Below are positions 1 to 51,120 of a stretch of 51,120 nt of DNA, in pieces. Source of the stretch: a virus; IMG/VR virus record IMGVR_UViG_3300003177_000007, positions 1 to 51,120 of that record. One strand, given 5' to 3'. Made by a program: the position numbers and the translations under genes. The notes under the pieces were generated by a model. The model was not told the DNA's origin, searched no databases, and saw nothing but the letters and a program-made list of their open reading frames with translations. How positions within the stretch are numbered: the first letter of the stretch is position 1; each line of letters starts with the position of its first letter.

Positions 1-1
1 T

Positions 2-412
2 TACCCATTACCTAACGGTGTTAAAAACAAACCGTGTCTTTCTGATGACCAATTGGCTATTTTTGATTCAGTCTGGGCTGAATATCCAAGCCGCCCCGGT
101 AAAAGCAAAGCGGGTTCTTTGAGACAGTTTAGTGCAAGGATAAAGGCTGGTGCTTCTGCTCAAGAGATTTTGGATGGTGTTCGTCGTTACGCTAATTATT
201 GCAAACTTAGTATGACTGATCCGAGATTTATTAAGCAGCCTGTTACATTTCTGGGGCGCGACGAGCACTATAAAAGTGGTTGGGATTATTCACCCCCAAT
301 TAGTTCAAGCAAGACAGATGATCATCGTGCTTATATGGCTGATCGTGCTGCCGTGAAAAAACGTATGTATGGGGGTTGTGATGAATCAGTCATTGATGTC
401 AAAGCAGAGTGA
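2..412 (+). CDS. Replication initiator, C-terminal part (lambda O / DnaT-like), partial
   Basis: The reading frame is open to the left edge, so the true start lies outside the window; a TTG at 53 is only an internal codon. The visible part contains EYPSRPGKSKAGSLRQF and KQPVTFLGRDEHYKSGWD, the pattern seen in the C-terminal domain of phage replication initiators of the O/DnaT-like group, which bind the origin or recruit the helicase loader. It overlaps the next gene, a P-like helicase loader, as O overlaps P in lambdoid phages. The N-terminal origin-binding domain cannot be seen. The family assignment rests on motif and neighbour. Confidence 0.6.
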   Translation, partial: YPLPNGVKNKPCLSDDQLAIFDSVWAEYPSRPGKSKAGSLRQFSARIKAGASAQEILDGVRRYANYCKLSMTDPRFIKQPVTFLGRDEHYKSGWDYSPPISSSKTDDHRAYMADRAAVKKRMYGGCDESVIDVKAE

Positions 413-995
413 TGGTGTTCGCCGCCTTCCAGCCACATGGGTGGATCGGTTGTTTGAGAAGATGGAAGACCGTTATGGTTCTCTCTGGTCACAGCGGTAT
501 GCAGGCATCCCGCAGGAAAGGATGATGAATACTTGGGCGGAGGATCTTGGTGACCTGACGAGGCAGCAGTTGATCAATGGTATGAATGCGTGTCGTGAGC
601 ATCGTTTCCCTCCAACATTGCCAGACTTTCGGATGCTATGTGTTCAGCTACCAATCGATCCGTACACAGCATATATGGAGGCGGTTGAGCAACACGGGGT
701 AAGGCTGAGGTCTGGGCGTGATACATGGTCGCATCCTGCTGTGTTCTGGACGGCCAATACGTTTTCTGATTTTGAACTGAGAAATTCGAGTTGGCGTTCT
801 TTTGAGAAGGTTTGGACGAAAAGACTTACTGATGAAATAGCGAAGGGGTCTTGGAATGTCATTCCATCATTTCATCTTGGAATTGAATCTCCCGAAACAA
901 TTGCTGTTTCTGATGAGCAGGCGATGGAGAACTTTAGGAAGGTACAGGAAGTGATTTCGAATGTTGCGAAAAAGACATCAATGGTTGGTGTTTAG
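381..995 (+). CDS. Replication protein P-like helicase loader
   Basis: The 204-residue protein resembles lambda P, which delivers the host DnaB helicase to the O-bound origin. Shared features are an N-terminal helical part (LFEKMEDRYGSLWSQRY), the central ITRQQL-type segment followed by HRFPPTLPDFRMLC, and a C-terminal AVFWTANTFSDFEL...KRLTDEI block matching the lambda P order. Length is close to lambda P (233). An upstream ATG at 369 is in frame, but the GGGGG at 371-375 is spaced correctly for ATG 381, so I chose 381. It overlaps the preceding initiator gene and is followed without a gap by the next ORF. Confidence 0.72.
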   Translation: MNQSLMSKQSDGVRRLPATWVDRLFEKMEDRYGSLWSQRYAGIPQERMMNTWAEDLGDLTRQQLINGMNACREHRFPPTLPDFRMLCVQLPIDPYTAYMEAVEQHGVRLRSGRDTWSHPAVFWTANTFSDFELRNSSWRSFEKVWTKRLTDEIAKGSWNVIPSFHLGIESPETIAVSDEQAMENFRKVQEVISNVAKKTSMVGV

Positions 996-1187
996 GTGGG
1001 GCAGTCGATTTCCTCATCATTGACACCCGAACAGGCGCGACTGTTGGATTTAATTGTCCGTGGAATTCCCTTGGACAGTATATACATTGCTTTTGAACTT
1101 GGCTGTGATGAAAGTGAGGTGTGTGTGGAGTTTGATTTATTTTGCAAGAAGGTTGGTCTTATGGTGAGTGTTGGAGAGATGAATTAA
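996..1187 (+). CDS. Small HTH-like protein, unknown function
   Basis: A 63-residue ORF starting with GTG directly after the TAG of the helicase loader. The segment LTPEQARLLDLIVRGIPL followed by ELGCDESEV looks like a helix-turn-helix of the LuxR / sigma region 4 kind, so a small DNA-binding protein is possible. Its stop TAA overlaps the ATG of the next gene (TAATG), which argues that it is translated as part of the operon. No family was recognised. Confidence 0.5.
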   Translation: MGQSISSSLTPEQARLLDLIVRGIPLDSIYIAFELGCDESEVCVEFDLFCKKVGLMVSVGEMN

Positions 1188-1660
1188 TGCGTGCGCTTTT
1201 CATGAAGGCTCCCGGTAATGTCCTTATTGCTGCTGATCAGGCGACGGAGGATTACATATCATCGAAGAAATCCGGGCAGGGGTTTAAGGTTGAAATAACA
1301 CAGGCTCGCAACATCGGGTTTCATCGTAAGTTTTTTTTATTATTGCAGTTTGCTTATGATATTTGGGAGCCTTCCGGCGAACGTCAATGGAAAGGAAACC
1401 CGATCCAGAAGGATTTTGAAGGGTTTCGTGAATATGTGACCATTCTTGCTGGCCATTATACTGCCGTGTATGGGTTGGATGGAGGCGTTCAGCTGAAGGC
1501 AAAAACAATATCTTTTGCTGGTTGTTCGGAAGAAGAGTTCCATATTGTCTACAATGGTGTTCTGGACGTTGTGTGGGATAAGATATTCAGCGAAACAAAT
1601 TACCGTTCAAAAGCAGAAGTCAGTGCTGTAATTGATAGGCTGTTGGGGTTTTCTGGGTGA
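1187..1660 (+). CDS. DUF1367 family phage protein
   Basis: 157 residues from ATG 1187, which overlaps the preceding TAA; GGAGAG about nine bases upstream supports this start over the longer frame. The protein has the DUF1367 pattern: an N-terminal GNVLIAADQATEDYI strand, then the hallmark RNIGFHRKFFLLLQFAYD(I)W, and a C-terminal acidic helical half. DUF1367 proteins are frequent in the replication/nin-like regions of lambdoid phages. Their biochemical role is not established; recombination-related functions are inferred only from gene position. Confidence 0.72.
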   Translation: MRALFMKAPGNVLIAADQATEDYISSKKSGQGFKVEITQARNIGFHRKFFLLLQFAYDIWEPSGERQWKGNPIQKDFEGFREYVTILAGHYTAVYGLDGGVQLKAKTISFAGCSEEEFHIVYNGVLDVVWDKIFSETNYRSKAEVSAVIDRLLGFSG

Positions 1661-2199
1661 TTAATGTCAAGTATCGCACCATTGAGGATTTAAGAGGTCA
1701 ATATTTCGATTGTCCTTTTGGGTTCGCGACCCTGACCACCCAAGCTTGTGCCAAGTCATATAAGCTTGCTATGTCTAGCCGTGGTTTGAGAAAGGGTTTG
1801 CGGATAGTTTGTAAGGCTTGCCCTGTCGGTGCGATGCATGCCGGAACACCAAAAGCAGAAGTGTCGGAGTCGAGGTTTCTTGGTTGTGGATTCTGTTCTC
1901 GTTGCCAGTCGGATGCTCGACGTTTAATCCGTGGGTCAATTTGTGTTTCCTGTTACAATAGGGAGCGTGAACTATTGATTGGGAAAAACGCGAAGGGAGG
2001 CAAGCCAATTTTTGCCCGCCCGATTTCAAGCATTTCCATTGCGTTTACTGTTGGTGAAGATGCACGCGTAATTGTGAGGCGGATGGATAAGGTTTCATCG
2101 TATCTGGAGGCAATAATTTCAATACAAAGGACGCAACCGAAGCAGGTCGTTTATGGTTGGGTAGGCGGTTCAATAATTCACAATGAATTGGAGGGGTGA
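1657..2199 (+). CDS. Cysteine-rich zinc-binding protein, unknown function
   Basis: 180 residues starting at GTG 1657, overlapping the previous stop (GTGA). Cysteine pairs CKAC, CGFCSRC and CVSC indicate one or two zinc-ribbon sites between residues about 50 and 105. The C-terminal third (YLEAIISIQRTQPKQVVYGW) is non-cysteine and probably a separate helical domain. I do not recognise the family. It sits in the replication operon with another small zinc protein downstream, so a nucleic-acid role is plausible but unproven. Confidence 0.6.
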   Translation: MINVKYRTIEDLRGQYFDCPFGFATLTTQACAKSYKLAMSSRGLRKGLRIVCKACPVGAMHAGTPKAEVSESRFLGCGFCSRCQSDARRLIRGSICVSCYNRERELLIGKNAKGGKPIFARPISSISIAFTVGEDARVIVRRMDKVSSYLEAIISIQRTQPKQVVYGWVGGSIIHNELEG

Positions 2200-2463
2200 G
2201 TGTCTGGGTGGAAGATAACAAATCATGCGTGTCGGCATTGTATGGGTCGTGTTTTGGAGCGTGATGGTATTGTTTGCTGTGCAGAATGTGGCGCGACAGA
2301 AGAAGGCTCTCATGATCACCTTTGCTGGTGCGGTGTTGATGTTCGCGGATCGACTAATGTTCTTGAGTGTTTTCTTAATAAAAACATTTCAATTTCAAAT
2401 CCTCAGCAGGTTCTTGTTCGTGAGCGTATAGTTTCTCGTATTTCAATCAAGGATCTAGCATGA
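2200..2463 (+). CDS. Small zinc-ribbon protein, unknown function
   Basis: 87 residues from GTG 2200, immediately after the preceding stop TGA. CRHC, CCAEC and CWC motifs form a compact zinc-binding head in residues about 10-50. The tail (LVRERIVSRISIKDL) is a short helix. The stop overlaps the next ATG as ATGA at 2460, typical of translational coupling in this operon. No specific function is recognisable. Confidence 0.55.
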   Translation: MSGWKITNHACRHCMGRVLERDGIVCCAECGATEEGSHDHLCWCGVDVRGSTNVLECFLNKNISISNPQQVLVRERIVSRISIKDLA

Positions 2464-2954
2464 AAATATCTCCAGCCGAACATGCAAGGTTTCGTGCTCT
2501 CTGGGAAAGCGATCCTGACATGACTTATGTTGATATTGCGAACATATCTGGCTTATCAAAGCAGGCTATAGGTCGTCGTGCGAAACGAGAGAAATGGAAA
2601 AAACGAACCACTTCTGCAGCTATAACAAAAGTGGCGCACGATAAGGCCACCATAGGCGATAACGAAGCCTTAGCTGGTACTTTGGTACCTGCTGATTCCA
2701 GCGTTGGTGAAGCTATTGCAGATGCTCTGGCCGATGTAAAGGCGGAGATAATAGCCAGACACCGACGGGAGTGGAACGGGACGAGAAATAAGATATATGG
2801 TGCGTTGCAATCGAGTGATTTTGAAAAGGCAAAGCTTGGTAAAATCACTTCTGAAGCGTTGTCTATCATTCAGGCTGGAGAGCGGAAGGCTTGGGGACTT
2901 GACTCAGACAAGGCACCAAACGAAATGAAGTTGATAATACAGAGAGGTGATTGA
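2460..2954 (+). CDS. HTH protein, candidate terminase small subunit
   Basis: 164 residues. The N-terminus (DMTYVDIANISGLSKQAIG then RRAKREKWKKR) is a clear helix-turn-helix followed by a basic stretch, and the C-terminal half is helical with GERKAWGLDS near the end, a pattern common in phage small terminase subunits that bind pac/cos DNA. The nearest large terminase is about 8.8 kb downstream, which is unusual, and the direct neighbour is a ParB-methyltransferase, so a transcription regulator remains possible. The start overlaps the previous stop. Confidence 0.5.
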   Translation: MKISPAEHARFRALWESDPDMTYVDIANISGLSKQAIGRRAKREKWKKRTTSAAITKVAHDKATIGDNEALAGTLVPADSSVGEAIADALADVKAEIIARHRREWNGTRNKIYGALQSSDFEKAKLGKITSEALSIIQAGERKAWGLDSDKAPNEMKLIIQRGD

Positions 2955-4327
2955 TGAGTGATTTAGGTATGCGTGTGCAGCTTATAGGGATTGATGTTCT
3001 GGTGCCATATGCTCGAAATTCAAGGAAACATAGTACAGAGCAAATAGCGCAAATTAAAGCGTCAATGGTTGAGTGGGGTTGGACAAACCCGATTCTTGCT
3101 GACTTATCCAAGGAGAGTGTTGTTGTTGCTGGCCATGGCCGCCTAATAGCTGCACGTGAATTGAATGCTTCTGGTGTAGTTATAAAACTCCCCAATGGGA
3201 GTGACTTGAAGTCTGGCTTTGTGCCTGTAATTGATTGTTCCGGTTGGACAGATGCACAGCGGCGAGCTTATGTTATAGCTGACAATAAAACCTCCATGAA
3301 TTCCAGTTGGGATTTGGATATGTTACAAATCGAACTTGGTGACCTGCGAGAAGAAGATTTCGATTTATCGCTGACAGGTTTTGATAAGATGGAAATCGCG
3401 GACTTGTTGGATCCGGTTCTTGAAGAACCGAAGTGCGATCCGGACGAAATTCCACCGGCTGACAGTGTTGAGCCCTGCAGTAAAGTTGGGGATGTTTGGT
3501 TGTGTGGAAGGCATAGAGTGATGTGTGGTGATTCATTGAACGTCCTGAGTGTTGAATCTTTGATGGGCGGCAAGGAAAATGCGAATCACGCTTGGATGGA
3601 TCCGCCGTACTTAATGAATTTTACAGGTGCCATTGACGGCGATGGGAAGACTCGGTCGAAACATGATGCAATAAAGAATGATAAGATGTCCACCAAAGAC
3701 GGCGAAAAATTCCTTCTTGATATTTGCGCTATGATTAAGCTGAAGGTCGATGGTGCGTTTTACATCTCATTCTACCGGCTTGGTATCGAGCGTATAATGC
3801 GGGCAATTACTGACAGTGGTCTTCATTGGCGCAACCTGATCATCTGGAAGAAAAACCACATAAATCTATCAAACTCTGATTATAAGGCTATTTATGAGCC
3901 GATAATGTTTGGTTGGGCTGATGATTATTATCCTGTTTTATATGGGTGGAACAACGATCATTCATTTCGTGGCCCAAAAGGTCAGGCTGACGTTATGGAG
4001 GTTGGTATCCCGTCCATCTGGGAAATCGCACGAACCAAGAAAAACGCGATCCACCCAACAGTGAAGCCGACTGCCTTGGTGGAGCGTTCTATTTTGAATT
4101 CCAGCCTACCGGATGAGATATGGCTGGATTTATTCGGAGGTTCTGGGACAACATTGATTGCCTGTCATATGACTGGTCGGGTGGCCAGATTGATGGAGTT
4201 GGAACCAAAGTATGCGGATGTGATTGTACGCCGGTATGCCATGTTTACCGGCGAGGTTCCGGTTTTGGAGTCAACTGGTGATCCATTTCCTCTCGAAAAA
4301 TTTGAAGCTCTTCCGGAGCAAAAATAG
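2954..4327 (+). CDS. ParB-like / DNA amino-methyltransferase fusion (beta class)
   Basis: 457 residues from ATG 2954, overlapping the previous TGA. Residues about 10-130 are a ParB/Sulfiredoxin-like domain (VPYARNSRKHS, VVAGHGRLIAARE). The C-terminal 250 residues are an adenine-N6 or cytosine-N4 methyltransferase: motif IV DPPY near residue 216 precedes the AdoMet-binding LDLFGGSGTT near residue 392, the order of class beta enzymes. Such fusions are widespread in phages and plasmids, where they methylate phage DNA and can protect it from restriction. The ParB part may direct the enzyme or bind DNA/CTP. Target sequence unknown. Confidence 0.85.
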   Translation: MSDLGMRVQLIGIDVLVPYARNSRKHSTEQIAQIKASMVEWGWTNPILADLSKESVVVAGHGRLIAARELNASGVVIKLPNGSDLKSGFVPVIDCSGWTDAQRRAYVIADNKTSMNSSWDLDMLQIELGDLREEDFDLSLTGFDKMEIADLLDPVLEEPKCDPDEIPPADSVEPCSKVGDVWLCGRHRVMCGDSLNVLSVESLMGGKENANHAWMDPPYLMNFTGAIDGDGKTRSKHDAIKNDKMSTKDGEKFLLDICAMIKLKVDGAFYISFYRLGIERIMRAITDSGLHWRNLIIWKKNHINLSNSDYKAIYEPIMFGWADDYYPVLYGWNNDHSFRGPKGQADVMEVGIPSIWEIARTKKNAIHPTVKPTALVERSILNSSLPDEIWLDLFGGSGTTLIACHMTGRVARLMELEPKYADVIVRRYAMFTGEVPVLESTGDPFPLEKFEALPEQK

Positions 4328-4342
4328 AAGGGCTTTGCTGTT

Positions 4343-4350
4343 GTCGTGAC
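4343..4350 (+). promoter_or_regulatory. Putative late promoter motif GTCGTGAC, copy 1
   Basis: GTCGTGAC followed by AATATGATGC, 36 bases upstream of the start of the giant polyvalent gene. It is one of eight intergenic copies in the window, all ahead of virion-associated units. GTC-GT-GAC is an imperfect palindrome, fitting a dimeric activator or a phage-specific promoter element. Confidence 0.6.
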
Positions 4351-4385
4351 AATATGATGCAGCAAAACGTCAGCTTGGAGTGAGT

Positions 4386-7300
4386 ATGGGAATGGTTTCT
4401 AATTTGGTTCTGTTTTTAAAGGCTACTGTGAAGAAACGGTTGTTCATACCCGGCTATACCAGAAAGGATGGCACTTTTGTAAAGCCACATCATCAGTCTG
4501 TGAATATGAATCCGCAGGCGGGGATGACGGACGTTCTCGATGGTAAGGGTTCATACTCACAGAAGCTTGCACACAAGAAACTTCATGCAGAGGTGGATGG
4601 GTTCGGCGACCTTGCTCCTGTCGATCAATATCACCATATCGCCTCTGCGGCCACGAAGATTCAAACAGCAGCAACTATTTCTGCTGGAATATCCAAATGG
4701 AAGTCTGTTGCTTTTTCCGGGAAGAATCCAACTGTGAGTCAGTGGGCTGCGTTCAATACCTTATCTCCAGATGAGAAGCTTCCTATATTGGATGACGTTG
4801 CAAACCATGCTGGTGGTATCGATCACCTGATTGACCTTGGCGAAAAGAAACAAAAGCCAAAGGTAAGCAGTAATGCTTTTGAATTCATTACAAAATATAG
4901 TGGAAGCTTAAAGGATGCTGCGACCGAGTGGTTGGCAGAGTTCCCAACGCAGCCGGATACGTTATCATCTGCATTGGTGGATGCCGGCCACTTATCAATA
5001 GCAAAACAGTTGGGGATCTACAACCCTCCGGGTGAGCCGAAGGACGGCGACCAAAAGAGTGGCGTAAATGGAACCACTCTGGTTTTTCATGATGGTCACT
5101 GGCATACGGTACAAGATGGGTTTTCATTAAAAGACGGTTCTGCCGTTTATATGGATGGTAGTGTTTGGTTAGTTGATGGTCAGTCAGACATTGTGTTGCA
5201 TTTAAGGCTTGCTGGCCATCCAGTTGGTGGGATGGGTTCAGCAAAAAACGTGACGAAACAAAAGTTCAATAAACTCATTGATAGTGGGGATGCCTATACG
5301 CGGGTTGATGTTGGCTTTATATCCGGTGTGGACGGTTGGATGGCTTCTCTGGCCGCCGGTAAGGTTCCCACGGTGGATCAGCATGCTGCAGTTGTAGAAC
5401 ATGGGTTTTCAGACTTGTTTGATAAGGCTGTTTCCCGATATGGCGAGAAGGTTAATGCGTTAATTGAAAAATCTACGAATAAGTGGTTCGAAACCAGCAA
5501 GAAGGATCCGCCGCAGAAAGATGAATCTAGTGATCCGTGGTCTAACGAGCAGTGGTCTAAACTTTTTTTAGATGAATCAAACACAAACGCCAAGGCGCAC
5601 AAACATAAGATTGACCAGATGCGTTCTTTTGCGAAGGACGGTGATATTGATTCCATTCAGTCGATGCATTTTGGATCGAACACTTATGGCAAGAAACAGG
5701 CGAAAATAGCAACGGCACTTGTGGCCGCTATGGGTACCGATGTTTCCGAGGTTAATGAACAGAAAGAGGCTGTAATGTCTCTATTGTCTGGTGATGGTAG
5801 CCATTACAAGGTTAAGGCTGCAAAGAAGCTTTCCAGTGATGTTGGTGTCTGGGGGGAGATGGATAGTGGGGAGAAACTGGCCGCTATTTCCAAGCTGGCT
5901 GGTGAAATGCAATCCGCCGCTTCTGCCTCCGCCGCCGTTTCCGGTTACAAAAAGCATATTTCTTTAGGTAAGGTACCAACAAAATCACAGGCACTTGCTT
6001 TTGCACAACTCCCGGCGGTAAAGCAGACTGAGATAGTTCAAAAGATGGTTTCATTATATGGACTGAATTTTGTAATGAAATACCATAATGCTGCAGTATC
6101 AAAGTACGGTGGTGATGACATAACTACCTTCGACAGCAAGAAGCAGATTCCACCAAGCCCTGTGCAGGATGGTGTTTCATTACCCGGTGACACGCAGTGG
6201 GCAGTAAAAGAGAAAATACCAGCAGCCGTGAAAAAGCTTATGCAAATATTGCCTTCTGATGTTACCCATTGGTTGGATGCAATTGATAGTAATGAGCCAC
6301 CAACACTTGAATCGGCTAAATTCATTGATCATGCGACAAAGAAGAATGCGGCAAAATTCTATAAATACGTGAAGCTTTACAACAATACTGATGTTGGTTG
6401 GATGAAGGATATTTACAGAAATGCCGCAGCTTCTGCAATTTACGGTTTCCCTGATTCGATCTTGATGGGGGATGGATCTTGGAAGCCTTTTAGTGATGTG
6501 TCATTCAAAAAAGATGCTATTGGTATGGTACAGTCAGTACAACTCATCAGCAGTGTTGCGATAGACTCAAAACTTGGTAAGAAAAACAGCCTTGAGAAGT
6601 TCTCGGAAAATGAACATGGAGATAGTGATCAGGATTCCCCGAAAGACGGCGATACCAAACCGGCAGTAGGCGGTGGTCTGTTGGTCTTTAAGGATGGTCG
6701 ATGGCACAAGGACTGGCCAGATGGTTTCTTTGTTAAGAATGTGTCTGGTGCTTATTCTGTAGAGATTCCAGATAAAGTGAAGGATAATCCGCAGGAGTAT
6801 AGTGCTCTGGTTGCTGTGGCTAAGAAACATGGTGGGTTCAAGCTGTTCTCTGGAAACATAGGCTTTTCAGAGGGCTCAGAGGGTCGTGCGCTTGCTTTTG
6901 TGAAGGAAGCGAATGCTGGTATTCAATTCCCTGTATCGGTTGCCCCGGCATCGACAGAAAAACCAGCAGTGATGCTTCAGGATACTTCTCCCGGCCATAA
7001 TAAGTTTTGGTCAGTTACCGTTCATGGTGAAACACTTGTTAAGCATTATGGTGTGATTGGTAAAAAGGGAGTAACAAAGTCTGTTAAATGTGTATCCCCC
7101 CTCGTTGCAGAGCAAAGTGCTAAAAAACAGGTTGCGGCAAAAATCAAAAATGGATACAAACTGACAGAGGGGAGTGTAAGCAAGTTACAGGTTCCCCCTT
7201 CAGATACTACCTCGCAGCCAAAACCTAAAAAGAAGGCGGCGAAGATAACACATGGTTCACCTTCATTCTCCAATACTGATGGTGGTGCTACGGTTACATC

Positions 7301-9128
7301 GATGGATGGCTGGGCACAGACTGGTGACCAGAAAGGGTCGAATACGGGGGGACGTTTCCGAGATAGTTTTGGGAATGAGTGGTATTGTAAATTTCCAAAG
7401 GATTCGAGCGTATGCCACAATGAATACCTCGCAACCAAGTTTTATCAGATGCTTGGTGTTTCTGTTCCTGATGTGAAATTGGTAGAGAAGGGTGGGAAGC
7501 TTGGCATCGCGTCGAAGTGGATGCCGGGTATATCAACAGCCGATTCTAGTGCCTTGGCAAAAACTCCCGGTGTGCGTTCCGGTTTCGCAATTGATGCGTG
7601 GTTGGCCAATTGGGATGTTGTTGGGTTGTCCAATGATAATTTAATGGTGTCTGGTGGTGCTGCTGTTCGTGTTGATTCTGGTGGAGCGTTATTGTATCGG
7701 GCAATGGGGACGAAGAAGGGTGCTGCGTTCACAGATGATGTCCCTGAGTTTGATACGCTGGTAGATGCAAGCGTGAATTCTCAGTCAGCAGCTGTGTTCT
7801 CTGGTATTACAAAAAAAGAAATGATGTGGGGCGTTAAGCAGCTAAACAAACTGAAACCATCACAGATAGAAGAGCTCTGCTCGAAAGCCAGTGATGGATC
7901 TGCTGCGTCTAAGACTGCCCTTGCCAAAAAGTTGATCGCCCGGCGTTCATTTATTCTTGATAAGTTTGGTGTCCGAGATCAATGGGATATTCCAAAATTA
8001 GATGAATCGAATTTGAACGTGCATGGTGCCGACCTTCCAAAACCGCTCGATTTCTCAACCATGAATGATGGAAAAGGGTTATCGAGCAAGGATTGGGTAA
8101 ACAAACAGAACAGCAAAGACAGTGCTGTGATGATCAATTTTGCTTCCCATGGTAATTTGTCAGCATTGAAGTCTTATAAGTACGATGCTGTTAATAAGGA
8201 AACGGGGAAGCCTGCCGGGAAGCGACCAATTATTGACCATCCATCGAAGCACATTAAGGAGCAGTGGGTTGGTCTGGTAGAGTTATTGCAGTCAATAGCA
8301 ACGCCTCCGGTGGAGTCACTTGATATGCCGTCACTTGGTTCTGCGAGCACAGTGGAAGAGGTTGGTTCGCTGCTTGGTTACTTTAGTCCGGATGAAAATG
8401 TGTCTTCTATACCGGCTGAACATCGCATGCATTTCTTCATGAAGCTTGGTCAGATTGATAATCCAGAGATTCTATCGCTTGGTCATAATTGGCACCACCT
8501 CAGCAGCACACAAAAGTGGGTGAAGCATGTTACGTCTACATTTTCACATTTCTCCAGCACCTTTAGGGGGTATGTTGATTCAGTGCAGGCAAATGGTGTG
8601 ATCAATCATATATTCAGTCTTGGTAAGAGTAGTGCAAATGTTAACGGGAAGAACATTGGGAAGCAGAAGCTTGCCAGTATTATTTACAAGGAGGCAGTCA
8701 GCCTACCTGAAGATATTACCATCACTCGCTTTTTATCGGACACCTCTCCGGGCAATAGTATGTCGAAGCAGTTCCTGAAGGCGAATGCCGGGCTTGTTGT
8801 TCAAAATACCGACTCGATGTGTGCATCATACAAGAAGGATTGGAGTTGGGGTGGTGATGTTAAGATGGTCATTCATTGCCCGAAAGGTTCAAAGGCTATC
8901 CCTTCATTTGGGTCTGGTGCCTTTAAAAGCGAACATGAGATTACAACGCTTCCGGGTCAGAGATTCGTAATTTTGAATACTAAAGAGCACGGAAGTTCAG
9001 GTGTTGAGGTTGAGTGTATCATGCTCCCTCCGGATAGTGGTTACATAGCAGGACTTGACAAACTCGCCAGTCTAGGTAAAGCTATGGTTGTTTTTGTGAA
9101 AAGGAGTCAGCATGGGTATACAGCATAA
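4386..9128 (+). CDS. Giant polyvalent protein: tag, repeats, WGR, kinase-like, ADP-ribosyltransferase
   Basis: 1,580 residues from ATG 4386 (GGAG at 4377; an in-frame GTG at 4380 is less well placed). In order: a GYTRKDGTFVKPH tag at 23-35; four diverged copies of a helical unit with a GKxPTxxQ-type core near 88-153, 308-361, 504-575 and 625-678; two copies of a LLVFKDGRWH-type motif near 230 and 763, each after a PKDGD linker; a WGR domain near 860-930 (HYGVIGKKG, KIKNGY); a HipA/PI3-kinase-like segment near 985-1140 (WYCKFP lysine, NDNLMV, VRVDSGGAL); and a C-terminal ADP-ribosyltransferase with TRFL near 1447, TDS near 1474 and EHE near 1515. I infer a virion-packaged effector that modifies host proteins after injection, like T4 Alt in concept. 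The domain calls are by eye; the ART serine motif deviates from the usual STS. Confidence 0.75.
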   Translation: MGMVSNLVLFLKATVKKRLFIPGYTRKDGTFVKPHHQSVNMNPQAGMTDVLDGKGSYSQKLAHKKLHAEVDGFGDLAPVDQYHHIASAATKIQTAATISAGISKWKSVAFSGKNPTVSQWAAFNTLSPDEKLPILDDVANHAGGIDHLIDLGEKKQKPKVSSNAFEFITKYSGSLKDAATEWLAEFPTQPDTLSSALVDAGHLSIAKQLGIYNPPGEPKDGDQKSGVNGTTLVFHDGHWHTVQDGFSLKDGSAVYMDGSVWLVDGQSDIVLHLRLAGHPVGGMGSAKNVTKQKFNKLIDSGDAYTRVDVGFISGVDGWMASLAAGKVPTVDQHAAVVEHGFSDLFDKAVSRYGEKVNALIEKSTNKWFETSKKDPPQKDESSDPWSNEQWSKLFLDESNTNAKAHKHKIDQMRSFAKDGDIDSIQSMHFGSNTYGKKQAKIATALVAAMGTDVSEVNEQKEAVMSLLSGDGSHYKVKAAKKLSSDVGVWGEMDSGEKLAAISKLAGEMQSAASASAAVSGYKKHISLGKVPTKSQALAFAQLPAVKQTEIVQKMVSLYGLNFVMKYHNAAVSKYGGDDITTFDSKKQIPPSPVQDGVSLPGDTQWAVKEKIPAAVKKLMQILPSDVTHWLDAIDSNEPPTLESAKFIDHATKKNAAKFYKYVKLYNNTDVGWMKDIYRNAAASAIYGFPDSILMGDGSWKPFSDVSFKKDAIGMVQSVQLISSVAIDSKLGKKNSLEKFSENEHGDSDQDSPKDGDTKPAVGGGLLVFKDGRWHKDWPDGFFVKNVSGAYSVEIPDKVKDNPQEYSALVAVAKKHGGFKLFSGNIGFSEGSEGRALAFVKEANAGIQFPVSVAPASTEKPAVMLQDTSPGHNKFWSVTVHGETLVKHYGVIGKKGVTKSVKCVSPLVAEQSAKKQVAAKIKNGYKLTEGSVSKLQVPPSDTTSQPKPKKKAAKITHGSPSFSNTDGGATVTSMDGWAQTGDQKGSNTGGRFRDSFGNEWYCKFPKDSSVCHNEYLATKFYQMLGVSVPDVKLVEKGGKLGIASKWMPGISTADSSALAKTPGVRSGFAIDAWLANWDVVGLSNDNLMVSGGAAVRVDSGGALLYRAMGTKKGAAFTDDVPEFDTLVDASVNSQSAAVFSGITKKEMMWGVKQLNKLKPSQIEELCSKASDGSAASKTALAKKLIARRSFILDKFGVRDQWDIPKLDESNLNVHGADLPKPLDFSTMNDGKGLSSKDWVNKQNSKDSAVMINFASHGNLSALKSYKYDAVNKETGKPAGKRPIIDHPSKHIKEQWVGLVELLQSIATPPVESLDMPSLGSASTVEEVGSLLGYFSPDENVSSIPAEHRMHFFMKLGQIDNPEILSLGHNWHHLSSTQKWVKHVTSTFSHFSSTFRGYVDSVQANGVINHIFSLGKSSANVNGKNIGKQKLASIIYKEAVSLPEDITITRFLSDTSPGNSMSKQFLKANAGLVVQNTDSMCASYKKDWSWGGDVKMVIHCPKGSKAIPSFGSGAFKSEHEITTLPGQRFVILNTKEHGSSGVEVECIMLPPDSGYIAGLDKLASLGKAMVVFVKRSQHGYTA

Positions 9129-9588
9129 AGAGAATTTACCGGCATCATTCGGTGATTCATTTGATAGTGGCTATCTTGGTTCACCTCTGTTAGTAAACAA
9201 CCTTGTTGGCCAGTTCTGTTCTGCGGTTGAGTCACTGTTGTTTGCGGGAATTGGTGAGGAAGAGTTTGTTCCCCGTGCCACAGGCATGATCAAGCGTTAT
9301 GCGGATGTTTTTAGTGGCAGAAATCCTGAATACAAGGTTGTTGCCGGGTACCACGATCAAACGATAAATTATCGATTGATGGCCGACCTTGGGGATTTCT
9401 GGACGAAGAACCGAGCAAAGTGGAATGATGATGCTGTTGCTGTATTTTTTGAGTGGCTATTGGTGATGTTGGCGGAGAAGGTGCGCCTCGCATCTGGCGA
9501 CGATTTATTGCTCGAAGTCATGTTTAAGCCGACATTCCAATATGCTGTCGGTGTGTTATTGGGTACGGGGGATCGCATTCAGTCATGA
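9112..9588 (+). CDS. Unknown helical protein downstream of the polyvalent gene
   Basis: 158 residues; its ATG lies inside the last 17 bases of the giant gene behind a strong AAAAGGAG. The sequence is mostly amphipathic helix (NNLVGQFCSAVESLLFAG, DDAVAVFFEWLLVMLAEK) with no cysteines forming a metal site and no signal peptide. It is translationally coupled on both sides: its stop overlaps the ATG of the tagged Nudix gene. A chaperone or immunity-type partner for the giant protein would fit the position, but that is inference only. Confidence 0.6.
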   Translation: MGIQHKENLPASFGDSFDSGYLGSPLLVNNLVGQFCSAVESLLFAGIGEEEFVPRATGMIKRYADVFSGRNPEYKVVAGYHDQTINYRLMADLGDFWTKNRAKWNDDAVAVFFEWLLVMLAEKVRLASGDDLLLEVMFKPTFQYAVGVLLGTGDRIQS

Positions 9589-10523
9589 TGGTGTTATTCA
9601 AATCTCACAATAAAGGTTACACTCGAAAAGATGGTGTCTATGTTGCTCCTTTTGATGATAAGCGAGTGAAGCACACAAGCGTTCTGCCAAACGGGAATAA
9701 GCTGACTGTTTTTGGCAAGCAACCAAAGAAGGCTGCTGCGCCGAAGAATGTATCTGCGCATTATGGTGAATACCCATCATTGTTTGGTGGTGGTTATAAG
9801 CACCACAAGCCAAAACCACAGAAGCCCCCGGCAGAGTACCACCCGCAGCCTGACGACTATGGCAACGCTGTTGGTATTTGGAAGCCATCCACTCCAACTG
9901 ATGTGTCTGTCTATGATGATCCGGATGCTATTGCAACCTCAGTTCCGGATGGGAAGGAACCGGTGTCATTGGGTGGAATACCATTTGATTATTGGGACGA
10001 CGCTCCAACAACGCATGAGGGCTGGGCAGGCGTATCTGGTCAGAATGTTGATGATGAACCACCTATGCCTATTGCTGGGGCTGGCAAGCATGTGGCGGCG
10101 GGCGTGATCATTCAGGAGGCCGATGGCCGTGTCTGGGTTGTTCACCCAACGAATAAGTTTGGTGGCTACAAAGGGACTTTTCCGAAAGGAACGATGGACG
10201 ATGATATTCCGTTGCAGGGTTCTGCAATAAAAGAGACTTATGAGGAATCTGGACTGCATGTCGAACTGACTGGTTTTTTGGCTGACATTGATCGCACCAC
10301 CTCCGTCACCAGATATTATACTGGAAAACGGATCGGTGGAACGCCTGTTGAGGCCGGTTGGGAGTCGCAGGCTGTCAGTCTGGTTCCTGTTTCCAAGTTG
10401 TATGATGTATTAAATCGAAGCCCAGACCACATAATTGCTGAAATGCTTGGTGCCGGGAAGGCTCCAGAATCCAAGGCGAAGTCCTTCTTTGATTATAAGC
10501 TTTCATCAGTGAGTAAGAAATAA
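9585..10523 (+). CDS. Tagged Nudix hydrolase
   Basis: 312 residues. Residues 11-23 are the GYTRKDGVYVAPF tag preceded by a hydrophobic MVLFKSH and followed by DDKRVKH. Residues about 25-165 are a low-complexity Pro/His/Gly-rich linker. Residues about 168-290 are a Nudix domain: GTMDDDI...KETYEESGL is close to GX5EX7REUXEEXGU, keeping the metal-binding EE pair but with Ile in place of the first Glu. Nudix enzymes hydrolyse nucleoside diphosphates linked to X, including ADP-ribose and NADH. Next to an ADP-ribosyltransferase, ADP-ribose or NAD turnover is an attractive but untested substrate choice. Confidence 0.8.
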   Translation: MMVLFKSHNKGYTRKDGVYVAPFDDKRVKHTSVLPNGNKLTVFGKQPKKAAAPKNVSAHYGEYPSLFGGGYKHHKPKPQKPPAEYHPQPDDYGNAVGIWKPSTPTDVSVYDDPDAIATSVPDGKEPVSLGGIPFDYWDDAPTTHEGWAGVSGQNVDDEPPMPIAGAGKHVAAGVIIQEADGRVWVVHPTNKFGGYKGTFPKGTMDDDIPLQGSAIKETYEESGLHVELTGFLADIDRTTSVTRYYTGKRIGGTPVEAGWESQAVSLVPVSKLYDVLNRSPDHIIAEMLGAGKAPESKAKSFFDYKLSSVSKK

Positions 10524-10526
10524 CTT

Positions 10527-10539
10527 TACCTTTCCGGTA
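10527..10539 (+). promoter_or_regulatory. TACC-N5-GGTA operator/promoter, copy 1
   Basis: TACC-TTTCC-GGTA continues into TAGTAT, a plausible -10 box at 10538-10543, upstream of the small gene at 10585. The central five bases are the same as in the copy at 40238 read on the minus strand. One of five such sites. Confidence 0.55.
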
Positions 10540-10584
10540 GTATGACGTAAGCTACGCTCTATTGCATTACAACGGAGGTTTTGT

Positions 10585-11070
10585 ATGTGGATCGTCTTAA
10601 ATACTGGTTTTTTAAGCATCGTAAAAAAGGATTGTTCGACAGATGAGTTGCTTGTTCGTGGTCGCCGCGAGAATGATATTCTTGCTGTATTCCCGGATGC
10701 AAACGTCCGGAAGACTCCCGGAAATGATTATCTTTATCGGGCTGCGGTGAAGCGTGTTGAAATTGCCAACGCATTGACAAAGATTTTAATGGATTATGAT
10801 GTGTATAATTTCAAGAACAGCGTTAAGGATGATGCACTTCATAACGCTTGTGTTTCAGTGTGGGGTGCGATGGGTGGCTTGCAGCCCGGCGGGCCATACG
10901 GCGGCTGGGCGACTACTGCAGACTCTGGTCGTCAGGAAGGTCTGTTTAACAGGAGCATTTATCCGGGGACGGAAGATGACGACCTTGAAGCAGAAATCGA
11001 TGCGGATAATTTTACTGAGCTTTCTGATCCTTTTTATGTCGCTGATTCATTACCATCATCGGGTGTATAA
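10585..11070 (+). CDS. Unknown phage protein
   Basis: 161 residues behind a good ribosome site (GGAGG at 10574) and the TACC-N5-GGTA promoter. The first half is alpha/beta, with VKRVEIANALTKILMDYDVYNFKNSV as its longest helix (written here only to locate it, residues about 52-78); the middle is Gly-rich (GGLQPGGPYGGW, about 97-108) and the C-terminal 30 residues are acidic. Small phage proteins with this layout are common, but I do not recognise a function. It heads a three-gene run before the terminase. Confidence 0.55.
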   Translation: MWIVLNTGFLSIVKKDCSTDELLVRGRRENDILAVFPDANVRKTPGNDYLYRAAVKRVEIANALTKILMDYDVYNFKNSVKDDALHNACVSVWGAMGGLQPGGPYGGWATTADSGRQEGLFNRSIYPGTEDDDLEAEIDADNFTELSDPFYVADSLPSSGV

Positions 11071-11073
11071 AGC

Positions 11074-11376
11074 ATGATTAAGTATCTTGATGAAATAGCA
11101 CATCGGTGGGTTGCCTTAAAGCGCAATGCACCACCAAACAGGTCTGTTACTGGTTACGGGTTAAAAATTCCGTCGCCTTGCATGATACAGATCGGTAACA
11201 GGGCTCGTCGAGTTTATACCATGATTTTCAGTAATTCTGGTTCTTCTTACATCGTGATCGGCGGCGAGCGTGTTTTCCTTAGATCATGGGACTGTCAGTT
11301 TGGAACACATGATGTTCAATCTGATGGTTCCCACTTGGTTGACGGAATAGATATATTCAAAAAAAGTTTAATTTAG
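11074..11376 (+). CDS. Unknown basic phage protein
   Basis: 100 residues, four bases after the previous stop, with only a weak Shine-Dalgarno match, suggesting coupled translation. The sequence is beta-rich in its second half (ARRVYTMIFSNSGSSYIVI, GERVFLRSW) and basic at the N-terminus. No membrane segment or cysteine cluster. Family not recognised. Confidence 0.5.
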   Translation: MIKYLDEIAHRWVALKRNAPPNRSVTGYGLKIPSPCMIQIGNRARRVYTMIFSNSGSSYIVIGGERVFLRSWDCQFGTHDVQSDGSHLVDGIDIFKKSLI

Positions 11377-11385
11377 GAGTTTGAT

Positions 11386-11730
11386 ATGAGCATTTTAGAT
11401 GACAACATGTGTGTGACTATGCCAGATGGATCTGTGATGGCCGTTCCGGTTTCTGTTATCGCAAATAATCGGGCGGCTTCCTATGCCGAAGAATTCAATG
11501 GTGATCTTAAACGTAGTCTTGACGAAGATACGGTTCCAATGTTCGAGGATGATCACTTCGAAATCGTGGATTGGGCGGCGAACAATATGAATTGGTCAGA
11601 GGTTGCCGATTTCGCCACCTTGGTGCAAAAACAAACCATTGATTTTCAAGAGGGCTGGATGAATGGCTGCAAGTGCATCGTTCAGGGTGATTTAAAAAAA
11701 TACTATCAGGTCGTGCCTCTGAATGAGTGA
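11386..11730 (+). CDS. Unknown acidic phage protein preceding the terminase
   Basis: 114 residues behind TAGGAG. Acidic, mainly helical (YAEEFNGDLKRSL, EDDHFEIVDWAANNMNW), with a Cys pair near the end (GCKCIV). Its last codons overlap the terminase ATG at 11723, so it is coupled to the packaging motor gene. It could be a terminase accessory protein by position; the sequence alone shows no function. Confidence 0.55.
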   Translation: MSILDDNMCVTMPDGSVMAVPVSVIANNRAASYAEEFNGDLKRSLDEDTVPMFEDDHFEIVDWAANNMNWSEVADFATLVQKQTIDFQEGWMNGCKCIVQGDLKKYYQVVPLNE

Positions 11731-14287
11731 ATACACAGTAAAGTTCCCAAGATTATCAAAAGAGCAGCAGGTCGTACTTGATACGGCCTGTCGCTTTAAT
11801 ATGGTTTCAGGTGCGCGTGATGCCGGCAAGACGACGCTTGCGATTGAGGTTGCGTGCCTTTCCCCTCTGGGTGCCTTAAACGGGCACACGGTCGCATTCT
11901 TTGTTCCTGATGATGATGCCCTTTCTGCGACAAAGCGTCTTTTGTTTCATATTCTTGCTCCACTCATAAAAAACAAACCGAAAGGGTCAATCGTTACCTT
12001 GGTGAATGGTGGAAAAATAGTACTCTATGCACTGGACTCAGGAAAGCTTGATTTATGGGAGCATGTTCCATTGATCGTTGTTGATGATGCCACTGGTGTT
12101 GATGGTTTCCATGAAATATGGACGGAGGTGTTGTCTGACTATCTTGATCGTAACCGTGGTAGCGCGTGGATATTCGCGAAGCCACAGGGTGCAGTAGAGG
12201 GTTTTGGCCGGCTGTTCCGTGATCACATGGCAGATCATGCTTGGAACACATGTACGATAAAATCAGCAGACAATCCCAAGGCAGATTTGGACGCGATCAA
12301 GCAGGCCGAAGGGGATTTGGAGCCGGAAGAGTTTTTGCAGGAATACCACGGTGAGATACTTGATAAACCAATTGAGCTATCCGCATCACAGACAACGATT
12401 CGTCGAGACGAGCGTTTTGTCGATTGGTGCGTTCGCTTGGGCTCCGAGGGTCTGAAGATTGATGGTGTCCCTTTTTCTTTGGATAATCGGCAGGCGATGA
12501 GATGGGTATATGAACAAATACCACTCACTATTGATGATGCTTTCGGCCATCAGATTGTATTAATGAAGTGCTCTCAGGTTGGTTTTACCGTTATGGAGAT
12601 GTTGGCTATGATCTACATGGCGTTGAAATGGATGCCGTGCAAGATAGGCATGTATCTCCCAGATATGAAGCTGGCCAGCATAAAATCATCAGAGCGGTTT
12701 ATGCCAATTGCCCGCACTATTCCATCTGCGTATAAAATCATGCTGGATGATACCTCCGGTACTCGGAAGGGACGCGGCGAAGGTAATATTTTAGTGCGTA
12801 ATATGGGTGGGTCGCGTTTTCACTTCATGTGGACGAGTGGCAAGGCCATGACCGAGTCTATTCCTTTGGATGTCGTGTCTTTTGACGAAGTTCAGGAAAT
12901 GAGTATCGCTGATATGGAAAAGACTGCAGAACGAATGTCTGCTTCACGCATTCGTTACACGGTGATGGGGTCTACTGCAAACTGGCCAGACCGTGATATT
13001 CACTTCTTCTACAAAAAAGGAACACAGCACCAGTTTTGGACGCTGTGTGATCAGTGTGGGGCGTATCAGATAATTGATGATCATTTTCCGTCTTGTATTC
13101 GATTCCGCGATGAGGTGGATGATTATGCATATGTGTGTCATGAGTGTGATGCAATCATGCCAGATTCACAGCATGGGGAATGGCGACCAGTCAATCCGAA
13201 TGCGCGGTTTATTTCAGTGCACTTTCCACAGTTTCTATCTCCGACCATTTCCGCACGGGAAATAATAGAGTCATATTTCAACGCTGACGATATGAAAAAC
13301 TTCTACAACAGGAAGCGTGGCAAGCCATATCTTGATCCAACACAGGTTCCGGTCGATCTCGAAATGCTGAATGACTGCGCCCGGCTCGGTATGTCTCTGG
13401 GGGTTGTTTGGAAACTTCGTGCCACTGAAACCTTTATGGGGATAGATCAAATGGGGGCATATAATGTAGTGCTGATCGCCGAACGCATGGCGAGTGGCCA
13501 GATGGCACTCATTCACGCTGAAGAGATATATAATGATGACCCTTTTGCCCGGTGTGACGATCTTATGTCTCAGTATGGGGTTGCTGTTTGTGTTGTTGAG
13601 TCGCTGCCCAACTACAACGACGCAAAGCGTTTTGCTGGTCGGCATCAGGGGCGCGTTTTCATAGCGAGTTATTCTGAGATAAAGGATGATATGCTACGCT
13701 GGGGTGATGCTGTTCCATCTCGCATGGATAGAAAGACTGATGAAGAGGATCGTGATCGATATACGGTCTGCCTTGATCAGTATAAGTGCATGCAGGTTTC
13801 CATGGCTCGGATCCAGAAGCGAGTTTGTGTGTTTCCCGATCCTTCCGGATTGGTTCAAGAGATAATTGAAAAGGGAATAAAGAAGATGGTTCCCGTCCTG
13901 AAGGATCGTGTCTTCTTGCATTTTACCCGGACGGCTCTGGTTGCCGATCTTGATGATGAAGAGCGGAAATATCGCCGCCGGGTAGTGAAGGTTGGTATCG
14001 ACCCACATTTCTCATATGCATATATGTTGATGAATGTGGCGTGGGCACGCTCTCATGGTACCACGATGTTCATTAATCCACCGGAGGCCGATGCATCATC
14101 CGATGTGGTGGTTCGTGTCGAGCGCGACATGCCGGGTTTACCTTCCAGTGTTCTTTCCATGTTGGAGGTGCGTGGTGATGTTTGTGGAAAGTGCTCATCG
14201 TTTAAGGATGATTTCTGTATCGAGAGAAACTTTGGTGTGAAATTACTTGATCCGGCCTGCCAAATGTATGTTGAAAAGTCGGAATGA
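11723..14287 (+). CDS. Terminase large subunit, GpA-like, with an extra N-terminal ATPase domain
   Basis: 854 residues, about 200 longer than lambda GpA. Residues 1-215 look like a second TerL-type ATPase: Walker A SGARDAGKTT near 30, Walker B LIVVDDATG near 118, an adenine/coupling-motif-like AWIFAKPQG and a closing FLQEYHGEILD. Residues about 220-800 follow the GpA family: deviant Walker A KCSQVGFT (lambda has KSARVGYSK, also without the usual lysine), VVSFDEVQE Walker B, GSTANWPDRDI, a zinc site CDQCG...CHECD, then nuclease-like acidic residues (FMGIDQM, VVESLPN, GIDPHF). A short CGKCSSFKDDFC cluster ends the protein. It cuts and pumps phage DNA into the prohead through the portal encoded downstream. 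Confidence 0.85.
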   Translation: MSEYTVKFPRLSKEQQVVLDTACRFNMVSGARDAGKTTLAIEVACLSPLGALNGHTVAFFVPDDDALSATKRLLFHILAPLIKNKPKGSIVTLVNGGKIVLYALDSGKLDLWEHVPLIVVDDATGVDGFHEIWTEVLSDYLDRNRGSAWIFAKPQGAVEGFGRLFRDHMADHAWNTCTIKSADNPKADLDAIKQAEGDLEPEEFLQEYHGEILDKPIELSASQTTIRRDERFVDWCVRLGSEGLKIDGVPFSLDNRQAMRWVYEQIPLTIDDAFGHQIVLMKCSQVGFTVMEMLAMIYMALKWMPCKIGMYLPDMKLASIKSSERFMPIARTIPSAYKIMLDDTSGTRKGRGEGNILVRNMGGSRFHFMWTSGKAMTESIPLDVVSFDEVQEMSIADMEKTAERMSASRIRYTVMGSTANWPDRDIHFFYKKGTQHQFWTLCDQCGAYQIIDDHFPSCIRFRDEVDDYAYVCHECDAIMPDSQHGEWRPVNPNARFISVHFPQFLSPTISAREIIESYFNADDMKNFYNRKRGKPYLDPTQVPVDLEMLNDCARLGMSLGVVWKLRATETFMGIDQMGAYNVVLIAERMASGQMALIHAEEIYNDDPFARCDDLMSQYGVAVCVVESLPNYNDAKRFAGRHQGRVFIASYSEIKDDMLRWGDAVPSRMDRKTDEEDRDRYTVCLDQYKCMQVSMARIQKRVCVFPDPSGLVQEIIEKGIKKMVPVLKDRVFLHFTRTALVADLDDEERKYRRRVVKVGIDPHFSYAYMLMNVAWARSHGTTMFINPPEADASSDVVVRVERDMPGLPSSVLSMLEVRGDVCGKCSSFKDDFCIERNFGVKLLDPACQMYVEKSE

Positions 14288-14309
14288 CCACTGAGTGGAA
14301 AGAAACAAC

Positions 14310-14338
14310 TTGTTATTTACATTACGCTGATCTACATT
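14310..14338 (+). promoter_or_regulatory. Host-type sigma70 promoter for the DUF932 gene
   Basis: TTGTTA (14310-14315), a 17-base spacer and TACATT (14333-14338) lie in the 102-base gap between the terminase and the DUF932 gene. It carries neither of the two recurrent phage motifs, so this gene may be transcribed separately. Confidence 0.4.
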
Positions 14339-14389
14339 TTCCCCATGCACTGCCAATGCAGTGACGAAACCGAACCACAGGAGAATGAT

Positions 14390-15448
14390 ATGGCACATTT
14401 AATAGATCAAACTACAGGGCGTGATGCAATTGCATATTGCGGTGAAAAGCCATGGCACGGGCTGGGTCATGAATTGACTCCGGGTGCTGATATTGAAACG
14501 TGGAAAAAAGAATCCGGACTTGGGTACGAGGTTATCTGTGCTGATGTACAGTATGACCGCGTTCAGATTGGTGGTGATGAAGAGGTTGAGGCAGAGCGTA
14601 TGATTATGCCGGGGCGGCGCGTTCTTTATCGTTCGGATACAGGCGCAGCATTATCAGTGGTGTCGAAAGGTTACAAAATTGTTCAGCCCGGCGAGGTACT
14701 TTCCTTTTTTGGTAAGCTTGCTGATATTGGTGGCTTTGAACTGGAAACGGCGGGTGCATTATCTGATGGTAAGCGCATCTGGGCTCTGGCCAAGGTGAAT
14801 GATGGTGCTCCTGTTGTTGGTCAGGACGTTGTGCGTCCATACGTCCTTCTGGCAACAAGCTTTGATGGGTCGATGTCAACAACTGCAAAATTCACAGCGG
14901 TTCGTGTTGTCTGCAATAATACGATAACAATGGCTGTTGGTGGGGCTGAAGGGTTGGGTAAAGTTGAATCTGATGTTTCCGGTGCTGCGGTGTCTTCAAT
15001 TGTACGCATTCCGCATTGCAATACTTTCAACCCAGACGAGGTCAGGTTGAGTCTTGGCATCGTCGGGAACTCTTGGGAAAAGTGGCTGGTCAATACGCGC
15101 ATCATGGCAGAGCGAACGATGTCAGAGTCGCAGGCTGATAATTTTGCGGTACGGCTGCTGGATTCCATACAGTCCGATGCAGACGTTATGGAAAGCAATG
15201 TTCGGAAGTCACGGGGCTATAAGAGCATCATGTCTTTATTCGATGGTGGTTCTATTGGTTCTGACATGGCCGGCAATAGCCGTTGGGCAATGTTGAATGC
15301 GGTAACGCAGGATGTTGACCATAATCGTGGTCGGACGGACAGCACTCGAATGAACTCTGCTTGGTTTGGTGCCGGTGAAGGCTTGAAGAACAAAGCCTAT
15401 GCCATGCTATCTTCCGATGATGAGTTTAAGCTTAAAGTTGCTGCTTGA
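14390..15448 (+). CDS. DUF932 phage/plasmid-like protein
   Basis: 352 residues from ATG 14390, chosen because CAGGAG lies six bases upstream; the longer frame from 14345 lacks a ribosome site. Recognisable family features: KPWHGLG near the N-terminus, VLYRSDTGAALSVVS, YKIVQPGEVLSFF, RPYVLLATSFDGSMSTTAKF and VRVVCNNTITMA. DUF932 (TIGR03299) proteins occur in many phages and plasmids. Their activity is not established. It has its own promoter and is closed by a UUCG terminator, so it forms a one-gene unit inside the packaging region. Confidence 0.82.
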   Translation: MAHLIDQTTGRDAIAYCGEKPWHGLGHELTPGADIETWKKESGLGYEVICADVQYDRVQIGGDEEVEAERMIMPGRRVLYRSDTGAALSVVSKGYKIVQPGEVLSFFGKLADIGGFELETAGALSDGKRIWALAKVNDGAPVVGQDVVRPYVLLATSFDGSMSTTAKFTAVRVVCNNTITMAVGGAEGLGKVESDVSGAAVSSIVRIPHCNTFNPDEVRLSLGIVGNSWEKWLVNTRIMAERTMSESQADNFAVRLLDSIQSDADVMESNVRKSRGYKSIMSLFDGGSIGSDMAGNSRWAMLNAVTQDVDHNRGRTDSTRMNSAWFGAGEGLKNKAYAMLSSDDEFKLKVAA

Positions 15449-15457
15449 TTTGATGTT

Positions 15458-15490
15458 GGATGGGGCTTCGGCTCCATCCTTCCTTCCTTT
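15458..15490 (+). terminator. Rho-independent terminator with UUCG loop
   Basis: GGATGGGGC-TTCG-GCTCCATCC forms a nine-base-pair stem with one G-U pair, followed by a pyrimidine run (TTCCTTCCTTT). It ends the DUF932 unit directly before the GTCGTGAC promoter of the portal gene. Confidence 0.7.
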
Positions 15491-15492
15491 CG

Positions 15493-15500
15493 GTCGTGAC
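15493..15500 (+). promoter_or_regulatory. Putative late promoter motif GTCGTGAC, copy 2
   Basis: GTCGTGAC followed by TATACTGTTC, the copy with the most -10-like downstream sequence (TATACT). It lies 34 bases before the portal start and just behind a terminator. Confidence 0.62.
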
Positions 15501-15533
15501 TATACTGTTCGTGCGATCCTATAGGGAGTGCCA

Positions 15534-17270
15534 ATGTCTGATCGTCCTGAGAATGTAGCCTTTGATGAGCGTGCGCCGGAAGACGAGCGTGTTGATGCTT
15601 TAGGGCAGTTACAAAAATCTGCACAGCCTTCGCTTTCTGATTTAATTCCTGATGAATCCGTCCGCCACGTAATTGATAGCATTAATGATTCATATCAAGA
15701 ACAGGCATTACGAAAATCAGTTAGCGATAATGTTGTTCCCTTTCCTTCCAATTATGCAAAAAAACATATTCCCGGAATGCAGTCGGTTCGTTTGGACGAT
15801 TGGCAGCTTTCATTAAATGGTGAATATTGGGATCGCCCATCAATGCTTGGGTTTGATTCCTTGCGTGCGATGGTTGATCAGACCCCCATTTTGAATGCCG
15901 TAATAATGACCAGAATAAGGCAGGTTCAGCGGTTCTGTCGATTGGCAGAAGACAACGCAGATAATCCCGGTTTTGAGATTAAGCATAAGGATAAATCCCA
16001 TCAGATTGTCGGTAGTGAGCAAGAGTCAATAAAGCTTTTGGGGCGTTTCATGTCCAATTGTGGTTGGGAGTTTTCACCACGGAGACGAAAGGCGTTGCGG
16101 CGCGATTCGTTTTCTCAGTTAATGGCAAAGGCTGTCCGTGATTCTTTGACTCTCGATTCGGTTGCCATTGAAACCGAATGGAAGCGCGATAAGAAACTTG
16201 GTTTTGATGGCTTGTATGCTGTTGATGGCGGGACTATTCGATTGTGTACTGAGCATGGGTATCAGGGTGATGATGAAATATTTGCGTTGCAGGTTGTTCA
16301 GGGGCGCATAACGTCAGCGTACACCTTTGAGGATCTGATTTATGAACCACGGAATCCACGCTCTGACGTTCGGACTGCTGGTTACGGTATGCCTGAGACT
16401 GAGTTGCTTGTCCGTGTTGTGACCGGCTTCTTGAATGCAATGACGTACAACATTAAGGGATTCGACAACAATTCCATTCCGAAGGGGATGTTGCATCTGT
16501 CCGGGAGTTACACTCCGTCTGATATTGATGCATTCAAGCGGTACTGGAATTCGATGGTTCGCGGGGTAAATAATCAGTGGACTCTTCCCGTTATGGTTTC
16601 AAAAGATCAGGAATCAAAAGCCAGCTTCGAAAAGTTTGGCGTTGATTACGACGAGATGTATTTCGCTAAATGGATGACTTTCCTGACCAGTATTATTTGT
16701 GCTGTTTATGGAATGTCTCCCGCCGAGATAAATTTCGATTCTTTCACTGGCGGTACAACTTCTGCACTTGGTGGATCTGATACTGCCGAGAAGCTTTCAG
16801 CCTCGAAGGACTCTGGTTTACGACCTCTACTTTCGTATTTTGAGAACTTAACGACAGATTATATCATATCTGAATTCAGTGATGATTATGTGTTCCGTTG
16901 GACTGGCCTTGATCCAGCTGATGCCTCCAATAAGTATGAAATGCGTAAGCTGATCATTACAGTGGATGAAGCGCGTGCGGAAGAGGGGTACGACAAATGG
17001 GATGGATCCCTTGGAAGTGCTCCATTGAATCCTGTTTTGATGAGTGCTTGGCAACAGGAGCAGCAGGGTGGCCAAGATTTCGGTTCCCTTGACGAACAGG
17101 CAGATGGTTCTCAAGAGGGCTCCGGCTCTGTAGGCAATGATGCCGAATCAACTATTGCCGCCCCGCTAAATGAATCAGAAGATAACCCGTCGGATAGTCA
17201 GGTAGCAGAGCCAATTGAGAAAGCCTTGGATTTTGGTGAAAAGGTTCCTGTTGTATATGAGGTCTGTTGA
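15534..17270 (+). CDS. Portal protein
   Basis: 578 residues from ATG 15534, with AGGGAG five bases upstream; an in-frame GTG at 15528 is rejected because it lies inside that site. The order of features fits an HK97/SPP1-like portal: an N-terminal extension of about 100 residues, TPILNAVIMTRIRQVQRF, LYAVDGGTIRLC, ITSAYTFEDLIYEPRNPR, YGMPETELLVRVV and GMSPAEINF, then a low-complexity acidic tail. The dodecamer forms the DNA channel at the capsid vertex and docks the terminase. It is followed by an accessory gene and a MuF gene, as usual. Confidence 0.85.
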   Translation: MSDRPENVAFDERAPEDERVDALGQLQKSAQPSLSDLIPDESVRHVIDSINDSYQEQALRKSVSDNVVPFPSNYAKKHIPGMQSVRLDDWQLSLNGEYWDRPSMLGFDSLRAMVDQTPILNAVIMTRIRQVQRFCRLAEDNADNPGFEIKHKDKSHQIVGSEQESIKLLGRFMSNCGWEFSPRRRKALRRDSFSQLMAKAVRDSLTLDSVAIETEWKRDKKLGFDGLYAVDGGTIRLCTEHGYQGDDEIFALQVVQGRITSAYTFEDLIYEPRNPRSDVRTAGYGMPETELLVRVVTGFLNAMTYNIKGFDNNSIPKGMLHLSGSYTPSDIDAFKRYWNSMVRGVNNQWTLPVMVSKDQESKASFEKFGVDYDEMYFAKWMTFLTSIICAVYGMSPAEINFDSFTGGTTSALGGSDTAEKLSASKDSGLRPLLSYFENLTTDYIISEFSDDYVFRWTGLDPADASNKYEMRKLIITVDEARAEEGYDKWDGSLGSAPLNPVLMSAWQQEQQGGQDFGSLDEQADGSQEGSGSVGNDAESTIAAPLNESEDNPSDSQVAEPIEKALDFGEKVPVVYEVC

Positions 17271-17830
17271 TGTCGAATAAAAAAAGTAATGTTGTTCGTG
17301 GAGACGTTGTTTATTTCAACCACCCTGATCATGGCGCGATGTCTGGTGAGGTTGTTTGTATTGGTGCTGATGGCGTTACGGTTTCTGGTGAGGGTGAAGA
17401 TCATAATGTTGTGTGGACAAACATTCTTGGGCACAAATCGCGGAAGGAACGAAACCTCACGTTGATTGAGCGTGGTGAGGATGGCGCAATCGCGACGGAT
17501 GAAGATGGAAACCGTGTCTATGTGGATGGTGATGTTCCGGGCGGGGAAGAAGAGCAGGAAGAGCCAGAGGAAGACCTTACAAAATCGCTACCATTTAACG
17601 AGCCAATCTCTTTACGTGATCAGGCTGCAATTGATGCCGTATTAATCACTGCCGGCCTTTCCCCTTCGCTGGAGTACATAAGGGCGACCTATGGAGACCA
17701 CTGGTCATTTCCACCTTCGGTTCGGTCGTTTGATGATTCTGTCATCATTAAGGAAATAGCCACGCTTCGCGAAGACATGGAGGCTTCCATTCGTCATTTG
17801 CGCAGCGAGGTAATACCGGAAGTGTCCTGA
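17270..17830 (+). CDS. Unknown acidic protein between portal and MuF
   Basis: 186 residues from ATG 17270, overlapping the portal stop (TGATG). Residues about 8-60 look like a small SH3/KOW-type beta barrel (VRGDVVYFNHPDHGAMSG, VVCIGADGVTVSG). A Glu-rich linker (about 95-107) leads to a helical C-terminus ending in a coiled-coil-like EIATLREDMEASIRHL. Position suggests a minor head or portal-associated protein. Family not recognised. Confidence 0.55.
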   Translation: MSNKKSNVVRGDVVYFNHPDHGAMSGEVVCIGADGVTVSGEGEDHNVVWTNILGHKSRKERNLTLIERGEDGAIATDEDGNRVYVDGDVPGGEEEQEEPEEDLTKSLPFNEPISLRDQAAIDAVLITAGLSPSLEYIRATYGDHWSFPPSVRSFDDSVIIKEIATLREDMEASIRHLRSEVIPEVS

Positions 17831-17831
17831 T

Positions 17832-18995
17832 ATGCCGCTGTTGGTTGATATAGGGAAAATTGATGAAGCGTGCTGCTCTGATGTGCTGGAGGGGATGTAT
17901 AAAGCCCTGTCTGACGAGGGTGGCCTTGCCCATGACATTTGGGCGGAACACGAGAGCCCTTTCATACGCAATATAGTTGAACTTTTCACTGATCGTGGTC
18001 TTACCCGGATTACGAAGGTGCAGGCAGAATTACATATTTGGATGACGGGGAAATATTACGTTCCGGCCACCGAGCCTGTTGCTATACCTCCGGGTTTTAT
18101 GGGTCGGTGGGGTGATGATGAACTCGATCTTGTAAGGATATATCTCCAAAATATACCTGCTGATGCCATGACTATTGATGATTGGTCTATGGCTGTCGAT
18201 TATATGGTTCAGCGTTACCTTCCCCATGATGTATTAAACGAAGAGGCTGAGTGGCTGGCTGTTAAGTCGCATATGATGGGTAGGGTTCAGGCAGTAATGG
18301 GCTCTATTGACGCTGATGCAGCGGCTGGTCTGGCTGTTAGTTTCCCCTCCACGATAGAAGAGGCGGCAGCTATGTTTACGTTTTCTGGTGCCGGTGATGC
18401 TGTAATGGCGTATGGGAAGGCTCACGCCTGCGATGCAGTCCAGACCCTTTCCGATGCCGCCAGACACAAGATAAAGCGTGTCCTTCTGGCGCATGAGGCC
18501 AAGAAGGTTGCCGGTGAACCGGTGTCGTCTGGAAGTCTCCAGCAGGGGCTGCAGGATCAGTTTGCCTCATTGAATAATGACTGGCGGCGCATTGCAGTTA
18601 CTGAGGCTGGAGAGTGTGCTAATCAGGGTATGGTTGCGTCATTGCCGGTTGGGACAAAGGTTCGCCGCATGGAAATGTACCGTGGTGCATGCCCGTGGTG
18701 CAAGAAGATCGACGGGCACATTTTCAATGTTGTTTCACCATCTACCACAAGCAAGGATGGTAAAAAGGATGTCTGGCCGGGCAAGACGAACATAGGCCGC
18801 TCTGCGTCACCGTATAAGCGTGTTGCTGGGGCTCTGATCCCGCGTGATCCGTCCGAATTATGGTGGCCTGCAGCTGGAGTTCAACACCCTCATTGCCGAG
18901 GGCGTTGGGATCGTGTTTCAGCGGCACATACGGGGGATGATCCAGAATTTGCAGCGTGGATAAACAACAAGCTTGGTCACAAGGAAGGTTTGTAA
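17832..18995 (+). CDS. MuF-like head morphogenesis protein (SPP1 gp7 family)
   Basis: 387 residues. The C-terminal third has the MuF signature: RRIAVTEAGECANQG, then EMYRGACPWCKKIDG, and a closing HPHCRGRWDRV, giving a Cys/His metal site. The N-terminal two thirds are helical. MuF proteins are minor head proteins bound to the portal and are often injected or fused to toxins. Here the gene is followed directly (TAATG) by a pyrophosphatase-like polyvalent domain encoded as a separate protein. Confidence 0.82.
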   Translation: MPLLVDIGKIDEACCSDVLEGMYKALSDEGGLAHDIWAEHESPFIRNIVELFTDRGLTRITKVQAELHIWMTGKYYVPATEPVAIPPGFMGRWGDDELDLVRIYLQNIPADAMTIDDWSMAVDYMVQRYLPHDVLNEEAEWLAVKSHMMGRVQAVMGSIDADAAAGLAVSFPSTIEEAAAMFTFSGAGDAVMAYGKAHACDAVQTLSDAARHKIKRVLLAHEAKKVAGEPVSSGSLQQGLQDQFASLNNDWRRIAVTEAGECANQGMVASLPVGTKVRRMEMYRGACPWCKKIDGHIFNVVSPSTTSKDGKKDVWPGKTNIGRSASPYKRVAGALIPRDPSELWWPAAGVQHPHCRGRWDRVSAAHTGDDPEFAAWINNKLGHKEGL

Positions 18996-19486
18996 TGGAG
19001 TATTATCGCCCGTGGCATGAGCCAACAGACAACCAGATAGAGTCAGGCAATTACAAGAAGCGTAAGCTTCGTTGGCATGGGCTTGTATTGCGCATAGAAA
19101 ATGAGGCGGGTTCTGTCCGCAGGGGGGTTGATCGAGATGGCAAATCGTGGGAAAACAGGATGGTTGATCCGTATGGGTACGTCTGCGAGAGCGAAGGCGT
19201 TGACGGGGATGAGGTTGATGTGTTTGTTGGTGGCTATCCTGATGCTCGGTCCGTTTACGTCGTTCACGCCCGCACTTGTGGGGACTGGTCGAAGTACGAC
19301 GAAGACAAAGTTTTCCTAGATTATGACTCGATTGATTCAGCGCGTGCCGCGTTTTTGCAGAATTATAATGACGCAAGATTCCTTGGTACGATAACCACTA
19401 TGTCTGTACCAGAATTCATTGAAAAGGTCAGAAAGACAAAGCGCAACCCAAAGATGATTAAGTGCCTTCTCTGGCATCTAAAATAA
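18995..19486 (+). CDS. Inorganic pyrophosphatase-like polyvalent-protein domain
   Basis: 163 residues from ATG 18995 (AAGGAAGG upstream; overlaps the MuF stop). The protein matches the InPase-like domain of phage and plasmid polyvalent proteins: GLVLRIENEAGSVRRGVD, GKSWENRM, DPYGYV, GVDGDEVDVFVGG, VYVVHART and DEDKVFLDYDSIDSARAAF. Acidic residues in DGDEVDVFVG resemble the metal-binding DxDPxD core of soluble pyrophosphatases. In other phages the domain is often fused to MuF or ART proteins. Whether it hydrolyses pyrophosphate or another phosphoanhydride is unknown. Confidence 0.75.
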   Translation: MEYYRPWHEPTDNQIESGNYKKRKLRWHGLVLRIENEAGSVRRGVDRDGKSWENRMVDPYGYVCESEGVDGDEVDVFVGGYPDARSVYVVHARTCGDWSKYDEDKVFLDYDSIDSARAAFLQNYNDARFLGTITTMSVPEFIEKVRKTKRNPKMIKCLLWHLK

Positions 19487-19534
19487 TCAAATAACACGGA
19501 ACCATCGCTGTATTAACATAGCGCGTTAAATACC

Positions 19535-19563
19535 TTGACGGGATACTACCTGCGAGGTATTGT
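19535..19563 (+). promoter_or_regulatory. Promoter with TACC-N5-GGTA operator, copy 2
   Basis: TTGACG (19535-19540), a 17-base spacer and TATTGT (19558-19563). The operator TACC-TGCGA-GGTA (19547-19559) fills the spacer and shares its last two bases with the -10 box. It is the best formed member of the class and drives the small-gene run containing the Com/Mom-like pair. Confidence 0.65.
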
Positions 19564-19591
19564 TCGTTTGTGTTTACGAGAGGTGGTTTGA

Positions 19592-19861
19592 ATGAGTGCT
19601 TCAGTTCAGTATAAAGCGGTTGTTGATTGCAATTCATTATCGTTTCCATGTCAGATCGGGGTTCTTACGTTTGATGTAATACCCCCATGGAGGGGGAACA
19701 TTATGGATTGTGACTCTGATGTCGATTATTATGGTTATACGGATTTTGAATTTGACCTTCTGGATGAAGATGGTGCCGTATTAGATGGTGCTTACGAGAA
19801 ACTAAGTCAGCGTGAAATAGATGGACTCGAAGATGAGGTGCTGGAGCATTATAGTGAATAA
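19592..19861 (+). CDS. Small acidic protein, unknown
   Basis: 89 residues behind GAGAGGTGG. The second half is strikingly acidic (FEFDLLDEDGAVLDGAY, EIDGLEDEVLEH), with Tyr-rich DVDYYGYTDFEF in the middle. First gene of the operon under the TACC-N5-GGTA promoter. Its end overlaps the next gene. DNA mimicry is a possible reading of the acidity but nothing else supports it. Confidence 0.55.
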   Translation: MSASVQYKAVVDCNSLSFPCQIGVLTFDVIPPWRGNIMDCDSDVDYYGYTDFEFDLLDEDGAVLDGAYEKLSQREIDGLEDEVLEHYSE

Positions 19862-20063
19862 TCGAAATGGTACAAAATTGCGCAAATATCTCCCGATCAT
19901 AGGTGTCATTCTTTTGATTGTGATTCTTGGTCTTGTGGGCAATGAGGACGCGAAGGATGCCGCAAGCCAGCAGGCTGAATACTGTGACATGGTAGCCTCT
20001 GGTGCTTGGGGTAACTACAACCCAGATATTGATTGTTCTGAGGTTGAAAATGGCCACCGTTAA
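19854..20063 (+). CDS. Small single-pass membrane protein
   Basis: 69 residues from GTG 19854, chosen because GGAG lies seven bases upstream; the longer frame from 19821 runs deep into the preceding gene. Basic N-terminus (NNRNGTKLRKY), one membrane helix at about 12-27 (LPIIGVILLIVILGLV), then a soluble tail with two cysteines (EYC...DIDC). A periplasmic tail with a possible disulfide would follow from the positive-inside rule. Unknown role; superinfection exclusion or lysis control are options only. Confidence 0.5.
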   Translation: MNNRNGTKLRKYLPIIGVILLIVILGLVGNEDAKDAASQQAEYCDMVASGAWGNYNPDIDCSEVENGHR

Positions 20064-20247
20064 TGTTGAATATTATCTGAATGTTGAGTGTCCACATTGC
20101 AGCAGAGTGTTCGACCTCGTAGATCAGAACGATGATGGGTGCTTTACGACCCCAATTTTTAATAACAGGTGGGACGACTTGAAAGGCGAATCGGTCGAAT
20201 GCCCGCATTGTGGTCGGGAATCTTTAATTGTATGTGTGCAGCATTAA
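20050..20247 (+). CDS. Small zinc-ribbon protein, Com-like by position
   Basis: 65 residues from ATG 20050 behind GAGG, overlapping the previous gene. Two CPHC knuckles (ECPHCSRVFDL and ECPHCGRESLI) make a four-cysteine zinc ribbon. It ends 13 bases before a Mom-like gene. In phage Mu the zinc-finger protein Com, encoded just upstream of mom, activates mom translation by binding its mRNA. Cysteine spacing here differs from Mu Com, so the call rests on position plus fold, not clear homology. Confidence 0.5.
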   Translation: MATVNVEYYLNVECPHCSRVFDLVDQNDDGCFTTPIFNNRWDDLKGESVECPHCGRESLIVCVQH

Positions 20248-20260
20248 ATGGTGGTGTCTG

Positions 20261-20839
20261 ATGGCTCTTGATGGATATTATGTACAGCGCACAACTCGGA
20301 AGCAGATCACTGCTTTCATTGAGCAATGGCATTACTCAGGATCTATAAATGGGTGTATAGCGGATTATTGCTACTCTGTTCACTGCCCCTCTGGAGATAT
20401 GGTTGGTGCCATGTTTTTCGGGCGCATGGCCATGGCTGGGCAGTGGAAGAGGTTTGGTGAATCTGCTGAAGTGGTGATTGAGCTCCGAAGGCTTTGCTGC
20501 ATCGATGATACGCCGCGAAATCTGGAATCGTTTTTTATCTCCCGCTGCTTACGAATGCTGCGTCGTGATTGGTGTCGGGGAGTGGTCGTATCGTATGCGG
20601 ACAAGGAGTACGGCCACACGGGCGTAATTTATCGAGCATCGAATTTTCAAATGGTTGGTGAGGTGGCCGGGGCGAGAGTCATCTTACATAACGGAAAGCG
20701 TTATCATGATAAAGCAATACGCACGAAGTATCGTGGCGTTCTGAAACCATTTGCTGTGCGTTTACGTGCGGCTCTGGCCACCGGGGAAGCGAGGTATGTG
20801 GATACCGCCGGGAAGTACACCTATGTCTATAGGCTGTAA
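20261..20839 (+). CDS. Mom-like DNA modification protein (adenine modification)
   Basis: 192 residues from ATG 20261. The pattern MFFGRMAMAGQWKRFG, ELRRLCCIDDTPRNLESFF, CRGVVVSYADKEYGHTG, IYRASNFQMVG and a final YTYVYRL is that of phage Mom proteins, GNAT-fold enzymes which in Mu convert adenine to N6-methylcarbamoyladenine and protect DNA from restriction. The longer frame from 20228 adds residues with no family support. Tight spacing to the upstream zinc-ribbon gene mirrors com-mom. Unlike Mu mom, it sits under the TACC-N5-GGTA promoter with other accessory genes. Confidence 0.78.
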   Translation: MALDGYYVQRTTRKQITAFIEQWHYSGSINGCIADYCYSVHCPSGDMVGAMFFGRMAMAGQWKRFGESAEVVIELRRLCCIDDTPRNLESFFISRCLRMLRRDWCRGVVVSYADKEYGHTGVIYRASNFQMVGEVAGARVILHNGKRYHDKAIRTKYRGVLKPFAVRLRAALATGEARYVDTAGKYTYVYRL

Positions 20840-20877
20840 TGTTCAAGAAATACGAGGTATGGATCAATTGGAGGCTG

Positions 20878-21081
20878 ATGATGGGAATACGTTATAAGGA
20901 AATAAATGTAAGGCTGACCGGTAAAGATGGAAACGCTTTTTTTGTAATTGGCTGTGTGACGACTGCTTTGCGCCGGGCTGGTGTCGATGAGGGTGATATT
21001 TCGATCTTCCGTGAGCAGGCTATGTCTGGTGATTATAGTAATGTTCTTAGCACCTGCATGGAGTGGGTGTCTGTATCATGA
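20878..21081 (+). CDS. Small phage protein, unknown
   Basis: 67 residues. GGAGG at 20870 fits ATG 20878 (or 20881), so I prefer it to the ATG at 20839 that overlaps the Mom stop. The protein (VRLTGKDGNAFFVIGCV, TALRRAGVDEGDISIFREQ) has the layout of a frequent small phage family with a beta hairpin and two helices. Function unknown. Its stop overlaps the next short ORF as ATGA. Confidence 0.55.
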   Translation: MMGIRYKEINVRLTGKDGNAFFVIGCVTTALRRAGVDEGDISIFREQAMSGDYSNVLSTCMEWVSVS

Positions 21082-21170
21082 GTGTCAATGGTGAGCACCA
21101 TGTCGTGGCATCGCACGAGAAGGTTTACATAGGAATGTGTTATAACTTATTTATCCGAAGGAGTGAGTGA
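21078..21170 (+). CDS. Possible 30-residue peptide coupled to both neighbours
   Basis: The ORF begins in the ATGA overlap with the upstream gene and ends in a TGATG overlap with the DUF3850 gene, which is what a translated link in a polycistronic mRNA looks like. The peptide (MSVNGEHHVVASHEKV then YIGMCYNLFIRRSE) shows no domain. It may only serve translational coupling. An AT-rich TATAAC at 21140 inside it could also be a promoter. Confidence 0.35.
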   Translation: MSVNGEHHVVASHEKVYIGMCYNLFIRRSE

Positions 21171-21439
21171 TGAATTATGAATTAAAAACCGACCCAGACT
21201 TGTTTAATCTGGTTAAAATTGGCGTGAAGAGATATGAAGTCAGGTATGATCGTGGTTATAATCCGGGTGACCGCTTGTTATTGAGGGAAACAAAGCATTC
21301 TGGTGAAGGCATGAAGAACGGGCTTCCGTTGCTTTATACTGGCCGTCATTTGTTCGCGGTAGTGACACATGTACTGGATGGGTATGGCATAATGGATGGC
21401 TGGGTGATTTTAAGTATTGATATTGTAGATGATGAATAA
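21170..21439 (+). CDS. DUF3850 / ASCH-fold protein
   Basis: 89 residues from ATG 21170 with AAGGAG six bases upstream. The DUF3850 pattern is clear: YELKTDPDLFNLVKIGVKRYEVR, RGYNPGDRLLLRE, YTGRHLFAVVTHVLDGYG and DGWVILSID (shown in short pieces). The fold is a PUA/ASCH barrel that usually binds RNA or modified nucleotides. Its position beside a DNA-modification gene may be meaningful if it recognises a modified base, but that is inference. Confidence 0.78.
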   Translation: MNYELKTDPDLFNLVKIGVKRYEVRYDRGYNPGDRLLLRETKHSGEGMKNGLPLLYTGRHLFAVVTHVLDGYGIMDGWVILSIDIVDDE

Positions 21440-21539
21440 ATCTAATGAAGACAGATACAATGCACTTTTACTCTATGCTTCGATCTTGTTGTTTGGCCTT
21501 ATCTGGTATGGTGTTTGCTGGGTGAGTATGAATGCATGA
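21432..21539 (+). CDS. Short membrane peptide
   Basis: 35 residues starting inside the end of the DUF3850 gene. The sequence is one membrane helix (LLLYASILLFGLIWYGVCWV) with a charged N-terminus (NKSNEDRYN). Short and unrecognised, but the overlap and the clear membrane segment argue for translation. Confidence 0.4.
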   Translation: MNKSNEDRYNALLLYASILLFGLIWYGVCWVSMNA

Positions 21540-21540
21540 G

Positions 21541-21596
21541 CCTCCAGTGCCTCCAGTGCCTCCAGTGCCTCTATGTCTCCAGTGTCTCCAGATGGT
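21541..21596 (+). repeat. Tandem CCTCCAGTG nonamer repeat
   Basis: Three exact CCTCCAGTG units (21541-21567) are followed by decayed copies (CTCCAGTG, CTCCAG). Similar CACCAGTG and CACCAATG words follow at 21640-21660. It lies in a 160-base stretch (21540-21699) without a convincing gene. Confidence 0.6.
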
Positions 21597-21699
21597 AGGT
21601 TTAACCGGTGACGGGCTGAAGCGTTGTGAATAAATGGCTGTCACCAGTGTCACCAATGACTCCAGCCGAAAACCATAAGCTATCTGGATATTCAGGATA

Positions 21700-21912
21700 A
21701 TGGGTGGTGAGCAGGCCATGGCCTTTATTGCGAGCCATCCTGATGATCTCGCGCACTGTTACGGATTTTGCCTCGATGATCATCATGGTATGTTTATGGC
21801 TTACAGGATATTCAGGTGGTTGGTGGAAGACGAAGCTGTTGTTCGGAGGGTGGCAATGTGTGTCGCTGAAGATATGTATGTTCAAAGTGTGGAGGTTGAT
21901 GGTGTTAATTAA
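21700..21912 (+). CDS. Small protein, unknown
   Basis: 70 residues from ATG 21700; ATG 21718 is an alternative start and neither has a strong ribosome site. The sequence AFIASHPDDLAHCYGFCLDD and FRWLVEDEAVVRRVAMCV is helical with three cysteines. It overlaps the next gene by 14 bases. Unknown function. Confidence 0.45.
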   Translation: MGGEQAMAFIASHPDDLAHCYGFCLDDHHGMFMAYRIFRWLVEDEAVVRRVAMCVAEDMYVQSVEVDGVN

Positions 21913-22273
21913 TGATTCTGATTTTGCAGCGGCTGATTACCTTGGTGGTAAGGTAACTTCTCGTTGTTCATCATGTGGTTCTGAGTTCAATCCGTTTTTC
22001 GATACCTGCCCCAAAGACGGGTGTGGGTGCTCTGATTTTACGCGCTCATTTTCCTTGGAGGATCCAGCCACTAAAAACAACATCATAGTTCTTTTTGGCG
22101 AGGTTTATAATGTGAATGTCTTTCATACGCACCCAGATTATTCGCCGTCTGGCTGGGTGTTCGAGTGCCCTGCAACGGGTGATGAATCATCTGTATTCAG
22201 AACACACACTGAGTGTGTTCGTGAGGCTGTTGTTTGGGTAAAGGGGAATAGAAAATGTATTATCCGTGGGTAA
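21899..22273 (+). CDS. Zinc-ribbon protein with a C-terminal domain shared with the gene at 33658
   Basis: 124 residues; ATG 21899 (or GTG 21902) sits close behind GGAGG, while the longer frame from 21704 is an out-of-frame shadow of the previous gene. CSSCGSEF...CPKDGCGC forms a zinc ribbon. The C-terminal half (FSLEDPATKNNIIVLFGEV...SGWVFECPATG) matches the minus-strand protein at 33658-34008 (FTLSDPATRDDVVQVLGEK...TGWAFLNLETA), so the two belong to one family. Function unknown. Confidence 0.55.
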   Translation: MVLINDSDFAAADYLGGKVTSRCSSCGSEFNPFFDTCPKDGCGCSDFTRSFSLEDPATKNNIIVLFGEVYNVNVFHTHPDYSPSGWVFECPATGDESSVFRTHTECVREAVVWVKGNRKCIIRG

Positions 22274-22458
22274 GCGTAAAGAGGTTTGAAATTACACCTC
22301 ACCGTATTGTATGGGTTGGCCGGCCATGCAAGACAGAGCGATGGGCGAGGCGCAAGGCGAAGCTTTATGCCATGTACTTAGACCACATTATTTACCTGCA
22401 TAGTGTAGGTGTCCGGTTTGGTGTGGATGAAGGTGTGGCACCACGGAGTTGGGTTTAG
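22255..22458 (+). CDS. Small basic protein, unknown
   Basis: 67 residues behind AAGGGGA, overlapping the previous gene by 19 bases. Basic helix WARRKAKLYAMYLDHIIYL follows a short beta segment. No family recognised. Confidence 0.5.
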   Translation: MYYPWVSVKRFEITPHRIVWVGRPCKTERWARRKAKLYAMYLDHIIYLHSVGVRFGVDEGVAPRSWV

Positions 22459-22460
22459 TG

Positions 22461-22574
22461 ATGGAATGCCTGTTTGCTTTATTTGTTACCGGAATGTATC
22501 CTTTCGACATGCCAGCAGGAAGGTGCGGCGACTCTGGTGGTTCGGATGTTGTATGTGAAATCCCTTCATTATAA
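22461..22574 (+). CDS. Possible 37-residue peptide with hydrophobic N-terminus
   Basis: Starts two bases after the preceding stop and ends exactly at the terminator stem. The N-terminus (MECLFALFVTGMYPF) is hydrophobic, the rest Gly/Ser-rich with two cysteines. Only its position supports it. Confidence 0.35.
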   Translation: MECLFALFVTGMYPFDMPAGRCGDSGGSDVVCEIPSL

Positions 22575-22601
22575 GGCGGCGAGCGATCGTCGCCTTTTTT
22601 T
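22574..22601 (+). terminator. Rho-independent terminator
   Basis: AGGCGGCGA-GCGA-TCGTCGCCT forms a nine-pair stem (one G-U) followed by seven T. It closes the small-gene operon and is followed 13 bases later by a GTCGTGAC motif. Confidence 0.8.
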
Positions 22602-22614
22602 GTGCTTGTCGCAG

Positions 22615-22622
22615 GTCGTGAC
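22615..22622 (+). promoter_or_regulatory. Putative late promoter motif GTCGTGAC, copy 3
   Basis: GTCGTGAC followed by CATATATTTG (TATATT as a -10-like hexamer), 39 bases upstream of the doubly tagged gene and directly behind a terminator. Confidence 0.62.
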
Positions 22623-22660
22623 CATATATTTGATGAATTGTTCAATTTTGGGAGTTTTTT

Positions 22661-24007
22661 ATGCGTAATATAGGTTTCGTTTTAACTGATCGCCCGATGG
22701 TTAAATCTCATGTGAAAACATATACCCGGCAGGATGGGACGGTCGTTAAGGAACACGACGACAATCGAACAAAGAAGGCTTCCGAGAATAATTCAGATGG
22801 GCGCGAGCCATCACTTAATGCAAACAGCCGTGGTTTGCTCGATGCGGCCAATGGCCGTCAGGGTAAGAGCGAGACTGGTGATGGTGATTCTGATGATTTC
22901 AAATCGATAGCAGCTTCGCTGGACGAGGGAGATTACAAGTCTGCTGGTGCCACCCTACAGCACATGGATACAGAACCACGCGATGAAGCCCTTTCATATA
23001 TTCACCCTTCCCATTGGGAGAAGCTTGGCTTCAAGGTGCTGGATATTAAGCGGTCGATTGCTGAATATGAGCGTAAGTTCGGTGGATCCGGTACGAGTGA
23101 CGCTGCCGATCCAGAGCCGGTTAGCGATGATGTATCTCATGACTCTCTCAAGAAGCACCCTATGTTTTCCGAGTCTGACCATAAATATTTCAAAGATAAA
23201 GGTTACACCCCCTCCGAGATCAAGGCCATCTGGGATCGCGATCATGCTGCAGGGCACGACCCTGTAGTTCACAAAGAGGTTCCCGATGTTGTGGGGGTTG
23301 TTGGCGGCAAGCCAAGCAAGGGAGAGTTAGATACTCACAACCATGTGGAAGATAAGCGTGGGTCAGACAAGGCTCCCATGCGCAAGGCGTTCCTGTTCAC
23401 GCCAAGCCAAGCGATGTTTGAATTCTTGGTTAAGTCTCAGGTGCGCGGGTACACGAAGAAGGATGGTACATTCGTAAAGCCTCACTCCGACAAACGCACA
23501 AAGAAGGCGGGCGAATCGAAAGGTGATGGTGATACAGAGAAGCAGCCCATCCAAGAGGCTACCCATGATGAGACGACCGCTGCCGTCCGGAAGCTGAAGG
23601 CCGGGAACCTGCTTGGTGAGGTGCTATCCAAATACTTGGATGTTACTTCCGACCGGGAGGGGGAGAGTTCAACTTGCTTCACGTCCGTCTGGGAGAATAA
23701 GCAGTTTGACACTTGGTTGAAACGCCAATATTACTTCAAAGACCGGAAGACGGTCGTTTCTTTTGGCAAGGGTAGTTTTTGCGCGGACATTTCTGGTACT
23801 GTTGTTGATGGCAAGGTGGATGTTACCACTTTCGATAACTACGCTGCCGTGAGTACCATAAGCCTGCTCGCAAGCCTGAACACCACTGATTTGAAGCAGG
23901 CATATGATGATGACTATGCCCGCCACATGGCCGCAGCAGAAAATACGACCCCGCTTGGCATGCAACGATTGTCTGGATCACGGGGTAGCCTTGGTCCTCG
24001 CAACTAA
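22661..24007 (+). CDS. Doubly tagged protein, probable virion/ejection protein
   Basis: 448 residues behind GGGAG. Tag copy 1 is at about 20-32 (TYTRQDGTVVKEH, preceded by MVKSHVK and followed by DDNRTKK). Tag copy 2 is at 263-275 (GYTKKDGTFVKPH, preceded by FEFLVKSQVR and followed by SDKRTKK). Between them is a hydrophilic region with a helical HPMFSESDHKYFKDKGY segment; after the second tag is a compact domain (VSFGKGSFCADISG, TFDNYAAVSTISLLASL). A methionine just before the second half (MRKAFLFTP) suggests fusion of two tagged genes. Transcribed from its own late-type promoter with the helicase gene. Confidence 0.65.
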   Translation: MRNIGFVLTDRPMVKSHVKTYTRQDGTVVKEHDDNRTKKASENNSDGREPSLNANSRGLLDAANGRQGKSETGDGDSDDFKSIAASLDEGDYKSAGATLQHMDTEPRDEALSYIHPSHWEKLGFKVLDIKRSIAEYERKFGGSGTSDAADPEPVSDDVSHDSLKKHPMFSESDHKYFKDKGYTPSEIKAIWDRDHAAGHDPVVHKEVPDVVGVVGGKPSKGELDTHNHVEDKRGSDKAPMRKAFLFTPSQAMFEFLVKSQVRGYTKKDGTFVKPHSDKRTKKAGESKGDGDTEKQPIQEATHDETTAAVRKLKAGNLLGEVLSKYLDVTSDREGESSTCFTSVWENKQFDTWLKRQYYFKDRKTVVSFGKGSFCADISGTVVDGKVDVTTFDNYAAVSTISLLASLNTTDLKQAYDDDYARHMAAAENTTPLGMQRLSGSRGSLGPRN

Positions 24008-24021
24008 GCAAGGGGTACTTT

Positions 24022-27000
24022 ATGAATGATGCATTACCTGAAGCGGATCCTGTTGTGGGGTCTGTTTCGTCTGCCCTGATAGCCGGGGGTCAGCCGTGGA
24101 TCCATATTCCGTTTACGAAGGCGGCTTGGGATTCCGAGTTTACTGATGGTGAAGTCCCGACATATTTCGGAAAATCTCTATCGATCACACCAGAGAGTAT
24201 AGAAATGCCCAATGAAGGATTATCCCTGCTTGGCTTGATCCGACCGACGATGGCAGAGCCGGCCTTGGTGTATAAGAGTGATGACAGCCTGACGTTTTAC
24301 CGTGCGGTGCTGGATGCCGAGTCTTCCATCCACGGGTATGCCGCCGTGCTCTACAAATCCGATCTGCTGCGAGTTTACATGGTTGATGCCATACCTATGC
24401 TGGATGACCTAATCAAGTCCGATACTGTTGATATGGTGTGCTCTGATGATGGTGATGGTCGTGCCACTTTCGCCATGTTGTCCGGGGGGGTGTCTAGGGG
24501 GGTGTCTGAGGGGGTGTCCGGGGGGGTGTCTGGAACTCTGGTTGTCTCGGACTACGATTTAGCCTCTGCACTCTGCGGGTGGGGGAAAGACCTGTTCAAG
24601 TCCGACCACGCTCCTATCCCGGCAGATGCCCGGTGGATTACCGTCCACCCGAATGGAGAGGGGAGCAAGGGAGTGGCAGTGCTGGTTCAACCGGCCAAGG
24701 ATAACTCTGGTGTGTTCCGGGTCATTGGCGGTGCCGGTGGCAAACTCAACATGTTAAAACTACGGGGCGTTAAATCTGTTGGGGAATACCAGAAGGACTC
24801 TGCCCGACGCGCAGGTGAGAAACGCCGGGCTAAAGCTGAACAGAAGCGGAAAGAGAAAGAGCTTGGGACGTATTACGAGAAGGAAGCAGCACGCAAGGAC
24901 ATCATAAAACAGCGCAAAAAGGCGCAGGATGAATTTGTGAAAATCGTGGCTAATTCTATGGGCTGGAAGCGTGCAGACATGGAGATTGACGTATCAGGGT
25001 TGTCTGAGGCCGCTACTAAAAAGGCACTGCGACGGAACCGCGCTGATTTACTGAAGCGTGCCAAGCAGGCTGTAGGGCAACAGCGTCAGCTACTGGTGGC
25101 TGATTCCGACCGTCGTGAGGCTGCTGGACTTGGTGTTGTCCCGTTGGGGTCTGGTGATGACGCGCTGTTGTCCGTCAGTGACTTGGATCCCGTTCATATT
25201 CCTGATACCTCCGGTGTATCGCCTGACTTCAAGGCGCGGGCAGAGGCACTTGGTCTGACTGATGAAAAGTTAGATGAACAGGTTTCCGAGATACAGGATA
25301 AGGACGAGGCCGGTGTAGCTGCTGCCGTGAAGCGTGGTGAAATTGCGGCGGGGATCCGGAAGGAGTTGGAGGGTGTGGATCGCCCCACGTTGTCTTTGCA
25401 GCTTGTTGATGCGAAGCGTTCCGTTTCTCTAATCAAGGCACAGAAACGGCTTGCGGCCATGGAGAAGCAGGCGCGGGAGGCGGTAAAATCTGTCGATTCG
25501 TCACTGAACGAACCGAAGGCTTTTGTGCTGTCCGTATCCGAGCCAACGGATGAAGAGGTGGCGGAGACAGTAAAAGCCGACCTTGCGACCGTTAAAGCGA
25601 AGGCTTTTCTTGCCGGGGTGGATGGTGCAGGTGGGGAAGATTCTGTCGTATCGCACATTACAGAGGGCGCGTATAACTCGATCAATGCTCTATCTCAGAC
25701 TGTAGGTGGTGGTTCGATGCTTGATCGTTCCGTTGTTGATGTTTTGGGTATCGCCGGGGCGGCGCAGGTGTTGTCGCACAGGCTGGCCAAGGATTACCCG
25801 GACAAGCTGGATGAAATTGCTTCCGGGCTGGAAGAGTACCATGTATCCCGATCCGGCGGGCTGGAAGACGAGTCGCTTGCGCGGGCAAAAGAATTGCAGG
25901 ACAAGGCGGCGGAGATAGAGGTTGGGGAGGCGGCGAATGCTTCCGATTTGGCCGTGGCCTCTGCAATGAACCACAAGCGCAAGCAATATTTAGCTGATGC
26001 GCGTCAGGTACTTGGTCAGGCACTTGGGGAAATGGAAGGTTCCGCATCTATGATCGCTGCGTTGCGCGGAAAGGATCCGGATTATGTTCAGGTGTCCCTT
26101 GGTCACGCCACGTTGAGTTCAGCGGTGAAGCAGCTATGGGCAATTGGATTGACCGATGCTGACTACAAGGTGTCCCGTGTTGCCGGTAACGTATTCGTAA
26201 ACATTCGCTCTTCCGGGATGGAGAAGCTGGCCACGCCGGTTGACCATGAGAATATGGAGCGCGTCGAGCGCAACCTATCGATCATGCGTGGCGACCAAGA
26301 CGAGGATGGCTGGTTACCAGAGGGCTTTGCCAACAGACCCGATCTGGGGCTTTCGCTTCAGCCGGGCGTGTGTTTGCCTTTAGCTGAACCATTCAACGCC
26401 ACTGCCGATGATTTAAGCGGCTCCTTGCGCGATTATATAGGATCCCGCACTGCCGACGGGGATAGGGCGGCTGATATTCTTTCTGATGTTCAGTCTGCCG
26501 ATTTTTTCTCCCGCGTTGGTAATGCCCGCACGAAAGAATACGCACAAGCACTTGATACCATCATTCCTACAAAGAGGGACGGGAAGTTGGTGCGTGTTGA
26601 GGATTTAGATCCTGTATTCAATCAGTACGCTGATGATTTCGTGAAGGGCAGGTGGGGCGGCACCCGGTCAACCATGGATCGGCAGACATTCTCCCCGGAC
26701 GCGGTTGCCCAAGACGCGCTGCACCGGGCTTTATCTGCTGATCCGACCGGCGTGTACGCATATTCACCTGTTGGTGATCTGGATGCGAAGGGGCAAAAGG
26801 CACTGCGCGACTGGTTCTACAAGAATGTTGCGAAGGAGAATCCCGATCAGGCAGCTGCGAGAGATAAGCTTGATAAGGTAATATCGGAAGAGCCGGAGCG
26901 GTTCTCTCACGATATGTTTGGAGATACGACTGAAAACCCCGTTTGGCGAGAATGGAAAACCACCCGGGATGAATTATCTGCAAACATTTCGGCATCTGGG

Positions 27001-29046
27001 TTGGACTGGAGCAAATACAAACACATCATGGGTGGGACTGGCCACGCTATCGAGTCCATTCAGGATATGGTGCGTTCCGGCATTTCTGAAAACTTTGCCA
27101 AGCAGTACAACACACTCAACCCGGATTCTCCGCTTCGTACAGGGAAGACTGTCATCAGGAACAACCTGAATCATTTGGATGCTGTTGATGCCGGTGCGCG
27201 AGAGGCACGGATAGGCAAGGAGCGGTCATTGATCGATTCTCTCCGTGAGCGAATCGGTGGTAAATATTCCGCTGGTTCTGTTGCCGGCAAGATTGCGGCG
27301 GCCAAAGCACAGGGGGCGGCGTTCAAGCAGGCACAGATGGGGTTCTTTTCCTCGGAGGAACATTCTGACAAGGTAGCTCCGATTTTGGGTGCCGATGAAC
27401 GCCATACGATTGGTCATGCTTCCGAAAACATGCTTGCCAAGATGATGGGGGTTGTGGGGAAGAAGTTTGAGCCCGGCAAACCTGTGCATTTGTTCCAGCC
27501 AACTATGTCTGGGAATGGTGGCATTGAACGGCAGCGTGCAATCAAGCTGATAGACCAGAACAAACGGGTGATCCTTGGTGCCGGTACCGGGAGTGGTAAA
27601 ACGGCCATTTCCCTTGGTGCGTTCTCTGATTTGTATTCCAAGGGCAAGGTGAAGAAGGGGCTGTTTGCGGTACCGTCGATTGTTCGTGGCCAGTTTGGTG
27701 CGGAGGCGTTGCGTTTTCTTAAAGCTGGAAAGTTTAATTGGGACGCTTCATCGAGCACGTATGAAGACCGTATGAAGTCGTACAAGGATCCAGACACTCA
27801 TTTTTCCGTGGTAACCCACCAGACACTCCGGGATGATCTTTACAAGATGGCTGCCGGGCAGGAAGGTGTGGAGACTGATGCTGTGCGGGAGAAGCTGGCC
27901 GGGCTATCGAAGACCGGGCGGGCGCAGTACATCAAGTCTGTTTTGGGGAAAGAGGGAATTGTTTTCGATTTTGTGGCGGCGGACGAAGCCCATGGCCTAC
28001 TGAACCGGGAGGGCAAGGAAGATTCCGGCATGTCGAATGCTATTGAGGGATTGACCGACAACGCCGAATATCTGGTGAGTTCATCTGCTGATCCGGTCAA
28101 GAATGATGCGAGCGAGGTGTTTTCTGCGCTTCAGAAGATGGACGGATCCCGGTACAATGATCGGTCGGCGTTTATGCGGCGGTATGGTGGTGATACCCCG
28201 GCGGCGAAGGCTGGCCTACAGCGTGAGCTTGCCCGCCACTTGTATGCGTTTTCCATCAATCCGAGCGTGAAAGTTAATCGTTCTGTGTTGACTGTGAAGC
28301 CATCTGATACGCAGAAGGCATCGCTGGAGGCTGTTGAGAAGCAGGCGGCGGCTATCCGGATTGGCAAGCTGTCTGGCAAGCTTGATCTGGCTGCATCGAA
28401 AGCTTTTGCCCCATCCATGTTTGAGGGCTCCACGCCAGAGCAGGAACAGGATATTGCAGCAAAGGTTGCTGAGTCGGTTGGCATAATGAAGCAGACAGCC
28501 ATCAACCGGGTACTGGATACTTCCCCTGCATCGGCGAAGCTGGCAAAAGTTGCCGAGTTGGCCAATTCCCACAAAGGCAAGCCCGGTGTGGTGTTTGCAC
28601 ACTCACTGGCTGCCGTTGAGAGCATCCGGGCGAGGCTGGAGGCTGACGGGCACCGGGTTGTTACTTTGACCGGGAAGGATTCCACCTCAGATAAGGATAT
28701 GAAGATTCGCCGGTTCAATCCAGATAAGGGCGATGCCGATGCGGATATTATTGTGAGCTCCGATGCCGGTGCCACGGGCGCGAACCTTCAGTCTGGCCAG
28801 TGGCTTGCTCAGTATGATATTCCCATGACTGCGATGGTTCACGCCCAGCGGCAGGGGCGAATAAACCGTATTGGCCAGAAGAATGAAGTTGACTTGTATG
28901 ATATTGAGTCGGATCATCCAAATGACCGCCGGGCAAAGAGCCGCCTTACCAACAAGTATGCTTTGCGTGACCTCTTGACCTCGCCGCTGGACGGTATTGA
29001 CGACTCAGGGCTTGCATATTATCTCAAGCAGTCAGGTGCTATATAA
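24022..29046 (+). CDS. Very large SNF2-type helicase polyvalent protein
   Basis: 1,674 residues. The N-terminal third has WITVHPNGEGSKGVAVLVQ and VIGGAGGKLN, a conserved block of phage polyvalent proteins, then a long coiled coil (about 250-700). The C-terminal third is a superfamily 2 helicase: GAGTGSGKTA near 1187, ADEAHGLL near 1319, SSSADP near 1357, VVFAHSLAAVES near 1530, and QRQGRINRIGQ (motif VI) near 1610. SNF2-type ATPases translocate on double-stranded DNA. Size and placement next to tagged virion genes recall P1 DarB, an injected protein that protects DNA from restriction; no methyltransferase domain is visible here. A G-rich repeat lies near codon 155. Confidence 0.8.
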   Translation: MNDALPEADPVVGSVSSALIAGGQPWIHIPFTKAAWDSEFTDGEVPTYFGKSLSITPESIEMPNEGLSLLGLIRPTMAEPALVYKSDDSLTFYRAVLDAESSIHGYAAVLYKSDLLRVYMVDAIPMLDDLIKSDTVDMVCSDDGDGRATFAMLSGGVSRGVSEGVSGGVSGTLVVSDYDLASALCGWGKDLFKSDHAPIPADARWITVHPNGEGSKGVAVLVQPAKDNSGVFRVIGGAGGKLNMLKLRGVKSVGEYQKDSARRAGEKRRAKAEQKRKEKELGTYYEKEAARKDIIKQRKKAQDEFVKIVANSMGWKRADMEIDVSGLSEAATKKALRRNRADLLKRAKQAVGQQRQLLVADSDRREAAGLGVVPLGSGDDALLSVSDLDPVHIPDTSGVSPDFKARAEALGLTDEKLDEQVSEIQDKDEAGVAAAVKRGEIAAGIRKELEGVDRPTLSLQLVDAKRSVSLIKAQKRLAAMEKQAREAVKSVDSSLNEPKAFVLSVSEPTDEEVAETVKADLATVKAKAFLAGVDGAGGEDSVVSHITEGAYNSINALSQTVGGGSMLDRSVVDVLGIAGAAQVLSHRLAKDYPDKLDEIASGLEEYHVSRSGGLEDESLARAKELQDKAAEIEVGEAANASDLAVASAMNHKRKQYLADARQVLGQALGEMEGSASMIAALRGKDPDYVQVSLGHATLSSAVKQLWAIGLTDADYKVSRVAGNVFVNIRSSGMEKLATPVDHENMERVERNLSIMRGDQDEDGWLPEGFANRPDLGLSLQPGVCLPLAEPFNATADDLSGSLRDYIGSRTADGDRAADILSDVQSADFFSRVGNARTKEYAQALDTIIPTKRDGKLVRVEDLDPVFNQYADDFVKGRWGGTRSTMDRQTFSPDAVAQDALHRALSADPTGVYAYSPVGDLDAKGQKALRDWFYKNVAKENPDQAAARDKLDKVISEEPERFSHDMFGDTTENPVWREWKTTRDELSANISASGLDWSKYKHIMGGTGHAIESIQDMVRSGISENFAKQYNTLNPDSPLRTGKTVIRNNLNHLDAVDAGAREARIGKERSLIDSLRERIGGKYSAGSVAGKIAAAKAQGAAFKQAQMGFFSSEEHSDKVAPILGADERHTIGHASENMLAKMMGVVGKKFEPGKPVHLFQPTMSGNGGIERQRAIKLIDQNKRVILGAGTGSGKTAISLGAFSDLYSKGKVKKGLFAVPSIVRGQFGAEALRFLKAGKFNWDASSSTYEDRMKSYKDPDTHFSVVTHQTLRDDLYKMAAGQEGVETDAVREKLAGLSKTGRAQYIKSVLGKEGIVFDFVAADEAHGLLNREGKEDSGMSNAIEGLTDNAEYLVSSSADPVKNDASEVFSALQKMDGSRYNDRSAFMRRYGGDTPAAKAGLQRELARHLYAFSINPSVKVNRSVLTVKPSDTQKASLEAVEKQAAAIRIGKLSGKLDLAASKAFAPSMFEGSTPEQEQDIAAKVAESVGIMKQTAINRVLDTSPASAKLAKVAELANSHKGKPGVVFAHSLAAVESIRARLEADGHRVVTLTGKDSTSDKDMKIRRFNPDKGDADADIIVSSDAGATGANLQSGQWLAQYDIPMTAMVHAQRQGRINRIGQKNEVDLYDIESDHPNDRRAKSRLTNKYALRDLLTSPLDGIDDSGLAYYLKQSGAI
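24484..24526 (+). other. Four-run G tract, predicted G-quadruplex in the helicase gene
   Basis: Runs of 7, 6, 5 and 7 G are separated by loops of 6, 7 and 5 bases (TGTCTA, TGTCTGA, TGTCC). They encode a GVS repeat. The pattern satisfies G3+N1-7 four times over on the coding strand, so both DNA and mRNA could fold. Confidence 0.7.
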
Positions 29047-29056
29047 GGAGAGAATG

Positions 29057-29212
29057 ATGGCAAAACGTAAACCACCACGGATAAGCACGGCAGAAAAATC
29101 AAGACGGAAGGCTGAAAAGCTACGAATTGCAACCCGGATGTATGCGCTCGCCGGTGATCCGGATAGAAAAGAGGAATTTGAGGCATTGCGCCAAAAGTGG
29201 ATCGATCTATGA
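29057..29212 (+). CDS. Small basic protein, unknown
   Basis: 51 residues. AAGGAG at 29045 is six bases from ATG 29057, preferred over ATG 29054. The N-terminal half is Lys/Arg-rich (AKRKPPRISTAEKSRRKAEK), the rest helical. Follows the helicase by ten bases and overlaps the next gene as ATGA. Unknown role. Confidence 0.5.
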   Translation: MAKRKPPRISTAEKSRRKAEKLRIATRMYALAGDPDRKEEFEALRQKWIDL

Positions 29213-29433
29213 GTCCGGGAGAAATCCGTGACCTTCTTGGCGTGAATGCGCAGAGCGAGGCGCGGGCAAAGAAGCAGGATGCTATCTTGATGGAAACGCG
29301 GGATGCTCTGGCCAAGGGTACTGATTCAGTGCTGGCTGGCATTACACCAGCCGATGCGCTGTTGGATCCGGGCAAAGCTTCAGCGTATGCACATCACATT
29401 GAGGGGCGGGCTAAGTTACATTTGCTGGACTAG
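29209..29433 (+). CDS. Small helical protein, unknown
   Basis: 74 residues from ATG 29209 in an ATGA overlap. The sequence is helical throughout (GEIRDLLGVNAQSEARAKKQ, ETRDALAKGTDSVLAG). Last gene of the plus-strand unit before the convergent minus-strand genes. Family not recognised. Confidence 0.5.
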   Translation: MSPGEIRDLLGVNAQSEARAKKQDAILMETRDALAKGTDSVLAGITPADALLDPGKASAYAHHIEGRAKLHLLD

Positions 29434-29458
29434 ATTGTATGGTGTTTCTTTGTGCGCC

Positions 29459-29731
29459 TTACACGTCCATCCACTGAATTTCTTTCTGTAGTAGATCTGG
29501 GTCTTTATTTAAACGCCTTACAAGCTTATCCACTGAATTTCCATCTGTAGATATGGTTTTTTTCTTCTTATCGCTGACCAAATCGGATAATACAAGCGAT
29601 GCCAATAGGGAGTATTGATACCCCATGTCTCCATCGTTGCAAATTATTCGTTTTTTAGCGATGCCGGCCAACCATAATGCCGCGTTAATTCTTTCGGCGC
29701 GTGTTATCTCTTTATCTATTTTGCTCATCAT
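29459..29731 (-). CDS. Small protein, unknown (minus operon)
   Basis: 90 residues starting at one of two adjacent ATGs (29731 or 29728) behind GGAG; the longer frame to 29767 overlaps the neighbour without a ribosome site. Helical N-terminus (DKEITRAERINAALWLAGIA), then MGYQYSLLASLVLSDLV, and a charged tail. Last gene of a four-gene minus operon starting at the promoter near 30396-30424. Unknown function. Confidence 0.5.
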   Translation of the reverse strand: MMSKIDKEITRAERINAALWLAGIAKKRIICNDGDMGYQYSLLASLVLSDLVSDKKKKTISTDGNSVDKLVRRLNKDPDLLQKEIQWMDV

Positions 29732-29987
29732 TATCTCCATGTTGTTTCCGTCGCATCTGCTCTTCAAGTTTCAACCGGTGTTCGACGTAGTCACCGTTCG
29801 GCCTTACGCCCAGATGGATGGTTTTGTTTGGTATCAATTGCACCTTTGAGTCTGGCGTTATGCATTCCGCAGGGTTTACTTCATAAAGCCGGGTGAGTTT
29901 CTGGTGGTCGATATAGTGCCGGTCACCATCGAATACCGATGTAACGAAACCCGGAATGATCTTGTATATCTTGCGCGGTATTTTCAT
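29712..29987 (-). CDS. Small basic protein, unknown (minus operon)
   Basis: 91 residues from ATG 29987, chosen because GGAG precedes it; an upstream in-frame ATG at 30026 overlaps the previous stop (TAATG) and is the alternative. Beta-rich (IPGFVTSVFDGDRHYID, KVQLIPNKTIHLGV) with a basic C-terminal helix. No family recognised. Confidence 0.5.
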   Translation of the reverse strand: MKIPRKIYKIIPGFVTSVFDGDRHYIDHQKLTRLYEVNPAECITPDSKVQLIPNKTIHLGVRPNGDYVEHRLKLEEQMRRKQHGDNDEQNR

Positions 29988-30025
29988 GCCAGACTCCTTC
30001 GCTGTTGTTGGCCTATCATTCACCA

Positions 30026-30208
30026 TTACGTCAGCTGCTTCTTTATACCTTCGAGAATTGATATCGTATCAAGAAGCATAATGTAATCGCTGCAATTATG
30101 TTTTCCAGATAGGTACCTCCGAATGGCGGCGATATTTTTTTCAATATCTTCTTTGCCGGGCACCGGTGAATGATTGCTGCCGGTGGCCAGATCGACATAC
30201 GCACTCAT
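30026..30208 (-). CDS. Small protein, unknown (minus operon)
   Basis: 60 residues; starts in an ATGA overlap with the upstream membrane ORF. Helical (EKNIAAIRRYLSGKHN, DYIMLLDTISILEGIKKQL). It carries one half of the TACC-N5-GGTA operator inside its coding sequence near 30106, probably by chance. Unknown function. Confidence 0.45.
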   Translation of the reverse strand: MSAYVDLATGSNHSPVPGKEDIEKNIAAIRRYLSGKHNCSDYIMLLDTISILEGIKKQLT

Positions 30209-30369
30209 GTTCGACCTAATATTGCGTACAAGAACACAATCACTGCGAGCGCATAGCAGACGAACTGGGTATTTTCTGCGCCGATCCCTTCTCTTTTTGG
30301 TACTGTGTTCCCGGCGATGCCAAGTATTACAGCGATAATAATGTATAGAAGTACGGTAATTTCACCCAT
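30205..30369 (-). CDS. Small two-helix membrane protein
   Basis: 54 residues from ATG 30369 behind AAGGAGAA. Two membrane segments: ITVLLYIIIAVILGIAG near the N-terminus and FVCYALAVIVFLYAILG near the C-terminus, joined by a charged loop (KREGIGAEN). First gene of the minus operon. Holin-like in size and topology but not recognisable as a known holin. Confidence 0.5.
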   Translation of the reverse strand: MGEITVLLYIIIAVILGIAGNTVPKREGIGAENTQFVCYALAVIVFLYAILGRT

Positions 30370-30395
30370 GAAAATTCTCCTTGTTTATTGGAGTC

Positions 30396-30424
30396 ACAGT
30401 ACCCGATAGGTATTCTTTCGTCCA
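30396..30424 (-). promoter_or_regulatory. Promoter with TACC-N5-GGTA operator, copy 3 (minus)
   Basis: On the minus strand TGGACG, 17 bases, TACTGT. The operator TACC-TATCG-GGTA (30400-30412) lies in the spacer and overlaps the -10 box. Drives the small minus operon; divergent to the GTCGTGAC motif at 30448. Confidence 0.62.
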
Positions 30425-30447
30425 CACCTGCATATTCCTTTTGTTCA

Positions 30448-30455
30448 GTCGTGAC
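30448..30455 (+). promoter_or_regulatory. Putative late promoter motif GTCGTGAC, copy 4
   Basis: GTCGTGAC followed by TAAAAGATTG. The longest leader of the set, 107 bases to the ATG at 30563. No other feature seen in the leader apart from the ribosome site. Confidence 0.55.
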
Positions 30456-30562
30456 TAAAAGATTGCCCAGCATTCGTTATATATAAAACAATAGACACAT
30501 TTACACCATCGGAGCCAAAGTCTTATTCTGGGCTGCGAATTGTGAATAAGCAGGAGATAATT

Positions 30563-30895
30563 ATGACCGATATAGGCACGTCAGGTAATGGTAACAAGAC
30601 GATTCAAGCGGCATACGGGCCGCCAAGTGGATCGACAGTGACGATCACAACTGCTGCTGCTGCAACTGCAAAGACGGCGGCAGTAATTGACGCTTCGAAT
30701 AGCAAACTGTGCAGAATAGTATCCCCCGTTGCAGTGAGACTTGCCTTTGATACTTTTGCAACGGTAACTGCTGCTGCGTCAGACATGCCGTTACAGGCCG
30801 ACAAAGAGGAATACTTCATGGTTAAGGCTGGGCATGGTATTGCTGCTTATGATGCAGGCGCAGGGGCGGCTGTTGTTGAAATAACAAAGATGTAA
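30563..30895 (+). CDS. Small Ala-rich virion protein, decoration/fibre-like
   Basis: 110 residues from ATG 30563 (GCAGGAG upstream); the longer frame starts with a GTG lacking a site. The composition (TITTAAAATAKTAAVIDAS, VAVRLAFDTFATVTAAAS) and beta pattern resemble small capsid decoration or fibre-base proteins. It is under a late-type promoter and starts the fibre-like block. Specific role unknown. Confidence 0.45.
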   Translation: MTDIGTSGNGNKTIQAAYGPPSGSTVTITTAAAATAKTAAVIDASNSKLCRIVSPVAVRLAFDTFATVTAAASDMPLQADKEEYFMVKAGHGIAAYDAGAGAAVVEITKM

Positions 30896-30905
30896 TGATG
30901 CTGTA

Positions 30906-31064
30906 ATGGCTATTTCAAAAGAACAAGAGATAAATGACCTGACGTTAAAGGCAACTACTGCCTTAACGGAAGAGAGTGAGATTCAAGAAGCTGGCGGCGG
31001 CATTTTCAAGAAATCCACGCTCACCGCCATTGAGCGAACAGCCAACAAAGGTGTTACATCTTGA
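30906..31064 (+). CDS. Short protein linked to the fibre-like block
   Basis: 52 residues between the Ala-rich gene and the large beta protein. Hydrophilic and helical (SKEQEINDLTLKATTALTEE) with a GGGIFKKS turn. Short peptides of this kind often precede fibre genes; no domain recognised. Confidence 0.45.
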   Translation: MAISKEQEINDLTLKATTALTEESEIQEAGGGIFKKSTLTAIERTANKGVTS

Positions 31065-31085
31065 GAGGCTTGCAGGGGTGAAATA

Positions 31086-32837
31086 ATGCTAAATAGAGTT
31101 GGTTTTTTTGGAAAAATTGGTGGTATTGGAGGTGGTATCATTGCCTCCCTCCGCGCCATCTTCAACGTCAATATTCTCACACTCACTGACACCATCCAAG
31201 GCCAAGTGGCGGAGGCTATCTCTGTCACAGGGCGCACAATAGAGCAGTACAACGGTGTGCTTGTGCCGCTTGGTGCTAGTGAAGTGCATGTGCAGCGTGG
31301 GCGTAGAGTGGAGAATCTAACTAGTTCCGCCACTGACTTCACAGCATGGAAAAACGGTACAGGAGCTACACATACGGCTAATAGCGTGACAATGATTGCA
31401 GATAAGAACAGTCGCATATACAAGCCCTTTACCTTTGTGTCTGGAGACCTTGTCATACAGTTCAAGTTTCCTGCTAGTGAAGCTGGGAAGGTTGTGCGTA
31501 TATCCTTATGGGCTTCAGGACTAGATGGTTTAACAACAGGAGCCAGCCCTGACATAACGATACCGTCTTCTGGGTTCATACAAGCTCGATACAACGGAGT
31601 AACTTCGGTATCAAACTTTGGCATAACTAACTCAACCGCGGGACTTGCCCAAACAGTCCAATTAGAGGCTAGTGGCATAGTAGACGTAACAGGCATGCAA
31701 CCATCCTACGTCCCTGAGTATGTGCCCAATCTAGGCTCTGGTACGGCTGTACAAGTATTCGACACCACCAGCGGCAACACCGTAGATGCGAACAACATCG
31801 TAACAGAAGCAGCAGGCGACCCATTACACCCCTCTGAAATCATCCTTGGTGATAAGCAGTATGTGAGTAAGGAAGCATGGAGTGCTAAAGCATGGCCTGC
31901 TGGCAGCGAGTGTGAGCATGGAGGCTATTGGTATAGCACAGTGGCAGGTGGCACAGACGTTACGTTTGGCAGTGCTGTTACATGGGTGCAGCAGGGCATA
32001 TACAATCGTGCGTTCGGTGCGCTTAGTGAGGATATTGCTACTAATCAATTTCTGCAATCTGATACTCCAGCTACGCAAACTATTACCCTTTCAGTCGGTA
32101 AGCATATATTATGGCTCGATGGTATATCAGGTGATTCAATCACTACGGCAGCAGGTACGGCAGTCGGTACAGGCTTTGGTGTAGCGGATATAACGGCTGA
32201 CAACGGGGTTGATATTACCACTGCTGGTACAGTTACTTATACAGTGGCAGGCGCACCGATTCGGGCACAGGCAGAGGATGGCACATACCGCACCTCATAT
32301 ATCCCAACCACCACAACACCACTAACCCGCACAGAAGGCTTAGGCGCATACAAGTGGCTATTAGCTGGCTCGCAGATTAAGACATCTGGCACGTTTACGC
32401 TGGCTTTGGGGTGGGTTCCTAGTTTTGGTAGTAATGACTTAGTTTCCGCTACGCGATCTATTCTAGGGTTTAATACAGGCTCACTAGGAGTGTTGTACCA
32501 GAGTTTAGTAGTGAATATAACTTCATACGATGGGACTGGATCTGTAGCCATAGGGCAGATGGCGTGGTCGCCATCTGATTGTATCAACTATGTAATAACT
32601 GTGAATAGCACAGCGTTAGCAATCAATGATACGCCTGCAAACACTATATCGCTTGCTGTTGCAAACATGACAAGAGGTGAGGTTTATTCCAGCACTAATG
32701 CCCTATACGATGGAGCGTTCAATGCGGCAACATATCTTCAATTTCTAGCTACTCTTGGCGGCAATAACAGTGCGTTCAGATTTCTGCGACAGTTCGATAC
32801 CTGCCTTAGCAATGCTGATCGTAACCTGATTAAGTAG
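31086..32837 (+). CDS. Large beta-rich surface protein, probable fibre or head spike
   Basis: 583 residues behind GGGGTGA. After a Gly/Ile-rich start (GFFGKIGGIGGGIIASL), the protein is almost entirely beta, Thr/Ser/Gly-rich, with lectin-like segments (FTFVSGDLVIQFKFP; GTFTLALGWVPSFGS) suggesting one or two concanavalin-like carbohydrate-binding domains. Middle repeats such as ITTAAGTAVGTGF look like fibre stalk. It probably binds a host surface glycan or decorates the capsid. By eye, codons such as ACA, GCA and CTA are more frequent than in flanking genes, hinting at separate acquisition. Confidence 0.55.
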   Translation: MLNRVGFFGKIGGIGGGIIASLRAIFNVNILTLTDTIQGQVAEAISVTGRTIEQYNGVLVPLGASEVHVQRGRRVENLTSSATDFTAWKNGTGATHTANSVTMIADKNSRIYKPFTFVSGDLVIQFKFPASEAGKVVRISLWASGLDGLTTGASPDITIPSSGFIQARYNGVTSVSNFGITNSTAGLAQTVQLEASGIVDVTGMQPSYVPEYVPNLGSGTAVQVFDTTSGNTVDANNIVTEAAGDPLHPSEIILGDKQYVSKEAWSAKAWPAGSECEHGGYWYSTVAGGTDVTFGSAVTWVQQGIYNRAFGALSEDIATNQFLQSDTPATQTITLSVGKHILWLDGISGDSITTAAGTAVGTGFGVADITADNGVDITTAGTVTYTVAGAPIRAQAEDGTYRTSYIPTTTTPLTRTEGLGAYKWLLAGSQIKTSGTFTLALGWVPSFGSNDLVSATRSILGFNTGSLGVLYQSLVVNITSYDGTGSVAIGQMAWSPSDCINYVITVNSTALAINDTPANTISLAVANMTRGEVYSSTNALYDGAFNAATYLQFLATLGGNNSAFRFLRQFDTCLSNADRNLIK

Positions 32838-32846
32838 GAGACTGAT

Positions 32847-33323
32847 ATGCCAATACAACAAAATATTGACTCTGTAACAGGCCTCCCAGTTAAGCCTCCA
32901 TCATACATCAGGGACATTATCACACACTCACCTGACATCACCAAGCTGCTGGCAGAAGTGGAAGCTAAGATGCCAGAGTATCTGATACGCTCTGAGCCAA
33001 CCGCTGCCGCCCTTAAAGCTAATCCGAAGGCATTAGGTAAGCCGATTGGCTTTCGCCTTGTTAAGACACCAACAATGCGGCGCGGTAATGAAACACTATC
33101 CGTTGTCCGCTGTACTGCTGATGAGGTGAAGCTGCTTGCATCGCTCAAGTCTATCACAGTGCTTGCTGATGCTAATTACGAAGAAGACCCGTTTGCTTTG
33201 TTATCAGCTAACGGCAAGAAGATAATTAAGCGGATTGTCTGCCAGTCTGTTACAACAACCATGCCTGATGGCACTACTGTGACGACCACGCCAGATATGA
33301 GATTCGGAGGCTTTGCTAAATGA
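32847..33323 (+). CDS. Unknown protein downstream of the fibre-like gene
   Basis: 158 residues behind TAGGAG. Mixed alpha/beta (SPDITKLLAEVEAKMPEYL, KPIGFRLVKTPTMRRG, TTTMPDGTTVTTTPD). A fibre assembly or attachment role fits the position; no family recognised. Its stop overlaps the next short ORF as ATGA. Confidence 0.5.
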   Translation: MPIQQNIDSVTGLPVKPPSYIRDIITHSPDITKLLAEVEAKMPEYLIRSEPTAAALKANPKALGKPIGFRLVKTPTMRRGNETLSVVRCTADEVKLLASLKSITVLADANYEEDPFALLSANGKKIIKRIVCQSVTTTMPDGTTVTTTPDMRFGGFAK

Positions 33324-33391
33324 GGACTACGCTTACAGTGATTATAGCTTTGCAATGTGTGATATGGGCAGTGTACTATGTCTGTAATTAA
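33320..33391 (+). CDS. Possible 23-residue membrane peptide
   Basis: Starts in an ATGA overlap and overlaps the next gene by 14 bases. Nearly the whole peptide is hydrophobic (LTVIIALQCVIWAVYYV). Too short to classify; supported by coupling and by the membrane gene that follows. Confidence 0.35.
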   Translation: MRTTLTVIIALQCVIWAVYYVCN

Positions 33392-33584
33392 GCTCCTTCT
33401 CGCCCAGTGGGACTACAGCAAGTCGTGGGCACTGGCTCAGATTATGATTATCACGGGCTTCATACTCTTCACATTTATCACAATGACAACTGACTATGCA
33501 GCATATGCATTCGCTTATATCGCTATCATTGTGCTACTCATAGCACATTCAATATTCGGATACAGTAAAGGGGGACAGGGATGA
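33378..33584 (+). CDS. Small two-helix membrane protein, holin-like
   Basis: 68 residues. Two membrane helices (ALAQIMIITGFILFTFIT and YAFAYIAIIVLLIAHSIFG) separated by a short TTDYAA turn, with a Lys/Gly tail. Size and topology fit a class II-type holin, but there is no recognisable endolysin beside it, so the call is weak. Its 3' end is overlapped by a minus-strand ORF (33515-33661). Confidence 0.5.
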   Translation: MSVIKLLLAQWDYSKSWALAQIMIITGFILFTFITMTTDYAAYAFAYIAIIVLLIAHSIFGYSKGGQG

Positions 33585-33661
33585 CAACTTACACAGGCGA
33601 GGAATAGAAGAAGAGATAGCCAGACAATCAGGCTGTAGAAGTTCTCGGTGTGGATTTTCAT
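33515..33661 (-). CDS. Possible short lipoprotein-like peptide, antisense to the holin-like gene
   Basis: 48 residues starting in an ATGA overlap with the upstream minus gene and behind GAGGTGA, a good ribosome site. A hydrophobic N-terminus (FYSLIVWLSLLLFLACVSC) ends in cysteines that could act as a weak lipobox, followed by a Pro-rich CHPCPP. The layout recalls Rz1-type outer spanins. Overlap with a gene on the other strand lowers confidence. Confidence 0.35.
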   Translation of the reverse strand: MKIHTENFYSLIVWLSLLLFLACVSCHPCPPLLYPNIECAMSSTMIAI

Positions 33662-34008
33662 TTTATCACCTCAATCACTGCTGCTCTGATTGCTTCTTCG
33701 TATGTTTTCAATGTGTTTCTTGATGCAGCAGTTTCCAGATTTAAAAACGCCCAACCTGTCCACTCGCCACTGTTTGAACAATCAGGGTCGATAACTATAT
33801 GATGCTTCTCACCGAGCACCTGTACTACATCGTCGCGGGTGGCTGGGTCTGATAGTGTAAATTCTCCATCTTCGTCGGACACGAACTCACCGACTTGGAT
33901 TTCCTCCCCTTCGATCCAAGACCCCATGACAATTTCTGCTTTTTTACCTAACAACTTAGCACCTGCCATATCACTGCTAAGGTTAGTATTGTTTAGATTA
34001 TCACTCAT
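33658..34008 (-). CDS. Acidic protein related to the gene at 21899
   Basis: 116 residues behind GGGAGGCAAAGG. The C-terminal 65 residues (FTLSDPATRDDVVQVLGEK, EWTGWAFLNLETA, AIRAAVIEVI) align with the C-terminal half of the plus-strand protein at 21899-22273, which has a zinc ribbon where this one has an acidic stretch (EGEEIQVGEFVSDEDGE). Unknown function; the family occurs twice in one genome. Confidence 0.58.
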   Translation of the reverse strand: MSDNLNNTNLSSDMAGAKLLGKKAEIVMGSWIEGEEIQVGEFVSDEDGEFTLSDPATRDDVVQVLGEKHHIVIDPDCSNSGEWTGWAFLNLETAASRNTLKTYEEAIRAAVIEVIK

Positions 34009-34234
34009 CCTTTGCCTCCCACCAACGCCCTTCTTTTCCGCAGGTGTGTGTAGTTCTGCATTGAAGCCAATCGCGTAGTCTTTGGTTATCGCAATAGGTT
34101 ACTTGGCTGACTTTAATAACCTCCCCGTCTACGAGGTCTATACGCTCGCTTCTGTTGTTTGGGTGATGGCACTCAAAATATGCGCGTCTTTTATTAGTGT
34201 TCTTGCACCATTTACAATCTTTACAAAGTTTCAC
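34001..34234 (-). CDS. Small cysteine-rich protein, unknown
   Basis: 77 residues from GTG 34234, chosen because GGAGG lies five bases upstream; the longer TTG start is less likely. KLCKDCKWC near the start and CHHP, TYC, QCR, TCGKEGRWWE later make at least one zinc site. Small phage proteins of the form CKDCKWC...CGxxGKWFE are common; role unknown. Overlaps the downstream gene by 8 bases. Confidence 0.58.
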   Translation of the reverse strand: MKLCKDCKWCKNTNKRRAYFECHHPNNRSERIDLVDGEVIKVSQVTYCDNQRLRDWLQCRTTHTCGKEGRWWEAKDE

Positions 34235-34255
34235 GGATGCCTCCAATATTCTTCT

Positions 34256-34780
34256 TCATAGCTCAATAAACCAATCAACACTGTTCCAGTTAGTGCTGCC
34301 TGCTACAGCTAAATCACATAGCCCAGAGTGCCGGTTATGCACTAGGATCTTTGCATCAGTAGCAATATCACGCCCGAAAGCTGGCTGCTTTAGGCCTTTC
34401 TCTCTTACTATCTTACAACAAAAGTACCTCGCACCATCCGGTGTTTCAAATTTACATTCACGATCCACATCCATGTTTACTAGATGAGTCTCCCAAACAA
34501 CGTCTTCGCTGCTAGAATCATAAGGAGTTATTAGAAACCCACCATCAATTACAAACTGCCACTGTGCAGCAGTCACGCCATAATACTCTGGCTCGATTTC
34601 GTAATCTTCTGGCGGGTTAAGCCATGAGAATGAATTAGTGCTTGCATTATACCATGCTCCACCGGCACACCGCACGCGCCTACCCGTGGCCAGCGCATCC
34701 TTAAACTTCTTGTAAGGGTCATTAAGCTTTGCCAATGCTGCCTCCAATTCTTCTTTGCTTGCTTCGTGTACAGGTATCAT
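34256..34780 (-). CDS. Unknown phage protein
   Basis: 174 residues. N-terminal helix (SKEELEAALAKLNDPYKKF) then a beta-rich domain with many aromatics (RRVRCAGGAWYNASTN, SWLNPPEDYEIEPEYYGV, WQFVIDGGFLITPYD). A CDLAV...WNSVDWFIEL end. Starts in an ATGA overlap with the upstream gene. No family recognised. Confidence 0.55.
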   Translation of the reverse strand: MIPVHEASKEELEAALAKLNDPYKKFKDALATGRRVRCAGGAWYNASTNSFSWLNPPEDYEIEPEYYGVTAAQWQFVIDGGFLITPYDSSSEDVVWETHLVNMDVDRECKFETPDGARYFCCKIVREKGLKQPAFGRDIATDAKILVHNRHSGLCDLAVAGSTNWNSVDWFIEL

Positions 34781-35088
34781 ATCTCTACTCCATTCATACG
34801 TAGTATTTCATCCAGTATGTTCGTTTGATTTTTAGCCCCGTAATCTTTTAGACCTCGATCACCACCATCAAAATTCCACTCAGCAGAGTCCATCACCTGT
34901 GGGAATTCGAGCAGGATGTCTGCGAATTGAGCGCGTCCAAAAAGGTGGGGTTCGTAGGGGTAAATGTCGCAGTAAATATTAGTTCCGCAATGCCACTTCG
35001 TTTCGATCATTTCCCCAGCATGCCGGTTATCTGTGCGCGACCACCCCATCAGTTCTGCCAGCTTTAATGATTTCGCGTGCTCATTCAT
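34777..35088 (-). CDS. Unknown phage protein
   Basis: 103 residues from ATG 35088 in a TAATG overlap with the upstream stop, the coupling style used elsewhere in this genome; an in-frame ATG at 35118 is the alternative. Content: MGWSRTDNRH, TKWHCGTNIYCDIYPYEP, ILLEFPQVMDSAEWNFDGG. Unknown function. Confidence 0.55.
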   Translation of the reverse strand: MNEHAKSLKLAELMGWSRTDNRHAGEMIETKWHCGTNIYCDIYPYEPHLFGRAQFADILLEFPQVMDSAEWNFDGGDRGLKDYGAKNQTNILDEILRMNGVEI

Positions 35089-35315
35089 TACTTGGGATAC
35101 CGTCTTGTGCGAGGACATGGATTTATTCGTTCGTCATTCCATCCTTTGCTGGGTGTTACCTTTTGAACATGGCAGTCATCGCAATAGTGTTGTGCTTCAC
35201 AAGCTTCGTCACTAATAATAATGCGCCTTAGTGCTATAAGCTGTTCGACTACAGCATCCCGTGAATCTTTGCTTACAAGGCTCGCCTTTTCATCCTCAGT
35301 CAATACATACTGCAT
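35088..35315 (-). CDS. Small zinc-knuckle protein, unknown
   Basis: 75 residues behind AGGAGAATGAT. An N-terminal helix (EDEKASLVSKDSRDAVVEQL) and a CEAQHYCDDCHVQ cluster that could hold zinc. First gene of the sub-operon 33515-35315. TATAAC at about 35331-35336 on the minus strand, about 16 bases upstream of the start codon, may be a -10 box, without a clear -35. Confidence 0.5.
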   Translation of the reverse strand: MQYVLTEDEKASLVSKDSRDAVVEQLIALRRIIISDEACEAQHYCDDCHVQKVTPSKGWNDERINPCPRTRRYPK

Positions 35316-35465
35316 ATCATTCTCCTATTGTTATATACCAGTGTTTATCGACCGGGAACTCCCAATCCGTTGCCCGCTGGCAGGCGGTGCTTTAGAGCCT
35401 CAGTGATACAACTGATGGTATACTCACCACCATTTATATACCGGCGTACTCCTAGCCGGTGCTGG
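35316..35465 (-). other. Non-coding gap between two minus sub-operons
   Basis: 150 bases with no convincing ORF. On the minus strand two GGTATATA words lie at about 35430 and 35335; each could be a -10 region, and they resemble the right half of the TACC-N5-GGTA sites, but the left half is not conserved. Confidence 0.35.
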
Positions 35466-35648
35466 TCAATTTGGTTCGCGCCGGGGTAGTGCCGGTGCCG
35501 TCCCGGTGCCCTTGCAATATCGGCAGCCATTTCCGTTGACCTGATCGGTTCCTGATCCGCCACAATAAGCGCACGTTCTGATGTCGAGGTTCCGCAGGTC
35601 ACGCTCTAGGAGTTCTGCCCCTTTTTTGGATATTTGTATGGCATTCAT
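35466..35648 (-). CDS. Small DnaJ-type zinc-finger protein
   Basis: 60 residues. Two CxxCxGxG-type knuckles (CAYCGGSGT and CRYCKGTGT) form one DnaJ-like zinc site after a helix (KKGAELLERDLRNLD). Frequent in phages; function unknown. Overlaps the upstream gene as ATGA. A longer ORF in another frame here is judged a shadow. Confidence 0.6.
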   Translation of the reverse strand: MNAIQISKKGAELLERDLRNLDIRTCAYCGGSGTDQVNGNGCRYCKGTGTAPALPRREPN

Positions 35649-35959
35649 CGGTCTGTGCTCCTTCTATTATGTTGAATTTCTATGGTAGGTCTTTTGTCTG
35701 CACACCCATTGCATCCGTCATCGATATTGCTTGTGATGTGGTGGCATCCATAATCCCAATTTGTTGTTATCTCAACCATGCGTCTGCGTTCTGGTGGTGG
35801 GGTGTTATAGGCCACATTTTTTGGGAGTGCTGGTCTAACCTCAGCATTTTCCCACCCATCCTGTGCAAGATACTTTGTATGTCCTTTTACTCGCCCAATG
35901 TTGTCGCTGTGGCAGGTGTATCCGCCTGCTTTTGATAGTGATCCGGGTTCTTTTCGCAT
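35645..35959 (-). CDS. Unknown protein (minus operon)
   Basis: 104 residues from ATG 35959, with GGAG five bases upstream (from the end of the previous gene); the GTG at 35965 is the alternative. Hydrophilic, with GYTCHSDNIGRVKGHTKYL near the start and a CNGC pair with HH near the end that could bind metal. Not recognised. Confidence 0.5.
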   Translation of the reverse strand: MRKEPGSLSKAGGYTCHSDNIGRVKGHTKYLAQDGWENAEVRPALPKNVAYNTPPPERRRMVEITTNWDYGCHHITSNIDDGCNGCADKRPTIEIQHNRRSTDR

Positions 35960-35961
35960 AT

Positions 35962-36366
35962 TCACTCCATGAAGTTGACACAGTCGTCATTCGAGCATTT
36001 GGCGTGCATGTGTCCGTTTGTTTCTGAGATTGAATAGTGCAAGTCGCCGCCACACACCGGGCACGGGATAGTTCCATCTTGTGCCGTCCGGTTTTTCAGA
36101 TCTGCGAAGATGTGTGTGCAAGCGATTAGTTCTTTTGTTTGTTTTTCCATCTTTTGATATTGGGCATGGATTTCAGCTTCGGTCTTCTCATTATAGGAGG
36201 CGCATTTGATTTTGGATTTATTTTCCTTGAAGCAAGGTACCCGTCCTACCCATCCTTTGGTCTTTCCACCAACTATTTTACGGATGTCTATCCCGGCCTT
36301 GCATGGCTGATTTCCTGCAATAGTCAGGCACTTTCCAGTCCAGTATCTGCATCTAATTACCGTCAT
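35962..36366 (-). CDS. Zinc-binding protein, unknown (minus operon)
   Basis: 134 residues. N-terminal IRCRYWTGKCLTIAG and C-terminal CPVCGGDLHYSI...AKCSNDDC are zinc sites, with a coiled-coil-like middle (EAEIHAQYQKMEKQTKEL). The C-terminal ribbon resembles those of phage DNA-processing accessory proteins. Unknown role. Overlaps the next upstream gene by 14 bases. Confidence 0.55.
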   Translation of the reverse strand: MTVIRCRYWTGKCLTIAGNQPCKAGIDIRKIVGGKTKGWVGRVPCFKENKSKIKCASYNEKTEAEIHAQYQKMEKQTKELIACTHIFADLKNRTAQDGTIPCPVCGGDLHYSISETNGHMHAKCSNDDCVNFME

Positions 36367-36568
36367 TGCTTACCCCTTCATCGTCCTCAATGTTTATTTC
36401 GATAATGCTTTCATTATCCCATCCTGCCGAGTTCGCGGCTTCCTTGGATGCGAAGACTGGCAGGAAGCCAATTAGGTTTGCTGGTTTAATGTTAACCGGC
36501 TCCCCTCGAATCATGATTCCCATTTCTTCAAATTTCATTAGTGTTTTACCGACATACCCGACGCTCAT
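36353..36568 (-). CDS. Small acidic protein, unknown (minus operon)
   Basis: 71 residues between the methyltransferase gene and the zinc gene, with ATGA-type overlap upstream. GIMIRGEPVNIKPANLIGFL then an acidic tail IIEINIEDDEG. Not recognised. Confidence 0.5.
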   Translation of the reverse strand: MSVGYVGKTLMKFEEMGIMIRGEPVNIKPANLIGFLPVFASKEAANSAGWDNESIIEINIEDDEGVSNDGN

Positions 36569-38067
36569 TGTGTTGCTCCTTTTGTTGCAGTCATGATTGT
36601 GATATCCAGTTCCGGTAATATTGTCTTGTTGCGGAAGCTGGCGGGGAGTATTGCCACGAGGCGACCTCCGTCCTTTAGCATTTCCGCCGCGTGCTCAATG
36701 TGGGCTTGTGCCCGGCCATCACTGAACGGTGGGTTCATAATGATCCTGTCGTATTTCACTCCGATTCCGCCCCATCCTAGGAAGTCCTGTCGTATCACTC
36801 CGAAACCTTTGGCCTCAAGGATCTTGCAGTTCATTTCGTTGATCTCAATGCATGAGGTGTATTCAATCGGCATGTGCTCGGCAAGCCCACCCTGTCCAGC
36901 CGATGGTTCGAGGCACCAGTTACCATCTTGTATGTCTGCTAACTCGATGGCTCGCTTGGCAATCGGTTCTGGTGTTGGGTAATATTGGTGTGATTTCTGA
37001 TCGGGAATGATTCCGCTCATTGTGATTTCACGAATTACCTCTCTGGCATCGTAGTCGAAGTTGTATGTGCATCCGTCGAGCGTTCCACCTATCGCCTGCA
37101 TTACTTCATCCACCGCTTTTCTTAGGAACTTGTCTTTATCCTTCCATCCGTATCCCATGCTCAGTCCGGAGCCTTCGTACCGCCTGTCTACGATCTCCGT
37201 CAAGACGACGGACGGGATTGGCCGCTGTATCATCTGGAACTCTTTTTTTGGTCGCTTGGCAGGCTGTCTGCGGTGCGGTGCTGGTATCGCCATTGGATGA
37301 AGGTATGCCAGTATCTGATTTAGCCGGTATGCAATGTTTGAATTTATCTCGATGTGGCCAGTTCCTTTTTTATAGACTCGCAGTCTGAATGCCCCTCCAT
37401 CGACCAGATGCCATTTTCCGGTTGTCTTGCGTGCCGATTCAAGAAGGTGCCGGCTTGTTTGATGCGTTGGTTGTCCGGCACCGGTGAAGCGTGCGATAAC
37501 ACATCGCATATCATGTATGAGTCCTTCGTTTTTCCCGCCGGAGTAGCTGCTGTACAGGTACCCGATGATCATTCTCTTGCCAAACCCTTCCGGGCGGTTG
37601 GTGATATGTTCCCCAGACAGGCCGGTGAAGATGCCGTCAACCATTTCTGCAAGGAAGTCCATTCGCTGCGCCATCAGTGATTGCATGGTGTTCATTACCG
37701 TTCCCCTATCGAATGGGGGTGTTTTATGCTCCGTAATGTTTTCATTCCATTCGGTGCGTTTTTTGGAGGGCATGAAGTCAAGTACGTCGGTCATTGCCAT
37801 GGCCTTGCGCCAGTAGTCTGCATCCAGTGCAGCAACCGCACTATCGGCATCGAATATATCTGTTAAGGATCCAAGATAGGTGTGCCTGTTTTTGGCACGG
37901 TATCCGGACAGAAAGTACATTATACTGCCGGTGTTGTTCTTAATTACATCGTTGGTGTTCTCGATGGCCGATCTGGATTTGATGTATCCAGCGAACAGGC
38001 TATCGATAGGTACGGTGGTTGCTGGCAGGAAAATGTCATCTGGCACAACTTCTGTTTCGACACTCAT
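36565..38067 (-). CDS. DUF4942 / DNA N6-adenine methyltransferase (gamma-like)
   Basis: 500 residues. Residues about 25-310 are a DUF4942-type region (SAIENTNDVIKNN; RMDFLAEMVDGIFTGLSG; GYLYSSYSGGKNEGLI). The C-terminal 150 residues are a methyltransferase: YYPTPEPIAKRAIEL, motif I LEPSAGQGGLAEHM near 387, CIEINEMNC, and motif IV NPPF near 445, the motif I-before-IV order of gamma enzymes. Likely methylates adenine in phage DNA. Together with the beta-class fusion at 2954 and the Mom-like gene, this phage has three separate DNA-modification activities. Overlaps both neighbours by four bases. Confidence 0.82.
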   Translation of the reverse strand: MSVETEVVPDDIFLPATTVPIDSLFAGYIKSRSAIENTNDVIKNNTGSIMYFLSGYRAKNRHTYLGSLTDIFDADSAVAALDADYWRKAMAMTDVLDFMPSKKRTEWNENITEHKTPPFDRGTVMNTMQSLMAQRMDFLAEMVDGIFTGLSGEHITNRPEGFGKRMIIGYLYSSYSGGKNEGLIHDMRCVIARFTGAGQPTHQTSRHLLESARKTTGKWHLVDGGAFRLRVYKKGTGHIEINSNIAYRLNQILAYLHPMAIPAPHRRQPAKRPKKEFQMIQRPIPSVVLTEIVDRRYEGSGLSMGYGWKDKDKFLRKAVDEVMQAIGGTLDGCTYNFDYDAREVIREITMSGIIPDQKSHQYYPTPEPIAKRAIELADIQDGNWCLEPSAGQGGLAEHMPIEYTSCIEINEMNCKILEAKGFGVIRQDFLGWGGIGVKYDRIIMNPPFSDGRAQAHIEHAAEMLKDGGRLVAILPASFRNKTILPELDITIMTATKGATQ

Positions 38068-38381
38068 AGTGCAGCATCCTTTTTAGCTTCGGCTGCCTGA
38101 ATGAGTTTTTCGTGGGCATCCATGATGGAGACTGCCTCATATTCACCATTGGCTGCCTGCACGATAAGATATTCATTCGCTGCTTTTTGCAGTTTTGCCT
38201 TCGCGATTCGGATTTTCCTGTCGTATTCTGCTCTGATTTGAGCCTTGGTTTTTGCTTTGTTCGGGTTATGAATGCCACAATACCATTTACCATTAACTTC
38301 AAACTTCCCTGTTCTCCCGCATGGTATTCCACTGTAACAAGTGGCACCGTAAATTGTTTCACTACAAACGTGATTTGTCAT
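38064..38381 (-). CDS. Small zinc-binding / coiled-coil protein
   Basis: 105 residues behind GGAGG. N-terminal CSETIYGATCYSGIPCGRTG and WYCGIHN form a Cys/His site; the rest is a basic coiled coil (KTKAQIRAEYDRKIRIAKAK). First gene of the methyltransferase sub-operon, 56 bases after the TACC-N5-GGTA site. Unknown function. Confidence 0.55.
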   Translation of the reverse strand: MTNHVCSETIYGATCYSGIPCGRTGKFEVNGKWYCGIHNPNKAKTKAQIRAEYDRKIRIAKAKLQKAANEYLIVQAANGEYEAVSIMDAHEKLIQAAEAKKDAAL

Positions 38382-38436
38382 GTTTTCCTCCGTGTGGTTC
38401 GTTAGGGCGACGATACCAGTAAAACGGCGGCGAGTC

Positions 38437-38449
38437 TACCAGATAGGTA
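38437..38449 (-). promoter_or_regulatory. TACC-N5-GGTA operator/promoter, copy 4 (minus)
   Basis: On the minus strand TACC-TATCT-GGTA runs into TAGACT as -10. The -35 side (CCAAAA) is poor, so this member may depend on an activator or be weak. It lies just past the stop of the 38450 gene. Confidence 0.55.
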
Positions 38450-38701
38450 TTACTCTTTTGGCTTCCACCCCATCTCATGGACACTTGGTCGTGTGCAGCC
38501 ACACCATATTCGTGTTTCCACCTTTCCGCCGGGCACTTCTCGCTTATCCTGTCTGGCCAACAGGTAACTACAATACCGAACGTCACAGCTGGCGATTGGC
38601 TGGTATTCTGTCGAAGACAGGCAGAATACCATTGGTATCCCAACGCCTTTTTCTGCATCAGGGTTGGTGCTTCTTATTTCTATTTTGAGTTCCTTGGCCA
38701 T
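38450..38701 (-). CDS. Small cysteine-rich protein, unknown
   Basis: 83 residues. Beta-rich with CDVRYCSYLL and IWCGCTRP cysteines (KELKIEIRSTNPDAEKGVGI at the start). The last codon touches the TACC-N5-GGTA site that follows. Not recognised. Confidence 0.5.
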   Translation of the reverse strand: MAKELKIEIRSTNPDAEKGVGIPMVFCLSSTEYQPIASCDVRYCSYLLARQDKREVPGGKVETRIWCGCTRPSVHEMGWKPKE

Positions 38702-38710
38702 CTTTCAGCC

Positions 38711-38908
38711 TTAATTTATGACGGCGAGGAATAAGCCGTAGATGAACACAATAATAATTCCAGCAGCGATGATTGCCGCTGCAACCGATTTTGATAAAAT
38801 CCTGCGTGCGGCAGCGACCGGACTAACTGACGGCTTCACTTCTCCGCACTCCAAACATTCAAGCTCGTCATCTGATTTTCGGATCCAGACCTCATGATTA
38901 CATTCCAT
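38711..38908 (-). CDS. Zinc ribbon plus membrane helix protein
   Basis: 65 residues from ATG 38908 (AGGGAG six bases upstream; the GTG two codons earlier is less likely). An N-terminal ribbon (CNHEVWIRKSDDELECLEC) is followed by a C-terminal membrane helix (VAAAIIAAGIIIVFIYGLFL). Probably a membrane-anchored small zinc protein facing the cytoplasm. Role unknown. Confidence 0.55.
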   Translation of the reverse strand: MECNHEVWIRKSDDELECLECGEVKPSVSPVAAARRILSKSVAAAIIAAGIIIVFIYGLFLAVIN

Positions 38909-38925
38909 ATACACTCCCTTTGTTT

Positions 38926-39270
38926 TTATGTTGTGGCGAACGATTCACATACGTCCATGTACATGACGTATATTCCGTGCTTTCGTGCTTCTTTAATTTC
39001 CGCTGTCACTCCGATTGAATTTTGCCATCCGGGCAGCTTCAGAACGAGGATGCTCTCGCACATAAGCATCATGTCTATGCAGTATTCATTCCAGAACTGG
39101 AAGTCGCCCTTCATGTTGTGTTTCTCTGCCATGGCGTGCCCATGCACGATTGGGCTGATGATGTGAATTCCATTGTTGATCAGGCGAGCCGTTGCTTCCA
39201 TTGCGGCGTGGTATCGTTTCTCTCTCACTGCCGGGTCTTCGTGAGAGTAAGGTGATGCGAGATATATCAT
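38926..39270 (-). CDS. DUF1937 / nucleoside deoxyribosyltransferase-like protein
   Basis: 114 residues from ATG 39270 behind AGGGGA; the longer frame overlaps the upstream gene. IYLASPYSHEDPAVREKRY, GIHIISPIVHGHAMAE, DMMLMCESILVLKLPGW and GVTAEIKEARKHGI are the conserved blocks of the DUF1937/NDT-like Rossmann fold. Relatives cleave or transfer nucleoside bases. In this phage it could act on nucleotides or nucleotide signals; substrate unknown. Confidence 0.75.
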   Translation of the reverse strand: MIYLASPYSHEDPAVREKRYHAAMEATARLINNGIHIISPIVHGHAMAEKHNMKGDFQFWNEYCIDMMLMCESILVLKLPGWQNSIGVTAEIKEARKHGIYVMYMDVCESFATT

Positions 39271-39488
39271 ACTGGTTCCCCTAATCGTCTGGCAATCTCT
39301 TTGCACTCCCAGCATGGTTCAGTGATCCCGGGGTAATCGTTTGCGCGAATTGCATCATCTCTTTTTTCCTTTTGGTATGCCAGCACCTTTTTTACCCCGG
39401 CCAGCGTACCGTCGGTATTCTCTTTGATATGCTTGAGTTGTTTTAACGTAATTCTTTTATGCCATTTAGCTGTTCGCCTGATCTTCAT
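39267..39488 (-). CDS. Small basic protein, unknown (minus operon)
   Basis: 73 residues, overlapping the DUF1937 start as ATGA. Basic helix-rich N-terminus (KWHKRITLKQLKHIKENTDG) and a CWEC pair near the end. Overlaps the upstream gene by 23 bases. Not recognised. Confidence 0.5.
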   Translation of the reverse strand: MKIRRTAKWHKRITLKQLKHIKENTDGTLAGVKKVLAYQKEKRDDAIRANDYPGITEPCWECKEIARRLGEPV

Positions 39489-39894
39489 TTAGCCTCCCCT
39501 CTGGTTTGCGCCATACCCCATAGACACACCTTCCTTTTGGCAATCTTCTGCTATCATGGTTGTCGAAAATGTATCCATTAATGATTGCAACGAAGTGCCT
39601 ACTTACTCTGGCAACTCCAGTTCCTGTTATTTCGTGAAGCTTCAACCTCGGCTCTGATTTCTTAGCTTGGGTGGCTTGCCATTGGTATCCCATCTCTACG
39701 AGCAGATTATTGAATTTTGGTGCGCTCATACCCTTGACTGCCCGGAATCCTTTTTTATAGCATAGTCTGTATGCTTCCGAGTACGCAATATTTTCTATAA
39801 TTGCCAAGGCACGGACGGCGCAATCTCCAGCCAGACCTTTCCTGCCAGCTGCAGCCCGTCCGCCATCAGTGTATATCCATCCATTACCCTGCAT
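39466..39894 (-). CDS. Cysteine-peptidase-like phage protein
   Basis: 142 residues from ATG 39894; the 53 extra codons of the longer frame are a shadow of the upstream gene. GDCAVRALAIIEN with a conserved Cys, then RHFVAIINGYIFDNHD with His and Asn/Asp, is the layout of a papain-like fold (Cys-His-Asp/Asn) seen in many small phage proteins. Catalysis is unproven. GVWRKPEG ends the domain. Confidence 0.6.
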   Translation of the reverse strand: MQGNGWIYTDGGRAAAGRKGLAGDCAVRALAIIENIAYSEAYRLCYKKGFRAVKGMSAPKFNNLLVEMGYQWQATQAKKSEPRLKLHEITGTGVARVSRHFVAIINGYIFDNHDSRRLPKGRCVYGVWRKPEGRLNEDQANS

Positions 39895-40189
39895 TGCGCT
39901 CTGCCTGCTTTTTAATGAACCGCCCGGCTTCCGCCCTAAACCTGAGTGGTACCGAACCACCTTCGTCGAATGTTTCTGCCATCTTGCCGCCATTGATGTA
40001 TCCGTGTGACCTGTCCAGCAGCATTCCATCCAGATCATGTTCATCCCGGACAAGGCATACGTTCACCTTTACTGCGAATACTTGATTGATTTCCATATCG
40101 AGATTCGCAAGCTTTTTTGCAAAGCTCATATCTACTATGTCTTCATGTTCATCAACTTTCTCTGCTTTCCATTCGTATGTTACTGGCAT
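39884..40189 (-). CDS. Unknown protein, first gene of the long minus operon
   Basis: 101 residues behind GATGGAGGAACT. Acidic N-terminus (EWKAEKVDEHEDIVDMSFAK), beta centre (QVFAVKVNVCLVRDE) and a basic C-terminal helix (RFRAEAGRFIKKQAER). Directly under the TACC-N5-GGTA promoter. Not recognised. Confidence 0.55.
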   Translation of the reverse strand: MPVTYEWKAEKVDEHEDIVDMSFAKKLANLDMEINQVFAVKVNVCLVRDEHDLDGMLLDRSHGYINGGKMAETFDEGGSVPLRFRAEAGRFIKKQAERNAG

Positions 40190-40233
40190 AGTTCCTCCAT
40201 CGGCCTTTTTTGTGTGGTTTCCCGCATGGGTTG

Positions 40234-40262
40234 ATGCTACCGGAAAGGTAGTGATAGGTCAA
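40234..40262 (-). promoter_or_regulatory. Promoter with TACC-N5-GGTA operator, copy 5 (minus)
   Basis: On the minus strand TTGACC, 17 bases, TAGCAT. The operator TACC-TTTCC-GGTA (40238-40250) lies in the spacer, overlaps the -10 box and is identical in its 13 bases to the copy at 10527. Divergent to the GTCGTGAC motif at 40305. Confidence 0.68.
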
Positions 40263-40304
40263 GTTATGCAATTTCGTTCGATTGATTCTTTTGCTGTTTG
40301 GTAG

Positions 40305-40312
40305 GTCGTGAC
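40305..40312 (+). promoter_or_regulatory. Putative late promoter motif GTCGTGAC, copy 5
   Basis: GTCGTGAC followed by AAGACAATGCAGGC and then directly the start codon at 40327, only 14 bases between motif and ATG. The same arrangement and nearly the same sequence occur at 46330. Confidence 0.62.
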
Positions 40313-40326
40313 AAGACAATGCAGGC

Positions 40327-41229
40327 ATGAATCAAGACTTTTCTACAGCGGAAGACATGCGGCTGCTTGAGGCCGTTCCTGAGTATCTAAGCATTTCGCA
40401 AATGTTAAAGGCTTCTCCAGTGATGGAGGGTGGCGAGCGTTTTATTTATATTGAGGCTTCCAATGAGTCTCTGGATCAGCAGGGCGAAGTGATACTGTCA
40501 AAGGCTCTCGAAGATTCGGCGGCATATTATCTTAAATTTGGCAACCTTGATTTAGATCATTATACCCAGATCGGAGCGCGGTCTGGTATTCCAAACTATG
40601 AATTGTTCGAGATTGGACGACCGATTGATGTTCGCGTCCGCGATGGGCACACATTCGTAAAAGGTCAGGTTTATTCCGGTAGTGGATCCTCAGCAGAGCG
40701 AGCCAATTCATTTTGGTCAAGCGTTACTGAGTTGACTCCCCCGGCGCGTTGGTTTCCATCGGTTGGTGGTGCCGTTGTAAATAAGTCCATAGTTATTGAT
40801 CCCAAGAGCAAATGTAAGAAGGCTTTAATCAATAAGGTTCGTTGGACGAATATTGGTTTTTCCAAAACACCTGTAAACCCCAGCTTGGCCACGGTATCAA
40901 CGGTTCCGTTTGGTGCGCTTGCAAAGTCATTTGGTGACGGTGGATTTGACATGATTAAGGCACTTGAGGCCGGTTATGGAACTGACTCTGCCACGCTTTC
41001 TGGTGGTGGAGCATTGAGAACACAATCCCTTGCTGGCGGAGTATTGTCATATTGGGATTTCAGAGATCGCTTGGCGGGTATGATCCGCAATGGCGAGGTC
41101 AGCGGCGGCAAGCCTGCTGAATTACAAAAGGTTGCAATGGAATGTTTCGGGCTTTCGGCAGATGCTGCGGCTCGAAGTGTACAACGATTCCTTGGTGACT
41201 TAAAAAGAGGCTTGAAGGAGAGGTCATGA
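40327..41229 (+). CDS. Prohead protease-like protein with a capsid-like C-terminal peptide
   Basis: 300 residues. Placement before scaffold and major capsid, plus FIYIEASNESLDQQGEVI, FGNLDLDHYTQIG (candidate catalytic His) and PARWFPSVGGAVV (candidate Ser), fits the herpesvirus/HK97-type prohead protease group that trims scaffold and capsid. Residues about 210-236 (IKALEAGYGTDSATLSGGGA, LRTQSL) nearly repeat the N-terminus of the major capsid protein. No Shine-Dalgarno precedes ATG 40327; it lies immediately behind the late motif. An ATG at 40357 is a possible alternative. Confidence 0.6.
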   Translation: MNQDFSTAEDMRLLEAVPEYLSISQMLKASPVMEGGERFIYIEASNESLDQQGEVILSKALEDSAAYYLKFGNLDLDHYTQIGARSGIPNYELFEIGRPIDVRVRDGHTFVKGQVYSGSGSSAERANSFWSSVTELTPPARWFPSVGGAVVNKSIVIDPKSKCKKALINKVRWTNIGFSKTPVNPSLATVSTVPFGALAKSFGDGGFDMIKALEAGYGTDSATLSGGGALRTQSLAGGVLSYWDFRDRLAGMIRNGEVSGGKPAELQKVAMECFGLSADAAARSVQRFLGDLKRGLKERS

Positions 41230-41867
41230 GTAAATTTGATGAACTATTGGTGGATCTGGAAAAACTCCACTCCAACCAACTTTTGAAGTCCGCCCCGGCT
41301 GCTGATGTTGCTGCTGTGGGTGAACCGAAAAAAGATGATGATGATGAAAATATTGAAGCGGCTGCACAACAGACGGAAGATGCTGGTGCTGCTGAAGATG
41401 ATATTGAAAATATCGATGATGACACTGAAGATGAAGAGCTAGGTAAATCCTTCAGCTTCACGCTGGAAAACGGCGAGACAGTAGAAGCTGTTGATGGCAC
41501 TGAAATGGTTAAGGCATTGTCTTTGAAGCTTGAAACTCAGAGCGAGACGATGGCCAAGGCTCTTGGTACCGCAGTTGACCTGATTAAGCATCAGGGCGGT
41601 GTGATCGACGCGTTGACGGCTCGCGTTGATTCAATTGCGTCTTCCGGTCGTGGTCGCAAGGCTGTGGTTTCGATTGCGGAAAAGTCGGAGGCCGAGATGC
41701 ACAAGTCTGACGAGCCAGCTGGCATGTCAGGTGAAGCGTTTATGACCAAGGCTCTATCAGCACAGAAGGCTGGGCATATCACAGCGCATCAGGTATCTCT
41801 TGCAGAAGGCTACCTGTCGAAAGGTCTGGCAGTGCCAGCCGAACTCGTACAAAAAGTATTAAACTAA
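41226..41867 (+). CDS. Scaffold-like capsid assembly protein
   Basis: 213 residues, start overlapping the protease stop. Acidic low-complexity stretch (KKDDDDENIEAAAQQTEDAG), a helical coiled-coil centre (SLKLETQSETMAKALGTAVD) and a small C-terminal helical domain (GHITAHQVSLAEGYLSKGL). This composition between protease and major capsid genes is typical of an internal scaffold. No sequence family recognised. Confidence 0.62.
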   Translation: MSKFDELLVDLEKLHSNQLLKSAPAADVAAVGEPKKDDDDENIEAAAQQTEDAGAAEDDIENIDDDTEDEELGKSFSFTLENGETVEAVDGTEMVKALSLKLETQSETMAKALGTAVDLIKHQGGVIDALTARVDSIASSGRGRKAVVSIAEKSEAEMHKSDEPAGMSGEAFMTKALSAQKAGHITAHQVSLAEGYLSKGLAVPAELVQKVLN

Positions 41868-41883
41868 AAGGGGGATTGAAAAG

Positions 41884-43326
41884 ATGAATCCAGCAATGTT
41901 ACCAAATATCGCAACCGGCCAGACAATGTCCGGCGAGATGGGGACAGGGGATGTCGCAGAACTGAAGAAGGCTCTTGAAGCCGGATACGGTACTGACGTT
42001 TCCACACTTACGGGTGGTGGTGCTTTACGCATCCAGTCTCTGGAAAAAACCATGCTTTCAACCATTCAGGAAAACAAGCACTTTGCCTTGTTTAATGAAC
42101 TGGCGAAGAGCAACGCAACGGCCACCGTTGACGAATGGACTGAACAGTCTGGTGTGGGCGGGTTCCTTGGTGGATCCACCAACTCTGAAACCGGCAATAT
42201 CGCCGGCTCTACCGGGCAGTATGACCGCCGCACCGGGATGGTTAAGTATCTCATGACTCGTCGCGAGGTTTCGTTCGTTTCGACTCTCCAGAACTCAATC
42301 ATCGAAGCTGAGGCTGTTGAAGCCCAGAATGGTGCCCTGCAACTGCTTACTGATGCGGAATTCCTGTGCTTTGAGGGTGATTCCTCAGTTGTTCCAACCG
42401 AGTTTGATGGCATCAATCAGCAGATTTCGTCCCTTGGTTCTACCGACCATGTGATCGATGCTGCAGGCTCGTCCCTGAACAGTATTGATCTGGTTGATCA
42501 GGCAGCCTCTGTAATTTCCGGTTTCGGAAACTTTGGTACTCCAACCCACTTGTTCATGTCTCAGTTGAACCAGTCAGACTTCAATACCAATCTTGATCCT
42601 GCTTTCCGTGTCAGCTTGAGCGGCAATTCACAGGATCTGATGCTGGGTGCCCCGGTTAAAGGCATTAGCACGTCATGGGGTGATATTAAAACCATTTCTG
42701 ATGTGTTCATTCGTGACGAACGTCAGCAGAGGCCATTCCAGCTGGATTATCCAGCCGTAGCTGCTGCCAACGCCTTTGTTCCTGCTTCCGTCACTCCGGC
42801 TGCACCAGCGTCAAACACTGGCAGTAAGTTCGGGGCTACACATGCTGGCAACTACTTCTATGCTGTTGCTGGTGTGAACGCCGAAGGTCAATCGACCGCA
42901 GTCGTGTCGGCACAGGTCGCAATCACCGCTGGTGATGGTGTTGATATTACCATTGCACGCTCGGCACCAGCTACTGAAACAGGTTATGTAATCTATCGCG
43001 GACGCAAGAACGGTACAAACGCTCTGGCTGATCTCCGTGTGATGGCGCGTATTCCTGTTGCGGGTGCAACCACTGTGTATACCGACATTAACGAAGATAT
43101 TCCGGGTACGTGTAAGGCGTTCATCCTGAATATGGCTGGCGGTTGCAATGCTATTAATTGGCGGCAGTTGCTACCTATGACCAAGTTCCCTCTGTACCCA
43201 ACCGTATCAGCGGTTGTTCCATGGGCACAGTTGCTGTTTGGTTATCTGCGAATCGGCAAACGCAAACATCACGTTGTTGTGAAGAACATTGTTCCCACAG
43301 GCGCACTGTGGAAACCGTTCGGTTAA
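41884..43326 (+). CDS. Major capsid protein with FN3-like insertion
   Basis: 480 residues behind AAAGGGGG. The N-terminus (KKALEAGYGTDVSTLTGGGA) and blocks AVEAQNGALQLLTDAEFLCF, TPTHLFMSQLNQSDFN and SWGDIKTISDVFIRDE are those of myovirus HK97-fold capsid proteins. Residues about 305-415 (GNYFYAVAGVNAEGQS; GYVIYRGRKNGT) are a fibronectin-III/Ig-like insertion, likely displayed on the capsid surface. Followed by a strong terminator. The highest-expression gene of the region by position. Confidence 0.82.
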   Translation: MNPAMLPNIATGQTMSGEMGTGDVAELKKALEAGYGTDVSTLTGGGALRIQSLEKTMLSTIQENKHFALFNELAKSNATATVDEWTEQSGVGGFLGGSTNSETGNIAGSTGQYDRRTGMVKYLMTRREVSFVSTLQNSIIEAEAVEAQNGALQLLTDAEFLCFEGDSSVVPTEFDGINQQISSLGSTDHVIDAAGSSLNSIDLVDQAASVISGFGNFGTPTHLFMSQLNQSDFNTNLDPAFRVSLSGNSQDLMLGAPVKGISTSWGDIKTISDVFIRDERQQRPFQLDYPAVAAANAFVPASVTPAAPASNTGSKFGATHAGNYFYAVAGVNAEGQSTAVVSAQVAITAGDGVDITIARSAPATETGYVIYRGRKNGTNALADLRVMARIPVAGATTVYTDINEDIPGTCKAFILNMAGGCNAINWRQLLPMTKFPLYPTVSAVVPWAQLLFGYLRIGKRKHHVVVKNIVPTGALWKPFG

Positions 43327-43351
43327 TAACCACGACAGGCTGGTAATATAA

Positions 43352-43380
43352 GTGAGGGGTCATTGTGCCCCTCGCTTTTT
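43352..43380 (+). terminator. Rho-independent terminator after the capsid gene
   Basis: GAGGGG (43354-43359) pairs with CCCCTC (43368-43373), extended by flanking pairs, and is followed by five T. It would limit read-through from the capsid gene to downstream head genes. Confidence 0.75.
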
Positions 43381-43427
43381 GTTGAACAGGGATTCCCTGA
43401 CCAATTAAATATACAAGGAGAAATATC

Positions 43428-43676
43428 ATGGCTTTATCCAATGACGCACGCCGTCGCTTAAAAACAGCAACTACCAGTATCGCCGTTGGGGCTGAAATTG
43501 CTAACGCAATCGACGCTCAGGCAGCAAACATTGCACCTATTGGTGTGCCTGTTACAATGACCGGTATTGATGTAGCCACCCTTCGTGGTGAAGCTGAGGC
43601 TCGGCTACTTGCAGTCGAATCAAAAACTGACGCTATAATCGCCGCCCTGATTTCCGGTGGCTTAATGGCAGCATAG
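43428..43676 (+). CDS. Small head-region protein, unknown
   Basis: 82 residues behind AAGGAGA. Ala-rich helix (GAEIANAIDAQAANIAPIG) and a second helix at the C-terminus (AEARLLAVESKTDAIIAAL). Small helical proteins after the capsid gene are often decoration or fibre-base proteins. Not recognised. Confidence 0.5.
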   Translation: MALSNDARRRLKTATTSIAVGAEIANAIDAQAANIAPIGVPVTMTGIDVATLRGEAEARLLAVESKTDAIIAALISGGLMAA

Positions 43677-43685
43677 GAGAGTTAA

Positions 43686-43991
43686 ATGCCACGTATTATT
43701 TGCACAACACCAAACGCTTCAAACATTATAAATGGAGTTGAGTTTGAGCCTCATGGTACAGATATGGTTTCTGTTGATTCTGTTTCTGACGATGTTGCTG
43801 AACACTTTTGTAAGATTGATGGATATAGTATTTTGGCTGATGCTCCAGCTGGCAACACAGCAGAGCCTGTTGCACCTGTTGCAGAGCCTGTTGCAGAGCC
43901 TGTTGCACCTGTTGCAGAGCCTGTTGCAGAGCCTGTTGCAGAGCCTGTTGCACCTGTTGCAGAGCCTGTTGCAAAAACAAGCCGCTGCTAA
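43686..43991 (+). CDS. Pro/Ala/Val repeat head protein with a possible +1 frameshift
   Basis: 101 residues as read. An N-terminal globular part (RIICTTPNASNIINGVEFEP, about 1-55) resembles small head proteins; then comes an EPVA/PVAEPVA repeat. In the annotated frame it ends with KTSRC. A +1 shift at the A-run 43973-43977 would instead continue as QAAAKKAAAKKASE to a stop at 44022, a Lys/Ala tail typical of such proteins, so either a programmed shift, a real mutation or an assembly error is present. Confidence 0.55.
   Translation: MPRIICTTPNASNIINGVEFEPHGTDMVSVDSVSDDVAEHFCKIDGYSILADAPAGNTAEPVAPVAEPVAEPVAPVAEPVAEPVAEPVAPVAEPVAKTSRC
43860..43973 (+). repeat. Tandem GAGCCTGTTGCA / CCTGTTGCA repeat
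   Basis: About eleven units of nine or more bases built from GAGCCTGTTGCA (12) and CCTGTTGCA (9), encoding EPVA and PVA. Units are almost identical at DNA level, so repeat number is likely to vary by slippage or recombination. Confidence 0.75.
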
Positions 43992-44031
43992 AAAAGCCGC
44001 TGCTAAAAAGGCAAGTGAGTAAAAGTGGATT

Positions 44032-44058
44032 CGCCCGGTTCATGCCGGGCGTTTTTTT
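44032..44058 (+). terminator. Rho-independent terminator
   Basis: CGCCCGG-TTCATG-CCGGGCG, a perfect seven-pair stem, followed by seven T. It abuts the next GTCGTGAC motif two bases later. Confidence 0.85.
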
Positions 44059-44060
44059 CA

Positions 44061-44068
44061 GTCGTGAC
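44061..44068 (+). promoter_or_regulatory. Putative late promoter motif GTCGTGAC, copy 6
   Basis: GTCGTGAC followed by TCTATCATGT, 29 bases before the connector gene at 44098 and directly behind a terminator. Confidence 0.6.
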
Positions 44069-44097
44069 TCTATCATGTCAACGGTAGAGGTTTTCCT

Positions 44098-44862
44098 ATG
44101 AGTGTTTTGTTTAACAACATCGATATACTGACGATTTTCAAGCGAGATTGGGTGACTGGTATCGCTAATACACATTTTTCTGGGAAGCTTCCAGACGATG
44201 ATTTCCTTGTTACTCAGCTTACTTCGTCAGAGGCTGCTTTTGTCCGAAGCACCAGCGTCCCGGTCGAGCCAACAGAAATATTTTCAGACGAACCAACTGC
44301 GGCTGAACGGTCACTTCTGGGTACAACACCTTATGAAGTTGAGCCCGGCTATGATATGAAGACCGACTTCTTTTCACCTTCGCATGGATTTGGAACACTG
44401 TCTCTGCGGGTTCGCCCGGTGATCTCCGTGAGTTCCATAAAATTAATTTACCCGTCGTTCTCGTCTACGGTATTTGATATTCCAATTAGCTGGGTGCGCC
44501 TTGATAAGAAGTATGGGAACATTAAGATCGTTCCGGGCGCAGGGACGCTTAATGCGCCATTATCAATATTTATGGCTCAGGCACTTTCATCTGGCAACAC
44601 GATCCCGGACATGATCAGGGTTCGTTATACCGCCGGGATACTTTTGCTTGATAATAAGAACGCGGATGTTTTGAATTTGATTATGAAGATGGCTGCTCTT
44701 TCTACCCTTCAGAATGCCTTCGTACCACAGTCTGAGTCAATATCGGTTGATGGCGTTTCTCAGTCGAAAAGCGTGGACATTGGAAAGATGAAAGCGGACG
44801 TTCGCGATGATCTGGAAACAGTGAAACAGCGGCTATTAGGCCCGATCTTTGGTTTCATGTAA
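44098..44862 (+). CDS. Head-tail connector/adaptor candidate
   Basis: 254 residues behind GGTAGAGG. Position after the capsid block and before two further small structural genes suggests a head completion or neck protein. Beta-rich middle (LSLRVRPVISVSSIKLIY, FDIPISWVRLDKKYGNIK) and a helical C-terminus (VLNLIMKMAALSTLQNAF). No specific family recognised. Its stop overlaps the next ATG (TAATG). Confidence 0.5.
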   Translation: MSVLFNNIDILTIFKRDWVTGIANTHFSGKLPDDDFLVTQLTSSEAAFVRSTSVPVEPTEIFSDEPTAAERSLLGTTPYEVEPGYDMKTDFFSPSHGFGTLSLRVRPVISVSSIKLIYPSFSSTVFDIPISWVRLDKKYGNIKIVPGAGTLNAPLSIFMAQALSSGNTIPDMIRVRYTAGILLLDNKNADVLNLIMKMAALSTLQNAFVPQSESISVDGVSQSKSVDIGKMKADVRDDLETVKQRLLGPIFGFM

Positions 44863-45491
44863 TGCTACTGAATTCAGCGAAGTTTAATGGTCTATTCTCA
44901 GCGGTGGGACAGAACATATCATGGCGGCGGTCATACGCGTGCCCTTGCGTAAACCCTCGCTCCGGGCAGGCTGATACTCAGTGTGCAACATGTAATGGCC
45001 GTGGGCGGCTTTGGCTCGCTCCAGTGGCCTCGCATGCGGTTGTTGGGAACCGTGACGCATTGCGCAAGATTACCGACTATGGCCAATTGGATACTGGCGA
45101 TATGCTTCTGTCGTTGCCATCCGATCAGGCTGTTTACGATTGCGGCGAATATGACCGAATCACAATGAAGGACAAGTCAGAGCCTTTTTCCTTAAATCTA
45201 ATCAGTGGTCTGAATGATAAATTGAATTTTACAGCCAGTCAGATTGATAGGGTTTTCTGGCTGGATGCTACGAAGACGATTGTTGATGGATCCATACCGA
45301 CAGAGAATGCAGACGGTTCATTGACCTTCGCCACCAACGCACCGCCGAACGGTTTAACGTATTCCGTGTCTGGGCGAAGGTTCCCGGAATATTACTGTTA
45401 TTTGGCTGTGCCGGTTGATCGTGCCCATCAGTTCGGCGAGAAGCTGCCGAGACGCATAGTTTTGAGGCGATTCGACCTGTTTGGGAGGTAG
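44862..45491 (+). CDS. Neck protein candidate with N-terminal zinc site
   Basis: 209 residues. RRSYACPCVNPRSGQ...CATCNGRGRLW is a CxC/CxxCxGxG zinc site at about 24-50, a feature shared by a group of phage head-tail joining proteins. A beta-rich region and YCYLAVPVDRAHQFGE follow. Role by position: head completion. Confidence 0.52.
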   Translation: MLLNSAKFNGLFSAVGQNISWRRSYACPCVNPRSGQADTQCATCNGRGRLWLAPVASHAVVGNRDALRKITDYGQLDTGDMLLSLPSDQAVYDCGEYDRITMKDKSEPFSLNLISGLNDKLNFTASQIDRVFWLDATKTIVDGSIPTENADGSLTFATNAPPNGLTYSVSGRRFPEYYCYLAVPVDRAHQFGEKLPRRIVLRRFDLFGR

Positions 45492-45493
45492 TT

Positions 45494-46303
45494 TTGGCAA
45501 GCTATAAATTATCGATTGATCTCAGCCAACTTCTTGGTGCCAATTCAGCCATTGCAAATGCCATCTTCCCGATGGTTGGTCAGGCTGTTCGTGCTGTTGC
45601 GGAAGAAGGATCAACGCGCTGGAAGGATTCCGTCTATAAGGCACACCTTTGGCAGGTGGAGAAGGATGCGTATGTAGAGTCGATTTCGTGGACTATGGTG
45701 AACGCACTCACCGCTGAAATATCATCCAGTTATGATTTTGCCAACAAGATAGAGACAGGCCGGCCAGCGCGTGACCAAAAGCGGTCGCTTCAGACATCCA
45801 AGAAGGCGAGGGTGGTGAAGCACGGTGCCCATACTGGATTGCGCTATCTCATTATCCCGTTCCGTCATAATGTCCCAACACCGTCTGGTGAGGGTGCTTT
45901 GGCACACCAGATGCCAGCTGGTGTCTATGCCATGGCCAAGAAGTTGTCTGCATCCCATGTTCTGGAGCCCGGTTCAATAAACCCTCCAACCCGGCTATCT
46001 GCGACAGGTTCGGTTGTTGCACAGCAATCGTATTCATGGGGTGACCGTTTACCTGCCGGTACGGCACCGAAGCTTCAAACACATCATAAAGCAGATCCTT
46101 ATGCCGGCATGGTTCGTTTCGATACCGGTGGTGGAAAGTCGAGCAGCTATATGACGTTCCGTATCATGGGTGAGTGGTCTACCGGATGGATTATACCGGC
46201 CAAGCCGGGATTGTTATTGGCCAAGGGTGTATCTGATGGATTGCAGAACGTGCTGGAAGACGTAGTTGGAAAAGCTGTAACCATGGGAGCTCTGAAAGGG
46301 TAA
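45494..46303 (+). CDS. Head-tail joining / tail completion candidate
   Basis: 269 residues from TTG 45494; GGGAGG five bases upstream makes this rare start convincing. Helical N-terminus (FPMVGQAVRAVAEEGSTRWK), then RYLIIPFRHNVPTPSGEGAL and SSYMTFRIMGEWSTGWIIPA. The WKDSV...FRIM pattern recalls HK97 gp10-type and Mu-type head-tail joining proteins but is longer than usual. Likely structural; exact role unsure. Confidence 0.5.
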   Translation: MASYKLSIDLSQLLGANSAIANAIFPMVGQAVRAVAEEGSTRWKDSVYKAHLWQVEKDAYVESISWTMVNALTAEISSSYDFANKIETGRPARDQKRSLQTSKKARVVKHGAHTGLRYLIIPFRHNVPTPSGEGALAHQMPAGVYAMAKKLSASHVLEPGSINPPTRLSATGSVVAQQSYSWGDRLPAGTAPKLQTHHKADPYAGMVRFDTGGGKSSSYMTFRIMGEWSTGWIIPAKPGLLLAKGVSDGLQNVLEDVVGKAVTMGALKG

Positions 46304-46329
46304 AAAGATATTGCTATGCGCGTTTGTTG

Positions 46330-46337
46330 GTCGTGAC
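46330..46337 (+). promoter_or_regulatory. Putative late promoter motif GTCGTGAC, copy 7
   Basis: GTCGTGAC followed by AAAACAATGCAGGC and the start codon at 46352, 14 bases away. From GTCGTGAC to the A after ATG, this site differs from the one at 40305 at a single position (AAAAC versus AAGAC). Confidence 0.62.
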
Positions 46338-46351
46338 AAAACAATGCAGGC

Positions 46352-47173
46352 ATGATTTCTATGATCACAAAACTTCCGGTTGGAAATGGCTTGGTGTTAA
46401 TTTTACAGGTCTTGGCATCGGCAACGCGCATTGTGTTGCTGCGGAATTCAGTTGATTTATTCTCTGGTTTTGATGATCCAAATGCTGTATCGATCTATGA
46501 TGGGCTACCTGAAAATAGCGTAATTGACACGATTTCTTTGGCCAATGGCGTGCCGGTGTACTATAGGTTGTTTTCTCTCATTAATGGTGTTTGGTATCCA
46601 TCCGTTACTGTGTCCGCGACACCCTCGGCCTCACTGATTGATGTGTCTTCTGATCCGCTGACAATAGTTCGTGACAGGCTTGAACTTGGCTTGCAGCCGT
46701 ATGTCGCGTCCGGGGCGTTAAATAATGATTCTGGTTTCATCCCTGTTTTTACAGCCTCCCCATTCATTGAAGATGCGCCGCTTCCAATTGTTACAGTCCA
46801 TCTCGCATCGGATGGCTCAGACCAGAGGTTTATTGGCGACGTAATGGACTCTTTCACCGATGCAGATGGTAATGTTCATTCTGTTGACGGTTGGCTATCC
46901 CGGTATCAACTTACAATTGTTGGGTGGAGTTTAAATGCGGACGGGCGCATTAACCTCCGCAACGCAATGAAGGCCGTAATGGAGGGCAATCTCCCGGTCT
47001 TTGACAATGAAGGAATGACGCAGATTGATATGTCTTTTTCTGATAGTGAGGACTTTCAGTCGTATAATGCACCAGTGTTCATGGTAACGTGTAATTTTAG
47101 TTGCTATGCTCCAACGGCTCTGGATTCGGTGGGCGCACCGATTTCCAGTGTCGAAAGCACATTAATTATTTGA
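46352..47173 (+). CDS. Tail terminator/neck candidate with FN3-like N-terminus
   Basis: 273 residues; ATG 46361 is an alternative. No Shine-Dalgarno; the start lies directly behind the late motif. Residues about 5-95 look like a fibronectin-III/Ig-like domain (TRIVLLRNSVDLFSGFDDP, VPVYYRLFSLINGVWYP). The rest (ADGNVHSVDGWLSRYQLTIV, GRINLRNAMKAVMEGNLPVF) has the alpha/beta layout of tail terminator proteins and precedes the sheath gene, as terminators usually do. Assignment by position. Confidence 0.45.
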   Translation: MISMITKLPVGNGLVLILQVLASATRIVLLRNSVDLFSGFDDPNAVSIYDGLPENSVIDTISLANGVPVYYRLFSLINGVWYPSVTVSATPSASLIDVSSDPLTIVRDRLELGLQPYVASGALNNDSGFIPVFTASPFIEDAPLPIVTVHLASDGSDQRFIGDVMDSFTDADGNVHSVDGWLSRYQLTIVGWSLNADGRINLRNAMKAVMEGNLPVFDNEGMTQIDMSFSDSEDFQSYNAPVFMVTCNFSCYAPTALDSVGAPISSVESTLII

Positions 47174-47186
47174 GAGGTGAAGTGAT

Positions 47187-47393
47187 ATGGCAAAAGTAAT
47201 ACCAGCAAAGGGTGGAACCGATAGTGAGTTTCCGTTGTCCCTTGATGAATTCTGCGCACAGCTTTCATCAACTGACAGCCGCGTCGAGATGATCGGTGCA
47301 TTTCATGCAACAGAACGAGCAGCGGGACGGGTAAAAGATTTGGCATCTAAATTTACCGAACGCTTCACTGCTTTCGTAAATACGCCAGTTTAA
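47187..47393 (+). CDS. Small protein before the sheath gene
   Basis: 68 residues behind GAGAGGTGA. Helical C-terminal half (VEMIGAFHATERAAGRVKDL then ASKFTERFTAF). Small ORFs of unknown function often precede sheath genes in myoviruses. Not recognised. Confidence 0.5.
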   Translation: MAKVIPAKGGTDSEFPLSLDEFCAQLSSTDSRVEMIGAFHATERAAGRVKDLASKFTERFTAFVNTPV

Positions 47394-47406
47394 GGGGGAA
47401 TAGATA

Positions 47407-49116
47407 ATGTCATTATTTTTTAATGGACGACTTTATGTGACACCGGCAACCATGTCGGTTGTTGATGATACTGCGATGTATAATCGTAATCTTAACGTAG
47501 GGAATGTGCTTGCTATCGTGGGTGCTTCTGAAGGCGGAAAGCCAGCTACGGCACTTCGGTTTGGCTCCGCACAACAGGCACGCGATGTCTTGATTGGCGG
47601 TGAAAGCCTGAAAGCAATCGAGAAGGCGTTTGATCCTTCCAGCGAGGTCTTTGGCCCGTCTGAGATTGTTTTTGTGCGAACAAACCCAGCGATTCAGTCT
47701 GCTCTTACGCTTCTGGATAGCGCATCCACTTCCGTTATTTCTTTAGCGTCTGAAATGTATGGCCAGAAAGCAAACGATATTAAGGTGAAGATAGAAGCTG
47801 GTTCTGTATCCGGTAAGAAACTCACCTCGCAGCAAGGAAATTCTTATTACAGCCAAGACAATGTTGGCCGTAACTGTTTTTCGATCCAGTACACTGGTGC
47901 TGCCGCGACCGCGACTATGGACGTTGCCGGGACTGTTGTGACTTTGACTGCTGGCGCAACTGTAACCACAATTGATCTGAACAGCTTTCCTGCGATTGGT
48001 CAGCTGGTGGATCGGATCAATGCAACTGCTGGGTTCAGCGCAGCTGTTCTTGACGGCAACATCACAAAACCAGCATTGAACGGTCTGGATGCAGTATCCG
48101 GTCAGGATGTTAAAACTGCGCTGGTGACTGCAACCGGGGATCTTGAAGCAATCGTGGATTGGTTCAATGGTTTGGGTGAAGGTTTCGTGACTGCAACGCG
48201 CACTCCGGGCGCAGGCACACTTCCTGCCAATCTCCCATTCACCTACCTGTCTGGCGGATCGAACGGGGTTGTAACCAATGCTGAGTGGCAGGCGGCTTTT
48301 GATGTCTTGCAAACCATTGATGTTCAGTTTGTGGTGCCGGTATCTGCGGCGGCATCTATCCATGCCATGACAGACACGCATTGCACGTACATGACCAATA
48401 TTGCCCGTATGGAGCGACGTTGCATTGTGGGTGGTGCGAATAATGTCACTGATCTGGAAGCTATTGCTGCATCCAAGATGCTTGGCAGTGATCGCACTTC
48501 ATACACTCATTTGGGGCTGTATGATTATAACGATGCCGGCAAGTTGACGCTTTACCCGGCGTATATCATGGCCGCTCTGCTTGCTGGAGCGTTCTGTGGT
48601 GTAAATCCGGGTACTGCACTCACGAACAAAACCCTGAAAATCAGAGGTATTGAACGGGTACTGCGTAATCCAACTGATACTGACCAACTGATTCTTGGTG
48701 GGGTTCTGTGCATTGAGGATACCGCGAAAGGCTTCAAGGTGGTCAAATCAATCACGACTTGGCTGGTTAACTCGAACTACAATCGAGTTGAAGTATCCGT
48801 TGGTGTAGCTTGTGACTTCATCTCACGTAATGTCCGCAATATTCTGGATAATTTGCGTGGCAAGAAGGGTTCTCCGGCATTGCTGTCTGAGGCAGTCAGT
48901 CGGGTGGATTCAACCTTACGTGAGTTGGCACGCCCTGAGCCTATGGGTCCCGGTGTGATTGTTGGCGATAAGATCAATCCGGCCTATAAGGGTATTACAG
49001 CGTCAATCGAGGGTGATGTTCTCCGTGTTGAGTTCCAAGCTTCTCCGGTTATCCCTGTGAACTATATCCCTGTGGTAATCCATGCTGTTCCATACTCTGG
49101 ATCTGCAACTGCATAG
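47407..49116 (+). CDS. Tail sheath protein
   Basis: 569 residues behind AAGGGGGA. Family features: an N-terminal arm and VLAIVGASEGGKPATALRFG, FGPSEIVFVRTNP, a variable beta insertion (about 120-235), LPFTYLSGGSNG, and the C-terminal core GIERVLRNPTDTDQLILGGV and VEVSVGVACDFISRNVRNIL. This is the contractile sheath that surrounds the tube and powers injection; it shows that the phage is a myovirus. A UUCG terminator follows. Confidence 0.86.
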   Translation: MSLFFNGRLYVTPATMSVVDDTAMYNRNLNVGNVLAIVGASEGGKPATALRFGSAQQARDVLIGGESLKAIEKAFDPSSEVFGPSEIVFVRTNPAIQSALTLLDSASTSVISLASEMYGQKANDIKVKIEAGSVSGKKLTSQQGNSYYSQDNVGRNCFSIQYTGAAATATMDVAGTVVTLTAGATVTTIDLNSFPAIGQLVDRINATAGFSAAVLDGNITKPALNGLDAVSGQDVKTALVTATGDLEAIVDWFNGLGEGFVTATRTPGAGTLPANLPFTYLSGGSNGVVTNAEWQAAFDVLQTIDVQFVVPVSAAASIHAMTDTHCTYMTNIARMERRCIVGGANNVTDLEAIAASKMLGSDRTSYTHLGLYDYNDAGKLTLYPAYIMAALLAGAFCGVNPGTALTNKTLKIRGIERVLRNPTDTDQLILGGVLCIEDTAKGFKVVKSITTWLVNSNYNRVEVSVGVACDFISRNVRNILDNLRGKKGSPALLSEAVSRVDSTLRELARPEPMGPGVIVGDKINPAYKGITASIEGDVLRVEFQASPVIPVNYIPVVIHAVPYSGSATA

Positions 49117-49134
49117 CACGGTCGTTCCGTCTGG

Positions 49135-49160
49135 AAGGGCTCCTTCGGGAGCCTTTCTTT
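49135..49160 (+). terminator. Rho-independent terminator with UUCG loop after the sheath
   Basis: AAGGGCTCC-TTCG-GGAGCCTTT, a stem of about nine pairs with one G-U, then CTTTG. Separates sheath from tube transcription and is followed by a GTCGTGAC motif. Confidence 0.75.
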
Positions 49161-49174
49161 GTTTACTGTGGTCG

Positions 49175-49182
49175 GTCGTGAC
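49175..49182 (+). promoter_or_regulatory. Putative late promoter motif GTCGTGAC, copy 8
   Basis: GTCGTGAC followed by TACATCGTAC, 41 bases before the tube gene and directly downstream of the sheath terminator. Confidence 0.62.
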
Positions 49183-49223
49183 TACATCGTACATCGGCAA
49201 TACAACTCAGCAGGAGGAAGGAT

Positions 49224-49649
49224 ATGGCAAAAACAAATTTGAAAGTCCGGTCAGGCAATCGAGTAACCGTTCTGTTTGATGGTACGGAGATTGGCTTGGT
49301 ACAATCTGTCCGAGCGAACGATGACTATTCTCCGGAACCGGCATCAGGTATTGGTGACATTCATGCTCAAGAATATGTTCCGACCATGGCTCGGCATTCC
49401 ATTGCTGTATCCAACATGGTCTTGAATGTTGCGTCGATGCGTGAAGCTTTGATTTCGTTTGAAAACGGTGATGATGCTCTGTCAGGTAACGTCTTCGACA
49501 TTGTTGTTCGTTCCAAAGACGATAGTTCTGAGTTGCGTAAATATATCGGTTGCTCTTATGCGTCCGGGGATGTGGAAATCACCAAGCATGCAATTATCGT
49601 GTCAAACGCTCAATTCAACGCATTGGATGTGGTTGGTTTTGGTGTTTAA
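49224..49649 (+). CDS. Tail tube protein
   Basis: 141 residues behind GGAGGA. Beta-barrel pattern with an N-terminal strand pair (LKVRSGNRVTVLFDGTEIG), GIGDIHAQEYVP, SIAVSNMVLNVASMREAL and VEITKHAIIVSNAQFNALDV. Size, fold and place right after the sheath identify the tube subunit that forms the inner channel. It has its own late-type promoter, consistent with a high copy number. Confidence 0.78.
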   Translation: MAKTNLKVRSGNRVTVLFDGTEIGLVQSVRANDDYSPEPASGIGDIHAQEYVPTMARHSIAVSNMVLNVASMREALISFENGDDALSGNVFDIVVRSKDDSSELRKYIGCSYASGDVEITKHAIIVSNAQFNALDVVGFGV

Positions 49650-49670
49650 TACAGTGTTGGTGAAATCATT

Positions 49671-49703
49671 GGAGGGTGGTCGCAGTTTGCGGCCACTCCT
49701 TTG
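49671..49703 (+). terminator. Strong hairpin after the tube gene, terminator or attenuator
   Basis: GGAGGGTGGTCGC-AGTTT-GCGGCCACTCC forms a long G/C-rich stem with small bulges, followed by only three T. It could reduce transcription from the tube into chaperone and tape-measure genes. Confidence 0.55.
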
Positions 49704-49707
49704 ATAT

Positions 49708-49914
49708 ATGACGGGTAGATATTCAGACCCGATTGATCAAGCTGCAGCATCCACCGAAGCTGCGCTTGAGCGGTCTATCAAAGCTGTTCTTGGGCGCACG
49801 ATAGCAACAAGGCCATTTACCGGGCTGTGTTATTATTGCGAGGCGACCATTGCCCGTCCTAAATCTTTTTGCGGGCCGGCCTGTGCCGATGAATACGAAA
49901 AGGAGCGACGATGA
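49708..49914 (+). CDS. Small zinc-finger protein inside the tail operon
   Basis: 68 residues. CYYCEATI...FCGPACADEYEKERR is a C-x2-C...C-x3-C finger of the TraR/DksA-like or post-transcriptional regulator type; the N-terminal helix is AAASTEAALERSIKAVLG. The ATG lies five bases beyond the hairpin without a clear ribosome site. A zinc-finger gene between tube and tail chaperones is unusual. It overlaps the chaperone start by four bases. Confidence 0.58.
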   Translation: MTGRYSDPIDQAAASTEAALERSIKAVLGRTIATRPFTGLCYYCEATIARPKSFCGPACADEYEKERR

Positions 49915-50267
49915 GACCAGAGAAAGATACTGACTTTTTTATTGATTTGCCTGATGTTGGCAAGTTTAGATATGGCCGCCGGACGTATGGTGATCGTATA
50001 AAAATTAGGTCAAAGTATCTGACTGTTGTTGAGGGTCATGGTGCCGATGAAACGATGAACCTATATGGCTCCTTTGTCGCCACGCACGAAGTTCTTTGTG
50101 TATCATGCCCAGACGGGTGGGAGGACTTGACCGATCTTGATCTGACGCTACCAGATAATGTTGACGATAAGATATTTGATTTATTTTCGCAGCTGAAAGA
50201 AAAGGAGGACTCCTTTAAAAAGGGTGCCACCAAAAGCAGCGAAGCTACGGGGGAAGGAACTCAGTGA
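49911..50267 (+). CDS. Tail assembly chaperone, first frame
   Basis: 118 residues behind AAAAGGAG, located between tube and tape measure where lambda G/T and Mu gp41/42 type chaperones sit. Acidic N-terminal fold (DFFIDLPDVGKFRYGRRTYG, ATHEVLCVSCPDGWEDL) and a Lys/Glu tail. The end overlaps the next ORF in another frame; a five-G run at 50249-50253, twelve bases before the stop, is a possible slip site. Confidence 0.68.
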   Translation: MRPEKDTDFFIDLPDVGKFRYGRRTYGDRIKIRSKYLTVVEGHGADETMNLYGSFVATHEVLCVSCPDGWEDLTDLDLTLPDNVDDKIFDLFSQLKEKEDSFKKGATKSSEATGEGTQ

Positions 50268-50490
50268 TTCATATTCTTTCTGGTTCAGGCGGCAATATTC
50301 TCTTTCACCGTTAGACCCTCGCTTTCTGGATCTTACACCTGAAGAGGTCGAAGCTGAATATTGGGCACATCACTATGCGGATGCACCTGCAAGCGAGGAA
50401 GAATACGAGGATGATGATTTCGATCTTGATTCCATACTGGCGGCTTCCAGTGAAGATGAGTGGGAGGATGTGATAAATGACCGGGCCTAA
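50224..50490 (+). CDS. Tail assembly chaperone, frameshifted extension
   Basis: Opens at GTG 50224 without a ribosome site, 44 bases inside the previous gene and in the +1 frame relative to it. Content: FWFRRQYSLSPLDPRF, LTPEEVEAEYWAHHYADAP and an acidic end (EEYEDDDFDLDSI). It is probably made only as a fusion after +1 (or -2) shifting at GGGGG 50249-50253, analogous to lambda gpGT. An independent start is the alternative. Confidence 0.6.
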   Translation: MPPKAAKLRGKELSDSYSFWFRRQYSLSPLDPRFLDLTPEEVEAEYWAHHYADAPASEEEYEDDDFDLDSILAASSEDEWEDVINDRA

Positions 50491-51120
50491 AATTTCCGTA
50501 TCAGCCGATGTTTCGGCAGTAAATGGCGAGCTATTAAAGGTTCAGGCGACCGCCGAGAAGATCAACAAAACGCTTTCAAGTGGAAACGTCGGGATAAATG
50601 TCCATTCTGCCAAGGCTGACCTTGCCGCCCTTGAAGTTGGTGCGAAGAATCTGTCCGGAATGCTTAATAGTGCAGCGTCTGGAGGTAAAAATCTTGCTGG
50701 CGTAGACTTCAAGGCGGCAGCGGATGCATTGAAAGATGCCACCAAGGCTGCCGATTCTCTGGAGCAGGTACTGGATGCTGTTGGTCAGGGCGGATCCATG
50801 GCTGGCTCCATCCGGAGTTCAAAGGAAGTTGCTGATCATATTCAGCGTGCGGTACGTGCCCAGAAGGAACTCGGAAAAGACGGTATAAAGATTTCGCGGG
50901 AGCAGGCTGCTTCGGCGAAGAGTAAGTTTGATGAATGGCGCAAGTCTGGTGCCCGTGGCACATCCCGAATAAAAGATGTTGAATTTGATGATTGGGCTTC
51001 AGGTGGTTGGAAGCGATACTCTATTAATCAGAAAGAAGCCGAGGCGCAACGCCAGCATATATTGCGATCCGTTGGTGTTGAATCCGGAAGTAAGGCCGGT
51101 GGTGGAAGTGCTTTTTTAGC
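50477..51120 (+). CDS. Tape measure protein, N-terminal part (runs off the window)
   Basis: Starts at ATG 50477 behind GGGAGG and overlaps the chaperone extension by 14 bases; the frame stays open to the right edge. The beginning (GPKISVSADVSAVNGELLKV) and the helical, Ala/Lys-rich coiled-coil sequence that follows are typical of tape measure proteins, which set tail length and are injected with DNA. Only about 214 residues are visible, so length and internal domains are unknown. Confidence 0.72.
   Translation, partial: MTGPKISVSADVSAVNGELLKVQATAEKINKTLSSGNVGINVHSAKADLAALEVGAKNLSGMLNSAASGGKNLAGVDFKAAADALKDATKAADSLEQVLDAVGQGGSMAGSIRSSKEVADHIQRAVRAQKELGKDGIKISREQAASAKSKFDEWRKSGARGTSRIKDVEFDDWASGGWKRYSINQKEAEAQRQHILRSVGVESGSKAGGGSAFL

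Follow-up and report, generated by a model that had tools for sequence, protein, structure and literature searches.

The prohead protease encoded in a 51,120-base virus record (the window, meaning the whole stretch of DNA analysed) contains a near copy of the N-terminal arm of the major capsid protein (MCP), and across related phages the protease copy follows the arm of the phage's own capsid. With moderate confidence, the protease tail is read as a mimic of the capsid N-arm, which would dock in the MCP lattice and retain the protease in the procapsid up to its cleavage. Targeting of a prohead protease by a C-terminal tail is already known as a kind, while what appears new here, from the sequence comparisons, is a tail that copies the capsid's own mature arm and co-evolves with it. 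No such tail was found in the literature, with most subscription journals outside the scope of the search.

The head genes in the window match those of the Bacillus phage SPO1 in order and families, and the nearest named relatives, Bordetella phage PHB04 and Pseudomonas phage Touem01 among them, are phages of about 90 kb with Gram-negative hosts. All features given here are on the plus strand. The prohead (head maturation) protease, of 300 amino acids, is encoded at 40327..41229 (PHROG 1028, head maturation protease, E=1.9e-35). It begins with a predicted propeptide (aa 1-28, 40327..40410) ending in MLK|A, the same site pattern as in the scaffold, and M26-L27-K28-A29 show no variation among eight aligned gammaproteobacterial-type proteases. 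The catalytic domain (about aa 28-180, 40408..40866) is followed by two candidate cleavage sites, K200|S201 (40924..40929), which would close the protease core, and K211|A212 (40957..40962), directly before the common peptide; K200 is invariant and K211 nearly invariant in 55 sequences. The putative capsid N-arm mimic occupies aa 212-235 (ALEAGYGTDSATLSGGGALRTQSL; 40960..41031) and a C-terminal three-helix domain aa 241-300 (41047..41226). A scaffold-like gene of 213 aa (41226..41867), the start codon of which overlaps the protease stop (ATGA), lies between the protease and MCP genes in the position of the SPO1 gp3.3 scaffold, and its product contains nine K[SA] dipeptides. The MCP gene (480 aa, 41884..43326; PHROG 752, E=2.2e-89) encodes a predicted propeptide (aa 1-29, 41884..41970) ending in LKK|A, where K29 is invariant in 55 MCPs, and the mature N-terminal arm (aa 30-53, ALEAGYGTDVSTLTGGGALRIQSL; 41971..42042), which is the peptide copied in the protease. 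A Pfam search gave no matches.

In the AlphaFold2 model of the protease, a confident core (aa ~28-180) and a confident three-helix domain (aa 241-300), both mostly with pLDDT >88, flank a low-confidence linker (aa ~185-240) which holds the motif. The top three Foldseek matches of the catalytic fold are all to 5jbl (T4 gp21; E 7e-7 to 4e-6), with far weaker matches to the HCMV proteases, and the modelled fold is thus that of the prohead proteases (T4 gp21/herpes assemblin). H78 and S145, which do not vary among 55 sequences, are candidate catalytic residues. The MCP has the SPO1-type HK97 fold, with matches to the SPO1 capsid 9vel by both sequence (E=4e-33) and fold (9e-33), and encapsulins are also among the fold matches of its model. 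An earlier note on this DNA had described the two proteins as otherwise unrelated, which is borne out by the models, that of the protease leading to T4 gp21 and that of the MCP to the SPO1 and 812 capsids. The common peptide is disordered in both monomer models, as are most of MCP residues 1-59, and the models are therefore silent on docking. The conserved K200 and K211, together with the modelled core, flexible linker and C-terminal domain, suggest that the tail may be separable from the catalytic domain by cleavage. Weak matches to IHF (E 0.04 or worse) were also observed for the C-terminal domain.

The common peptide comprises protease aa 210-235 (40954-41031) and MCP aa 28-53 (41965-42042), with 21 of 26 residues and 55 of 78 bases identical and the same codon at 8 of the 21 identical residues. 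The earlier note's figure of 21 in 26 is exact on recount, and the repeat that it reported is confirmed, although it was given as a peptide plus a six-residue piece and is actually one contiguous 26-residue stretch. BLASTP alignment of the two window stretches gives 23/34 identity (E=4e-13, for this single comparison), and the whole record contains only these two copies. Relatives were searched for the same duplication, as the note had advised, by pairing each protease with the next MCP in 15 loci from annotated phages and about 290 from viral contigs, which yielded 170 distinct protease-MCP pairs. In 163 of these the C-terminus of the protease resembles the capsid N-terminus of the same phage more closely than in any of 100 shuffles. 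The peptide pair is present in SPO1, Exiguobacterium phage EalM-132, Lysinibacillus phage LysYB1 and Twort, as well as in A511 and 812, which were added after the 170-pair set. A motif profile finds exactly two sites, in the protease and the MCP, in each of ten complete genomes of relatives, and when the protease-family profile is compared with the PDB, the SPO1 and 812 capsid proteins rank first, through the common peptide. One Enterococcus phage protease is annotated as a 'putative major capsid protein', a misannotation for which the peptide copy may account.

Among the 170 pairs, a recognisable motif is absent from the proteases of the Bacteroides phage DAC19, L236 and L089, and is weak or degenerate, and thus doubtful, in L220 and L287, while L285 and L224 fail the shuffle test through truncated or mis-paired genes. 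In L236 the protease and scaffold are fused in one 451-aa frame, a single case in which a separate docking tag would be unnecessary; the scaffold of DAC19, which also lacks the motif, is unfused. The earlier note had named the lack of the stretch in close relatives with normal capsid assembly as what would refute its reading. L089, a close relative known as an uncultured contig, goes part of the way towards this, having lost the peptide while retaining the K|S site and the C-terminal domain. A frameshift was rejected as the reason for this loss, since other frames do not restore the motif. The peptide is therefore very widespread and either not strictly indispensable or replaced in L089 by something else.

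The two copies share lineage-specific versions of the peptide. These include TSPDTQVDAGALR/ITPDTQIDAGALR in 812, the xTPDTQ../xSPDTQ.. versions in the protease and MCP of A511 and 812, AGDPHALDxKxGLxGVPAIR in both genes of the Thermus phage Cumys, ANPPxxGGDVLR in L311, GYQTPAGM...PQS in L240 and KSMTTGY.HGGTDQ in L292. The main evidence for matching is a swap test on 81 phage pairs with non-overlapping tree paths, in which the score of each protease against its own capsid was compared with that of the swapped combination; if the copies had been independent since an old duplication, the score difference would be symmetric about zero. Own combinations scored above swapped ones in 43 pairs and below them in 16, with 22 tied (sign p=6e-4, Wilcoxon 1e-4). 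The more divergent the phages, the larger was the mean gain of own pairs. SPO1/EalM-132 is among the 16 of 59 informative pairs where the swapped combination scores higher. Controls were null throughout, whether run on reversed sequences, on other parts of the MCP, on the N-terminal half of the protease or on the stretches downstream of the motif. A further result of 51:11, obtained with the motif segments only, was set aside because these segments had been picked on own-pair alignments. Site by site, double changes in the two copies are concordant in 28 cases and discordant in six (p=2e-4).

Correlations of divergence among 128 phages, calculated as partial r with the cores controlled, indicate which partner the peptide follows; as their Mantel-type permutation p-values are anti-conservative, the swap test carries the main weight. 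The protease motif correlates with the MCP motif at 0.76 when both cores are controlled and with the MCP core at 0.37, and its correlation with its own catalytic core is not significant (0.03, p=0.18). The adjacent C-terminal domain behaves differently, correlating with the protease core (0.45) more than with the MCP, and weakly with the MCP motif (0.18). When the analysis is confined to the gammaproteobacterial-type clade, the protease motif follows both cores (0.38 and 0.32). In the Bordetella phage PHB04 the neighbours of the protease core belong to one class, whereas the MCP and the protease motif themselves belong to another, and by these sequence affinities this phage is a natural recombinant. 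A capsid-like tail that binds the same partner as the capsid arm, which the earlier note had offered as one of two ideas, is the better supported, as the motif tracks its own MCP, with docking as the probable rather than the observed part.

The second of these ideas, that the peptide is a cleavage-site mimic, accounts for only part of the similarity. In 149 of 163 phages the two copies have a lysine followed by a small residue at the same aligned position. When the copies are aligned on this lysine, the upstream similarity is near background, with only a hydrophobic P3 in common, while the protease-MCP similarity begins with the residue that directly follows the lysine and extends to about +25. 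The mature 812 MCP chain (PDB 9row) starts at S25, the serine after ..VVK, and for A511 the GenBank record annotates the mature peptide as starting at S24, after ..ALK; the corresponding Lys|Ala propeptide site is present in the window MCP, the cut itself being on record for 812 and A511. The SPO1 chain 9vel_B has 445 modelled residues, equal to 468-23, which is consistent with SPO1 MCP being cut at the same bond. In 138 loosely non-redundant scaffolds, KS dipeptides are strongly enriched (880 observed against 241 expected) in the context [LM]xK[SA][LFM], suggesting that the scaffold K|S sites are cut by the protease, whereas KS is depleted in the MCP bodies (66 against 137). The downstream peptide is not present at the K|S sites of these 138 scaffolds, and the protease thus apparently needs no such peptide for cutting. 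The peptide thus does not behave as a pure cleavage-site motif: both copies start at an [LM]xK|[SA] bond, but this explains only about five residues and leaves about 20 downstream, over which own-copy identity remains high to +25, unexplained. A plain cleavage-site mimic was rejected as the full explanation, and the copied segment corresponds to the mature capsid arm and not merely to a cleavage site.

A broader form of this idea would have the tail act as a cis substrate or pseudosubstrate with extended (exosite) recognition, where the same protease recognises both copies and self-cleavage regulates activation. The Lys|Ser/Ala bond at the start of both copies is of the type enriched in scaffolds, and C-terminal autocleavage has been documented for the SPN3US and phiKZ proteases (PMC5694885). 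The sharp upstream stop of the similarity, the recognition of scaffold sites by [LM]xK[SA] without a downstream peptide and, across all phages, the failure of the motif to track the catalytic core once the MCP is controlled, make extended substrate recognition unlikely, if still the best placed of the alternatives to docking in the capsid lattice.

The MCP arm and protease tail could instead both bind a third partner, which would be the scaffold or portal and not the MCP lattice. In the procapsids of other phages the N-arms are placed beneath the capsomer, close to the spine helix, and touch the scaffold (PMC12749128, PMC10275583), and there is a weak partial correlation between the protease motif and the scaffold (0.19 in all phages; 0.11, p=0.06, in the gammaproteobacterial-type clade). 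For the scaffold, however, the correlation of the motif with the MCP core is stronger even after the scaffold is controlled (0.27-0.28), and a common third partner is considered somewhat less probable again than substrate recognition.

The position of the protease and MCP genes, about 1 kb apart, would also allow concerted evolution through gene conversion between neighbours, with no function that needs a match. Across 163 phages, identical codons occur at 1717 of 3649 same-residue positions against 1685.5 expected (z=1.1), and in the window at the 8 of 21 already given. Codon identity near expectation indicates that the match is maintained at the protein level, and a long-term peptide match with randomised synonymous sites points to protein-level selection, in support of the earlier note's argument that lower DNA than protein identity reflects selection. 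L101, L081 and L067 have identical codons above expectation and may represent recent gene conversions, so that a few lineages may have undergone conversion, but general gene conversion is rejected by the codon identity and is very improbable as the explanation of the match. Chance or convergent low-complexity similarity, prompted by the richness of the peptide in Gly and Ala, is refuted by the shuffles, the E-value and the genome-wide search, and by comparisons of the T4 and HK97 proteins which do not exceed shuffles, and deserves practically no credence.

In these comparisons, T4 gp21/gp23, T4 gp21/gp24 and the HK97 gp4 tail/gp5 head showed no similarity beyond shuffles, and the capsid-arm copy was consequently rejected as a general property of all phage proteases. 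Whole HK97 gp4 against the first 150 residues scored mildly high (5/200 shuffles), in an alignment that pairs the N-terminus of the protease with the last part of the delta domain and does not involve the capsid-arm motif. The encapsulin cargo-loading peptide, a short tail peptide by which an enzyme is anchored to the inner face of an HK97-fold shell, offers an analogy in concept, although the proteins are different and the window peptide copies and co-varies with the shell's own arm. In SPN3US gp245, C-terminal regions have been inferred to target the protease into the prohead, and SPN3US gp245, phiKZ gp175 and HK97 gp4 are alike in a self-cleaved C-terminal part inferred to carry the enzyme there; a capsid-derived peptide in these tails is not described in the available portion of the source (PMC5694885). 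The same source describes the T4 capsid targeting sequences (CTS), short peptides which direct proteins into the prohead and which the head protease cleaves (PMC5694885). These are N-terminal propeptides of 10-20 residues, whereas the window peptide is internal, C-terminal to the catalytic domain, and copies the mature capsid arm on the retained (P') side of the bond; it is thus not an N-terminal propeptide removed by the protease, as a T4-type CTS is. The SPO1/Herelleviridae head module (portal, protease gp3.2, scaffold gp3.3, MCP gp6.1) shares the protease/scaffold-like/MCP order of the window, and SPO1 itself has the duplicated peptide, while the window lineage differs in comprising phages of about 90 kb with Gram-negative hosts.

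Under the proposed docking mechanism, the mimic would sit in the flexible linker between the catalytic domain and the small C-terminal helical domain. During procapsid assembly it would dock at the capsid N-arm position in the MCP lattice, or alternatively in unoccupied arm sockets, such as might occur around the portal. The MCP arms of JBD30 bend at the portal (PMC11445458), and by analogy such bent arms could leave sockets free. Docking would build a limited number of proteases, with their C-terminal domain, into the shell; proteases per prohead number ~60 in HK97 and ~90 in D3 (PMC12749128). Once activated, the protease would cut after Lys at [LM]xK|[SA] in the scaffold and MCP, freeing the MCP arm, and self-cleavage at K200/K211 would release the catalytic domain from the docked tail. 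The protease has been detected in the virions of one Twort-like phage (PMC5618024). As the bond follows a lysine, the phage cut is indistinguishable from a trypsin cut, and this arrangement may for this reason have gone unnoticed in trypsin-based virion proteomics.

The placement of the protease in the procapsid is poorly explained in the SPO1/Twort-type phages and is open for many families, and the authors of the SPN3US study have asked that the part played by C-terminal autoprocessing be clarified (PMC5694885). For this placement problem, sequence evolution suggests a solution, with a residue-level test for SPO1, A511 and K/812 and a predicted cleavage rule, [LM]xK|[SA], for their head proteins. 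For the SPO1/Twort-type phages of both Gram-positive and Gram-negative hosts, the balance is even as to whether the protease generally enters the procapsid by impersonating the capsid, with a copied arm that docks, co-evolves in register and is self-severed at the onset of maturation. If true, the matched arm would also serve naturally as a cargo tag, specific to each lineage, for these large capsids.

The stop codon of the protease gene and the start codon of the scaffold-like gene overlap as ATGA at positions 41226-41229 of the window, which suggests that the two genes may be translationally coupled. The same protease/scaffold overlap is found, by annotation coordinates, in the head-gene loci L001, L002 and L003. 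In locus L236, protease and scaffold are fused in a single frame of 451 amino acids (4495-5850) containing numerous Lys-Ser (KS) sites, which are candidate maturation cleavage sites, and the protease lacks the copy of the mature N-terminal arm of the major capsid protein (MCP).

The window MCP carries a beta-rich insertion at residues ~300-415 (nt 42790-43130). There is also a match to PHROG 8040, 'head closure Hc3', over residues 304-383 (E=1.5e-6), suggesting that an Ig-like module is common to both. The small gene directly past the capsid region (43686-43991) encodes a tandem PVAEPVA repeat, of which the long open frames in other frames and strands are a by-product. Upstream in the head genes of locus L311, a gene coding for 611 amino acids (1809-3644) appears to contain an intein-like insertion (CFPAGVCVYTKTGVV..IAVHNC) splitting an otherwise continuous sequence.

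In Enterococcus phage vB_OCPT_CCS1 (L316), both the protease (2765-3553) and the true MCP adjoining it are labelled 'putative major capsid protein'; the peptide common to both proteins is a likely cause of the protease's misannotation. Identical codons between the two copies of this peptide exceed expectation in L101 (14/22), L081 (17/21) and L067 (16/22), where the protease and capsid genes may have recombined recently.
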